This document shows, one piece after another, positions 1 to 43,853 of a stretch of 43,853 nucleotides of DNA (position 1 is the stretch's first letter; the number at the start of each line of letters is the position of its first letter). The notes beneath the pieces were generated by a model. The model searched no databases. It worked only from the letters and a program-made list of their open reading frames with translations, and was not told the DNA's origin. The translations under genes were made by a program, and so were the position numbers. The DNA is from an uncultured Selenomonadales bacterium (GTDB taxonomy: Bacteria > Bacillota > Negativicutes > Selenomonadales > Selenomonadaceae): the NCBI GenBank assembly GCA_946408355.1, contig CAMJRX010000019.1, positions 1 to 43,853 of the forward strand, read 5' to 3'.

Positions 1-59
1 TTGAGAATTTCGTTTTACTTGCTTCTTCTGTTATTCACTTTTAATTTACCAACAATCCC
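1..59 (+). mobile_element. Terminal end of an IS5-family insertion sequence (cut by window edge)
   Basis: The first 59 bases are almost the same as the reverse complement of 17789-17850, which is the transposase 3' end plus terminal inverted repeat of a second IS copy in this window. The reading frame here encodes the last residues of the transposase (ENFVLLASSVIHF then stop), followed by the inverted repeat ending CCAACAATCCC. The flanking TA at 60-61 fits the TA-type target of this IS group. The rest of the element lies outside the window. Confidence 0.8.
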
Positions 60-60
60 T

Positions 61-570
61 AGTCGCGAACTTTTTGCCCTTCGTGAATTTCACAGCGAAG
101 ATCATAGCAAAGATTTTTTGACGCTCGGCTCAATGGGGCATTGCTCCTCGATAGCTTTGGGTGTAGCTCTTCAGCAACCGAAGAAAAAATTTTGGTGCCT
201 CGACGGTGACGGTGCAACTTTGATGCATATGGGAGCAATGACTACGATAGGAGCCGTCAAGCCAAAAAATTTAATTCACATAGTCTTGAACAATGCGGCG
301 CATAAATCAGTTGGCGTACTTCATATTGTAGAAGATAGAATAAATTTTCCAACAATTGCCTTAGCATGTTGCTATGACTTCGCGACAGAGGTAAAATATC
401 CGCAAGAACTAGACGAAAAATTATCGCAGATTAAGAAAAGGGATTGTTTAAGTTTTCTCGAAATAAAATGTGCGCTCGGTTCCAGAAAAAATCTTGGTAG
501 ACCGAACGCAAGTCCTGTAGAAAATAAGCTTAACTTTATGAAAGAATTACAATCAGAGGTTCCGAAATGA
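61..570 (+). pseudogene. aepY: Phosphonopyruvate decarboxylase, C-terminal fragment truncated by an IS
   Basis: This is the C-terminal thiamine-diphosphate-binding half of phosphonopyruvate decarboxylase, which converts phosphonopyruvate to phosphonoacetaldehyde in 2-aminoethylphosphonate synthesis. Visible motifs are SRELF, LTLGSMGHCSSIALG, the cofactor motif DGDGATLMHMGA and a following NN. Only about 170 residues remain, where the family usually has about 380. Similarity begins directly at the IS end (position 61), so the N-terminal half has been displaced. An open frame continues upstream to a TTG at position 1, but that part is IS sequence, so a hybrid protein is formally possible yet unlikely to be active. 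The stop overlaps the ATG at 567, showing that the next gene was translationally coupled to it. The family is recognised with confidence; loss of function is inferred. Confidence 0.8.
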
Positions 571-651
571 TTTACAACTTTACTATTTATCCAATTGAAT
601 GCGTCTATAAAGCTTTATATCTCGCTTTGAGTGAAGCCCTCGATAGCTACC
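567..651 (+). other. Out-of-frame N-terminal segment of the YidC-like/sulfatase gene
   Basis: An ATG at 567 overlaps the aepY stop (ATGA), as coupled genes usually do. It encodes 28 residues (MIYNFTIYPIECVY through LALSEALDSY) that look like the start of a YidC-type membrane domain. This frame meets the 890-residue frame only if one C of the CC at 650-651 is removed. The joined protein then reads DSY-GLALIFLSVITYILMRP, a typical YidC first transmembrane segment. The gene therefore appears to carry a one-base insertion, or the sequence has an error there. Confidence 0.65.
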
Positions 652-3303
652 GGTCTTGCTCTTATTTTTTTGTCCGTCATTACCTATATTTTAATGCGTC
701 CGTTAATGAATTGGGCAGAAAAGTTTCAAGCTGAAGAAAAGAATATTCAAAATGTTTTAGCTCCACAACTTGCCAAGATTAAAGAAAATTTCAGCGGCGC
801 AGAGCAACACAAAAAAATTCAGAGACTGTATAAACGCTACGCTTATCATCCAGTATTAACAATTCGTTCAGCGGCAGGAATAATGTTAAAGTTGCCATTT
901 TTGACGGCAGCATATTTTATGATTGACAACTTGACGAACATTATCGGAGAATCTTGGTGGTTAATTGCTGATTTGTCAAGCCCAGATGAACTTTTGGGCG
1001 GAATTAATCTTTTGCCGATTTTGATGACGGCAATAAACTTAATCGGCATATTTTCGATTAAAGATTTTTCGCGGCGAGAGAAAATTCAGGAGTCATGCAT
1101 TGCATTTTTATTTTTAATATTGCTTTACAATACCCCATCGGCACTTTTGATTTATTGGACGTGCAACAATCTTTGGACGACTTGCGCGATTTTATTCGGT
1201 TCGTTCGTACCAAAAGTCTTTGTATCAGCTCAAGCGCGGTTGAAAAAATTCTTATTGGCGGAGCTTATTCCTTTTGGCTTCTCACTAACACTTTTTATTT
1301 TCATTCCGCTTGATATTTATCTAACCAATGCGGAAGAAATTTGGTTTTCTATTAAAGATATTTTTCCTTATATAGTGCTTGGCGCAATTTTATGTCTCAT
1401 TTTGATTTGTCTAGTTGAAAAATTTTTATCACCAAATGCAAGAAAATATTTTCAACTAATAATTTTTGGATTAACTTTAGGATTTTTCCTGCAGAGCCAT
1501 CTTTTTAATCCGAATTATAAAATTGTAGATTTAGTTCAAACTAATTGGGAAGATTATGCTACAGAAAATTTGATTAATTTTATTATATGGGCGTATTTTG
1601 CATTCGTATTAATTTATTTTGTGAGAAAACATTCGGCTGAAAAAATCCTCGACGCGGGGAAAACACTCTGTTTGATATTGGTTGCTGTTCAAACTTTTTC
1701 ATTGTGCTATGTTGGAGCGAATAATACTCCCAATAAACGCGATTACAATGTTTTGACGACAGCGAATCTTCTCGACGTTTCCTCAAAAGAAAATATTATC
1801 GTATTGGTTCTAGATGCGTTCGACGCGCGCACTTTTGAGGAAATCAATCAAAATGAACCGGAGCTTATCTCTCAGCTTGAAGGCTTTACGTTTTATTCTG
1901 ACGCGGTGTCAATTTTCGGTGAGACAGATTGGTCGATGCCGCAAATGTTAACTGGTAAAGCTTGGGATAATTCACAACCCTATTCGGATTACATCCAAGA
2001 GGCGTGGGATTCTTCTAAACGATTCTATGATATTTTGCGAGAACACAACTATAATATTTCCGTTTACACAGGATTTCATTACGTTGCTAAAAATGCTCCC
2101 GTCGATAATTTACTTAACCAAGAAAAATCTTTAAATATAAATCGCTACACATTGAGTGCACTAGCTAAACTTACTTTGTTCCGTTGTTTGCCCAATTACC
2201 TTAAACAAAGTTTTATAATCGAAAGTGCCGAACTCTGGCGGCAAGAAGAAATTGATGGTGAAATTCAACCTTATTCTGAGGATAATTATCTTTTCTATTC
2301 GCAATTACAAAAAGGATTGACCCTTCACAATGACAAAAATTCTCTTCGGTGGTATCACATTCATGGGGCACATTATCCATTTACAATGACGCGCGATATT
2401 AAGCCAGTTCCTGATGGCAAAGAAACAACGAGATACGAACAATCCGTCGGCGCATTAAAAATTGCTCTGACTTATTTACAACAAATGAAGGAACTAGGAA
2501 TTTACGACAACGCCACAATTTTAATCTTAGCCGATCATGGAGATCACTCGAAAATTGTAACTGATTTTAAATTACCTAATTATGCTAAGCCGTTACCACT
2601 GGTCTTAGTCAAGCAACCAAATGAACATGGTGCGTTAAAAATTTCCGAAACCCCGATCTCTTATTCTCAACTGCAAGCGACAATTTTGAAAAGATTCCCC
2701 GAAGGAGCAAAATTTGGTGAAGATTTTTCCACTAAATCAACTAAAGAAAGACTTTTTAGGATTGTAAGTAATGAAATTGATCATACAATGACAGAATATA
2801 TCGTTGAACCGCGAGCGCAAAATAATTCTTCTTGGCATGAAGTGCGAACATTAAATCGCAAATATAATTATGACCGAAATTACAGTCTAGGAACAATTTT
2901 AACTTCAAAAAATGTAGAACCATATATGATAGACGGCTGGTTAATTTTGCCAGTTCACTCTCCTTTTTTCCAATTTGGTCCTAAGGCCGAAATGCTGTTT
3001 CAAATAAAAAATTTTAATCACGACAAAGATTTGAAGCTAGAAGTTATAGCCATCCAAAATCCTCTTCTCGAAACGGATTCCCAAAGATTCGATATTTACG
3101 TAAATGATACATTTGTTGAAACTTGGGAAATAGACAAGAAGAATATAAAGCAATACGTTGCGATAATACCGCATGAATTACTTAAAGGTGAAAAATTAGA
3201 ATTAAGTTTTAGAATGGTCGTTCCGAGTGGCTCTTCCGTTAATGAAAGCACTCTTAATAATATAACTTTCTTTAGACTTGTTATAAACTATAATCATGAA
3301 TAA
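631..3303 (+). CDS. YidC-like membrane domain fused to a sulfatase/phosphotransferase domain
   Basis: The protein has an N-terminal part of about 210 residues resembling the Oxa1/YidC insertase fold (LYKRYAYHPVLTIRSAAGI, LKLPFLTAAYFM, LADLSSP-like loop, NTPSALLIYWTCNN), about five further membrane segments, then an alkaline-phosphatase/sulfatase-fold domain from about residue 388. The latter keeps its metal and nucleophile motifs: VLVLDAFD, ETDWSMPQMLTG with the candidate threonine nucleophile, HIHGAHYPFT, and LADHGDHS near residue 634. A C-terminal region of about 130 residues looks like a beta-sandwich. The sulfatase half resembles enzymes that transfer phosphoglycerol or phosphoethanolamine outside the membrane. 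With aepY upstream and a TagB-like gene downstream, a role in decorating a surface polymer is inferred. The GTG start at 631 lacks a good ribosome site; the natural start is probably 567 in another frame. The region is AT-richer than the core genes. Confidence 0.75.
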   Translation: MKPSIATGLALIFLSVITYILMRPLMNWAEKFQAEEKNIQNVLAPQLAKIKENFSGAEQHKKIQRLYKRYAYHPVLTIRSAAGIMLKLPFLTAAYFMIDNLTNIIGESWWLIADLSSPDELLGGINLLPILMTAINLIGIFSIKDFSRREKIQESCIAFLFLILLYNTPSALLIYWTCNNLWTTCAILFGSFVPKVFVSAQARLKKFLLAELIPFGFSLTLFIFIPLDIYLTNAEEIWFSIKDIFPYIVLGAILCLILICLVEKFLSPNARKYFQLIIFGLTLGFFLQSHLFNPNYKIVDLVQTNWEDYATENLINFIIWAYFAFVLIYFVRKHSAEKILDAGKTLCLILVAVQTFSLCYVGANNTPNKRDYNVLTTANLLDVSSKENIIVLVLDAFDARTFEEINQNEPELISQLEGFTFYSDAVSIFGETDWSMPQMLTGKAWDNSQPYSDYIQEAWDSSKRFYDILREHNYNISVYTGFHYVAKNAPVDNLLNQEKSLNINRYTLSALAKLTLFRCLPNYLKQSFIIESAELWRQEEIDGEIQPYSEDNYLFYSQLQKGLTLHNDKNSLRWYHIHGAHYPFTMTRDIKPVPDGKETTRYEQSVGALKIALTYLQQMKELGIYDNATILILADHGDHSKIVTDFKLPNYAKPLPLVLVKQPNEHGALKISETPISYSQLQATILKRFPEGAKFGEDFSTKSTKERLFRIVSNEIDHTMTEYIVEPRAQNNSSWHEVRTLNRKYNYDRNYSLGTILTSKNVEPYMIDGWLILPVHSPFFQFGPKAEMLFQIKNFNHDKDLKLEVIAIQNPLLETDSQRFDIYVNDTFVETWEIDKKNIKQYVAIIPHELLKGEKLELSFRMVVPSGSSVNESTLNNITFFRLVINYNHE

Positions 3304-3316
3304 GGAGGAAATCGCG

Positions 3317-4615
3317 TTGAAGGAATTTATTTACTTGACTTTTGTTTGGTGGTTCTTCATACCTTCAGTTGCACATGCTTACCTTGACCCTGGCTCTGGC
3401 AATGCGTTGATTTACATGTTGTTGAGTTTTTTCGGTGCAGTGATTTTCTCGCTTAAAAGTCTTTTTTACAGAATAATTGGTAGAAAAGATTTATTGGAAG
3501 ACGAACAGGCTCTGAGAGAAAATCAACATAATATTGTAATTTTTAACGAAGGGAAAATGTATTGGAATACCTTCCGCCCGATTGTTGAAGCTTTACTCAA
3601 AAAGAATGTAATTTTTTCCTATTACACTATGGATATTAACGACCCTTGCTTGGAAATGGACGAACCGAACATGAATAATTGTTATATCGGCAACGGCACG
3701 CGAGCATTTGCCAAAATTAGCAAACTCAAAGCCGATATTGTTCTTTCGACGACCCCAAACATTGGTACTGAAGGCTACCCTATTTCGCGCTCAAAGTCAA
3801 TTAAAAAATTGGTGCACGTTTTTCACTCTTTTGGTGACTCATCTTATTATCATCGTGGTTCTCTTGATAATTATGATGCAGTTATGTTGGTTGGGGAATT
3901 TGAAAAACCAATTATTCGCAAACTGGAAAATTTGCGTGGCTTACCAGCTAAGGAACTATATGAAGCTGGATTACCTTATTTTGACGTGTTGGCAGAAAAA
4001 AAGAATTTTGTACTAAGTCGAGTCAAGAAAATTTCTGATGCCAAAACAGTTTTAATTGCACCGTCGTGGGGAAAGAAGAGTTGCTTGAACCAATACGGTA
4101 GCAATTTTATTTCGTTGCTAGCGAAAGCAGGCTATCATGTCATAATTCGTCCTCATCCTCAGTCTCTCAAGGTGGAATCGGAAAAGCTCGAACACTTTAA
4201 GGACGAGCTGATCAGCTTCCAAAATGTTGAATGGGATTTTGATATAGACGCTTCGCAATCAATGCAACGTGCAGATATTTTAATTTCGGACATGTCTGGA
4301 ATTCGTATGGATTTTGTCTTACTATACCAAAAACCAATCATCACACTTGAAATACCCTTAGAGAACATGGCAGACTTTGAATTGGCGGACATGGGAGAAT
4401 CGTGGACTGAGAAAAAATTAAGAGAGCTAGGTTATACGCTCGGGAAAGATCAAATTGAAGATCTTCCGAAAATTGTACATGAAACCATAGAAACAAAAAC
4501 TTCGGAAGAGATTATAGCTTTTCGTGAAAAAAATCTTTACAATTATAAATGTTCCGGCGAAGTCATTGCCAAATATCTAATTGAAAACGGACGGCATTTG
4601 AAACAACAAAATTAA
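3317..4615 (+). CDS. CDP-glycerol:glycerophosphate glycerophosphotransferase family protein
   Basis: This 432-residue protein belongs to the TagB/TagF-like family that moves glycerol phosphate from CDP-glycerol onto polymers or lipids at the membrane. It starts with a signal or anchor segment and the AYLDPGSGN motif often seen at the front of these proteins. It then shows VLSTTPNIGT, HVFHSFGDSS, LIAPSWGKKS, IIRPHPQS and the C-terminal LISDMSGIRMDF, the CDP-glycerol-binding core. The TTG at 3317 is chosen because a perfect AAGGAGG lies 8 bases upstream; the ATG at 3296 sits before that site and inside the previous gene. It follows the YidC-sulfatase gene closely and is likely cotranscribed with it. 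The actual acceptor and donor cannot be read from sequence. Confidence 0.85.
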   Translation: MKEFIYLTFVWWFFIPSVAHAYLDPGSGNALIYMLLSFFGAVIFSLKSLFYRIIGRKDLLEDEQALRENQHNIVIFNEGKMYWNTFRPIVEALLKKNVIFSYYTMDINDPCLEMDEPNMNNCYIGNGTRAFAKISKLKADIVLSTTPNIGTEGYPISRSKSIKKLVHVFHSFGDSSYYHRGSLDNYDAVMLVGEFEKPIIRKLENLRGLPAKELYEAGLPYFDVLAEKKNFVLSRVKKISDAKTVLIAPSWGKKSCLNQYGSNFISLLAKAGYHVIIRPHPQSLKVESEKLEHFKDELISFQNVEWDFDIDASQSMQRADILISDMSGIRMDFVLLYQKPIITLEIPLENMADFELADMGESWTEKKLRELGYTLGKDQIEDLPKIVHETIETKTSEEIIAFREKNLYNYKCSGEVIAKYLIENGRHLKQQN

Positions 4616-4765
4616 TTGTATTTAAAACGCGTAATTCTAATCTATGGATAATATTTTTGTCAGAGTTGCTTACATAACCCACTAGGCTAATTTTTTGGCT
4701 TATGCGACGCTCTCCAAAATTTAATGATTAAATTATAATCACAATCTATAAAAATTAAATAAAAA

Positions 4766-4802
4766 AATCGCTAATCCATTGCGCGGTAGCGATTAATTTT
4801 TG
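4766..4802 (+). terminator. Hairpin with T tract ahead of the cobD-like gene
   Basis: An 8-bp perfect stem (AATCGCTA/TAGCGATT) with a 13-base loop is followed by AATTTTTG. It lies about 150 bases past the glycerophosphotransferase stop and just before the next ribosome site. It can end the upstream operon. A TATAAT at 4734-4739 with only a weak -35 sits upstream, so the hairpin could also be in the leader of the next gene. The 4616-4765 stretch holds nothing else I recognise. Confidence 0.6.
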
Positions 4803-4817
4803 TATGGAGGAAAAAAA

Positions 4818-5840
4818 TTGGAACTCTACGAACACGGCGGGCAAGTTTATAATGCGGCAGGAAATCTTTTGGACGATTGGTTAGACTTCAGCGCGAATAT
4901 AAATCCGCTGGGCTTGTCGGAAAAAATTTTGCACACGTTGACGGAAAATCTTCGCGGCGTGGTAAATTATCCCGATCCAAATGCAACCGAACTTAAACGC
5001 GCCATTTCTCGCCGATATGACGTGACCGAAAAAAATTTGGTTGTGCTCAACGGCGCGGCGGAATTTTTTTATCTTTATTTAAACGTCATGCGCCCCGCCC
5101 GTGTCGTAATTCCTGTACCGAGTTTTTCCGAATATGAACGGGCGGCAAGAGCTGCTAATTGCGACATAAAATATTTTTTCACGAACGCGGCAGAAAATTT
5201 TTCACTCGACGTTGAAAAGCTTCAAGTTAATTCTTCCGATTGCGTTATAATCGGTCGTCCGAACAATCCGACGGGAAATTTAATTTCAACGAAAAAAATT
5301 TTACAGCTCGCCAAAGTTGCAAATGTTATTGTCGACGAGTCTTTTATAGATTTCCTCGACGTTGAATCGGTTAGAGAATTTGTTTCGGAAAAAATTTCTG
5401 TCGTGCAATCGTTGACGAAAATTTTCGCGATACCCGGTTTGCGATTAGGTTTTGCAGTCGTCGAAGAAAATTTAGCGCGGCAATTAAATTTATGTAAAGA
5501 CGTTTGGAACGTAAACTTTTTAGCGCAAAAGGCAGGCGTCGCGGCATTGTCCGATGAAGACTTTTTGCGGCGAACTCGTGCTTGGCTTGAAGTTGAGAAA
5601 AAATTTTTCGTCGAGCGGCTAAATAATCTGCGCGGAGTGAAAGTTTTTTCGCCGACGGTTAATTTTGTTCTGTTCAAACATGAGCAAGCCGAAAAAATTT
5701 TAGCTGAATTGCGCTGTGAAAAAATTTTGCTAAGGAGTTGCGCGAATTTTTTAGGACTAGACAAAAATTATTTGCGTTCGGCGATTCGTTCACGAGAGGA
5801 GAATCTTAAGCTGTTCAATGCTTTGGAAAAAATTTTTTAA
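4818..5840 (+). CDS. cobD: CobD-like threonine-phosphate decarboxylase / PLP aminotransferase
   Basis: This 340-residue fold-type I PLP enzyme resembles CobD, which decarboxylates L-threonine O-3-phosphate to aminopropanol phosphate for the cobalamin nucleotide loop, and is related to histidinol-phosphate aminotransferase. CobD-like features are the opening ELYEHGGQVYNAAG and LDFSANINPLG, then RPNNPTGN, VDESFIDF and the PLP-lysine region SLTKIFAIPGLRLGF. The TTG at 4818 is chosen because GGAGG lies 7 bases upstream and the family motif begins at once. No other cobalamin genes are in the window, so HisC-type activity cannot be excluded. The next gene overlaps it by 23 bases. Confidence 0.75.
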   Translation: MELYEHGGQVYNAAGNLLDDWLDFSANINPLGLSEKILHTLTENLRGVVNYPDPNATELKRAISRRYDVTEKNLVVLNGAAEFFYLYLNVMRPARVVIPVPSFSEYERAARAANCDIKYFFTNAAENFSLDVEKLQVNSSDCVIIGRPNNPTGNLISTKKILQLAKVANVIVDESFIDFLDVESVREFVSEKISVVQSLTKIFAIPGLRLGFAVVEENLARQLNLCKDVWNVNFLAQKAGVAALSDEDFLRRTRAWLEVEKKFFVERLNNLRGVKVFSPTVNFVLFKHEQAEKILAELRCEKILLRSCANFLGLDKNYLRSAIRSREENLKLFNALEKIF

Positions 5841-6954
5841 CTTATCAACCCGCGAAGGTTTTGGGCAATTCGTTAGCTTCGCTGGTATTTGCGTCAACCT
5901 TTTGTTGAGTGGCGTTAAGCTGATTATCGGTTTGATGAGCGGTGCGATTTCAATTATTGCCGACGCCTTCAATAATATTTCCGACGTTGGCACTTCCGCG
6001 ATAATGTTAGCAGGTTTCAAAATATCTGCTAAGCCGCCCGATGAAGAGCACCCTTTTGGACACGGACGGGCGGAATATCTCGCGGGACTTTTTATAGCGG
6101 CGGCAATGATTCTTGTTGGCGGCAAACTTTTTTATTCGTCTGTCGAAAAAATTATCACGCCAGAAATTTTAAACGTCGACCAAATAACTTTGCTCGTGCT
6201 AGGCTTATCCGTTGCGGCGAAGTTTTTTTTAGGAATTTTCTACCGGCATGCGGCACGTAAAATAAATTCAGCGGCACTTTCAGCGGCGGCTCTCGACAGT
6301 TTTACTGATTGTCTTGCAACCAGCGTTGTAATAATTTCCGTTGTCACTTGGATAAATTTTGGCATAAATATTGACGGCGGCGCGGGAGTTTTCGTATCGG
6401 CATTTATCCTGCGCGGCGGCTTCACTTCGCTAAAAGAAATTTTAAATCCTCTGCTCGGCGACCGCCCGAATCAAGAGCTGATTGACGGCATAAAAAAAAT
6501 TGTCACAGATGCGCCCGAAGTTTTGGGCGTCCATGACCTGATTGTTCATAGTTACGGCGCGAAAAGAATTTTTGTTTCCATGCACGTTGAAATGCCAGCG
6601 ACGTTGAAACTTTTAGATGCGCACGAAATTATTGACGGATTGGAGCGAAAACTTCAATCGACGTTCCAAATTTCTGCAACACTTCACGTTGACCCCGTAG
6701 TTATCGGTGATAAAAATTTCGACGAACATAAAGAACTTGCCGAAAAAATTTTAGCGGAGATTGATACGCGGCTGTCTTTGCACGATTTTAGAGTTGTACC
6801 ATATAAGACGGGCAGGAAATTAATTTTCGACGTGGCAGTTCCGTGGAATTTTTTAATGACAGACCGCGAACTTAGAAAAATTTTTCAGCGGCGATTAATT
6901 GAATTGCACGCCGACGACAGAGCAATAATTCATTTCGACCACCAATACTGTTAA
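5818..6954 (+). CDS. Cation diffusion facilitator family transporter
   Basis: This 378-residue CDF protein is a proton-coupled efflux transporter for divalent metals such as Zn, Fe, Mn, Co or Ni. It has about six membrane segments in the first 210 residues. The metal-site pattern of the family is present: DAFNNISD in helix 2, the HPFGHGRAEY motif, and DSFTD in helix 5. A cytoplasmic C-terminal domain holds histidines expected in such domains (LHVDP, HEIIDGLE). The tail is about 80 residues longer than the shortest CDF proteins and looks like a second ferredoxin-like domain. It begins inside the cobD-like gene, implying coupled translation. The metal carried cannot be told; the neighbour hints at cobalt but this is weak. 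Confidence 0.9.
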   Translation: MLWKKFFNLSTREGFGQFVSFAGICVNLLLSGVKLIIGLMSGAISIIADAFNNISDVGTSAIMLAGFKISAKPPDEEHPFGHGRAEYLAGLFIAAAMILVGGKLFYSSVEKIITPEILNVDQITLLVLGLSVAAKFFLGIFYRHAARKINSAALSAAALDSFTDCLATSVVIISVVTWINFGINIDGGAGVFVSAFILRGGFTSLKEILNPLLGDRPNQELIDGIKKIVTDAPEVLGVHDLIVHSYGAKRIFVSMHVEMPATLKLLDAHEIIDGLERKLQSTFQISATLHVDPVVIGDKNFDEHKELAEKILAEIDTRLSLHDFRVVPYKTGRKLIFDVAVPWNFLMTDRELRKIFQRRLIELHADDRAIIHFDHQYC

Positions 6955-8834
6955 ATAATATTTTTCTCGTAAGCGTCGTAAAGAACTTTAAGCTCCTCAA
7001 TTTTGGCGTAAATCTCAACTTGCAAGCGCGACGCCGTTTCATATTCGCCCGAATTCAACGCGCTGATAAGTTGCGTAAACAGCGATTTTTCGTCGATAGA
7101 ATCTTTAGCAAGCGTGGCTCTCAATAAGAAAATTTTATTCCAATTATAGGCGTCGAGGTCAGTAACAAATTCGGCGTCGATTTTTTTTGCCTTGCGAACA
7201 ATCCCGCGCAATTCAGGAAGAATACGCGAAATTAATTCAGTCTTCCAACGCAAAAGTGCACCGTCACGAAAAGCGTTGATAATCCGTTCTTGCAATGCGC
7301 CGCCGCTTGAAATAACTTTAACTTTGTCGGGATATTTATTTAAAGCTTCCATATTTTCCCAGACGGTTGAGGGCGGCTTGCCAAATAATTTATCGCGTTC
7401 CTCTTGAGTGAAGTCCTCGAAAACGTCCTGTTCACTGCGATAGGCGCGGTCTTTCTCCAAATAAAAGCCCTCTTGCCCGGCATCTTTGGAAAGTTCCGCT
7501 AAAAGTTCGGGCGTCTTATGAGTTATAGTAGCTTTTACGCCGTCTAAAATTGCCGAATAGCACGCCGCCAATACCAAATAAATATTCGTATAAGGATTGC
7601 AACCGCGCAGTTCAAAACGTGTAGCCATAGGATTTTTTAAGTCGCGAATTAAGCTAACTAAAATTGTCCGATTGCGTGCGGGGATTTTCGGCGTATTTCC
7701 CAGCGAAGTCACGATACAAACGGGAGCTTCAAAGCCAGGCTTTAATCTGTTAAGTGAATCATTAGTTGCACTCACGAACGGATTAATAACCTCGTAATTT
7801 TTCAGCAAGCCCATTAACGCGCCGTAGCCGATTGCACTCATATAATCTTCGGCAGGATTTTTCGCGGCAAATAAATTGTGTAATTTGCCGTCTGCTGTAA
7901 TTGCCGCCAATCCAATGTGCGTGTGTTCGCCATTGCCGGCAAGCCCAATCATCGGCTTAGCTTTAAAAGTGACTTCCAAACCATTAGCGCGGAAAATTTC
8001 TTTAACAACAGTCCGCACAACAATTTCATTATCCGCCGCCTGAACTGCGTCTGAAAACTTCCAATCAATTTCCAGCTGTTCGCAAACGTGCGTTAAGTGC
8101 CCCGACTCGTCAATCTGCGCTTTAAGCCCGCCAACTTCTTTATGTCCCATTTCGACTTGCAAGCCGTATTTATCCAGCTCAATTATTGACTGCTCCAACG
8201 CGCAACGAACCGCGCCATGCGTCCGTTCCCAATATTGCTCCTGCAAAACTTGCGCCGCGCTCATCTCCTCGACTGAAGCTTCTTCAAGCGGTGTTTTAAC
8301 CCAAAATTCAAGCTCCGTTGCCGACGTAAAAACGAGGTCAATAATTTCCTTGCCGCTAACGTCTAAGCCGTCAATGTCGGGGTGCGCGTGAAATAAATTT
8401 ACCAATTCGCGCTTAACATTAACCAAAGTATCCGTCAAAACTGCGCGGCTGTCGACACGTTTACCCTCGTGAATCAAAAATCCAGGAATCCTCAGCGTGC
8501 CGACGGGGTGATTTGTAACGTTGTCATAGTGCTCAAAATTATAATCGACGAACCAATTAACCGACGGGTCAACGGGCATATCGACTTTTGCATTGTTAAG
8601 CGTGGCGATACCAGGCAACACGACGCTTGAGCCGTCAGTCTGAACAGCCGTTCCCGCGTAGAATTCGTCAATGTCCTTGATAAAAATGCGCACGGGAATT
8701 TTTTCGTCGGTGTCGTTGCCAGCTAAGTCAATGCCGACCAGCGACACAAATTTTATTTCGGGGTGTTCGCGCAGTTGCCGAATAATTTCTTCCTTAGGAG
8801 TGTTCGCTTTGATTGTGTAGAGTAAATCTGCCAT
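6951..8834 (-). CDS. glnA: Glutamine synthetase, long form of about 630 residues
   Basis: This enzyme makes glutamine from glutamate, ammonia and ATP. At 627 residues it is longer than ordinary GSI (about 445). The catalytic series is complete: TELEFWV, GHKEVGGLKAQIDES, GNGEHTHIGL, the SATNDSLNRLKPGFEAP segment, PARNRTILVS, and RFELRGCNPYTN. The last 160 or so residues are an extra mostly helical region with no motif I know. The ATG at 8834 is chosen for the GGAGGTGG 7 bases before it; the frame stays open 29 codons further up but that includes a likely terminator stem. The tail-to-tail overlap with the CDF gene is 4 bases. A hairpin with U tract stands 40-60 bases ahead of the start. Confidence 0.9.
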   Translation of the reverse strand: MADLLYTIKANTPKEEIIRQLREHPEIKFVSLVGIDLAGNDTDEKIPVRIFIKDIDEFYAGTAVQTDGSSVVLPGIATLNNAKVDMPVDPSVNWFVDYNFEHYDNVTNHPVGTLRIPGFLIHEGKRVDSRAVLTDTLVNVKRELVNLFHAHPDIDGLDVSGKEIIDLVFTSATELEFWVKTPLEEASVEEMSAAQVLQEQYWERTHGAVRCALEQSIIELDKYGLQVEMGHKEVGGLKAQIDESGHLTHVCEQLEIDWKFSDAVQAADNEIVVRTVVKEIFRANGLEVTFKAKPMIGLAGNGEHTHIGLAAITADGKLHNLFAAKNPAEDYMSAIGYGALMGLLKNYEVINPFVSATNDSLNRLKPGFEAPVCIVTSLGNTPKIPARNRTILVSLIRDLKNPMATRFELRGCNPYTNIYLVLAACYSAILDGVKATITHKTPELLAELSKDAGQEGFYLEKDRAYRSEQDVFEDFTQEERDKLFGKPPSTVWENMEALNKYPDKVKVISSGGALQERIINAFRDGALLRWKTELISRILPELRGIVRKAKKIDAEFVTDLDAYNWNKIFLLRATLAKDSIDEKSLFTQLISALNSGEYETASRLQVEIYAKIEELKVLYDAYEKNII

Positions 8835-8871
8835 AATTCCACCTCCATGATTTACGGCACAATTTACCATA

Positions 8872-8897
8872 AAAAAATTTCCGCGTCGATAGCGGAA
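8872..8897 (-). terminator. Hairpin terminator after gpx / in glnA leader
   Basis: Read on the minus strand, TTCCGC pairs with GCGGAA across a 7-base loop and is followed by ATTTTTTT. It lies 47 bases beyond the glutathione peroxidase stop and about 40 bases before the glutamine synthetase start. It fits an intrinsic terminator for the redox operon, or an attenuator if glnA is read from a promoter before it. Confidence 0.7.
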
Positions 8898-8943
8898 GTA
8901 AAAGTACACAGTATTATTCAAAAAAATTTAGCTGTAAATATTT

Positions 8944-9489
8944 TCAGAGCAATTTCTCAATATCCTTAGCAATGGAGGCGGGTGTTGTCGTCGGCTCGAA
9001 ACGCGCAACAACATTTCCCTCGCGGTCAATTAAAAATTTTGTAAAGTTCCACTTAATGCCGTCGCCTTCCAAATATTCAGGGAAATTTTTCTGCAGAGCC
9101 TCAAGAAGTTTCGGTCCGACGGGGTGATTCATATCAAAGCCATCGAATTTTTTCTGCGCGGTGAGATATTTAAACAGCGGTTGAGCCGTATCGCCGCGAA
9201 CGTCGCCCTTAGCAAAAATCGGGAACGTCACACCGTAATTGAGCTTGCAGAACTGTTGAACTTCGTCATTGGTGCCAGGCTCTTGACCGGCGAATTGGTT
9301 GCACGGGAAACCCAAAATCTCCAAGCCTTTATCCTTGTAATCGTCGTAGAGTTTCTGCAGTTCAGCGAATTGGGGCGTAAAACCGCATTTGCTCGCCGTA
9401 TTGACGATAAGCAAAACTTTGCCCTTGTAATCAGCAAGCGATTTGTCCTCGCCTTTTTTGGTCTTAACCGTGAAGTCGTAAATACTCAT
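8944..9489 (-). CDS. Glutathione peroxidase family protein (cysteine form)
   Basis: This 181-residue thiol peroxidase reduces hydroperoxides; bacterial members of this type often use thioredoxin rather than glutathione. The active-site block [11 protein letters not shown] carries cysteine, not selenocysteine, and the glutamine and tryptophan sites [12 protein letters not shown] and [10 protein letters not shown] are present. The ATG at 9489 has AGGAG 8 bases upstream. It is the last gene of the run trxB-grx-grx-gpx, with gaps of 1-15 bases, so thioredoxin-reductase-linked reduction is a reasonable inference. A terminator hairpin follows. Confidence 0.93.
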
Positions 9490-9504
9490 AAAAAACACTC
9501 CTAA

Positions 9505-9738
9505 TCATGCACTTGCAAGCAATTCATCGATTTTCTTTTTGTCGAAACCCACAACGTAATTAACGCCGTCAATAGTCGTGACAGGAACCGCCAAGTCGCC
9601 CGAAATTTTTTGGCATTCCTTAGCCGCCTCTTCGCTCTCTTCAATGTCGCGCGTTTCGTATTCGACTCCGCGAGCTTCAAGATATTTCTTCACTTTAGAG
9701 CACCACGGACAACCCTCGAACGAATAAACTTTAACCAT
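9505..9738 (-). CDS. Glutaredoxin-like protein (CPWC)
   Basis: This 77-residue glutaredoxin/NrdH-type thiol oxidoreductase has the redox motif CPWC at residues 10-13 in the usual place after the first strand, and a cis-proline region AVPVTTIDG that positions the thiol substrate. A GLDKKKIDEL-like helix (here GFDKKKIDELL) closes the fold. It sits between a second, similar gene and gpx in one operon. The pair probably arose by duplication. Its electron donor is likely the TrxB encoded two genes upstream, by context. Confidence 0.88.
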   Translation of the reverse strand: MVKVYSFEGCPWCSKVKKYLEARGVEYETRDIEESEEAAKECQKISGDLAVPVTTIDGVNYVVGFDKKKIDELLASA

Positions 9739-9750
9739 AAAGATTCCTCC

Positions 9751-9984
9751 TTACAAACACAGCAATTTATCAAGTTCTTCTTTGTCGTAATCAATAACAA
9801 AAGTCTCGTTGTCAATAGTAGTGACGGGAACTGCCCAATCCATACCTGTCAATTTTTGACAAGCCTCACGAGCGGCGGGGTCTTTCTCAATGTCCAGCTC
9901 CTCAAATTCCACGTCTTTATATTTAAGATAACGCTTGACCTTTGCACAATACGGGCAACTTTGAATCGTGTAGACTTTGACCAA
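9751..9984 (-). CDS. Glutaredoxin-like protein (CPYC)
   Basis: This is the 77-residue paralogue of the next gene, with the classical CPYC redox motif at residues 10-13 and cis-proline segment AVPVTTIDN. Both begin MVKVY and have similar spacing, but differ in about half of positions, so the duplication is not recent. Its start lies 1 base after the trxB stop, implying coupled translation. It likely reduces protein disulphides or serves a reductase such as ribonucleotide reductase; none is encoded here. Confidence 0.88.
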   Translation of the reverse strand: MVKVYTIQSCPYCAKVKRYLKYKDVEFEELDIEKDPAAREACQKLTGMDWAVPVTTIDNETFVIDYDKEELDKLLCL

Positions 9985-9985
9985 T

Positions 9986-10921
9986 TTATTTCGCCTCTTT
10001 GAGTTTTGCCAAATACTTTTCCGCTAACAATGCCGCAGTCGTACCGTCACTTGCCGCCGTTGTCAGTTGCCGAATTTGTTTTTCGCGAACGTCGCCAGCC
10101 GCAAATACTCCAGCAATTTCCGTTTTACAATCCTCGCCGGCGGGAATTCTCCCATTTGCCGTCAAGTTCAATTCGTCCTTGAAAAGTTTAGTATTAGGTT
10201 CAACGCCTATGTTTACAAAAATTCCGTCGATTGCAAGTGTTTTTGTTTCGCCCGTCTTTTTATCGAAGACTTCGACTGCTGCAAGTTTTTTATCGCCGCG
10301 CAGGGCTTTTATCTCCGTCTGCAACATGATTGTAACTTTGTCGTTAGCGCGAAGGCGTCTTTGCGAAACTTCATCGGCTCTGAACTCCGACCTATGAATC
10401 AGATAAAGTTTCTTGGCGTATTTGGTTAAAAAGTTCGCCGCGTCGACAGCCGCATTGCCGCCGCCCATAACAGCAATAATTTTGCCGTCGTAAGCGTGCC
10501 CATCGCACAATTCGCAGTAGTGAACCCCGCGCCCTGCAAATTTTTTCTCTTCGGGCAATGGAAGTTTACGTCGATTCATGCCACTCGCGATTATAACAAC
10601 GTCAGCCTCGTAAATTTTTTCCTGCGTCTCGATAATTTTCGGCGTCGTCTTCAACGTGACTTTTTCAATCTCGTCAAACTCATCAATCACCGCGCCAAAA
10701 TTTTCCGCCTGTTGCTGAACCGTCGCAACTAAATCGCCGCCGTTTACGCTAACAAAGCCGGGATAATTTTCGATAGCGACTGCATTGGCGATTTGTCCTC
10801 CGATAAGCCCATTTTCCAAAACCAAAGTATCCAAATTCATGCGACCGCAATACAAAGCCGCCGTTAAACCAGCCATGCCCGCGCCAATTATCACTACGTC
10901 CTTGTGAATATGTTCCTTCAT
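9986..10921 (-). CDS. trxB: Thioredoxin-disulfide reductase-like flavoprotein
   Basis: This 311-residue FAD- and NAD(P)H-binding oxidoreductase moves electrons from NADPH to thioredoxin-like proteins. The FAD motif GAGMAGLTAA is near the N terminus, the redox centre is CELC in HYCELCDG near residue 135 (CATC in the E. coli enzyme), the nucleotide motif is MGGGNAAVDAA, and the C-terminal FAD motif is GVFAAGDVR. The ATG at 10921 is preceded by AGGAGGT at good spacing. It heads the operon with two glutaredoxin-like genes and gpx. The acidic CELC centre may tune it to the glutaredoxin-like partners; that is inference. Confidence 0.92.
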   Translation of the reverse strand: MKEHIHKDVVIIGAGMAGLTAALYCGRMNLDTLVLENGLIGGQIANAVAIENYPGFVSVNGGDLVATVQQQAENFGAVIDEFDEIEKVTLKTTPKIIETQEKIYEADVVIIASGMNRRKLPLPEEKKFAGRGVHYCELCDGHAYDGKIIAVMGGGNAAVDAANFLTKYAKKLYLIHRSEFRADEVSQRRLRANDKVTIMLQTEIKALRGDKKLAAVEVFDKKTGETKTLAIDGIFVNIGVEPNTKLFKDELNLTANGRIPAGEDCKTEIAGVFAAGDVREKQIRQLTTAASDGTTAALLAEKYLAKLKEAK

Positions 10922-11022
10922 AACTGCACCTCCTTTGTTTAAAATAATTCTTTGCACGAGAAAATTTTCCTGCCAAATTTAATTTACAAAATACACGTTT
11001 TATAAAACATGAGGATTTATCG

Positions 11023-11051
11023 TTGACTTTGCGATAAACTTTTTCTATACT
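11023..11051 (+). promoter_or_regulatory. Sigma-70/A type promoter for maf
   Basis: TTGACT at 11023-11028 and TATACT at 11046-11051 are separated by exactly 17 bases. The predicted start of transcription, about 7 bases later, falls at the ribosome site itself (GGAGGTGAG at 11058-11066), so the leader would be extremely short. Confidence 0.7.
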
Positions 11052-11069
11052 CGTTGCGGAGGTGAGGCA

Positions 11070-11627
11070 ATGATTATCTTAGCTTCAAGTTCGCCGCGTA
11101 GGCATGAACTTCTAAAAAAACTTTGTAAAAATTTCGTCGTTGAAGTCAGCGACGCTAAGGAAGTTCAACAGGCCGACAGCCCGAAAATTTTAGCGATTGA
11201 AAATGCAAAGCTCAAAGCAAGCTCAATCGCCGCAAAAAATCCCGACGCAGTAGTTATCGGCGCAGATACGATTGTCGTTTTGAACGGGGAAATTTTTGGT
11301 AAACCCGACGGCGTTGCTGGCGCGGAAAAAATGTTGGCTCAACTTGCCGGCAAAAAACATGAGGTTATAACGGGCTTAGCAATCTGCGCGGGCGGAAAAA
11401 TTTTTACAGCGGTGGAAGTCACAGAAGTTTATTTCGGCAAAATGACTGCAGAAGAAATTCGCGAATACGTTGCCACAGGTGAACCGCTTGATAAATCCGG
11501 TTCATATGCATTGCAGGGCGGCGCAACTAAGTTTATCGAAAAAATTCATGGCGATTGGTCTAACGTCGTCGGCTTGCCCGTCTATCGGCTTAGAAAATTG
11601 GCGCAAGAGGCGAACATAAATCTATAA
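11070..11627 (+). CDS. maf: Maf family nucleoside triphosphate pyrophosphatase
   Basis: This 185-residue Maf protein hydrolyses non-canonical or pyrimidine nucleoside triphosphates to monophosphates. Family signatures are ILASSSPRRHELL at the start, GADTIVVLNGEIFGKP in the middle, and SGSYALQGGATKFIEKIHGD plus NVVGLPVYRL at the end. The ATG has an excellent GGAGGTGAG 3-8 bases upstream. It is a single-gene unit with its own promoter, and a bidirectional terminator separates it from the convergent gene. Confidence 0.95.
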   Translation: MIILASSSPRRHELLKKLCKNFVVEVSDAKEVQQADSPKILAIENAKLKASSIAAKNPDAVVIGADTIVVLNGEIFGKPDGVAGAEKMLAQLAGKKHEVITGLAICAGGKIFTAVEVTEVYFGKMTAEEIREYVATGEPLDKSGSYALQGGATKFIEKIHGDWSNVVGLPVYRLRKLAQEANINL

Positions 11628-11666
11628 AAAAATCCCACACGGCTAAAACCGAGCGGGAATTTTTTA
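11626..11666 (+). terminator. Bidirectional intrinsic terminator
   Basis: The stem TCCC..CGG / CCG..GGGA is flanked by an A run on the left and ATTTTTTATT on the right. It serves maf on the plus strand and, read backwards, the PRC-barrel gene on the minus strand. Confidence 0.85.
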
Positions 11667-11678
11667 TTGGATAGAATT

Positions 11679-12983
11679 TTATTGAACATTCATTGACAGT
11701 TCGATAAATTTGTTTGAGAGCCGCGCACGCTGAAGGACTTCTTCCGTGACTTCCGCGCCCATTTCTACGACGAGAGTGCCACTTTCCGCAGTAATAGTTT
11801 TTTTGGCGTGTCTACCGAGTAAAACTCTGCGGCGACGTTCGTCGATAGCTTTTTCAACTTGCTTTCTTTGCGGAATCATCGGTTTGGGTTCTGTTGACGT
11901 TACCTGCTGACTTGCCCGCGCTTTTTTCAAAGCCGCTTTCAAATCTTCCGCCTGTTGAGTCATCGCCGCAATTTTTTTGTCTTCTTCGGAAAGTTTTATT
12001 GCAACGACGGGTTCTTGAGCAGTTTCAACAATGGGTTCTTGAGTAGTTTCAACGACTGGTTCCTGAGCAACTTCGACGACTGGTTCTTGAGTAGTTTCAA
12101 CGACGGGTTCTTGAGTAGTTTCAACGACTGGTTCTTGAGCAACTTCGACGACTGGTTCTTGAGCAGTTTCAACGACTGGTTCCTGAGCAACTTCGACGAC
12201 TGGTTCTTGAGTAGTTTCAACGACTGGTTCTTGAGCAATTTCAACGATTGGTTCAGGCGTCATGCTTTCTTCAAGAGCGGCTTGTTCCTCTTCCGTAGTG
12301 TTAGGTTCTTCTTCTGGCAACTGCGCCAATTTGAGTATAGGCTGAATTTCTTCGACTGGCGGCAATTCTTTCTTAGCAACCTCGAAAGTTTCTTGTGGCT
12401 CCGAAATAATTTCTGTCGGCTCCTCAACGGATAGATGCCAAGCCTTTTGCGCTGGCTCTTCGTGGAAGGCTTTAAACGCAGGTTCAAAGGCGGATTGCTC
12501 TGTTAAACTATTTTTTTTTTCCTCGCCAACGTCTATAACCGTGACTTGTTTACCGAATATGGAAATTTGTTCGGAATTAATTTCGTTAACTGTGCCGTCG
12601 GGTGTAGTTACTTCGCATTTTTCAATCTTGCCGCCGTCGCCGATAAAAACCTCGGTTACTTTGCCTTGAATGCGCCCCGTTTTAGTTATCGCTTTGGTGC
12701 CGATGACGCGAATATTTTCAACCAGCAGACGTTCATAATCGCCCGCTTCTTCCAAGTTCAAAATATTTTCGCTGTGTGTGATTGTCACGGCGTCCTCACC
12801 GATTGCGATAATCGCCTCGTAAGGAATGAGCTTGACGCCACGATACCAATCCTCGTCATCTATCGTTACCGCCGCTACTACTCCGTTTTTGGCGTCGATT
12901 AATAGCGACTTACTGACGCCAAGCTCCCGCCCTTCAGTTATGCTGATTATCGGCAAGCCCAGAATCTCAACACTTTTTTTCAT
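11679..12983 (-). CDS. PRC-barrel domain protein with acidic octapeptide repeats
   Basis: The first 150 or so residues of this 434-residue protein form two PRC-barrel-like units (GLPIISITEGRELGVSKSLL... and IRVIGTKAITKTGRIQGKV), a fold seen in YlmC/YmxH-type and RNA- or protein-binding proteins. The middle, encoded about 12000-12252, is a run of roughly ten copies of an eight-residue unit of type EPVVETTQ or EPVVEVAQ. A basic coiled-coil-like stretch (KAALKKARASQQ) and a conserved-looking end with LLGRHAKKTI follow. GGAGGT precedes the ATG. It lies 33 bases after the membrane TPR gene and is probably in its operon. No export signal is seen. Function is unknown. Confidence 0.75.
   Translation of the reverse strand: MKKSVEILGLPIISITEGRELGVSKSLLIDAKNGVVAAVTIDDEDWYRGVKLIPYEAIIAIGEDAVTITHSENILNLEEAGDYERLLVENIRVIGTKAITKTGRIQGKVTEVFIGDGGKIEKCEVTTPDGTVNEINSEQISIFGKQVTVIDVGEEKKNSLTEQSAFEPAFKAFHEEPAQKAWHLSVEEPTEIISEPQETFEVAKKELPPVEEIQPILKLAQLPEEEPNTTEEEQAALEESMTPEPIVEIAQEPVVETTQEPVVEVAQEPVVETAQEPVVEVAQEPVVETTQEPVVETTQEPVVEVAQEPVVETTQEPIVETAQEPVVAIKLSEEDKKIAAMTQQAEDLKAALKKARASQQVTSTEPKPMIPQRKQVEKAIDERRRRVLLGRHAKKTITAESGTLVVEMGAEVTEEVLQRARLSNKFIELSMNVQ
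12000..12252 (-). repeat. 24-bp in-frame tandem repeats (EPVVExxQ)
   Basis: About ten near-identical 24-base units encode EPVVE plus TTQ, VAQ or TAQ. All lengths are multiples of three, so copy-number change would keep the frame. The repeat makes the opposite strand open too, but that is a by-product. Confidence 0.9.
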
Positions 12984-13016
12984 TCTGTTACCTCCAAAAT
13001 TTTTTATTAGCTTATT

Positions 13017-14585
13017 TTACTGCGCGGAGTTAATTTGCACCTTTTTAAACTCGATGTCAACCTCCTGCAGAATTTCTTTTGAAATTTGGCTAAACGGCGT
13101 CGACAGTGCATGATATTTTAACAAGACATCGCGGACGACGCGCAGATAATGTAAATTGTTAACAAACTCTTTTTTAATCGACTCGTTGCGCTTGACGGCA
13201 GGCAAATTCAACGCCCTTTCGTAAGTTTTGATTGCCTTAGTATAAAGTGCCTGCTCCTTATAGATATTGCCCAAATCAATCGCCACAAACGGCGCATAGT
13301 CGTCATTACGGTAGCGTTTTAATGCCTTTCTATAAGTTTCTATTGCTTGCCAAACGTGCCCTTTATCGCACTCATCATACGCCTTATCCAAAAGTTCGTC
13401 GAGCGTGGCGATTTTTTCTTCTGGCTTAGTCTCTTCTTCGTGTGGTGCAGTTTTTTCTTCCTGCGTAATTTCTTCGAGCTTTTCGAGGTCTAAAGTTGAT
13501 AAAGGCTGAAAGACTTCTTGCAACGGGAAAAATTCTGTACGCTCAACTTTCTTTTCGACGGGAGCGGCAACAGGTTCAATCGGCTGTGGCTTAGCTTCGG
13601 ATAATGGTTTAAAAACTTCGTCCACTGGCAAATCTTTATTTTGCTCTGGCTCTTCTGGGAGCTTTATTGGTTTATCGGCGTCCTCGTGTTTTAATTCATG
13701 CAGTGGCGTAAAAACTTTCTCAAGCGGGAAATTTTCCGTTGATACAGGTTTTTCGAGGAGTTCCGCTTTTGCCTCGTCAGAAATTTCGTTATCAACGGGC
13801 GATTCGTCTACCTTAGATAAAATTTCGTTATCAGCGGGCGATTCATCTGCCTTAGCTGAAATTTCGTTATCAACAGGAGGTTCGTCTACCTTAGATAAAA
13901 TTTCGTTGTCGACGGGCGTATCATCTGCCTTAGCAGAAATTTCGTTGTCGACGGGCGTATCATCTGCCTTAGCAGAAATTTCGTTGTCGACGGGCGTATC
14001 ATCTGCCTTAGCAGAAATTTCGTTGTCGACGGGCGTATCATCTGCCTTAGCAGAAATTTCGTTGTCGACGGGCGTATCATCTGCCTTAGCAGAAATTTCG
14101 TTGTCGGCGAGTGTTTCGTCTACCTTAGCAGAAATTTCGTTATCAGCGGGCGATTTGTCTACCTTAGCTGAAATTTCTTCGTGCGAAAAATTTTTCTCGT
14201 CAAGCGAAGTCCCCGCCGCGTTCCAATCAAATGTATTTATCGGCGTTTCTTCGGCAACTGCTAAATTTTTTTTCTTTTCCGCCTCGTAAGCCGCTTTAAC
14301 TTTCGCGTCGAAATTTTTTTCTTCCTCGCGTTGTTTCTTTAATAAAAATCTATTCGCCAAAGTTAGCAGACACGACGCCGCCAAAATCATAAGTGCCAAT
14401 CGCAAAAGATATTCTCGACCGGTTGCAGGTGTAAAGGACGCCGTTGCGAATTCGACCATAAACGCTAAAATTGCTGTTGCGATAAGTGTCGTGTAATAAA
14501 TCCGCAATCCAAGCCGATTTGCAAACGCATGAACCAACACGACGCTGACTATCATGACGCTCGGCACTATCAAAAAAAATGCCAA
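13017..14585 (-). CDS. Membrane-anchored TPR protein with 13-residue repeats
   Basis: This 522-residue protein has three membrane segments within the first 95 residues, then a charged linker, about ten copies of a 13-residue unit (EISAKADDTPVDN type), further proline/acid-rich sequence with repeated PLEKVFTPL / LQEVFQPL motifs, and a C-terminal tetratricopeptide region (DKGHVWQAIETYRKALKRY, YTKAIKTYERAL). TPR regions bind partner proteins; the partner is unknown. The start is uncertain: GGAGGG directly touches the ATG at 14591, while the TTG at 14585 has ideal 7-base spacing, so TTG is chosen. An open frame runs back to 14738 but overlaps the divergent lgt promoter. The PRC-barrel gene follows 33 bases downstream. 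Confidence 0.75.
   Translation of the reverse strand: MAFFLIVPSVMIVSVVLVHAFANRLGLRIYYTTLIATAILAFMVEFATASFTPATGREYLLRLALMILAASCLLTLANRFLLKKQREEEKNFDAKVKAAYEAEKKKNLAVAEETPINTFDWNAAGTSLDEKNFSHEEISAKVDKSPADNEISAKVDETLADNEISAKADDTPVDNEISAKADDTPVDNEISAKADDTPVDNEISAKADDTPVDNEISAKADDTPVDNEILSKVDEPPVDNEISAKADESPADNEILSKVDESPVDNEISDEAKAELLEKPVSTENFPLEKVFTPLHELKHEDADKPIKLPEEPEQNKDLPVDEVFKPLSEAKPQPIEPVAAPVEKKVERTEFFPLQEVFQPLSTLDLEKLEEITQEEKTAPHEEETKPEEKIATLDELLDKAYDECDKGHVWQAIETYRKALKRYRNDDYAPFVAIDLGNIYKEQALYTKAIKTYERALNLPAVKRNESIKKEFVNNLHYLRVVRDVLLKYHALSTPFSQISKEILQEVDIEFKKVQINSAQ
13786..14177 (-). repeat. 39-bp tandem repeats (13-residue units)
   Basis: Ten 39-base units lie head to tail; the five at about 13901-14100 are nearly identical at the DNA level (ISAKADDTPVDNE), while the outer copies differ at a few positions. 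That pattern fits recent homogenisation or expansion at the centre. There are no spacers, so it is not a CRISPR array. Confidence 0.92.
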
Positions 14586-14675
14586 CCTCATCCCTCCACG
14601 AAAATTTTTATCAGCTTGTTTGCTATTTTTGACTTCGACGCAGTGATTAAAATTCCTTTCAGCCGCGATAAATCC

Positions 14676-14704
14676 TTTTAAAAATCTTCGACGCCTGTTA
14701 TAAT
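14676..14704 (+). promoter_or_regulatory. Probable promoter of lgt operon
   Basis: A perfect TATAAT lies at 14699-14704, with a weak -35 (TTTTAA) 17 bases upstream. The ribosome site GGAGG follows at 14719-14723. Confidence 0.5.
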
Positions 14705-14729
14705 CATAAAAAACTTTTGGAGGATTGGC

Positions 14730-15509
14730 GTGCATCAATTTTTATTTTACATTGGCGATTTTCCGATTCGCTCTTATGGCGTAATTTTGTCGTTGTCGAT
14801 TTTTTTAGCAACGGGCGTCGGCTACTTTATGGCTAAGGTTGACGGGCGCGGCTACGAAAAATTTATTATTGACATAGGTTTAATCGGCGGCTTTTTTGGT
14901 TTGCTAGGTGCTAGGCTTTGGGACGTTTTCTTTTTTGATTGGAGCTATTATCAAAATCATCTCAGCGAAATTTTAAACGTGTGGCAGGGAGGAATGGCTG
15001 TTCAAGGCGGAATTATCTTGGGTGTGACGGCGGGAGCACTTTATGCCAAAAAAAAAGGGATCGATGTGATTCATCTTGCCGACCTTATGGCTCCCGCGAT
15101 TGTGTTGGGGCAAGCTTTAGGACGTTGTGCCAATCTTTTAAACGGCGACGCTTTTGGAGCACCGACAGGAGGCAACTATGGAATAATTTATCCCGATACG
15201 ACGTTAGCTTATCGAACTTATGGAGCACAGCCGCTTTTCCCTGCAGAGGTTTGGGAGTGTCAACTTGATGTTGTGATTTTTGCGTTGCTTTTGATTTTCC
15301 GTTGCACGAATTATGTTAAGGGGCAATGTTTCGCGCTATACGTTATGCTTTACGCGGCGGCGCGATTTGCTTTGGAGTTTCTGCGCGGCGATTATACAAG
15401 TCAAGTTATCGGCGTACTAAAGTCCGCACAGGTTACGAGCGTTGTTGCGTTTACGATTGCCGCCGGAATTTTTATTTGGTTAAGTTGGAGGAGGTCTAAA
15501 CATGGCTGA
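14730..15509 (+). CDS. lgt: Prolipoprotein diacylglyceryl transferase
   Basis: This 259-residue integral membrane enzyme transfers diacylglycerol from phosphatidylglycerol to the lipobox cysteine of prolipoproteins. It shows about seven hydrophobic segments, the N-terminal IRSYGVILSLSIFLA block, the GGMAVQGGIILG segment, and the family signature region ALGRCANLLNGDAFG with the catalytic-site arginine and asparagine. The GTG start has GGAGG 6 bases upstream. Two small genes follow with overlapping starts, so the three form one operon. A membrane lipoprotein enzyme fits the envelope flavour of the surrounding genes. Confidence 0.95.
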   Translation: MHQFLFYIGDFPIRSYGVILSLSIFLATGVGYFMAKVDGRGYEKFIIDIGLIGGFFGLLGARLWDVFFFDWSYYQNHLSEILNVWQGGMAVQGGIILGVTAGALYAKKKGIDVIHLADLMAPAIVLGQALGRCANLLNGDAFGAPTGGNYGIIYPDTTLAYRTYGAQPLFPAEVWECQLDVVIFALLLIFRCTNYVKGQCFALYVMLYAAARFALEFLRGDYTSQVIGVLKSAQVTSVVAFTIAAGIFIWLSWRRSKHG

Positions 15510-15780
15510 ACAGGAAGATATTACGAAATTAATTGCGAGTTATCACAATCCGCCAAATAAGTTGCGCTCATTGCAAGAGATTAACGCCCGATATAAGCTT
15601 TCATTGGAAAATTACAAAAAGATTTGCTTTACGTCGGGTGATGTTCGCGACCAAAAAATTGCCGTTCACGCTGAAATTAAAATGCTCGGTTGGGTTTTGG
15701 GCAAGCCTGATAAAGACGTTATCAAAGACATTGCCGAACACTCTAATCGTCCGACTTTCCCAACGCAACTACAAAAATGA
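15502..15780 (+). CDS. Conserved-looking small protein of unknown function
   Basis: This 92-residue soluble protein begins MAEQEDITKLIASY inside the last 8 bases of lgt, with GGAGGAGG ahead of the ATG. It is predicted mostly helical and carries no motif I can name; a VLGKPDKDVIKDIAEH stretch could be one amphipathic helix. The gene overlaps the next by 4 bases (ATGA). Tight coupling on both sides supports that it is real. Function unknown. Confidence 0.7.
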   Translation: MAEQEDITKLIASYHNPPNKLRSLQEINARYKLSLENYKKICFTSGDVRDQKIAVHAEIKMLGWVLGKPDKDVIKDIAEHSNRPTFPTQLQK

Positions 15781-16337
15781 ATGAGTACAGAGAGCTACAA
15801 AAAATTATTGACGCGGAGAAATCAGAGTTCAGAAAGTTTTCACGTAAGTTTTATTTTATCGCGGCTACAGTGTTTTTATTGCTATCATTCGCTGTTGTGC
15901 TCTATCCGAAATCTGACACATCGCCCAGTTGGCACGAAGAAATTTTCCCCTCGGACGTAATCAGCTATATAAAGAACGGCGAACACATTGCTTTACCCGA
16001 CGGCGATTATCCGCTTGCCATGCCGCCCGAAGGAACTTTTGTTGGGGAAGTTGCGCCAATGCTCCTCGTGCAAGTCAACGGGTCTTATTATCCGTTAAAT
16101 ATTGCTGACGACTCAATTATCCCGCGCAGAGGAAAAACTTTGCCGCTAAAAATTTTATTCGGTTTCACTTCTGCCCACGCCGAAAACACGCTTAACTACC
16201 AAGAAAAAACCGGCAACGATCCCGTCGCCGATTATCGGAAGAAAGCTATTTATTTTCTGCGCGTTAAGGATGGATTTGGTCGTGTTCAGCGCAAATTTGA
16301 GATTAAAGACGTGACTACTAAAGGCTGGAAGGATTAA
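15777..16337 (+). CDS. Single-pass membrane protein of unknown function
   Basis: This 186-residue protein has a charged N terminus of about 25 residues, one membrane segment (FYFIAATVFLLLSFAVVLY), and an outward-facing domain of about 130 residues with a PDGDYPLAMPPEGTFVGEV segment. It is the last gene of the lgt operon and starts within the previous stop. Its stop overlaps the stop of the convergent minus-strand gene. I do not recognise the family. Confidence 0.7.
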   Translation: MNEYRELQKIIDAEKSEFRKFSRKFYFIAATVFLLLSFAVVLYPKSDTSPSWHEEIFPSDVISYIKNGEHIALPDGDYPLAMPPEGTFVGEVAPMLLVQVNGSYYPLNIADDSIIPRRGKTLPLKILFGFTSAHAENTLNYQEKTGNDPVADYRKKAIYFLRVKDGFGRVQRKFEIKDVTTKGWKD

Positions 16338-16621
16338 TCTTCGTCTTTAGAATCGGATTCGTCGTCATTCGGAGGTGGTTCTTCCTCTTTTGGCGGATTA
16401 TTATTTTGCGGCTCGTCGGGGTCGGGCATGACTGTATCTCGAAACTTTGACCAAAAGTCTAAATATTGTTGTGAACTGTCCATTAAAAACGGACAAATTT
16501 TTTTTACGGAGCAAGTTGTTTCGTAGTGGAGACTTGCGGCTCCGGCACTAGAAAAGTCAACGATAAATATTGCGCTGACAACTGCCGTCGCCAATATTAA
16601 ATTTTTCGTTAAACTTCTCAT
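16334..16621 (-). CDS. Small exported protein with acidic proline-rich tail
   Basis: This 95-residue protein has an N-terminal signal peptide (KNLILATAVVSAIFIVDFSSAGAA), two cysteines (TCSVKKIC) close to the mature N terminus, and a tail made of Pro, Glu, Asp and Asn. The two cysteines could form a disulphide. It follows another small exported gene by 23 bases; the ribosome site AAGGA is weak with long spacing. Function unknown. Confidence 0.6.
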   Translation of the reverse strand: MRSLTKNLILATAVVSAIFIVDFSSAGAASLHYETTCSVKKICPFLMDSSQQYLDFWSKFRDTVMPDPDEPQNNNPPKEEEPPPNDDESDSKDED

Positions 16622-16644
16622 TCGGGTTCATTCCTTGATGAAAT

Positions 16645-16941
16645 TTATCTGCACGGCATTCGTGGAGGACCAAAATTTTTTCTTTTGCCACCGCGATTGT
16701 CGTTAGTTGGTTTAGGCACATGCGGCAGGTAATGCGACTTAGGGCGGAAGGGTTGTCGAGGTATGTAATCTTTTCGCGAAGTTCTAATTGGCGGCAGAAA
16801 AGGTCGGCGCAATCTCGGCGGTGTAACGTATTTTTGTTCGACAAAAGTTTTTCCTGAATCAATTTTTAAATCCGACGCTTCAACCGAATTCGCGAAAAAA
16901 ATTATAATCGCAAACGCTAATAGGTTTTTGCCGACATTCAT
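16645..16941 (-). CDS. Small exported Arg/Pro-rich protein
   Basis: This 98-residue protein starts MNVGKNLLAFAIIIFFANSV, a signal peptide probably cut near VEASD. The mature part is rich in Pro, Arg, Lys and Tyr and lacks recognisable domains. The ATG at 16941 has GGGGAGGT at good spacing; a longer frame exists but has no ribosome site. It forms a pair with the next small exported gene, one basic and one acidic, which may mean they act together; that is a guess. Confidence 0.6.
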   Translation of the reverse strand: MNVGKNLLAFAIIIFFANSVEASDLKIDSGKTFVEQKYVTPPRLRRPFLPPIRTSRKDYIPRQPFRPKSHYLPHVPKPTNDNRGGKRKNFGPPRMPCR

Positions 16942-17038
16942 CCGTGCACCTCCCCAATACAAGGAAAAACGGAAAGCAAGCGCGGGCTGACTTTCCATCT
17001 TCCAATATTTTTAAAAATTTCTTTGTCGACGTAAAAAT

Positions 17039-17137
17039 TTAAGCCAACTCTCTTATCAAGAAGAAAGCCAATAAACCACCAACTAGCTCTCTAGGGACAT
17101 CAAGGGCGACTCCTATAAGTGCTAAAATCAACGGCAT
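17039..17137 (-). CDS. Possible 32-residue hydrophobic peptide
   Basis: A short frame encodes MPLILALIGVALDVPRELVG and a second hydrophobic part ending FFLIRELA. It has an AGGGAG ribosome-like site about 9 bases before the ATG. The composition (two short hydrophobic helices separated by DVPRE) fits a small membrane peptide. It lies in an otherwise empty stretch next to IS debris, so conservation is the only test. Confidence 0.4.
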   Translation of the reverse strand: MPLILALIGVALDVPRELVGGLLAFFLIRELA

Positions 17138-17468
17138 ATGAATCACTCCCTTGAATCCTTATGTTGCAGTAATTCTACAAATTTTTTCTGCGTTTGTCAT
17201 TAGGGAAGAATTAAAAATAAGAGGATAATCACTTAACATTATGTAAAGGCATTTCAGAGTCAATTCACAAGTTAATACACACTACAAGAACAGAAACGAT
17301 TCAAAACATCTAAAATAATGTGTCACGCTGTAAGCAAGATTCTCGAATTCTTCTTCAAATGTCGGTAATTAGAGTATTAATCAGCGTTTATAAATGACAC
17401 GGTAGTGTAAAATGTATTGTGTAAGAAGGAGAGCACAATCCATTTTTTGATATAGGAGCAAGAAGAGA
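17138..17468. other. Non-coding AT-rich stretch
   Basis: I find no convincing gene here. The last part (about 17388-17420, around GACACGGTAGTGTAAAA) may be the end region of the IS256-family remnant that follows, but its partner repeat is not visible. Confidence 0.4.
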
Positions 17469-17789
17469 TGAAAAGAAAAAATCGAGACACACTCGGCAGA
17501 AGAATTCATTATTGCCGAGTACAAGCCTAAAAGTGTCGCCCAAATGCAAGCGGCTCTAAAAGAAGTCTTTGGACCGATGTTTGAGGCTATGCTTAACGGC
17601 GTTTTGGCAAGGTGACAAAACGCGGCGCTTTTCCTAATGACTATTCCGTTTTCAAATTGCTTTATCTTAGAGTAGTAGAGTTGCAAAAAAATTGGGCAGA
17701 TCGTCCGATTGCCAACTGGTCGCTCGGAAAGCAATCAGTTGCTCTTGAACGACCGCCTCGCTTCACTCTTCGACAAATTCGATCGCTAG
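17469..17789 (+). pseudogene. IS256-family transposase, internally deleted and frameshifted
   Basis: Only the two ends of a mutator-type transposase survive. After a short frame-shifted start, 17491-17613 encodes AEEFIIAEYKPKSVAQMQ and LKEVFGPMFEAML, the N-terminal signature. From about 17616, GAFPNDYSVFKLLYLRVVEL and NWADRPIANWSL match the C-terminal end, with a second frameshift near 17725 before NQLLLNDRLASLFDKFDR. The whole catalytic middle is gone (the family is about 400 residues). An IS5-like element abuts its last codon. Confidence 0.8.
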
Positions 17790-18420
17790 GGTTTGTTGGT
17801 AAATTAAAAGTGAATAACAGAAGAAGCAAGTAAAACGAAATTCTCAAAGCAAAGAGCCAATTTGTCGAAGCGCGTGGCAACGTGACGGTAATTTTTAATT
17901 CGCTGAAAGAAGCGCTCAACAATATTGCGTTGCTTATAGAGGCAGGAGTCGAAATATCCGCAAGAATTGTTTTACCCTTGAGTGTAACGCCCTTAAGAAG
18001 TTCGATAGCCGGTTCTGAGTCGTGAACGTGCCCGCCGGTCAATACCACATTCAAAACTTGCCGCCGCGCTACACTCCTATTGCTTGGTTTTTCAGTGCGC
18101 AGCACGCACTCTTATGCACTTTGCAGAAAGTTGAATCAAACTCAAGCAAGGTAGCGTCCTTTGCGTCGGCGTTGATAACTTTGAGCAAGCGGTCAAATAA
18201 ACCGAGAGAGCACCAAAGACGGAATTTGTGGTAAATGCTGTGCCAATTACCGTAACGAGCAGGTAAATCGCGCCAACGCGCTCCGCTTTTGAGTATCCAC
18301 ATGAGGGCGTTGAAGACGATTCGGGGATTAAGCGACGGGCGTCCGACTTTTTTGGGGACTTCAAACACGAATTTTATTCTGTTCTTTTGTTTTTCTTTTA
18401 CTTGACTTACCAACAACCCC
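17789..18420 (-). mobile_element. Degenerate IS5-family element (IS427-like)
   Basis: Terminal inverted repeats GGGTTTGTTGGTAA (17789) and GGGGTTGTTGGTAA (reverse of 18420) differ by one base and are flanked by TA on both sides. The element encodes, in broken frames, a DDE transposase: orfA-like 18069-18416 (GRPSLNPRIVFNALMWILK, SGARWRDLPARYGNWH, LEFDSTFCKVHKSA) and orfB-like pieces below 18105 (NVVLTGGHVHDSEPAIELL, then in another frame RNIVERFFQRIKNYRHVATR). The N terminus and central parts are deleted; the unit is 632 bp where about 830 is usual. It cannot make active transposase. Confidence 0.85.
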
Positions 18421-18422
18421 TA

Positions 18423-18533
18423 AGAAACTCAAAGAAACTTTCGCAAAAAGATTTTGCCAAAGCATTAAAAGTATCACAACAAACTTCATTTGAGCGGCAG
18501 AGATATTTTTTTCGACACTCAAAACCGAATTAA
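18423..18533 (+). pseudogene. Fragment of a Cro/CI-type HTH regulator
   Basis: Directly beyond the IS end, an open stretch encodes RNSKKLSQKDFAKALKVSQQ, the helix-turn-helix core of XRE-family repressors, then decays. The IS inserted at the point where the first helix should begin, so the start of the gene is missing. The sequence from 18534 to 18800 shows only short shattered frames (one reads SDSYVYVYLEKNGHIQRKL, family unknown). Confidence 0.5.
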
Positions 18534-18800
18534 GCAATCGTTACATAATTATTGATAATTATCTGTTAGATGAGTTGCGCCATTGATAAAATCAGCAAGC
18601 CGAAAATGAAAAACAATTCAGTGACAGCTACGTTTATGTTTATCTTGAAAAAAACGGACATATCCAGCGAAAATTAAAAGGCTTGCCCATGCGGTGAAAA
18701 ACTTTCGTTGGTTTGTATACGAAATGACGGCGAATAGTTTTAAGAAATTTTTTGTAAATATACTAACTGCCAAAGGTTTAAATGAAAATTCGTTTCAGCT

Positions 18801-18829
18801 TTGCATATAAGTTAAATATTAAGTATAAT
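18801..18829 (+). promoter_or_regulatory. Promoter of aroF-tyrA
   Basis: TTGCAT at 18801-18806 and TATAAT at 18824-18829 with exactly 17 bases between them, 42 bases upstream of the aroF start. Confidence 0.7.
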
Positions 18830-18870
18830 AATGCATGGATTTTATAAAGCATAAAGGAGAAAATTTTTTT

Positions 18871-19884
18871 ATGATAGTAGTAATGAAGCCTGGTTCCACA
18901 CCAGAAAATTTATCGGCAGTCGTCAAAAAGATAGAGGCGGCAGGGTTGCGCACGCATCTTTCTAAAGGCGAGGAAGTGACAATCGTCGGTGTTATTGGCG
19001 ACAAAAAAATAATCGCGAACTTGGAACTGCAAATGATGGCTGGCGTCGATAAGACCATTCGCATAACCGAAAAATATAAACTTGTTAGTCGTGATTTTCA
19101 CCCTGAAGATACGATAATTGACGCGGGCGGCGTAAAAATAGGCGGGCGTGAAATCGTCGTTATGGCGGGACCCTGCGCGGTAGAAAGTTTAGACCAACTG
19201 CGCGAGGCCGCTCAAGCAGTCAAAGCTTGCGATGCAAAATTTCTGCGCGGTGGGGCCTTCAAGCCGAGAACTTCGCCTTATGACTTTCAAGGACTTGGTG
19301 AAGACGGTTTGAAACTTCTGCGTAAAGTTGCCGACGAATTTAATCTGCGCGTCGTAACCGAAATTGTCGATAAAGACGACATAGAAACTTTTTGCAAGTA
19401 TGCTGATATTCTTCAAGTCGGTGCAAGGAATATGCAAAACTTCCAAATGCTTAAAGCTCTGGGAAAATGTTCTAAACCTATACTTTTAAAGCGTGGACTT
19501 AGTGCGACAATTTCTGAATGGCTCAACGCGGCAGAATATATAATGAGCGGCGGCAACGAGCAAGTTATCTTCTGCGAACGCGGAATCAGAACTTATGAAA
19601 CTTTCACACGCAATACCTTAGATTTATCAGCAGTGGCGGCAGTTAAAGAATTGTCGCATTTACCAATCGTCGTCGATCCTTCACATGGCACCGGTCGTTG
19701 GAAAATGGTTGCGCCTATGGCAAGAGCGGCAGTAGCAGCTGGTGCAGACGGTTTGATAATCGAAGTACACCCTCACCCCGAAAAGGCATTTTCTGACGGC
19801 GATCAATCGTTAACGCCCGAAGCTTTTAAGGAACTCATGGAAAGTTTGGACGGCATAGCAAAAGTTATGGGGCGGTTGATATGA
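18871..19884 (+). CDS. aroF: 3-deoxy-7-phosphoheptulonate (DAHP) synthase, type I-beta
   Basis: This 337-residue enzyme condenses phosphoenolpyruvate and erythrose 4-phosphate, the first step of the shikimate pathway. Residues 1 to about 70 form the small ferredoxin-like regulatory domain typical of this subclass; the barrel shows GPCAVES, RGGAFKPRTSPYDFQG, QVGARNMQNF, LLKRGLSAT, CERGIRTYE and VDPSHGTG. The ATG at 18871 has AAAGGAG in front; the frame extends 12 codons further without one. The next gene, tyrA, begins 4 bases before its stop, so both are made together and tyrosine supply is the likely purpose. Confidence 0.95.
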   Translation: MIVVMKPGSTPENLSAVVKKIEAAGLRTHLSKGEEVTIVGVIGDKKIIANLELQMMAGVDKTIRITEKYKLVSRDFHPEDTIIDAGGVKIGGREIVVMAGPCAVESLDQLREAAQAVKACDAKFLRGGAFKPRTSPYDFQGLGEDGLKLLRKVADEFNLRVVTEIVDKDDIETFCKYADILQVGARNMQNFQMLKALGKCSKPILLKRGLSATISEWLNAAEYIMSGGNEQVIFCERGIRTYETFTRNTLDLSAVAAVKELSHLPIVVDPSHGTGRWKMVAPMARAAVAAGADGLIIEVHPHPEKAFSDGDQSLTPEAFKELMESLDGIAKVMGRLI

Positions 19885-20756
19885 AACTCGCGATTATTGG
19901 CGTTGGCTTAATTGGCGGCTCATTAGGACTTTGTTTAAAAGATAAACTCGGTGATAAAATTTTTATAACGGGCTTGTGTCGAACGGAAAATTCTATGCAA
20001 CGCGCAATGGAACTTGGCGCGGTTGATTTGGCAACATCAGACATTAAAAAAGTTGTCAACGACGCGGATATAATTTTCTTAAGCCCGCCCGTTTTGCAGA
20101 TTGTCCCAATGGTAAAAAAAATTCTGCCTTTTATAAAGAGTGGTGCAATCATCACCGACGCAGGCTCTACTAAACAATTCATTTGGCAGGAGCTGAAAAA
20201 AATTTTGCCGCCCGATATTTTTTACATAGCAGGGCACCCAATGACCGGACGCGAAAAATCGGGCGTTGAAGCGGCAGATAAAAATCTTTTTAAGGGTAAG
20301 GCTTATGTAATTGTCGAAGACACGGGCGCACCACTTGAGGCTCACGAAAAGTTGATGAACGCGTTGCGCTTGACTGAAGCAAATTTTTTGACGATTGACA
20401 TTGCCAAACACGACCGTTGCGCCTCAATTATAAGTCATGTTCCGCATTTAACGGCGGCGGCTCTGGTAACTCTCTTGAATGACGCTGGAGATGATCTCGA
20501 CTCGTGTTTGAAATTAGTCGGTGGCGGTTTTAAGGACACAACGCGAATTGCCAGTTCCAATGCTGACATGTGGGCTGATATTTGTATGACTAACGGCGAA
20601 GCAATTTCGACACACCTGCGCGATTTGCAAAAAATTCTCGGAAATGTCATTGTGGCGATTGAAAATCACGACCGGCAAGCCGTCCACGATTACTTTGCAA
20701 AATCTAAGGAACGCCGCGATAAAATTCTTGAATCTTTAACTTTCGACCCAAACTAA
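19881..20756 (+). CDS. tyrA: Prephenate dehydrogenase
   Basis: This 291-residue NAD-dependent enzyme oxidatively decarboxylates prephenate to 4-hydroxyphenylpyruvate for tyrosine. The Rossmann motif GVGLIGGSLGL is at the N terminus, followed by FLSPPV, TDAGSTK, AGHPMTGREKSG and the helical dimerisation domain with SHVPHLTAAAL and GGGFKDTTRIA. The family's arginine and histidine that bind prephenate lie in HPMTG and SHVPH. No C-terminal ACT domain is present. It overlaps aroF by 4 bases (ATGA). Confidence 0.95.
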   Translation: MKLAIIGVGLIGGSLGLCLKDKLGDKIFITGLCRTENSMQRAMELGAVDLATSDIKKVVNDADIIFLSPPVLQIVPMVKKILPFIKSGAIITDAGSTKQFIWQELKKILPPDIFYIAGHPMTGREKSGVEAADKNLFKGKAYVIVEDTGAPLEAHEKLMNALRLTEANFLTIDIAKHDRCASIISHVPHLTAAALVTLLNDAGDDLDSCLKLVGGGFKDTTRIASSNADMWADICMTNGEAISTHLRDLQKILGNVIVAIENHDRQAVHDYFAKSKERRDKILESLTFDPN

Positions 20757-20775
20757 AAAAATTTTTAAAAAGTAC

Positions 20776-20804
20776 TTGCAATGTCTTAGGATATGTGCTA
20801 TATT
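20776..20804 (+). promoter_or_regulatory. Promoter of the tRNA cluster
   Basis: TTGCAA at 20776-20781 and TATATT at 20799-20804 are spaced by 17 bases, 33 bases before the first tRNA. Confidence 0.65.
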
Positions 20805-20837
20805 ACGGCTTGTTGATTCACAGATTAATTGAAAGAT

Positions 20838-20913
20838 GATTCGCTAGCTCAGTCGGTAGAGCACCTGACTTTTAATCAGGGTGTCCCGGATTCGAGTTCC
20901 GGGCGGATCACCA
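20838..20913 (+). tRNA. tRNA-Lys (TTT)
   Basis: The 76-base cloverleaf has a GATTCGC/GCGGATC acceptor stem, GCTC D stem, anticodon TTT in loop CTTTTAA, TTCGAGT T loop and encoded CCA. First of four tRNAs in a row. Confidence 0.96.
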
Positions 20914-20917
20914 ATAA

Positions 20918-20992
20918 GGCGCCATCGTCAAGAGGTTAAGACACCGCCCTTTCACGGCGGGTTCGTGGGTTCGAATCCCGCTGGCGTCACCA
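20918..20992 (+). tRNA. tRNA-Glu (TTC)
   Basis: The 75-base cloverleaf has GGCGCCA/TGGCGTC acceptor stem, anticodon TTC in loop CTTTCAC and encoded CCA. It begins 4 bases after tRNA-Lys. Confidence 0.96.
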
Positions 20993-20995
20993 CTC

Positions 20996-21072
20996 GGCCC
21001 GGTAGTTTAGTTGGTTAGAATGCCGCCCTGTCACGGCGGAGGTCGTCGGTTCAAGTCCGATCCGGGTCGCCA
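20996..21072 (+). tRNA. tRNA-Asp (GTC)
   Basis: The 77-base cloverleaf has GGCCCGG/CCGGGTC acceptor stem, anticodon GTC in loop CTGTCAC and encoded CCA. It begins 3 bases after tRNA-Glu. Confidence 0.96.
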
Positions 21073-21151
21073 TTTGAAAATTAACGTTTGCTTTATAGAT
21101 TGTGACAACATCAAGGTGCGGTTTAAAAGTTTAAAGGATTAAATACTTAGA

Positions 21152-21180
21152 CGCGTCCACTGGATGCAACGTCACGTTGC
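21152..21180 (+). repeat. 29-bp dispersed repeat, copy 1 (ends in a perfect palindrome)
   Basis: The 29 bases match the reverse complement of 22175-22203 at 26 positions. The last 15 (GCAACGTCACGTTGC) form a perfect inverted repeat around one base, immediately before tRNA-Phe. A looser match continues upstream (AAAGG..TAAAT). Confidence 0.7.
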
Positions 21181-21256
21181 GCCTCGGTAGCTCAGTTGGT
21201 AGAGCAGGGGACTGAAAATCCCCGTGTCAGTGGTTCGATTCCGCTCTGAGGCACCA
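21181..21256 (+). tRNA. tRNA-Phe (GAA)
   Basis: The 76-base cloverleaf has GCCTCGG/CTGAGGC acceptor stem, anticodon GAA in loop CTGAAAA and encoded CCA. It is separated from the three other tRNAs by 108 bases that include a dispersed repeat. Confidence 0.96.
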
Positions 21257-21269
21257 TATGGGAATTTTC

Positions 21270-21293
21270 AAGCTCGCTTTTGGCGGGCTTTTA
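21270..21293 (+). terminator. Intrinsic terminator of the tRNA cluster
   Basis: AAGCTCGC pairs with GCGGGCTT over a TTTTG loop and is followed by a short T run, 14 bases after tRNA-Phe. Confidence 0.85.
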
Positions 21294-21339
21294 AATTTTG
21301 AAAAAATTTGCTTACGAAATCTGCATTTCTCTAGTTTCG

Positions 21340-21810
21340 TTATAAATTTCGCGAGAATTTTTTTCGACAGGTATCAAAAAATTTTTTCATTAGCTCGTGG
21401 CACTCTTTCTCCATAACGCCCGCCGTAACTAATAATTGATGATTGAGCGCGGGATTGTTTACGACATTAAATAAAGATTCCGCCGCGCCGAATTTTGAAT
21501 CAACTGCGCCATAAACCAAACGCTTAACTCTGCATAAAATCAACGCGCCTGCACACATTGCGCAAGGCTCTACAGTGGAATAAAGCGTGCAACCAGATAA
21601 TCGCCGTTTATTTAATTTTCTACTTGCTTCGCGTAATGTTAAAATTTCTGCGTGAGCTGTTGCGTCGTGCAGTTGTTCAATTCGATTGTGTTCGCGGGAA
21701 ATTAAAATGCCGCCCTCGTCAATGAGAACGGCTCCGATTGGTACTTCGTTTTCGTGATAAGCCCTCAACGCCTCTTCAAGCGCGAGGTTCATAAACTCTT
21801 TATCAGTCAT
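21340..21810 (-). CDS. tadA: tRNA-specific adenosine deaminase
   Basis: This 156-residue zinc enzyme deaminates A34 of tRNA-Arg(ACG) to inosine. The catalytic HAE motif (ATAHAEILTLREA) and the zinc-binding PCAMCAGAL are both present, with VPIGAVLID at the front. The ATG at 21810 is chosen for GGGAGG 7 bases upstream. It follows an 87-residue unknown gene by 18 bases and is likely cotranscribed with it. Confidence 0.95.
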   Translation of the reverse strand: MTDKEFMNLALEEALRAYHENEVPIGAVLIDEGGILISREHNRIEQLHDATAHAEILTLREASRKLNKRRLSGCTLYSTVEPCAMCAGALILCRVKRLVYGAVDSKFGAAESLFNVVNNPALNHQLLVTAGVMEKECHELMKKFFDTCRKKFSRNL

Positions 21811-21828
21811 AATCAATCCTCCCAAAAT

Positions 21829-22092
21829 TTATGTAAGTAACGTGTCCAAACTTAAACCGCTTGAGTAAAATAGAGAATGTGTCCCGCAACTTGTCAGTTC
21901 CAAATTGTATGCTTCGGGAATTTCAGTTTTCTTGACGGGTGCCGCCTTTTTATTCATTACGCGCCGCAATTCTTCGGCGAAAGTGTTCGTATCCTCTCGG
22001 CGTCCACGTCCGCTGTTAAAGCGATGTTTGTTGTCTTGAGCGACGCCGTTGACGCGAGCAACCCGTGCAATTTTTTCAACTCTGTCTGTCAT
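21829..22092 (-). CDS. Small protein of unknown function upstream of tadA
   Basis: This 87-residue protein begins MTDRVEKIARVARVNGVA, has a basic, glycine/arginine-rich part (KHRFNSGRGRRED), a helix FAEELRRVMNKK and a C-terminal region with CGTHSLFYSSG. It has no signal or membrane segment. AAGGAGGAG precedes the ATG. I do not recognise the family; the strong ribosome site and operon position with tadA argue that it is a real gene. Confidence 0.65.
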   Translation of the reverse strand: MTDRVEKIARVARVNGVAQDNKHRFNSGRGRREDTNTFAEELRRVMNKKAAPVKKTEIPEAYNLELTSCGTHSLFYSSGLSLDTLLT

Positions 22093-22174
22093 TTTGCTCT
22101 CCTCCTTGAAAACTTTTGTTCGCGTCCTTCACTTGCAATATCGTTTAAATTTCCTACCTCCTTAAATCAAAAGG

Positions 22175-22203
22175 GCAACGTGACTTTGCATCCAGCGGTC
22201 GCG
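22175..22203 (-). repeat. 29-bp dispersed repeat, copy 2
   Basis: This is the inverted partner of 21152-21180 with three mismatches. It lies in the leader of the orf87-tadA unit, so the two copies face each other across tRNA-Phe, tadA and orf87. Confidence 0.7.
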
Positions 22204-22256
22204 ATTTACCTTTGAAAAATTTTCAGCTTGTCACCGCGCTTTAGCCTCCTTAAATC

Positions 22257-22291
22257 AAAAGGAACCCTACCTTTTACGGCAGAGTTCCTTG
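22257..22291 (-). terminator. Intrinsic terminator of mdh
   Basis: On the minus strand AAGGAACTCT pairs with AGGGTTCCTT (one G-U) and TTTT follows, 21 bases after the mdh stop. Confidence 0.85.
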
Positions 22292-22311
22292 ATTAAGTTT
22301 TCAGTTTTAAA

Positions 22312-23262
22312 TTATTCGAGAGCACCGGCAATCTTGCTGTTAACTTCGCGAGCCGCCGCAACGCTTTCTGCGAATTTTGCTTTTTCAGCCGCAGAGAATT
22401 CAACTTCGACGATTTTTTCTACGCCGTTTTTGCCGAGAATAACGGGGACGCCAATGCACAAATCTTTTTCGCCGTATTCGCCGTCGAGGTAGACACAACA
22501 CGGAATCAATTTCTTAGCGTCAAGGGCAATAGCCTCAACCAAAGCCGCCGCCGCTGCGCCAGGAGCATACCAAGCAGAAGTACCCAAAAGTTTCGTGCAG
22601 GTCGCGCCGCCAACTTTGGTAGCTTCGACAGCTTTTTGAATTGCCTCTTCGCTGAGGAATTGGGTAACAGGAATTCCGCGATAAGTTGCGAGGCTTACGA
22701 GCGGAACCATAGTTTTATCAGCGTGACCACCGACAACCATACCGTCAATATCAGTCGGAGTTGCAGTATAACCAGCCTCTTTAAGAGCCTCAGCGAGATA
22801 ATAGCGGAAACGGGAACTATCAAGCATGCCGCCCTGCCCGATAATGCGATTGCGCGGGAGTTTGGTATCTTTGAGCGTGAGGTAAGTCATCGCGTCCATA
22901 GGATTGGAGACGATAATAAGAATCGCTTCGGGGGAGTGTTCAAGAATTTGGTCGACAACGCTTTTAACGATTTTTGCATTGGTGCCAATGAGTTGTTCGC
23001 GGGTCATGCCAGGTTTGCGCGGTATGCCAGAGGTAACAACAACGACTTGCGAGCCTGCCGTCGCCGCATAGTTATTAGTCACACCAGTTACCGTCGTATC
23101 AAAATTGAGCATGTGCGATGTCTGCATAATGTCCATTGCTTTGCCTTCGGAAAGTCCCTCTTTAATATCGATAAGGACAACTTCACTTGCAAAACCTTTG
23201 GTAGCCAATACGTTCGCCACAGTCGCGCCGACATTACCCGAACCAACTACAGTTACTTTCAT
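22312..23262 (-). CDS. mdh: Malate dehydrogenase (LDH-like)
   Basis: This 316-residue NAD-dependent enzyme interconverts malate and oxaloacetate. The dinucleotide motif is GSGNVGATVA, the substrate loop is SGIPRKPGMTREQL (the arginine and RKPGM pattern point to malate rather than lactate), VSNPMDAMTYL and the catalytic histidine region GGHADKTMVPL are present. LDSSRFRYYLA carries the substrate arginine. The gene stands alone with a terminator behind it. Its role is probably the reductive branch toward succinate or propionate in a fermenter, which is inference. Confidence 0.95.
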   Translation of the reverse strand: MKVTVVGSGNVGATVANVLATKGFASEVVLIDIKEGLSEGKAMDIMQTSHMLNFDTTVTGVTNNYAATAGSQVVVVTSGIPRKPGMTREQLIGTNAKIVKSVVDQILEHSPEAILIIVSNPMDAMTYLTLKDTKLPRNRIIGQGGMLDSSRFRYYLAEALKEAGYTATPTDIDGMVVGGHADKTMVPLVSLATYRGIPVTQFLSEEAIQKAVEATKVGGATCTKLLGTSAWYAPGAAAAALVEAIALDAKKLIPCCVYLDGEYGEKDLCIGVPVILGKNGVEKIVEVEFSAAEKAKFAESVAAAREVNSKIAGALE

Positions 23263-23344
23263 TTAAAAATGCCTCCTCAAAAAATTTACTACGCTTATTG
23301 TAACATAACGAATTATAATTTGCTACAGGCTAAGAAAAAATTTT

Positions 23345-23503
23345 TTACTCAACCTTAGAAAAATCTTCTTTGCCGACGCCGCACAACGGGCAGACAAAAT
23401 CTTCCGGCAAGTCTTCAAACTTGGTGCCAGGTTCAATCCCGTTTTCGGGGTCGCCCTGCTCTTCATCGTACTCGTAGCCACAAATATTGCAAACCCATTT
23501 CAT
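23345..23503 (-). CDS. Rubredoxin
   Basis: A 52-residue protein, [17 protein letters not shown] at the front and [13 protein letters not shown] near the end: the two CxxC pairs bind one iron atom. The hallmark loop with [12 protein letters not shown] is intact. It is a small electron carrier, often to oxygen- or peroxide-reducing enzymes in anaerobes. GGAGGG lies 7 bases before the ATG. It is a single-gene unit upstream of mdh, separated by 82 bases. Confidence 0.95.
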
Positions 23504-23529
23504 GTTAAAACCCTCCAAAATTTTTTTTG

Positions 23530-23557
23530 ATTATAACATGTGTCGAAAAATTTTCAA
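23530..23557 (-). promoter_or_regulatory. Promoter of the rubredoxin gene
   Basis: On the minus strand TTGAAA (23557-23552) and TATAAT (23535-23530) are spaced by 16 bases, 27 bases ahead of the ATG. The rest of 23558-23700 holds nothing recognisable. Confidence 0.6.
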
Positions 23558-23705
23558 CAAAAAATGCTACAATTTTTTTACACTGAAACTTTTTATTTAG
23601 CGTCCTAAACTTATAAGTGCATTTGTTTGGCTTCGTTTTTAAGAGGTTGGAAATATTTTTAATGATCGCAGGTTTATTAATTAATAGTCGCCGGTAAATA
23701 AAAAA

Positions 23706-23734
23706 TTATCCTCCACTCAAGCAAGCGGAGGATT
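23706..23734 (-). terminator. Intrinsic terminator of the purine operon
   Basis: ATCCTCC pairs with GGAGGAT (loop of 13, extended by CGCT/AGTG-type pairs) with an A run on the plus side giving the U tract for minus transcripts. It lies 20 bases after the purNH stop. Confidence 0.8.
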
Positions 23735-23753
23735 TTTTGTTGGGAAAACTTAT

Positions 23754-24941
23754 TCAGATTTCGGAAAGATATTTGGTGATAGCCGCGTCGTAGTCGGCAG
23801 TGTGCGCGAAAGCCTCCGCCGCAAGTTTTTTACGCATGTCGAGTGGAACTTCACCATGCTCCTTAATTAGCGCGGCAATCTCATCGTAGTGTTCGGGATT
23901 GGTAATGACAGTAACGAACTTAAAATTCTTCGCCGCCGCCCGAATCATCGCGGGGCCGCCAATGTCGATATTTTCAATAGCGTCCTCCAATGTAACGTTC
24001 GGTTTGCGAATTGTCTTTTTGAACGGATAAAGATTGACGACGACTAAATCAATCGGCTCAATGTCATTTTCTTTCATCTGCTGAATATGTTCGGGGTTGT
24101 CGCGCACAGCCAAAATCCCGCCGTGAATTTTCGGATTGAGAGTTTTAACGCGCCCGTTCATAATTTCAGGAAAACCCGTGAGGTCGCTAACGTAAGTAAC
24201 GGGAATGCCCGCCGCACGAATCGCCTTGCCGGTTCCGCCTGTGCTGATAATTTCGACGCCGCACTTACTAAGCTTCCTCGCGAAGTCTACTACGTCGATT
24301 TTGTTTGATACGCTGATTAATGCCCGTTTGATTTTCATTTTGCTGCCTCCAATCTCAACTCTGCGCCCGACGATTTTCAATCGCCCGTCAATAAACAACT
24401 TAATCGCCAACGGATAAATTTTATGCTCTTGCTCCAAAACTCGCGCCGCTAAAGTTTCTTCCGTGTCGTCTTCTAAAACTTCAACTGCCGCTTGCAAAAT
24501 TATCGGTCCAGAATCGGTGCCCTCGTCAACGAAATGAACCGTGCAACCGGAAACTTTTGCGCCATAAGCTAAAACATCTCTGTGTGCGTGTGCTCCGGGG
24601 AATGCCGGCAACAGCGACGGGTGAATATTCATAATGCGCCCCTCAAAATGTTTGACGAACTCCGCGCTTAAAATTCGCATGAATCCCGCCAAAATTACTA
24701 AGTCGACGCCTTTAAGGTGTTTTAAAAGTTCCGCCTCGAAATCTGCGCGGCTCGAAAATTTTTTCCTGTCGACGCAGATATTTTTTATTTCTGCCGCCTC
24801 TGCCCGCGTCAATGCTCCGACGTTTGGTTTGTCAGTCAGCACGATTGAAATTTCCGCCGCCAAAAAGCCGCGTTCGATTGCGTCGATTATTGATTGTAAA
24901 TCTGTGCCACGCCCCGAACATAACACGCCTAATTTAATCAC
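23754..24941 (-). CDS. purN: PurN fused in frame to the IMP cyclohydrolase half of PurH
   Basis: Residues 1 to about 198 are phosphoribosylglycinamide formyltransferase ([50 protein letters not shown]). Residues 202-395 are the N-terminal IMP-cyclohydrolase domain of PurH ([60 protein letters not shown]). The AICAR-formyltransferase half of PurH (about 310 residues) is missing: a normal stop and a terminator follow. No stop separates the two domains, yet GGAGG and an ATG at 24338 sit at the junction ([13 protein letters not shown]), so a 194-residue cyclohydrolase could also be made alone. It overlaps purM by 8 bases. AICAR formylation must be encoded elsewhere. Confidence 0.9.
24336..24352 (-). 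promoter_or_regulatory. Internal ribosome site and start for the PurH-type domain
   Basis: Inside the purN frame, GGAGG is followed 7 bases later by ATG at 24338, exactly where independent PurH proteins begin (MKIKRALIS). This layout is that of two separate genes whose intervening stop has gone. Confidence 0.65.
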
Positions 24942-25962
24942 TCAAATCACCTCCCAAAATTTCAATGCCTGAACCTTCGACGACGCGCCCGATTTTATAA
25001 AAAGTTTCATCAGTCAAATCGTCAGCAATTTCCTCGTCGACGATTAAAATCATACCAATGCCGCAATTAAACGTTCTAAACATCTCGCGGCGCGGAACTT
25101 TTCCCCAAGCCTGCAAGAGCTTAAAAATCTTTGGGACGCTCCAAGAATCTGCGTCAATCGTCGCGCCTAAATTTTCGGGCAAGGCTCGCGGAATATTATC
25201 GTAAAAGCCGCCGCCCGTCACGTGAATTAATCCATGAATTTTATCGCCGAACTTTTTTATAATCGGTAAACACGTTGCGGGATAAAGTCTCGTCGGTGTC
25301 AACAATTCCTCGCCTATTGTTTTATTAAGCCCGTCAATTTTTTCGTCACCCTTAAAACCCATGCGCTCAAAAACAATTTTCCTAACCAAACTGAATCCAT
25401 TGGAATGTAATCCACTTGATGGCAAGCCGATTAAAATATCGCCGACTTTGACTCGCGCAGGAGTTATCAACGATTTTTTCTCGACGACACCGACAGCAAA
25501 GCCCGCAATGTCGTATTCGCCCTCAGCATAAAAGCCGCTCATTTCAGCCGTCTCGCCGCCGATAAGCGCACAACCCGACGCCTTACACGCATTAGCCACG
25601 CCACAAACGATTTCGGCAACCTGCGCGGGATTGAGTTTGCCGACTGCTAAATAGTCGAGGAAAAACAGTGGCTCGGCTCCTTGAACTAAAATATCGTTAA
25701 CGCACATTGCAACCGCATCTTGCCCGATTGTGTCATGCTTATTCAACATGAACGCGATTTTTAATTTGGTGCCGACGCCGTCTGTGCCCGAAACTAAAAT
25801 CGGCTCGTCGTAGTTTTTCAGCGCGAATAGTCCGCCGAATCCGCCAATGTCGCCTAAAACTTCAGGGCGGTAAGTTGAGCGGACAAAATTTTTTATCAAG
25901 CGAACTGATTCGTTGCCCGCGTCAATGTCTACGCCCGAATCTTTGTAAGTCAACTGCTCCAT
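24934..25962 (-). CDS. purM: Phosphoribosylformylglycinamidine cyclo-ligase (AIR synthetase)
   Basis: This 342-residue ATP-dependent enzyme closes the imidazole ring in purine synthesis. Typical PurM segments are [13 protein letters not shown] at the front, [46 protein letters not shown], and [18 protein letters not shown]. Length is normal for the family. Its ATG shares one base with the stop of the upstream epimerase gene (TAATG) and its end overlaps purN by 8 bases, so all three are translated together. Confidence 0.96.
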
Positions 25963-26894
25963 TAATAGTTCTCCCTAAAATAATCAATCGTGACTTTCAA
26001 GCCGTCCTCAAGTTTAACCGTCGGCTCCCAACCAAGTTTTTCTTTAGCCAAATCAATAACAGGGCAACGTTGCGTCGGGTCGTCGCTCGGCAACGGCTGA
26101 TAAACAATCTTCGACTTACTTCCTGTCAATTTTAAAACCAGCTCGGCAAGCTCCAGCATGGTGAATTCATTAGGGTTGCCCAAATTAACAGGTCCGGTAA
26201 AATTTTCAACATTCATCATTTTAACAATCCCGTCAATCAAATCGTCGACGTAACAAAAACTGCGCGTCTGCGTGCCGTCGCCGTAAACTGTAATGTCCTC
26301 GCCGCGTAAAGCTTGCATAATAAAATTTGAAACGACTCGCCCGTCATTAGCCGTCATGCGCGGTCCATAAGTATTAAAAATCCTAACGACGCGAATATCA
26401 AGCCCGTGTTGCCTGTGGTAGTCAAAAAAAAGAGTTTCGGCGGTTCGTTTACCCTCGTCGTAACAGGCGCGAATGCCAATCGGATTGACTGCGCCGCGAT
26501 AACTTTCTGGTTGCGGGTGAACTTTCGGGTCGCCATAAACTTCAGAAGTACTCGCTTGCAAAACTCGCGCATTGTTTTGTTTAGCGCAACCAAGAGAGTT
26601 TAACGCGCCCATGACGTTGGTTTTAATCGTGCGGACGGGGTCGCGCTGATAGTGCACGGGACTTGCGGGACATGCCAAATTAAAAATCCAATCGACTTCG
26701 GCGTAAATCGGCTGAATCACATCGTGGCGCATAATTTCAAAGTTCGGATTGCTCAAAAGGTGCGCGATATTTTTTTTCTTGCCCGTAAAGAAATTGTCCA
26801 GGCAAATGACCTCGTGCCCGTCGGCAATTAATCTGTCGCACAGGTGAGAACCTAAAAATCCCGCGCCGCCCGTCACCAAAACTCGTTTGCTCAA
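25962..26894 (-). CDS. UDP-glucuronate decarboxylase-like NAD epimerase
   Basis: This 310-residue extended short-chain dehydrogenase resembles UDP-xylose synthase, which decarboxylates UDP-glucuronate to UDP-xylose. The NAD motif is [10 protein letters not shown]; the family features [24 protein letters not shown], the catalytic YDEGKR in [12 protein letters not shown], and [10 protein letters not shown] are present. The TTG at 26894 is preferred because GGAG stands 8 bases before it; the upstream TTG at 26918 has none. It is wedged in the purine operon between a small exported protein gene and purM, which is not an expected metabolic neighbour. A cell-wall sugar role is inferred. Confidence 0.88.
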
Positions 26895-26918
26895 AATTTC
26901 ATCTCCATAACTAAACAA

Positions 26919-26950
26919 GGGACAAGGGAAATTTTTAAATCCCTTATCCC
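26919..26950 (-). other. Intra-operon RNA hairpin before the epimerase gene
   Basis: In the minus-strand transcript GGGAUAAGGGA pairs with UCCCUUGUCCC (11 pairs, one G-U) over a 10-base loop. No U run follows, so it is more likely an RNA processing or stability element, or a partial terminator, than a full stop. It overlaps the weaker TTG start at 26918. Confidence 0.55.
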
Positions 26951-26961
26951 CTGAAAATTTT

Positions 26962-27327
26962 TTAATATTCTCCGATAATCCGTTCTCTCATAACCGTATA
27001 CATTGCCCATTCAATCGGCGTATCTTGCGGCGTAGCTCTTCCGCTGAAGTCTTGCGAATTAGTAAAGTCAACGTCGACGGCATCGTTATCAAGATCAAAG
27101 AATGTATACTCCAAATAGTGAACGTCGCCATATGGATCAATCATTTTAAGTGTTGCGTAGGCAATAAACATGCGGTGTTCGTTTTTATAGCTTATGGTAT
27201 TTGTCATGACGTAGCATTCGTAGCCGGTAGTGGGCGACATGCCAACATAAACGTCCGCCGCCTCAGCCTTAACGCCCGCGCAGATTATCAGCCCGACAAT
27301 CGCCGCCATAAAAAATTTTTTCAGCAC
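26962..27327 (-). CDS. Small exported protein of unknown function
   Basis: This 121-residue protein starts [20 protein letters not shown] with a signal peptide cut near AEAAD. The mature part of about 97 residues has many aromatic residues ([23 protein letters not shown]) and is probably a beta-rich domain. GTG at 27327 has GAGG 8 bases upstream. It lies 10 bases after purC. I do not recognise the family; similar small exported proteins are common in Negativicutes, but its presence in a purine operon is odd. Confidence 0.7.
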
Positions 27328-27337
27328 AATAATCGCC

Positions 27338-28042
27338 TCACAAAGTCAGACGTTGTAACATTTCTTGATAAGCCTCGACGACGCCGCCCAAATCTTGACG
27401 GAAACGATCCTTATCAAGTTTTTCGTGCGTTACGGTGTCCCAGAAGCGGCAATTATCCGGCGAAATTTCGTCAGCCAAAAGAACTTCGCCGTCAAAGCGT
27501 CCGAACTCCAGCTTGAAGTCAATCAAGTCAACATTTTTAGCGCGGAGAAGATCGCGCAGAATTGTATTGACGGAAAGGGCAACGTGCTCCATTTGATTGA
27601 GTTCGTCGATTTTTGCCAAATCCAACGCCATAATGTGCCAACGGTTGAGCATGGGGTCGCCCAGTTCGTCGCTCTTGTAATAGTATTCGACAACGGGAAC
27701 GGTAAGCGGCGTGCCCTCTTCCAAGCCAAGACGCTTAACCAAAGAGCCGGCGACAAAGTTGCGCACGACGACTTCCAACTTAATCATGTCGAGTTTCTTA
27801 ACGAGCATTTCACGTTCGCCGACTTTTTCGACGAAGTGATTTTTAATGCCGCGATCTTTGAGCTGCTTAAAGAAAAATTCGCTGAGCTTGTTGTTGATGA
27901 CGCCCTTGCCCTCAATAATGCCGTGTTTTTCGCCGTTAAGCGCGGTGGCATCGTCCTTGAAATAAACCAGCAACTCGTTGGGGTTGTCGGTCTCAAAAAC
28001 GGTTTTCGCCTTGCCTTCGTAAAGAAGATTGCCCTTAATCAT
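27338..28042 (-). CDS. purC: SAICAR synthetase
   Basis: This 234-residue enzyme joins CAIR and aspartate with ATP hydrolysis in purine synthesis. Clear family blocks are [57 protein letters not shown], and SPDNCRFWD. The ATG has AAGGAGG ahead. It lies 20 bases after the MBL-fold gene in the minus-strand purine operon. Confidence 0.96.
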
Positions 28043-28062
28043 TTTAAAACCTCCTTAAAACT

Positions 28063-28863
28063 TCATAGTGCTAACGTTTCCAAATCGTTTGGCACATAGA
28101 TTTTACCACTGAAATATTTTCGCCCCTCCGCGCAGTAAAGTTTTTTCCGCTCGGAAAGGTTTTTGTCTTCTGTATGATAAATCAATAAATTTTTAACGTG
28201 AAGTTTTTCTGCAAGTTCACAAGCGTCTTTTACCGTCGAATGATTTTTACCATATGGGTCGAAAATGTCGGTTTGCGAATAAAGACAAAACGCCTCATGC
28301 AACAGCCACTCGGAATTTTCAGCATAGGATTTTCCGTATTCATTACAAGGTTCATCGCCGCAACACGTCAATTTTTTCGCACCGCCGATGTCCATTGAAA
28401 AACCGAATTGCTTTGTTTTAGTCGATTGAATGTCAAAAAAAGTCGTCGCGTGTCCGATAACGTTCACAACTTCGCCGTCGGCAACGGGAATTAAATGGAG
28501 CCTGTCACCTATAAAATTCGTCTCTTTCGGCTGAAGGAGTTTTTTGGCAATGTCTTCAAGCAGTCGCAAAACTTCAGCATGGGCATAAATTTTAGCCTCG
28601 CCGGTGTATTCGCGTTGATTCATATATTGGCAAATCATACGGACGAGCCACAAAATACCCGTGAAATGGTCAATGTGTTTGTGCGTCAAAAAAATTTCGC
28701 GCATATCTTTCCAGTTAAAGCCTGTGAGTTTTAGCTGACGAAGAATTCCACTGCCGCCTCCGCCGTCAACCAGAAAATGTTTATCGCCGTCGCTTACCAC
28801 AAAGCAAGTATTATAACATTCGGTGACAAGCGCATTACCCGTGCCGAGCATTGTAAGTTTCAA
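28063..28863 (-). CDS. MBL-fold metallo-hydrolase
   Basis: This 266-residue protein has the metallo-beta-lactamase fold of RNase Z and related phosphodiesterases: MLGTGNA at the start, LVDGGGGSGI, the zinc motif THKHIDHFTG (HxHxDH), a further histidine-containing region NVIGHATTFFDIQ, and LIYHTED near the end. The SWLLHEAF-like segment (EWLLHEAFCLY) resembles RNase Z-type proteins, but it lacks a clear tRNA-binding exosite. It sits between purB and purC, so a housekeeping role in nucleotide metabolism is possible. The substrate is unknown. Confidence 0.85.
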   Translation of the reverse strand: MKLTMLGTGNALVTECYNTCFVVSDGDKHFLVDGGGGSGILRQLKLTGFNWKDMREIFLTHKHIDHFTGILWLVRMICQYMNQREYTGEAKIYAHAEVLRLLEDIAKKLLQPKETNFIGDRLHLIPVADGEVVNVIGHATTFFDIQSTKTKQFGFSMDIGGAKKLTCCGDEPCNEYGKSYAENSEWLLHEAFCLYSQTDIFDPYGKNHSTVKDACELAEKLHVKNLLIYHTEDKNLSERKKLYCAEGRKYFSGKIYVPNDLETLAL

Positions 28864-28874
28864 AAATTTTCCTC

Positions 28875-30167
28875 CTAAAGTCCAAAACGAGAGAAAATCA
28901 TATCTACATTGCGCAGGAAAAATTTATAGTCAAAGCAGTCGGAAATTTCCTCTGCGCTAAGATATTTTGTAATGTCGGGGTCGCGCTTGACGTTGGTTTG
29001 AAAATCTTCGCCGTCCATCCAGCGTTTCATGGCGTTGCGCTGAACCCATTTATAAGCGTCTTCGCGCAGTACACCCTTACCTACAATTTCAAGCATGAGC
29101 CGCTGACTGTAAATCAAACCGCCTGTGCGATTCATATTATGCAACATTGCGTCGGGATAAACAAGCAGTTTGTCGACGATATTTGTAATTTTTCTTGTGC
29201 AGTAGTCAACATTAATCGTCGAGTCGGGCAAAATCACGCGCTCAACGGAGCTGTGGGAAATGTCGCGTTCGTGCCAAAGAGTAATGTCCTCCATTGCGGC
29301 GATTGCATTTCCTCTGACAAGCCGCGCCATACCGGCAACGCGCTCACAGTTAATCGGGTTGCGTTTATGCGGCATAGCTGACGAACCTTTTTGTCCGGGA
29401 GAAAAATATTCTTCAGCCTCGCGAATATCGGTGCGTTGAAGGTTGCGAATTTCGGTTGCGATTTTTTCCAATGTGCTCGCGACGATTGCCAAAGTCGTCA
29501 TGTATTCGGCGTGGCGATCGCGCTGAATAACTTGTGTTGCTAAACGAACGGGCGTCAAGTCTAATTTTTTGCAGACAAGCTCTTCAATCTTCGGGTCAAT
29601 GTTTGAATAGGTGCCGACTGCGCCGCTAAGCTTACCGACGCTGACGATTTTTTTAGCATGTTCGACGCGCTCAATATCCCGTTCAATTTCCGCGCTCCAA
29701 AGCAAAAGTTTAAGTCCAAAAGTCATCGGCTCCGCGTGTATACCGTGCGTTCTGCCAATACAAGCCGTGTGTTTGAATTCGACTGCGCGGCGTCTCAAAA
29801 CTTCGCGGAAATTTTTTAAGTCGTCGAGGATAATTTCTGCCGAACGTTTCATCATTAAGCAAATAGCGGTATCTTTAACATCGCTGGAAGTCAAGCCCTT
29901 GTGAATATATTTCGAGTCCTCGCCGACGTATTCGCCGACGCAAGTTAGGAACGCAATAATGTCGTGGTGTGTGATGGATTCGATTTCGTGAATACGTTCG
30001 AGATTGAAATTTGCCTTAGCGCGAATATTTTTAGCGGCTTCAACGGGAATTTCTCCGAGTTCTGCCATAGCGTCGCATGCGGCAAGTTCCACGTCGAGAA
30101 TGGTTTGCCATTCATTTTCTATCGACCAAAGTTTTCCCATTTCGGGCAAGGTGTAGCGTTCAATCAT
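28875..30167 (-). CDS. purB: Adenylosuccinate lyase
   Basis: This 430-residue enzyme splits SAICAR and adenylosuccinate, two steps of purine synthesis. The family features are MIERYTLPEMGKLWS, THHDIIAFLT, GLTSSDVKDTA, RTHGIHAEPMTFG and the signature SSAMPHKRNPINCE. The ATG at 30167 has AAGGAAG at good spacing; GTG at 30176 does not. It is the first gene of the operon purB-MBL-purC-exported protein-epimerase-purM-purNH. No purine riboswitch is visible ahead of it; an intrinsic hairpin lies 50-80 bases upstream. Confidence 0.96.
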   Translation of the reverse strand: MIERYTLPEMGKLWSIENEWQTILDVELAACDAMAELGEIPVEAAKNIRAKANFNLERIHEIESITHHDIIAFLTCVGEYVGEDSKYIHKGLTSSDVKDTAICLMMKRSAEIILDDLKNFREVLRRRAVEFKHTACIGRTHGIHAEPMTFGLKLLLWSAEIERDIERVEHAKKIVSVGKLSGAVGTYSNIDPKIEELVCKKLDLTPVRLATQVIQRDRHAEYMTTLAIVASTLEKIATEIRNLQRTDIREAEEYFSPGQKGSSAMPHKRNPINCERVAGMARLVRGNAIAAMEDITLWHERDISHSSVERVILPDSTINVDYCTRKITNIVDKLLVYPDAMLHNMNRTGGLIYSQRLMLEIVGKGVLREDAYKWVQRNAMKRWMDGEDFQTNVKRDPDITKYLSAEEISDCFDYKFFLRNVDMIFSRFGL

Positions 30168-30218
30168 AGAAAACACTTCCTTTTTAGAGTTATCGCCTTA
30201 ATTATTCAACGTAAATTA

Positions 30219-30250
30219 AAAAAATCCCCCGCGTTTGCAGGGGTTTTTTA
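30219..30250 (-). terminator. Bidirectional-looking intrinsic terminator
   Basis: A GC-rich stem (CCCC..GC / GC..GGGG) is flanked by an A run and a T run. It ends the proline-rich repeat gene on the minus strand and lies ahead of purB. Confidence 0.8.
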
Positions 30251-30295
30251 TTATCCGTTAAAAATTTTTCAGTTATTAGCCGCGTTTATAAGTTT

Positions 30296-31471
30296 TCATA
30301 AGTCTAAGTAATAATGTGTAGATAATTCGACGAGTTCATCAGCAACTAACGAATGAAAACCTGCATAAGATAAATTTTCAGCCTGCGCGGAAAAAGTGTA
30401 ATGTCCGACTGCCCACGCCGCGACTTGTTGAGTTTCAGAAATTTTAGCAATGTAAATCGTCGTTCCGGTTGAAGTATCCACGCGCCACTTGACACCCGTC
30501 ACGCCGCTAATATCTTGAAGTGCTTCGCCTTCCGCCCGTTTATGAGTTCTTATCTTTAAAGAAACTGTTGGCTCCCATCTGCGCCCGTAACGAACTTCAG
30601 CTATACCTTGTCCCGCGTAAAGTGCTGTTATCTCGTAACCTGACTTGCGCGACATGTACAGCGGGATAAATTTCACTGCGCGGGCTACTTCAATAAAGTT
30701 TGCATATACGAGCTTTTGATTGGGCAAGGCGACCGTCTCAACGATTTGCGGCGTTATCTGTGGTGTTGGAATCTCGGTTATCGGATTCGGCGTTGAGGGT
30801 TCGTTTATTGGTTGCGGCGTCGATTTAGGCGTTGACGGTTCGTTTATCGGTTGGAGCGTTGGTTTTGGTGTCGACGGTTCGTTTATCGGTTGAGGCGTTG
30901 GTTTAGGCGTTGACGGTTCGTTTATTGGTTGCGGCGTCGGTTTAGGTGTCGACGGTTCGTTTATTGGTTGCGGCGTCGATTTAGGCGTTGAGGGTTCGTT
31001 TATTGGTTGCGGCGTCGGTTTAGGTGTCGACGGTTCGTTTATTGGTTGCGGCGTCGATTTAGGCGTTGAGGGTTCGTTTATTGGTTGCGGCGTCGGTTTA
31101 GGTGTCGACGGTTCGTTTATCGGTTGCGGCGTTGGTTTAGGCGTTGACGGCTCAATAGTAATTCTTTCGTCTCTGCGCGGCTTATCCTTTTGCTTTGCGC
31201 TATCTTTGAGTTTTTGCTCGTTAGCTTTCTCTTTTTCCTTACGCGTCTGTCTGAGTTTCTTTTTGCGTTCTTTAATTTCTTTATCGGTTTCTTGCGTCGG
31301 CTCGGTCGATATACTTTCTGTCAATGCTGGATTTATTTCATCAAGCTCTTCTTCGGAATTTTCTTGTTCAGCCGCGATAAGTGAAAGTTCTTTGTCTTCC
31401 TCCGCTGCATAACACGGAAATTGAATCGCCGCCATTATCATCAGCACGACGACTTTTTTCATGAAGTCCAA
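30296..31471 (-). CDS. Exported protein with Pro/Thr-rich 13-residue repeats
   Basis: This 391-residue protein has a signal peptide (MKKVVVLMIMAAIQFPCYA), an acidic then strongly basic Lys/Arg/Glu-rich stretch likely to be helical, nine or so copies of EPSTPKPTPQPIN, and a C-terminal domain of about 140 residues (from VETVALPNQKLVYA). The repeats would form an extended spacer, as in cell-wall-crossing proteins. The TTG at 31471 is chosen: AGGAGG lies 7 bases ahead, while the ATG at 31462 is 15 bases away. The end domain is not one I recognise. A divergent promoter region separates it from the next gene. Confidence 0.75.
   Translation of the reverse strand: MDFMKKVVVLMIMAAIQFPCYAAEEDKELSLIAAEQENSEEELDEINPALTESISTEPTQETDKEIKERKKKLRQTRKEKEKANEQKLKDSAKQKDKPRRDERITIEPSTPKPTPQPINEPSTPKPTPQPINEPSTPKSTPQPINEPSTPKPTPQPINEPSTPKSTPQPINEPSTPKPTPQPINEPSTPKPTPQPINEPSTPKPTLQPINEPSTPKSTPQPINEPSTPNPITEIPTPQITPQIVETVALPNQKLVYANFIEVARAVKFIPLYMSRKSGYEITALYAGQGIAEVRYGRRWEPTVSLKIRTHKRAEGEALQDISGVTGVKWRVDTSTGTTIYIAKISETQQVAAWAVGHYTFSAQAENLSYAGFHSLVADELVELSTHYYLDL
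30775..31155 (-). repeat. 39-bp tandem repeats (EPSTPKPTPQPIN)
   Basis: Nine full 13-codon units and a partial tenth, alternating mainly between KPT and KST variants and TTA/TTC-type silent changes. The alternation of variants suggests that blocks of two units have been duplicated. Confidence 0.92.
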
Positions 31472-31502
31472 AAATATTCCTCCTTGCAAATAATTCACGT
31501 CG

Positions 31503-31582
31503 ATTATAATTCAAAAAAATTTTTTTAGCATGAAAATTACTTGTTATCTATTACTGCAAAAAATATTAAACTCTGTTATAAT
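31503..31582. promoter_or_regulatory. Divergent promoter region
   Basis: A TATAAT at 31577-31582 (+) precedes the glycosyltransferase gene, and ATTATA at 31503-31508 gives a TATAAT on the minus strand for the repeat protein. Both -35 boxes are weak, so the elements rest on the -10 boxes and gene positions. Confidence 0.4.
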
Positions 31583-31611
31583 GCTGTAAAATTTTTGTAG
31601 GAGGAAACTTT

Positions 31612-33117
31612 ATGCAGAATGAAACGCAATTCGTACCTAACATTTTACTTTGCGGCGACGAGACAGATTTTTTTTCGCGTATCGGCAATCGTCCGTTTAA
31701 AATCGTCGGACATGCGGAAATTTCCGGCGAGGATTTTAACTTCGTGCAGGATAATAAAATTTTTTTCAACGATAAAATTCAGGAATTGCCCGAACTTGTA
31801 GAATATCTTAAGAGCGGCGCGGTTGATTATTTTATCTTCACGAAGATGAAAGATTTTGGTGCCTTCCGCAATAATGCTTATCAGCGCGGATTTTTCTCGT
31901 CGCAAGTCGTTTCCCTTGAAGAATTTAAAATTACACCGCTGGAATTTTTATATGACGTGAACGCTGACTTCCGCCTCTTGCGCTATTTGAAAAAATCCGG
32001 CGTTAAAACTGTGCTCGACGTGGACGCTTATTTTTCGCGCGGGCAAATTTTTACTAAGTTTGTCAATGACTTTACGACGATTGATGCCGTTGCTGATAAG
32101 CCGTTGCAACCGATAACAGAAAATATTTACACGCGAGTTTACAAAAATCTTGCAGAGGTCGGACTTAAACGCTACGATGCCACGCTGATTATCGAACGTT
32201 CACCCGCTGATTTTGCCGCCATGTATATTTTGCTTGAAAATTTTTCCGACAAGATTATAACTTTTGCGCGACCTGGCTCCGAACTTGAAAAGCACATTTT
32301 AGAGAACGCAGATAGATTTGCAGAGGTTATCGGTATGCACGCCGGTGCACTTAATTGGTATTTCCTCACGCGACGCAAGCCGCCCGAAGATTTTTGCGTT
32401 TACGTTGTCACACACAAGCCTACGCCTCACGACGGCAAACTCCCCGACGGCTACAAAATTATTCACGCGGGGCACGAGGGCAAAGAGGATTTTGGCTATC
32501 CCGGCGACGACACTGGCGATAATATCAGCCGCCTCAATCTTTACATCAACGAGATAACCGCGCTGTATTGGTTTTGGAAAAATACTAAGCACACGACGCT
32601 TGGGCTGGCGCATTACCGCAGATTTTTTACCGAATCCGACGACCCGAAATTTGCCTATGAAAAAATTTTAACAAACGACGCTGCGCAAAAAATTCTAAAG
32701 GATTACGATATAATTGTTTCCGAACTTTATTGCGGCGGTTTAACGCAACGGGAATTTGTAGTTAACGATTGCGGAAAAGAGCTGGCGAATTTGGGCGAAA
32801 ATATTTTGCGTAAACATATTCTGCAAGCTCAACCGGATTATCTTGACGCCTTTGAATACGTGATGAATTCGCCAACGCTTTATAAGTGCAACATGTTCGT
32901 TACGCGCCGAAATGTTTTGGACGCTTTTTGTAAGTGGTTGTTCTCGTTTATAATCGACGCGACGGACGAGGCTTTACGAACGGTGAATTTGCAAGATCTT
33001 CCCTGGTCGCCGCGCAGATTAATGAGTTTTCTCGCTGAACGCATGTTGACTGTTTGGCTGATTAAAAATCGTTTAAGAATCAAAGAACTAACTATCATGC
33101 AGGTCGAGGGCTTATGA
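31612..33117 (+). CDS. DUF4422 glycosyltransferase with an extra N-terminal domain
   Basis: The last 250 residues of this 501-residue protein match the DUF4422 glycosyltransferase family found in capsule and exopolysaccharide loci: CVYVVTHKPTP, GDDTGDNISRLN, NEITALYWFWKN, LGLAHYRRFF, and MFVTRRNVLDAFCKWLF. The first 240 or so residues form a separate domain with an alternating alpha/beta look (PNILLCGDETDF; VDYFIFTKM; KTVLDVDAYF) and no motif I can name. TAGGAGG precedes the ATG. The stop overlaps the copA start by 4 bases, so the two genes are cotranslated although no common role is obvious. Confidence 0.85.
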   Translation: MQNETQFVPNILLCGDETDFFSRIGNRPFKIVGHAEISGEDFNFVQDNKIFFNDKIQELPELVEYLKSGAVDYFIFTKMKDFGAFRNNAYQRGFFSSQVVSLEEFKITPLEFLYDVNADFRLLRYLKKSGVKTVLDVDAYFSRGQIFTKFVNDFTTIDAVADKPLQPITENIYTRVYKNLAEVGLKRYDATLIIERSPADFAAMYILLENFSDKIITFARPGSELEKHILENADRFAEVIGMHAGALNWYFLTRRKPPEDFCVYVVTHKPTPHDGKLPDGYKIIHAGHEGKEDFGYPGDDTGDNISRLNLYINEITALYWFWKNTKHTTLGLAHYRRFFTESDDPKFAYEKILTNDAAQKILKDYDIIVSELYCGGLTQREFVVNDCGKELANLGENILRKHILQAQPDYLDAFEYVMNSPTLYKCNMFVTRRNVLDAFCKWLFSFIIDATDEALRTVNLQDLPWSPRRLMSFLAERMLTVWLIKNRLRIKELTIMQVEGL

Positions 33118-35681
33118 CTAAGGAAAATTTTAATGTAACAGGCATGAGTTGTTCGGCGTGTTCAGCGCGTGTGGAAAAGGCAGTTGCTAAGCTTGTCGGC
33201 GCGGATAATGTCAGCGTCAATCTATTAACAAACTCAATGCAAGTTAGATTCGACGAGGCAAAAATTTCAATCGCGCAAATTGTTGAAGCCGTGATTAACG
33301 CGGGCTATGGAGCCTCGCCTAAAAAAATTTCGTCCGCGCAGATAAAAACTTCCTCTGAACGGACGATTGATAAAGAAATTTCGTCAATGCAGACGCGGCT
33401 CACGTGGTCGATAATTTTTTTGTTGCCAACGGTTTATATCGCAATGCACAACATGTTACCGTTACCCGTGCCGTCAATCGTCGTGGAACTTTTCGACGGG
33501 CGGGCAAATGCCGTGACGTTCGCTTTTGCGCAATTCTTGTTAATCCTGCCGATTATGTATTTAAACCGAAAATATTACGTCAACGGCTTTAAGACATTGG
33601 CGGCGGGCGCACCGAATATGGACAGCTTAGTTGGGTTAAGCTCAATGGCGGCGGCAATGTTTGGAGCTTTCGCGCTGTTCAGAATCGGACAAGGACTCGG
33701 CGCGGGAAATTTAGCTTTAGTCGACGAATACAGCCGCAATTTATATTTCGAGTCGGCGGGAATGATTGTAACGTTGATAACCGTCGGCAAATATTTTGAA
33801 GCGCGGGCTAAGGGCAAAACTTCTCAAGCCGTCGAAAAATTAATGAATCTCGCGCCTAAGCAAGCAACCGTTCTGCGCGGCGGACAAGAAGTTACAATCG
33901 CAGTTGAGGAGCTTATTATCGGCGACGAAGTTTTAGTTAAGCCGGGCGAAAGTTTTGCAGCTGACGGAATTATTTTGGACGGCGCGACGACGATTGACGA
34001 ATCTGCGATAACCGGTGAAAGTTTGCCCGTTAATAAAACTGTTGGCGACAACGTTACAAGCGGCACTCTGAATAAAAGCGGCTTTGTAAAGTTCAGGGCG
34101 GCTAAAGTTGGCGGCGAAACTACAATCAGCAAAATTATAGCATTGGTCGAAGAGGCTAGCGCAAGTAAAGCTCCCATTGCCAAAACTGCCGATAAAGTCG
34201 CGGGAATTTTCGTGCCCGCCGTGATTGTAATTGCGTTGATTGCGGGCGCAACGTGGCTTATAAGCGGCGCGAGTGTCGAATTTGCATTTTCTATTGCCGT
34301 GTCTATTTTGGTTATAAGTTGTCCGTGCGCGTTGGGATTGGCTACACCGGTCGCGATTATGGTTGGAACGGGCAAGGGCGCAGAGAACGGAATTTTAATT
34401 AAATCGGGCGAGGCTTTGGAGACTGCCCACGCGATTGATACCGTCGTCCTCGATAAGACAGGAACTTTAACGGAGGGCAAACCGTTCGTAACTGATATTT
34501 TAACTTGCAACGTTGACGAGAAATTTTTATTAGAGATTGCTACCGCGCTCGAATCTAAAAGCGAACACCCCTTAGCGGAGGCAGTCGTAAAATATTCTTC
34601 CGACAAAAAAATTTCTCCACGCATTGCAGAAAATTTTCAAGCTGTCTTCGGTAAAGGCGTCCGTGCAAAAATTGACGGCGTGGAATGTGTCGCGGGTAAC
34701 GAAAACTTTTTGACGGAATGCGGCTTTGACTTGGAAAATCTTCGCGAAAAATTTTCTGTGCTTGCAAACGAGGGTAAAACGCCGATAATCTTTGCTGATG
34801 ATAAAAAAATTCTTGGAATAATCGCGGCGGCTGACGCTGAGAAAAAAACTTCCGCGCAAGCAGTTAAAGAGTTTAAAAATCTGGGCGTAAATGTTATCAT
34901 GTTGACGGGCGACAACGAACGCACTGCGCAAGCCATTGCAAAGCGGCTCGACATAGAAAAAATTATCGCGGGCGTTTTGCCGGAAAATAAAGCTCAAGCG
35001 GTCGAAAATCTTCAATCTCAAGGAAAAAAAGTTGCGATGATTGGTGACGGCATAAACGACGCTCCGGCATTGGCGAAGGCGGAGTTGGGAATTGCGATTG
35101 GCGCGGGTACCGACGTTGCGATTGAGAGCGCGGGCGCAGTTTTGGTTAGAAATGATTTGCTTGACGCCGTAAGCGCGATTAAGCTAAGCCGAGCAGTCAT
35201 GACTAATATTAAACAAAATCTTTTCTGGGCGTTTTTCTACAACGTGATTTGCATACCGCTTGCTGCAGGAATTTTTTATCCCGCATTTGGAATAAAATTA
35301 TCGCCGATGATTGGCGCGGCGGCTATGAGTATGTCCAGCGTGTGCGTTGTGCTTAATGCTTTGCGCTTGCGATATTTTAAAGTCGAACGTTCGATTGCTT
35401 TTGATGACGCGCCGCGCAGTGTTGAAGTCCACGTAGAAAATCTTCAGACGGAAATTTTTAAGGAGGCAACTCAAATGCAAACAACTTTTAAAGTAGATGG
35501 TATGATGTGCAAGCATTGCCAAAAACACGTTCACGACGCGCTGGCAAAAATGGATGGTGTCACGGCTGTCGAGGTAAGCTTGGAAAATAATTCGGCAACC
35601 GTCACTGCCACAAAAGAAATTTCTATCGACGACTTTGCAAAAGTTATTGACGATGCCGGCTATGAATTAGTTAGAGACTAA
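33114..35681 (+). CDS. copA: Copper-exporting P1B-type ATPase with N- and C-terminal HMA domains
   Basis: This 855-residue Cu(I) efflux ATPase shows an N-terminal metal-binding domain (TGMSCSACSARVEKAV), the phosphatase motif ITGESLPV, the copper-binding CPC in SCPCALGLATP, the phosphorylation site DKTGTLTEG, the HP motif SEHPLAEAV, MLTGDNERT and GDGINDAPALA. Beyond the usual end (about residue 785) comes a second HMA domain, VDGMMCKHCQKHVHDAL. This last domain starts at an internal methionine with AAGGAGG 8 bases before it, so it probably began as a separate copZ-type chaperone gene. It starts inside the DUF4422 gene stop. A terminator follows. Confidence 0.95.
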   Translation: MTKENFNVTGMSCSACSARVEKAVAKLVGADNVSVNLLTNSMQVRFDEAKISIAQIVEAVINAGYGASPKKISSAQIKTSSERTIDKEISSMQTRLTWSIIFLLPTVYIAMHNMLPLPVPSIVVELFDGRANAVTFAFAQFLLILPIMYLNRKYYVNGFKTLAAGAPNMDSLVGLSSMAAAMFGAFALFRIGQGLGAGNLALVDEYSRNLYFESAGMIVTLITVGKYFEARAKGKTSQAVEKLMNLAPKQATVLRGGQEVTIAVEELIIGDEVLVKPGESFAADGIILDGATTIDESAITGESLPVNKTVGDNVTSGTLNKSGFVKFRAAKVGGETTISKIIALVEEASASKAPIAKTADKVAGIFVPAVIVIALIAGATWLISGASVEFAFSIAVSILVISCPCALGLATPVAIMVGTGKGAENGILIKSGEALETAHAIDTVVLDKTGTLTEGKPFVTDILTCNVDEKFLLEIATALESKSEHPLAEAVVKYSSDKKISPRIAENFQAVFGKGVRAKIDGVECVAGNENFLTECGFDLENLREKFSVLANEGKTPIIFADDKKILGIIAAADAEKKTSAQAVKEFKNLGVNVIMLTGDNERTAQAIAKRLDIEKIIAGVLPENKAQAVENLQSQGKKVAMIGDGINDAPALAKAELGIAIGAGTDVAIESAGAVLVRNDLLDAVSAIKLSRAVMTNIKQNLFWAFFYNVICIPLAAGIFYPAFGIKLSPMIGAAAMSMSSVCVVLNALRLRYFKVERSIAFDDAPRSVEVHVENLQTEIFKEATQMQTTFKVDGMMCKHCQKHVHDALAKMDGVTAVEVSLENNSATVTATKEISIDDFAKVIDDAGYELVRD
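35459..35477 (+). promoter_or_regulatory. Internal ribosome site and ATG for a CopZ-like product
   Basis: TAAGGAGG is followed 8 bases later by ATG at 35475, in frame with copA. Use of this start would give a 68-residue HMA protein (MQTTFKVDGMMCKHC...) of exactly the size of CopZ copper chaperones. Confidence 0.6.
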
Positions 35682-35700
35682 TCGCAAAGTAAAATTTTCT

Positions 35701-35726
35701 TCCCGTCAATATGGCGGGATTTTTTG
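35701..35726 (+). terminator. Intrinsic terminator after copA
   Basis: TCCCG pairs with CGGGA over a 9-base loop, followed by TTTTTTG, 20 bases beyond the copA stop. Confidence 0.75.
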
Positions 35727-35801
35727 TTAATAGACAAAAAAAGTTACCTCCTCGAAATTGAGTAGGCAACTTTTATGTTTATGAATTATTTTCGTCTTCA
35801 G

Positions 35802-35877
35802 TGGTGCTCGCTGAGAGACTCGAACCCCCGACCTCCTCCATGTGACGGAGATGCTCTACCAACTGAGCTAAGCGAGC
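35802..35877 (-). tRNA. tRNA-Val (CAC)
   Basis: The 76-base cloverleaf has a perfect GCTCGCT/AGCGAGC acceptor stem, anticodon CAC in loop GTCACAT, and encoded CCA. It reads GTG codons. Confidence 0.93.
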
Positions 35878-35893
35878 GTATAAAAAAAAATTT

Positions 35894-35970
35894 TGGTGGG
35901 GCTGACAGAACTCGAATCTGTGACCTCCTCGATGTCAACGAGGCACTCTAACCATCTGAGCTACAACCCC
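35894..35970 (-). tRNA. tRNA-Val (GAC)
   Basis: The 77-base cloverleaf has GGGGTTG/CAGCCCC acceptor stem, anticodon GAC in loop TTGACAT and encoded CCA. It is 16 bases from tRNA-Val(CAC) and is transcribed first. Confidence 0.93.
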
Positions 35971-36111
35971 ATTCTCAAAGAATTCATATCCTTTAAGATA
36001 TGCGCAATTATAAACGTTCAATCTTAAACTGTCAAGAATTTTTTATTCGTTGCTCCGGAAATCAAATGTTAAACTTTTTAATAACTTTCGCGGGCTATGT
36101 TGTCTTGTGAC

Positions 36112-36140
36112 TTGAAATTATTTTCAGATTGTGTTAGATT
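36112..36140 (+). promoter_or_regulatory. Promoter of the terD cluster
   Basis: TTGAAA at 36112-36117 and TAGATT at 36135-36140 are spaced by 17 bases, 37 bases ahead of the first terD start. Confidence 0.55.
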
Positions 36141-36177
36141 ATGCCCGTTTAAAAATTATTTGGGAGGTTTTATTCTT

Positions 36178-36756
36178 ATGGCAATTAGTTTGAAAAAAGG
36201 ACAGAAAGTTGACCTCACGAAGACGAATCCTGGCTTGAAGAATATTTTAATCGGCTTGGGCTGGGACACAAACAAATATGACAGCGGCAAAGACTTCGAC
36301 TTGGACGCTTCTGTTTTTCTGCTCGGCGAGGGCGGTAAAGTCAACAGCGACGACGATTTTGTTTTCTACGGTAATCTCAAGCACGTTAGCGGCTCCGTCG
36401 AACATCTCGGCGACAACTTGACTGGCGCGGGCGAGGGCGACGATGAGGAAATCAAAATCGACCTTAGCAAAGTCCCCGAAAATGTCGCGAAAATTGACTT
36501 CACCGTTACGATTTACGAAGCGGAAGAGCGCAAGCAAAACTTTGGACAAGTTGAGAACGCTTTTATCCGTGTTGTTAACGAGGCGACTGGCGAGGAACTT
36601 ATCCGCTATGATCTCGGTGAAGACTTCTCGATTGAGACTGCTGTTGTTATCGGCGAACTTTATCGCAACAAGGGCGAATGGAAGTTTAACGCTATCGGCT
36701 CCGGCTTCAGCGGCGGACTTGCCTCGCTCGGTAAAAACTATGGTGTAAATGTGTAA
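36178..36756 (+). CDS. terD: TerD family stress protein, first copy
   Basis: This 192-residue TerD-domain protein belongs to the Ter stress-response set linked to tellurite, metal and phage resistance; the domain binds calcium. It starts [15 protein letters not shown], carries [31 protein letters not shown] (the acidic calcium-binding loop), and closes with [16 protein letters not shown]. The ATG at 36178 is chosen for GGGAGG ahead; the frame runs upstream over the promoter. A paralogue follows after 86 bases that hold a strong inverted repeat. Confidence 0.93.
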
Positions 36757-36786
36757 TTAATAAGTAGTGATTAATGGTTGGTGGTT

Positions 36787-36824
36787 AGTGGTTAGGGCAA
36801 AACTAATCGCTAACCACTTTTGCC
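36787..36824 (+). other. Overlapping inverted repeats in the terD-terD spacer
   Basis: AGTGGTTAG (36787-36795) is the exact complement of CTAACCACT (36810-36818). GGCAAA (36796-36801) is the complement of TTTGCC (36819-36824). The two stems interlock, so they are alternatives or a strained pseudoknot. They end 5 bases before the ribosome site of the second terD, whose start could be affected. Confidence 0.5.
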
Positions 36825-36842
36825 TTGAAAGGAGAATTTATC

Positions 36843-37445
36843 GTGGCTGTTAATCTTCAAAAGGGACAAAAAGTTTCGCTCAAAAAATCCGACGGCAGAA
36901 AACTTTCTAAGCTCATGGTCGGGCTTGGTTGGGACGCGGCTGACAAAAAAAGCGGCGGTTTCTTCAGCAGGCTTTTCGGCAACTCGGAAAGCATTGACTG
37001 CGACGCCTCTGTTTTCATGTGCAGGGACGGAAGGTTCGTAGACAAAGAGGATTTGATTTATTTCGGCAATCTGCACCACCCCAGCGATTGTATTCAACAC
37101 ATGGGCGACAACTTGACCGGCGAGGGCGAAGGCGACGACGAGCAAATTTTCGTTGACTTGGATAAAATGCCTCCGCATTATGACAAGTTAATTTTCGTCG
37201 TCAATATTTATCAAGCCGTCGCACGCAAGCAACATTTCGGCATGATTAAGAACGCTTACATTCGGATAATTGACTCCGATACCCGCGAGGAACTTTGCCG
37301 CTTCAATCTTAGCGACGATTATACTGATATGCTGTCGATGATTGCCGGCGAAGTCTACAAGCGCGGCGACGAGTGGAAATTTAACGCGGTTGGCACGGGC
37401 ACCAGAGACACCGGACTAACGGATTTAGCTAAACGGTTTAAGTGA
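36843..37445 (+). CDS. terD: TerD family stress protein, second copy
   Basis: This 200-residue TerD paralogue has the same frame of motifs (NLQKGQKVSLKKSDG, GLGWDAADKK, CDASVFMCRDG, GDNLTGEGEGDDEQI, GDEWKFNAVGTGTRD) plus an insertion of about eight residues (GGFFSRLFGNSE) after GLGWDA. The GTG at 36843 has AAGGAG 8 bases upstream. Its stop overlaps the ATG of the exported nucleosidase-like gene, so the two are coupled. The acidic calcium loop is intact, which fits the calcium ATPase at the end of the same run. Confidence 0.93.
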   Translation: MAVNLQKGQKVSLKKSDGRKLSKLMVGLGWDAADKKSGGFFSRLFGNSESIDCDASVFMCRDGRFVDKEDLIYFGNLHHPSDCIQHMGDNLTGEGEGDDEQIFVDLDKMPPHYDKLIFVVNIYQAVARKQHFGMIKNAYIRIIDSDTREELCRFNLSDDYTDMLSMIAGEVYKRGDEWKFNAVGTGTRDTGLTDLAKRFK

Positions 37446-38371
37446 TGAAAAAATTTTTCGCGGTGTTAATTGCGGCTTTGTTTTTGGTAACGACGCCCGC
37501 GCAGGCAGAAGATTTAGGCGTTGGACTTTCAGATATTTCAGCGGAAAAATTTAACGTGTCTATTGAAAAATTTTATGCCACGTTACCAAAAGCAAAGGGC
37601 GATTATAAAAGTCGTCAACGTCCGATTGTTATTGAGGGCGCAATGAACACTGAAACGGAAATTTTAATTCGCGCTTTGAAAAATCCTGTGGCTTATCGCG
37701 AGCTGAATTATCTGTTTGTCGCAGGAACTTACAAAGATTATCCCGTTGTGATTGTGCGCACGGAAATTGGCGTGGCTAATGCGGCGGCGTCCACAGCTCT
37801 TGCGATAAAAAAATTTAATCCCGTTGCCGTCATCAATCAAGGCACGGCGGGAGGTCATGATCTTTCGCTGAAAATCGGCGACATTGTTATCGGCGAAAAA
37901 AGTTTCGATTACACCGCCTTTAGAAGTGCTTATTCGGCGGCAGGCGCGGGCATTGACTTAACTAAGCAGGAAAATATCGGCACTTACGCTTACGACAAAA
38001 TGAGCGACAAATTTCAAGCCTACACGGAATATTTCGCTGATCCGACGCTGTTTAATATTGCCTTTAAAGTTGCCAACGCGAACGAAAATTTTAACGTCGT
38101 ATCGGGCGTTATCGGCACGGGAAATAGTTGGCTTGAGTGCGTTGACTACGTTAACTTCCTGCACGAAAAATATGGCTCAAGTTGCGAGGAAATGGAAACC
38201 AACGTCGCCGCGCAGATTTGCCAAAATGCGGACGTTCCATTCATTGGCATTCGCGTCCTTTCTGACAACGTGACCAACGACAACAGATACGTGCCCGAAA
38301 CGGCAAAGGTCGCGCAAGATTTTGTTTTGCTCGTCGTTGAAAACTATATCCGCGACGTGTTGAAAAAATAA
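37445..38371 (+). CDS. Exported MTA/SAH nucleosidase-like phosphorylase-fold protein
   Basis: This 308-residue protein has a signal peptide (MKKFFAVLIAALFLVTTPAQA) and a nucleoside-phosphorylase-fold domain like 5'-methylthioadenosine/S-adenosylhomocysteine nucleosidase. Visible family features are VVIVRTEIGVANAA, AVINQGTAGGHD, the substrate segment SCEEMETNVAAQ and the catalytic-acid region IRVLSDN. The intracellular enzyme is about 230 residues; this one is longer and exported. ATG overlaps the terD stop (TGATG) and lacks its own good ribosome site, so it is made by coupling. What an envelope nucleosidase does in a Ter cluster is unknown. Confidence 0.85.
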   Translation: MKKFFAVLIAALFLVTTPAQAEDLGVGLSDISAEKFNVSIEKFYATLPKAKGDYKSRQRPIVIEGAMNTETEILIRALKNPVAYRELNYLFVAGTYKDYPVVIVRTEIGVANAAASTALAIKKFNPVAVINQGTAGGHDLSLKIGDIVIGEKSFDYTAFRSAYSAAGAGIDLTKQENIGTYAYDKMSDKFQAYTEYFADPTLFNIAFKVANANENFNVVSGVIGTGNSWLECVDYVNFLHEKYGSSCEEMETNVAAQICQNADVPFIGIRVLSDNVTNDNRYVPETAKVAQDFVLLVVENYIRDVLKK

Positions 38372-38388
38372 TTTGGAGACTAACAAAA

Positions 38389-38839
38389 ATGGCAATTAGT
38401 AACCCCCCCGTCAACCTGCGCAATTTCCGTAGTTATCCCCATGTACAACTCGGAAAAATATATCGGCGAATGTTTAACAAGTTTAGCGAATCAGACGTTC
38501 CAAAATTTTGATGTTATAGTCGTTGACGATTGCTCAACAGATAATTCTCGCAAGGTTGTACAAAGTTTTTCGGAGACTTTTAGCGGCAGATTGAAGTTAA
38601 AGAAAATGTCTAAGAACAGCGGCTGTCCCGGACTGCCTAGAAATACGGCGTTGGATATGGCACGCGGCAAATATATTTATTTCCTCGACAGCGACGACCT
38701 TTTAACGGAAACTGCGATTGAGGAACTTTATAATGTCGCAGAAAAATTCGATGCGGATGTCGTCCACATTGAAAAATATTTTGCGTTTTTAAATGAAGCA
38801 GGCAAGGAGAGTAGCCAATTATCTGTTCGTGACGGCTAG
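38389..38839 (+). pseudogene. GT2 glycosyltransferase, frameshifted in a C7 tract and truncated
   Basis: A good ribosome site (TTGGAG) and ATG at 38389 give MAISNPP and then a wrong frame. The GT2 domain is in the +1 frame: AISVVIPMYNSEKYIGECL, VIVVDDCSTDNS, and YFLDSDDLLTETAI with the DxD-like metal motif. With six instead of seven C at 38403-38409 the two frames join as MAISNPPSTCAISVVIPMYN. The gene also ends after about 150 residues, where the family has 300 or more, so the acceptor half is lost. From the inner ATG at 38441, 132 residues are open but lack the first strand of the nucleotide fold. Confidence 0.75.
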
Positions 38840-38878
38840 TGTATTAAAACTTTATACAAAACATTTGGAGGTTGAAAA

Positions 38879-41551
38879 TTGAAAATCACAGGTTTAACTG
38901 ATGCACAAGTACAAGAAGCAAAAGCTAAGTTCGGCGACAACAGCATAACCGAACAAGCTCGCGAGGGCTTCTGGGACAAGCTCAAGGGAAATTTCGATGA
39001 CCCGATAATAAAAATTTTAATCTTCGCGCTGATACTCAACGTATTTTTTGCGTTCATGGGCAAGGCGGAATGGTATGAGTCCGTCGGCATAGCAATGGCG
39101 GTTTTGCTGGCAACGCTCGTGTCGACGTTTTCAGAATATCGCAATGAAAGCGCGTTCCAAAAATTACAGGGCGAGGCGTCGCTGATAAAGTGCAAAGTTT
39201 ATCGCAATGGCGTCGTAACAGAAATTCCGATTAACGATATAACAATGGGCGATTGCGTGCTGTTGCAGACGGGCGACAAAATTCCGGCTGACGGCGTGAT
39301 TATCGACGGCTCAATTAACGTAGACCAATCTATTTTGAACGGCGAGGCTAAAGAGGAAGAAAAAATTCCCGCACCTGACGAGGCAACCGATTCCGCTGCC
39401 GCAGAGAGTACAGATTTTTTAAATCCTCACAAAGTTTTCCGCGCAGCAGTCGTTGCAGGCGGTTCAGCAGTAATGAGGACAGTTACACTCGGCGACAATA
39501 CTGTTTACGGCAAAATCGCTGGCGAACTCCAAATCGACGAAGACCGCGATACTCCGTTAAAAATAAAACTCACCGACCTTGCAGGGCAAATTTCAAAATT
39601 CGGTTATATCGGCGGTGTTGCGATTGCCGTTGCGTTCATGTTTGAAAGAATTGCTATTCAACATAATTTCGATTGGGCGCAAATGTCCGCGTTCTGCTCC
39701 GACTGGATGAATATTTTAAACAGCTTAGTTGAAGCGGTTATGCTCGCCGTTATAATTATCGTTATGGCGGTGCCTGAAGGTTTGCCGCTGATGATTGCTA
39801 TCGTCTCCGCGCAAAATATGGGCAAGATGTTAAAAGATAACGTCCTTGTCCGAAAAATTTCCGGTATTGAGACGGCTGGCAGTTTAAATCTTTTGTTCAG
39901 CGATAAAACCGGCACGATTACTAAAGGTTTGCTGGAAGTCGTCACGTTTATTGACGGCACGGCGAATTTCACGGAAACTTTTGACAAGCTTAGTAGTAAA
40001 CTTCAATCGCTGGTGTCGTTGTCAGTTAGATTTAATAACGGTGCAGTCATTGCGGGCGATAAGATTGTCGGCGGCAACATGACTGATAGGGCATTGCTCG
40101 GTTTTCTAATCGGCAAGGATACAGCCCCCAATGTCACGGTTGTTGATACGGTTCCCTTCGACAGCGCGAAAAAATATTCTATGGCAAAAGTCAGCGGCGA
40201 TTTTAATTTGTGGTTGATTAAGGGTGCGCCTGAAAGACTTTTGGATAAATGCTCCTACTACTACGATTCAAACGGTCAACAGCAAAAACTTGACTCGACC
40301 GTTGAGATTAACGCTAAGATTGACGAGCTTGCTAACCGCGCTATAAGGACGCTTGCGCTTGTCACTTACGACGGCGAAGTTGTTAACGGAAATATTCCCG
40401 ACAGCGGCTTGACGTTCGTTGGTGTAACGGGCATTCGCGACGATGTGCGCCCCGACGCAATCAAAGCTATCGAACAGGTTCATTCGGCGGGCGTGCAAGT
40501 TGTCATGATTACCGGTGACAGAAAAGAGACCGCGAAGGCGATTGCTAAAGAGGCGGGCTTGATTGAAATTGACGACGCCATTGTCATAACCAGTACTGAA
40601 CTTAACGCAATGAGCGACGACGAAGTTAAAAAAGCTCTTCCGAAAATTAGAGTTATTGCCCGTGCTCTCCCGACGGATAAAAGTCGTTTGGTAAGATTGG
40701 CGCAAGAATTAAATCTGGTTGTCGGCATGACAGGCGACGGCGTCAACGATTCGCCCGCGCTGAAAAAAGCTGATGTCGGCTTTGCAATGGGCGGCGGAAC
40801 TGAAGTTGCTAAAGAGGCTAGCGAAATTGTTATCCTCGATGACAATTTTAAATCTATTGGAAAGGCTATTCTTTATGGCAGAACAATTTTTAACTCGATT
40901 CGCAAGTTTATAATTTTCCAGCTCACGATTAACGTTGGCGCGGTTTTGATTTCGTTCGTATGTCCTCTGCTCGGACTTGAAAATCCGCTGTCGATAACGC
41001 AGATTCTCTGGGTCAATCTGGTTATGGATACTTTAGCGGCTTTGGCGTTCGGCGGCGAACCTGCTTTAGATAGATTTATGGAAGAGGCTCCTAAACGTCG
41101 CGACGAAAAAATTATCAATCCCTACATGTTTTCAGCTATCGGTACTGGTTCGCTTTGGGGATTTGCAATGGGTTTAGTTTTCTTGCTTACAGATTTTTCC
41201 CGCGATCATTTCCGCGACGTTAATCCAGAAGGCGTAAATATTACTTTTGGCGGCGACAGCGTCTACGTTCTGACAGGTTACTTTGCCTTCTTCATTTTCC
41301 TGGCAGTTTTTAACGCTTTCAATGCTCGTACCGATAGAATTAACTTGCTTGACAACATAGGCGGCAACCCCGGCTTTTTAAAAGTTATGGGCGTAATTGT
41401 CATCGTCCAAATTATAATGACTTACTTTGGCGGCGCAATTTTGCGTTGTTACGGCTTAACAGGAAGCGAATGGTGTTTCGTCCTAGCTATGGCATTTACG
41501 ATTATTCCTGTCGATATTGTTCGCAAGCTGATTGTCGGCTCTAGCAAATAA
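38879..41551 (+). CDS. Calcium-transporting P-type ATPase (PMCA-like)
   Basis: This 890-residue P2-type cation pump has the usual order: cytoplasmic N terminus, first membrane pair, an actuator domain with DQSILNGEAKEEEK (NGEA in place of TGES), the membrane motif VMAVPEGLPLMIAI that binds calcium, the phosphorylation site SDKTGTITKG, KGAPERLL, MITGDRKET, GDGVNDSPALKKAD and six C-terminal membrane segments. The PEGLP motif and length point to calcium export. The TTG at 38879 has TGGAGG 7 bases ahead. It follows terD, terD and the exported nucleosidase-like gene; Ter proteins and calcium pumps are known to co-occur. A terminator follows. Confidence 0.92.
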   Translation: MKITGLTDAQVQEAKAKFGDNSITEQAREGFWDKLKGNFDDPIIKILIFALILNVFFAFMGKAEWYESVGIAMAVLLATLVSTFSEYRNESAFQKLQGEASLIKCKVYRNGVVTEIPINDITMGDCVLLQTGDKIPADGVIIDGSINVDQSILNGEAKEEEKIPAPDEATDSAAAESTDFLNPHKVFRAAVVAGGSAVMRTVTLGDNTVYGKIAGELQIDEDRDTPLKIKLTDLAGQISKFGYIGGVAIAVAFMFERIAIQHNFDWAQMSAFCSDWMNILNSLVEAVMLAVIIIVMAVPEGLPLMIAIVSAQNMGKMLKDNVLVRKISGIETAGSLNLLFSDKTGTITKGLLEVVTFIDGTANFTETFDKLSSKLQSLVSLSVRFNNGAVIAGDKIVGGNMTDRALLGFLIGKDTAPNVTVVDTVPFDSAKKYSMAKVSGDFNLWLIKGAPERLLDKCSYYYDSNGQQQKLDSTVEINAKIDELANRAIRTLALVTYDGEVVNGNIPDSGLTFVGVTGIRDDVRPDAIKAIEQVHSAGVQVVMITGDRKETAKAIAKEAGLIEIDDAIVITSTELNAMSDDEVKKALPKIRVIARALPTDKSRLVRLAQELNLVVGMTGDGVNDSPALKKADVGFAMGGGTEVAKEASEIVILDDNFKSIGKAILYGRTIFNSIRKFIIFQLTINVGAVLISFVCPLLGLENPLSITQILWVNLVMDTLAALAFGGEPALDRFMEEAPKRRDEKIINPYMFSAIGTGSLWGFAMGLVFLLTDFSRDHFRDVNPEGVNITFGGDSVYVLTGYFAFFIFLAVFNAFNARTDRINLLDNIGGNPGFLKVMGVIVIVQIIMTYFGGAILRCYGLTGSEWCFVLAMAFTIIPVDIVRKLIVGSSK

Positions 41552-41573
41552 ACTCTAATACGCAGACGAGAAA

Positions 41574-41609
41574 AAGCCTCCTCCCCATCGGGAAGAGGCT
41601 TAATTTTAT
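41574..41609 (+). terminator. Intrinsic terminator of the Ter/calcium cluster
   Basis: AAGCCTC.TCCC pairs with GGGA.GAGGCTT, followed by AATTTTATTT, 22 bases past the ATPase stop. Confidence 0.8.
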
Positions 41610-41639
41610 TTATAATTTTTTATCTTCGACTTCACCAGT

Positions 41640-41853
41640 CAATACACAACACCCGCGTCTCTTGCGACTTTGTCAACGAGGTAGGCGGCGTTGTAAGTTA
41701 GTTGCGAAATTACCCAAATCGGAAGGTGAAACTTTTACTAACCTGAATCGACTTTTAAACAAATACATGATCTACGAAATAAATCTTGCACACATTTAAA
41801 ATTCAAGCTATATGCTATTGAAATATACTATTATAGCTTCGTCATAATAATCA
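41640..41853. other. Stretch without an intact gene
   Basis: On the minus strand about 41645-41735 reads KFHLPIWVISQLTYNAAY then LVDKVARDAGVVY and stop, which looks like a protein end but has no start or upstream continuation. The rest is AT-rich and empty. Confidence 0.3.
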
Positions 41854-42215
41854 TCATAATCTATCCAAACAATGGTCGGATCTTATAAGGCAAGGTTGCA
41901 ACTTCATATCTGTTGTCAGTCGCATTGCGGCTATCCCTTCTGTGCACAGAGATTTTTCAGTACAATTTTTGCATATATTCATATAATCAAAATCACTTAA
42001 TTTATGGCTTTTCAAATTGATATTTAATCCATTACCGAGTAGTATATTATCAGAGTCTATGCTATATGGATTACGTTGAATTGATTTAGAGATTATGCCA
42101 TATTTTTTTCAATATCTTCTCAATGTCTTCCATACTGTAATAATATTTATTGCTTTTGTCAGATGTAAACAAGCTAAAAAAATTAAGAATATCCAATCTA
42201 GAGCGTGTTGGTAAA
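41854..42215 (-). pseudogene. C-terminal piece of a MoaA-like radical SAM protein
   Basis: The minus strand encodes a radical-SAM C-terminal region in two frames. The downstream frame ends with MNICKNCTEKSLCTEG, AAMRLTTDMKLQPCLIR and a stop at 41854; the CxxC..C pattern with the RLT and PCL segments is that of the second iron-sulphur cluster of MoaA-type enzymes. The upstream part (LDILNFFSLFTSDK, SMEDIEKILKK) is in another frame, joined at a run of seven A (42103-42109 on plus). The SAM-binding N-terminal domain is missing; an IS5-like remnant lies directly upstream. It is a dead fragment. Confidence 0.6.
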
Positions 42216-42217
42216 CG

Positions 42218-42760
42218 CTAAGAACAGGTGTTTATAAAAATTGAAAAGTGATATAGTAAATGTAATATGAGACAGAAATACGAAACAGACTTAACAGAAG
42301 AGCAATGTGAAGTTATCGCGCCTTTGTTCGTTCATATGCGAATTTTCCACCGGTTTTTACGGTGCATAGCTTTACGTGCTCGGCTCAGCGGCTTGTGGGA
42401 CAAAAAAGCGTGAAAACGACTGGAGCCATTGAGCAAAAAGGGTTTGATGCTGGAAAAAAACGAGTAAAACGGCAAATTGTCACCGAAGACATTGGCTGTC
42501 TTTTATATGTCTTGATTCACAAAGCCAATCAGCACGATACAAAAATGGGATATTGGGTAGCGTGCTTGTCGACTTTCGCCTATCCTACTTTGCAGAAAAT
42601 CTGTGGAGATGGCGGCTATCGCTGTTCTTTTGTTTACGAGGCTTAATCACTCTCGCCGACTTAGCAAGGATTATGAGCTAACTGCGGCTTCTGCTGAAGC
42701 ATTAATCAAAATTTCTCATATTCACACTTTGCTTAATCATTTATGAACACTGCTTCTTAG
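42218..42760 (+). mobile_element. Degenerate IS5-family element
   Basis: Imperfect inverted repeats (CTAAGAACAGGTGTTTATAAA at the left, reading inward, and CTAAGAAGCAGTGTTCATAAA from the right) bound 543 bases. Inside, a start at 42267 encodes MRQKYETDLTEEQCEVIAPL, and a later frame SVKTTGAIEQKGFDAGKKR and CLLYVLIHKANQHDTKMG, then RLSKDYELTAASAEALIKI to a stop near 42747. These are the N-terminal, DDE-core and C-terminal parts of an IS5 transposase with large gaps and frame changes. It is inactive and differs from the other IS type here. Confidence 0.75.
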
Positions 42761-42793
42761 AAAGAAATTTTTGGAATTAAAAACAAATCCACA

Positions 42794-43244
42794 CTAAAAT
42801 TTAAATCTGAAAACTTTATCGCGAAATGGTTGGTCGTTATTGTAATTTATATATTTTGGTGTTGAAAAAATTCCTAGCCATGCCTGACGATTGGAAAAAT
42901 CTTTGTAGATTCGATAAATTGAATATAAAGTTCACGACTTGCCGCGCCCATATTTTCAGTCGTCATAAGTTTTCTAATCGCCGTCATGGAAAAATTATCT
43001 TTATTTGTGCGATTTGGTTTGCGTTCAAAGTTACTTGCGGTGGCGTAAGGCGGATTAATGAAGATAATCCATTTAATATTTGGGTTTGCGAGGTCAGCGC
43101 GCAGGTTTTCGGGCAATTTATCGGCGTCGTCATTCAAAAAATCGTATTGAAAACACGTAGCGACAGAAAAAGTTTTAGCGCAATAATCAGTCTCATCTTT
43201 AATCAGCGTAGAAATATAGCAATTAGCAAGCTTTTGACGATTTA
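42794..43244 (-). pseudogene. Adenine-specific DNA methylase fragment
   Basis: The minus strand encodes NPNIKWIIFINPPYATASN, with the catalytic NPPY of N6-adenine methyltransferases, and SMTAIRKLMTTENMGAASRE; after a frameshift near 42915 it continues RIYKDFSNRQAWLGIFSTPK and NNDQPFRDKVFRFKF before a stop. SAM-binding motif I and the target-recognition part are absent. The similarity begins right at the stop of the DUF4417 gene, so the two were joined by a deletion or insertion. It is a remnant of a restriction-modification or orphan methylase gene. Confidence 0.65.
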
Positions 43245-43852
43245 AATGTCTGGAAATCTTTTTTCGAGCCAGTCGGGGCATTTTCCGCAAACGACAATGG
43301 CGGTCGGCTGAATTTTTGCAACCATAGTATTTACGCCGCCGACAAAGAGACGATAAGCCTCTTTATCGCGTCTGAGGCAGTTCGTAGTAATCGCAACTGT
43401 GGAATTGAGCGGCAAGCCGTCAAAACACCACTCCCAAGACGATTCGTCCGCAAAACCTGCCGTCGGTATAATGGGAATTCCCGCTTGTTGCAGAGCATAA
43501 TCAATCAAACGATTTGCACGGCAGTTGGCAATCAAAATTTCTTCGGGATAATCGCGATACAAGCTGAATTCCGCAGAAATCACCCCTTTTGCCTGTCTCA
43601 AAAGTTCGACGTAATCATCAAAACGATTATACAGCTTATGAAAATGTTTTTCCAACGTGAAACAGTGAAACCAATAATTTTCTCTGTCCTTAGTGGATTT
43701 AGATAATTAAACGGTAGCACAGGTTCTTCGGGAAGATAATTTGTTCGTGCGAGTTGCGGGAAATTATATTTGCCCGTCGCTGGAAAATCTCCCGAAAACG
43801 GCGGTTTGCAAAGACATTTTTCAATCCAAAATTTTATTTCTTCTAACGTCAT
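43242..43852 (-). pseudogene. DUF4417 family protein, one-base frameshift
   Basis: Two overlapping minus frames together cover a DUF4417-type protein. From ATG at 43852: GKYNFPQLARTNYLPEEPVL and PFNYLN; after a one-base shift near 43671-43685 the other frame continues FHCFTLEKHFHKLYNRFDDY, AEFSLYRDYPEEILIANCRA, PIIPTAGFADESSWEWCFDG, and ends at 43242. DUF4417 proteins are common on phages and mobile elements and their biochemical role is unknown. The length (about 200 residues) would be near complete apart from the frameshift. Confidence 0.65.
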
Positions 43853-43853
43853 A

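What the first reader, a model, noticed from the sequence alone, without database searches (positions are those of the whole stretch)
567..3303. YidC-like insertase domain fused to a sulfatase-type phosphotransferase in a phosphonate locus
The protein joins an Oxa1/YidC-like fold to an extracytoplasmic alkaline-phosphatase-type catalytic domain with intact metal and nucleophile motifs. Its partners are aepY (aminoethylphosphonate precursor) and a CDP-glycerol transferase. A YidC fold could act here as a lipid- or polymer-carrier channel rather than an insertase. I know no described enzyme with this layout; that is a statement of my knowledge, not of a search.
Basis: partly seen in the sequence, partly recalled or inferred. 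Interest (0 to 1): 0.78.

Follow-up and report, generated by a model that had tools for sequence, protein, structure and literature searches.

The report
YidC-fused surface head-group transferase system
Some gut and rumen bacteria fuse a membrane-channel-like (YidC) domain to an outer-surface enzyme and pair it with an inner enzyme, probably to decorate their cell surface with unusual phosphorus groups.

Summary
ORF 631-3303 fuses a YidC/Oxa1 domain (PF02096) to an alkaline-phosphatase-fold domain (PF00884), between the tail of aepY and a Glyphos_transf gene. Its frame is broken near the 5' end; two same-genus genomes have intact copies.

The fusion recurs: 116 distinct complete copies in the loci examined, from Bacillota, Spirochaetia, Verrucomicrobia, Desulfovibrionaceae and Actinobacteria. 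The Glyphos_transf partner, with a "Y(I/L)DPG" membrane segment, is adjacent in 49 of 79 loci, usually overlapping or within 20 nt. Five other loci fuse YidC to the partner instead. PEP mutase lies in 11 of 79 loci.

The catalytic domain resembles LtaS/EptA/PbgA, with Thr at the nucleophile position in 117 of 117. The YidC half lacks the groove Lys/Arg in 122 of 122; 29 of 29 ordinary YidCs have it.

Best reading: a relay. A cytosolic enzyme loads a cytidylyl-activated phospho- or phosphono-group onto a lipid, the YidC fold helps it cross, and the outer domain transfers it to surface glycan. The steps are inferred. My paper searches listed no description.

The parts
1..570 (+). aepY (phosphonopyruvate decarboxylase), C-terminal part only; cut by the contig end
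   Evidence: TIGR03297 2.4e-60, PF02775; 76% identical over 169 residues to full-length aepY of L054
567..660 (+). Start region of the fusion gene by comparison with relatives (start codon overlaps the aepY stop); reading frame is broken within this stretch
   Evidence: frame-1 translation diverges after about 28 codons; L054, L055 and L068 are uninterrupted
631..3303 (+). Fusion ORF as it stands: YidC-like domain + multi-TM block + alkaline-phosphatase-fold transferase + C-terminal beta domain (890 aa)
652..1185 (+). YidC/Oxa1-like domain (residues 8-185); residue at the groove Lys/Arg position is Tyr19 (685-687)
   Evidence: PF02096; PDB YidC chains E about 1e-13 with profile A1; residue mapping
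1213..1722 (+). Block of predicted membrane helices (residues 195-364)
   Evidence: AlphaFold2 helices; PbgA 6xlp aligned over residues 210-738 at 12.7 A rmsd, so only a rough match
1783..2880 (+). Extracytoplasmic alkaline-phosphatase-fold domain (residues 385-750); D395 1813-1815, T432 1924-1926, H581 2371-2373, D635-H636 2533-2538
   Evidence: PF00884; conservation in 117 sequences; Foldseek and VIA matches
2938..3300 (+). C-terminal beta-strand region, present in the three same-genus sequences of A1 and absent from the other nine
   Evidence: model strands (low confidence 744-787); alignment A1
3296..4615 (+). Partner: TagF-type Glyphos_transf (439 aa), start overlapping the fusion ORF
   Evidence: PF04464 1.2e-9; model matches capsule multienzyme 8qoy and TagF 3l7l
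3380..3520 (+). YLDPGSG + transmembrane helix module of the partner (residues 29-75)
   Evidence: Y29, D31, P32, G35 invariant in 30 of 30; helix 32-75 in the model; four examples from relatives match no Pfam or NCBIfam family above its cut-off
4800..5840 (+). CobD-like PLP enzyme downstream, possibly part of the head-group supply; membership uncertain
   Evidence: TIGR01140 291.7 bits, cut-off 290.55; 27% identical to the PLP half of the 600-aa NTP-transferase/PLP fusion in L089; not adjacent in L054 or L055

Best explanation
A membrane-spanning, two-protein system that puts cytidylyl-activated phospho- or phosphono-groups (in this lineage most likely a C2 phosphonate such as aminoethyl- or hydroxyethylphosphonate) onto a cell-surface glycan. 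Step 1: PEP mutase, AepY and a cytidylyltransferase make CMP-phosphonate (pathway known from other bacteria; genes seen in the sister genome). Step 2: the TagF-type partner, anchored by its YLDPG helix, moves the group in the cytosol onto a membrane lipid (inferred). Step 3: the YidC-like domain gives the loaded lipid a polar path across the membrane, as a dedicated scramblase/flippase (inferred). Step 4: the LtaS/EptA-like outer domain takes the group onto Thr432 and passes it to the glycan (inferred from fold and active site). Tandem fusion copies beside one partner gene would give different acceptor specificities.
For: Fusion and fold. D395 and T432 in 117 of 117; H581, D635, H636 in 116 of 117. 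Partner adjacent in 49 of 79 loci; 53 of 54 adjacent pairs on the same strand, 47 of those 53 overlapping or within 20 nt; the partner profile hits 0 of 29 ordinary-YidC loci, which are shorter stretches of about 3.5 kb. Of 15 loci not at a contig edge and without the partner, lying in 14 genomes, 13 of 14 genomes have it elsewhere. In 398 phylum genomes the full-length fusion and full-length partner occur in the same 3 and neither alone. Five loci carry YidC fused to the partner instead, four of them with separate transferase ORFs in the stretch held, and all five keep Lys in the groove. The Y(I/L)DPG/S helix moves between proteins: on the partner, on the transferase (L067), or as a small protein (L148, L149, L157, L066, L051). 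PEP mutase in 11 of 79 loci, with a full-length aepY in 8. Groove Lys/Arg absent in 122 of 122 distinct fusions, present in 29 of 29 ordinary YidCs. In 19 loci, 36 of 41 paralogue pairs have YidC halves more alike than catalytic halves (mean 77% and 61%). Insertases of the Oxa1 family, YidC included, are reported to scramble lipids (PMC10491306, passages).
Against: L150 has PEP mutase, aepY, NTP-transferase and transaminase matches, Glyphos_transf and two sulfatase-profile proteins but no YidC or YIDPG module in the 14.5 kb held, so YidC is not obligatory. One genome with the fusion (G749) shows no partner; 11 further loci without it are at a contig edge and were not tested. No PEP mutase in the window's genome assembly. 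The partner profile was built from neighbours of the fusion, so two of the three shared genomes match by construction. Most loci (51 of 79) show no activation gene in the stretch held, and NTP-transferase calls rest on my own profile, which may include sugar nucleotidyltransferases. YidC is the more similar half between loci too (6683 of 6745 pairs), so the paralogue result may be a general rate difference. The groove charge is dispensable for E. coli YidC in some contexts (PMC8920935, abstract). The fold matches include true sulfatases at equal Z. No experiment.
Confidence: 0.45

Rival explanations
1. Same head-group pathway, but the YidC-like half is a structural/assembly module: it docks or inserts partner helices (such as the single YIDPG helix) and holds the inner and outer enzymes together, without moving lipid.
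For: YidC is fused to either partner in different loci; the YIDPG helix is short, like known YidC substrates (recalled); YidC halves are the more similar in 36 of 41 within-locus paralogue pairs; retained groove Lys in the five YidC-Glyphos proteins.
Against: Groove charge lost in 122 of 122 sulfatase fusions; an ordinary YidC is present in the window's genome for insertion; the YIDPG helix also occurs beside transferases with no YidC found in the stretch held (L051, L066).
Confidence: 0.3
2. The partner decorates a lipid-linked glycan in the cytosol directly from CMP/CDP-X (LicD-like logic), and the outer domain performs a separate reaction with ordinary phospholipids (LtaS/EptA-like).
For: Glyphos_transf relatives transfer polyol-phosphates to glycan or teichoic acceptors (recalled); best structural matches a capsule multienzyme and TagF; 51 of 79 loci show no activation gene in the stretch held.
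Against: Tight coupling and overlap of the two genes and the exchange of YidC and YIDPG modules between them favour one shared pathway.
Confidence: 0.17
3. The outer domain is a hydrolase (phosphonate monoester hydrolase or sulfatase) that trims or recycles surface groups.
Against: Thr rather than Cys/Ser at the nucleophile position in 117 of 117; the first fifteen Foldseek rows are membrane-enzyme domains (PbgA/YejM, LtaP, MCR-1) and two rows of an unnamed Vibrio protein of the superfamily.
Confidence: 0.07
4. Chimeric assembly or annotation artefact.
For: The window's frame is broken near the 5' end and the genome is fragmentary (85 contigs).
Against: 116 distinct complete fusions, including loci whose record titles do not say MAG or uncultured (L084, L085, L116, L124, L135).
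Confidence: 0.01

Closest known systems
LtaS / LtaP lipoteichoic acid synthases and EptA / MCR-1 phosphoethanolamine transferases (also PbgA/YejM)
   Same: membrane helices followed by an alkaline-phosphatase-fold outer domain; Thr at the nucleophile position and D, D-H residues
   Different: none is described with an N-terminal YidC domain as far as I know; they use ordinary phospholipids as donors and have no coupled cytosolic Glyphos_transf (recalled; no description in the listings)
YidC/Oxa1 insertases
   Same: PF02096 domain; matches E. coli and B. halodurans YidC chains in the PDB by profile (the species names are recalled)
   Different: groove Lys/Arg replaced by Asn/Ser/Gly/Gln/Tyr/Thr/His in 122 of 122; fused to an enzyme; found in addition to an ordinary YidC in the window's genome
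TagF / Glyphos_transf teichoic acid and capsule polymerases
   Same: PF04464; nearest folds capsule multienzyme 8qoy and TagF 3l7l
   Different: N-terminal YIDPG membrane module; gene coupled to the YidC fusion
Phosphonyl-tailoring (Pnt) clusters with Ppm and PntC (PMC6697681: abstract and passages read)
   Same: aepY here; Ppm fused to a cytidylyltransferase in L054, L056 and L063; CMP-activation logic
   Different: that abstract calls the later tailoring steps enigmatic, and its main text holds neither 'YidC' nor 'sulfatase'

Membership tests
YidC/Oxa1 insertase | PF02096 core domain | tested here: met
   38 of 38 members of A3 match
YidC/Oxa1 insertase | positively charged residue in the centre of the groove (PMC8920935, abstract) | tested here: not met
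   0 of 122 distinct fusions have Lys/Arg; 29 of 29 ordinary YidCs have Lys; aligned with the Arg of the E. coli chain (numbering R366 from PMC8920935)
YidC/Oxa1 insertase | three-dimensional YidC fold of the model | tested here: inconclusive
   helices predicted, but the fold-search lists were filled by the catalytic domain
YidC/Oxa1 insertase | membrane protein insertion activity | not testable with these tools
   needs experiment
LtaS/EptA-type head-group transferase | membrane helices + alkaline-phosphatase-fold outer domain | tested here: met
   PF00884 reaches E 0.001 in 31 of 38 relatives
LtaS/EptA-type head-group transferase | Thr nucleophile with Asp and Asp-His metal ligands (pattern recalled) | tested here: met
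   D395 and T432 in 117 of 117, D635 and H636 in 116 of 117; equivalence to LtaS residues rests on recall and fold, not on a printed residue alignment
LtaS/EptA-type head-group transferase | transfer of a lipid head group | not testable with these tools
   needs experiment
Formylglycine sulfatase | Cys/Ser at the nucleophile position (recalled) | tested here: not met
   Thr in 117 of 117
Glyphos_transf (TagF type), partner protein | PF04464 above cut-off and TagF-like fold | tested here: met
   38.1 bits, cut-off 22.1; 3l7l rank 2
Phosphonate biosynthesis cluster | PEP mutase in the same genome | tested here: inconclusive
   absent from the assembled contigs of the window's genome, 84% complete; present in the sister operon L054
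Phosphonate biosynthesis cluster | phosphonopyruvate decarboxylase (AepY) | tested here: met
   fragment, below the full-length cut-off, but 76% identical over 169 residues to a full-length AepY

The most novel reading that the evidence does not exclude
The Oxa1/YidC fold has been taken out of protein insertion and rebuilt as a dedicated lipid-head-group conduit: with the groove charge lost, it carries a phosphono- or phospho-loaded lipid from a cytosolic CMP/CDP-dependent transferase to an outer LtaS-type transferase fused to it, a one-complex 'load, flip, transfer' machine, with the uncharacterised YIDPG helix as the link between halves.
Probability: 0.3. Interest if true: 0.9.

Novelty: new variant of a known kind. 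Interest (0 to 1): 0.74.

Why it matters
Phosphonates on bacterial surfaces are made by a known route up to CMP-activation, but the later tailoring steps are called enigmatic (PMC6697681, abstract). This gene pair is a concrete candidate for those missing steps. It would also give a YidC-fold protein a job other than inserting proteins, testing whether the lipid scrambling reported for insertases (PMC10491306, passages) has been put to use by evolution. Many of the loci found come from rumen and gut samples (record titles).

Tried and rejected
Searching with the window's sequence alone found few relatives (6 of 398 phylum genomes, only two of them strong apart from its own); profiles were needed. 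Plasmids gave one distant transferase without YidC; the phage collection gave three unverified faecal contigs, probably bacterial, with transferase matches in three of three and the YidC-Glyphos form in two of three. I tested whether loci without the partner refute the pairing: 13 of 14 genomes have it elsewhere. I rejected 'sulfatase' (Thr at the nucleophile position) and 'artefact' (116 distinct copies). YidC structures did not appear in the fold-search rows shown, which the catalytic domain fills; this says nothing against the fold. A tree of YidC halves (26 of the fusions, 29 ordinary, 5 swapped) puts each group in its own clade but cannot prove two separate recruitments without an outgroup. 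Dropped rows: 10 of 130 fusion ORFs as incomplete. 19 of 79 have the fusion run at a contig edge. The aepY count (10) includes one weak partial match (L082); 9 are full-length. I first noted L057 as a choline locus; that rested on gene-start resemblance and was dropped: the neighbour I scanned is URO-D. On checking I lowered one rival (direct cytosolic decoration) from 0.25 to 0.17 so that the explanations sum to one.

Full report
What is there. The window is a whole contig, C19, of a fragmentary genome (85 contigs, 84% complete). The best named record for this protein is an uncultured Selenomonadaceae bacterium (L068). The contig begins inside aepY (1-570), followed by the ORF 631-3303 of 890 aa and a Glyphos_transf gene 3296-4615. 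The 890-aa protein matches PF02096 (YidC) at residues 8-185 and PF00884 at 388-687, both above the Pfam cut-offs. The frame starting at the ATG at 567 is broken after about 28 codons. In the same genus G656 (L054) and G662 (L055, the same protein as L068) carry unbroken ORFs of 904 and 905 aa, 75% and 61% identical to the window protein. I changed nothing in the window sequence.

The YidC half. A profile of 12 fusions finds YidC chains in the PDB at about 1e-13, and 38 of 38 relatives match PF02096. The printed alignment places the family's Asn opposite the groove Arg of the E. coli chain. At that position 29 of 29 ordinary YidCs from the window's genus and class have Lys, while of 122 distinct fusions none has Lys or Arg (N88, S21, G4, Q3, Y3, T2, H1). 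PMC8920935 (abstract) calls a positive residue there strictly conserved, but also reports that it can be dispensable when a neighbour keeps the groove polar; so the loss argues for a changed role without proving it. The genome has an ordinary YidC as well (C7).

Recurrence. Across all examined loci I count 130 fusion ORFs, 120 complete, 116 distinct. The distribution is patchy: with the single sequence, 3 of 189 genomes of the family, to which a profile adds G376; full length in 3 of 398 genomes of the phylum sample; 7 of 150 in a second family.

The partner. In 49 of 79 loci a Glyphos_transf gene is directly adjacent, in 53 of 79 it is somewhere in the locus. Of 54 adjacent pairs 53 are on the same strand, and 47 of these 53 overlap or lie within 20 nt. 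The partner profile hits none of 29 ordinary-YidC loci, which are shorter. Of the 26 loci without it, 15 are not at a contig edge; 13 of their 14 genomes have it elsewhere and one does not; the other 11 were not tested. In the 398-genome sample the full-length partner occurs in the same three genomes as the full-length fusion; two of these are in the profiles by construction, one (G376) is independent. Nearest solved structures of the partner model are a capsule multienzyme and TagF.

Module exchange. In five loci (L067, L148, L149, L157, L159) YidC is fused to the Glyphos_transf protein instead (for L159 the Glyphos half rests on my own profile, not on Pfam). Four of them show separate transferase ORFs; the stretch held for L148 shows none. 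L148 and L149 lie in one genome, which also has the sulfatase fusion (L105). These five keep the groove Lys. The partner's Y(I/L)DPG helix also moves: it sits on the transferase in L067, as a small separate protein in L148, L149 and L157, and as a small protein near transferases with no YidC found in the stretch held (L066, L051); it was not found in L158, L159 or L150, nor in 29 of 29 control loci. Four examples match no Pfam or NCBIfam family above its cut-off, only weak sub-threshold models, and a text search for its motif listed one unrelated paper. Modules exchanged between two proteins of one pair suggest that they act together.

What is being carried. PEP mutase lies in 11 of 79 loci, a full-length aepY in 9 and both in 8, an NTP-transferase by my own profile in 26, any activation gene in 28; that profile may include sugar nucleotidyltransferases, whose NCBIfam models were the best sub-threshold hits of L057. 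L054's PEP mutase passes its curated cut-off, and L130 carries a glycerol-3-phosphate cytidylyltransferase above its own. An iron alcohol dehydrogenase cluster sits near the pair in 7 loci (one member identified), and another follows the PEP mutase gene in L063; it could make hydroxyethylphosphonate. So the head group probably varies, with phosphonates one important case. In the window's genome no PEP mutase was found, but contig C29 begins with the tail of a cytidylyltransferase 84% identical over 73 residues to the one in the L054 operon, which suggests that part of the cluster is lost in assembly gaps.

Mechanism. Shown by sequence: the fusion, its recurrence, gene coupling, conserved residues and the lost groove charge. 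Inferred: the order of steps. A cytosolic CMP/CDP-dependent transferase and an outer transferase of the lipid-head-group kind need something that crosses the membrane between them; the YidC fold sits there, and insertases of its family are reported to scramble lipids in vitro and in simulation (PMC10491306, a preprint, passages read). Runs of 2-5 fusion genes occur in 24 of 79 loci, some beside one partner gene (L094 has five and one partner), and in 36 of 41 paralogue pairs the YidC halves are the more similar, as expected if one loader feeds several outer enzymes; but the same holds between loci (6683 of 6745 pairs), so this is weak. L150, with a phosphonate set, Glyphos_transf and two outer proteins but no YidC in the stretch held, suggests that the route can work without a dedicated YidC.

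Known or new. Text searches listed no paper whose title or abstract start describes a YidC-phosphotransferase fusion; most listed papers were not opened, one search listed 20 of 112, and subscription papers are largely missing from the library. PMC6697681 (abstract and passages) describes CMP-activation and calls the next steps enigmatic; its main text holds neither YidC nor sulfatase. PMC8931226 (passages) proposes phosphonoglycan assembly by other enzymes and its main text holds neither word. I file the outer half as an LtaS/EptA-like transferase with an undescribed module, and do not file the YidC half as an insertase.

Noticed in passing
window 3380-3520; L066 near 12421, L051 near 16026, L148 near 7232, L149 near 10607, L157 near 2314: A short Y(I/L)DP(G/S) + transmembrane helix module, on Glyphos_transf, on a transferase (L067), or as a small separate protein; four examples match no Pfam or NCBIfam family above its cut-off.
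   Followed up: partly
L067 11051-13180, L148 7470-9425, L149 8268-10403, L157 6-2189, L159 6441-8312: YidC fused to Glyphos_transf, the reverse arrangement, with the groove Lys kept.
   Followed up: partly
L054 3217-4257, L062 1472-2548: Radical SAM/SPASM proteins beside the system, the first between two genes with cytidylyltransferase domains in a phosphonate operon; they may modify the head group.
   Followed up: no
window 4800-5840; L062 5269-7071, L089 8097-9896: CobD-like PLP enzymes, in the relatives fused to an NTP-transferase; possibly a route to an amino-alcohol phosphate (for example phosphoethanolamine) and its CDP form.
   Followed up: partly
L154 (G000:C29) 219-437: Tail of a cytidylyltransferase 84% identical over 73 residues to the one in the L054 phosphonate operon, at a contig start near an ORF that looks like a transposase by eye.
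   Followed up: partly
L157, L159 (MT838376, MT836777): Unverified 'Bacteriophage sp.' faecal contigs that carry YidC-Glyphos and transferase genes and are probably bacterial chromosome pieces.
   Followed up: no
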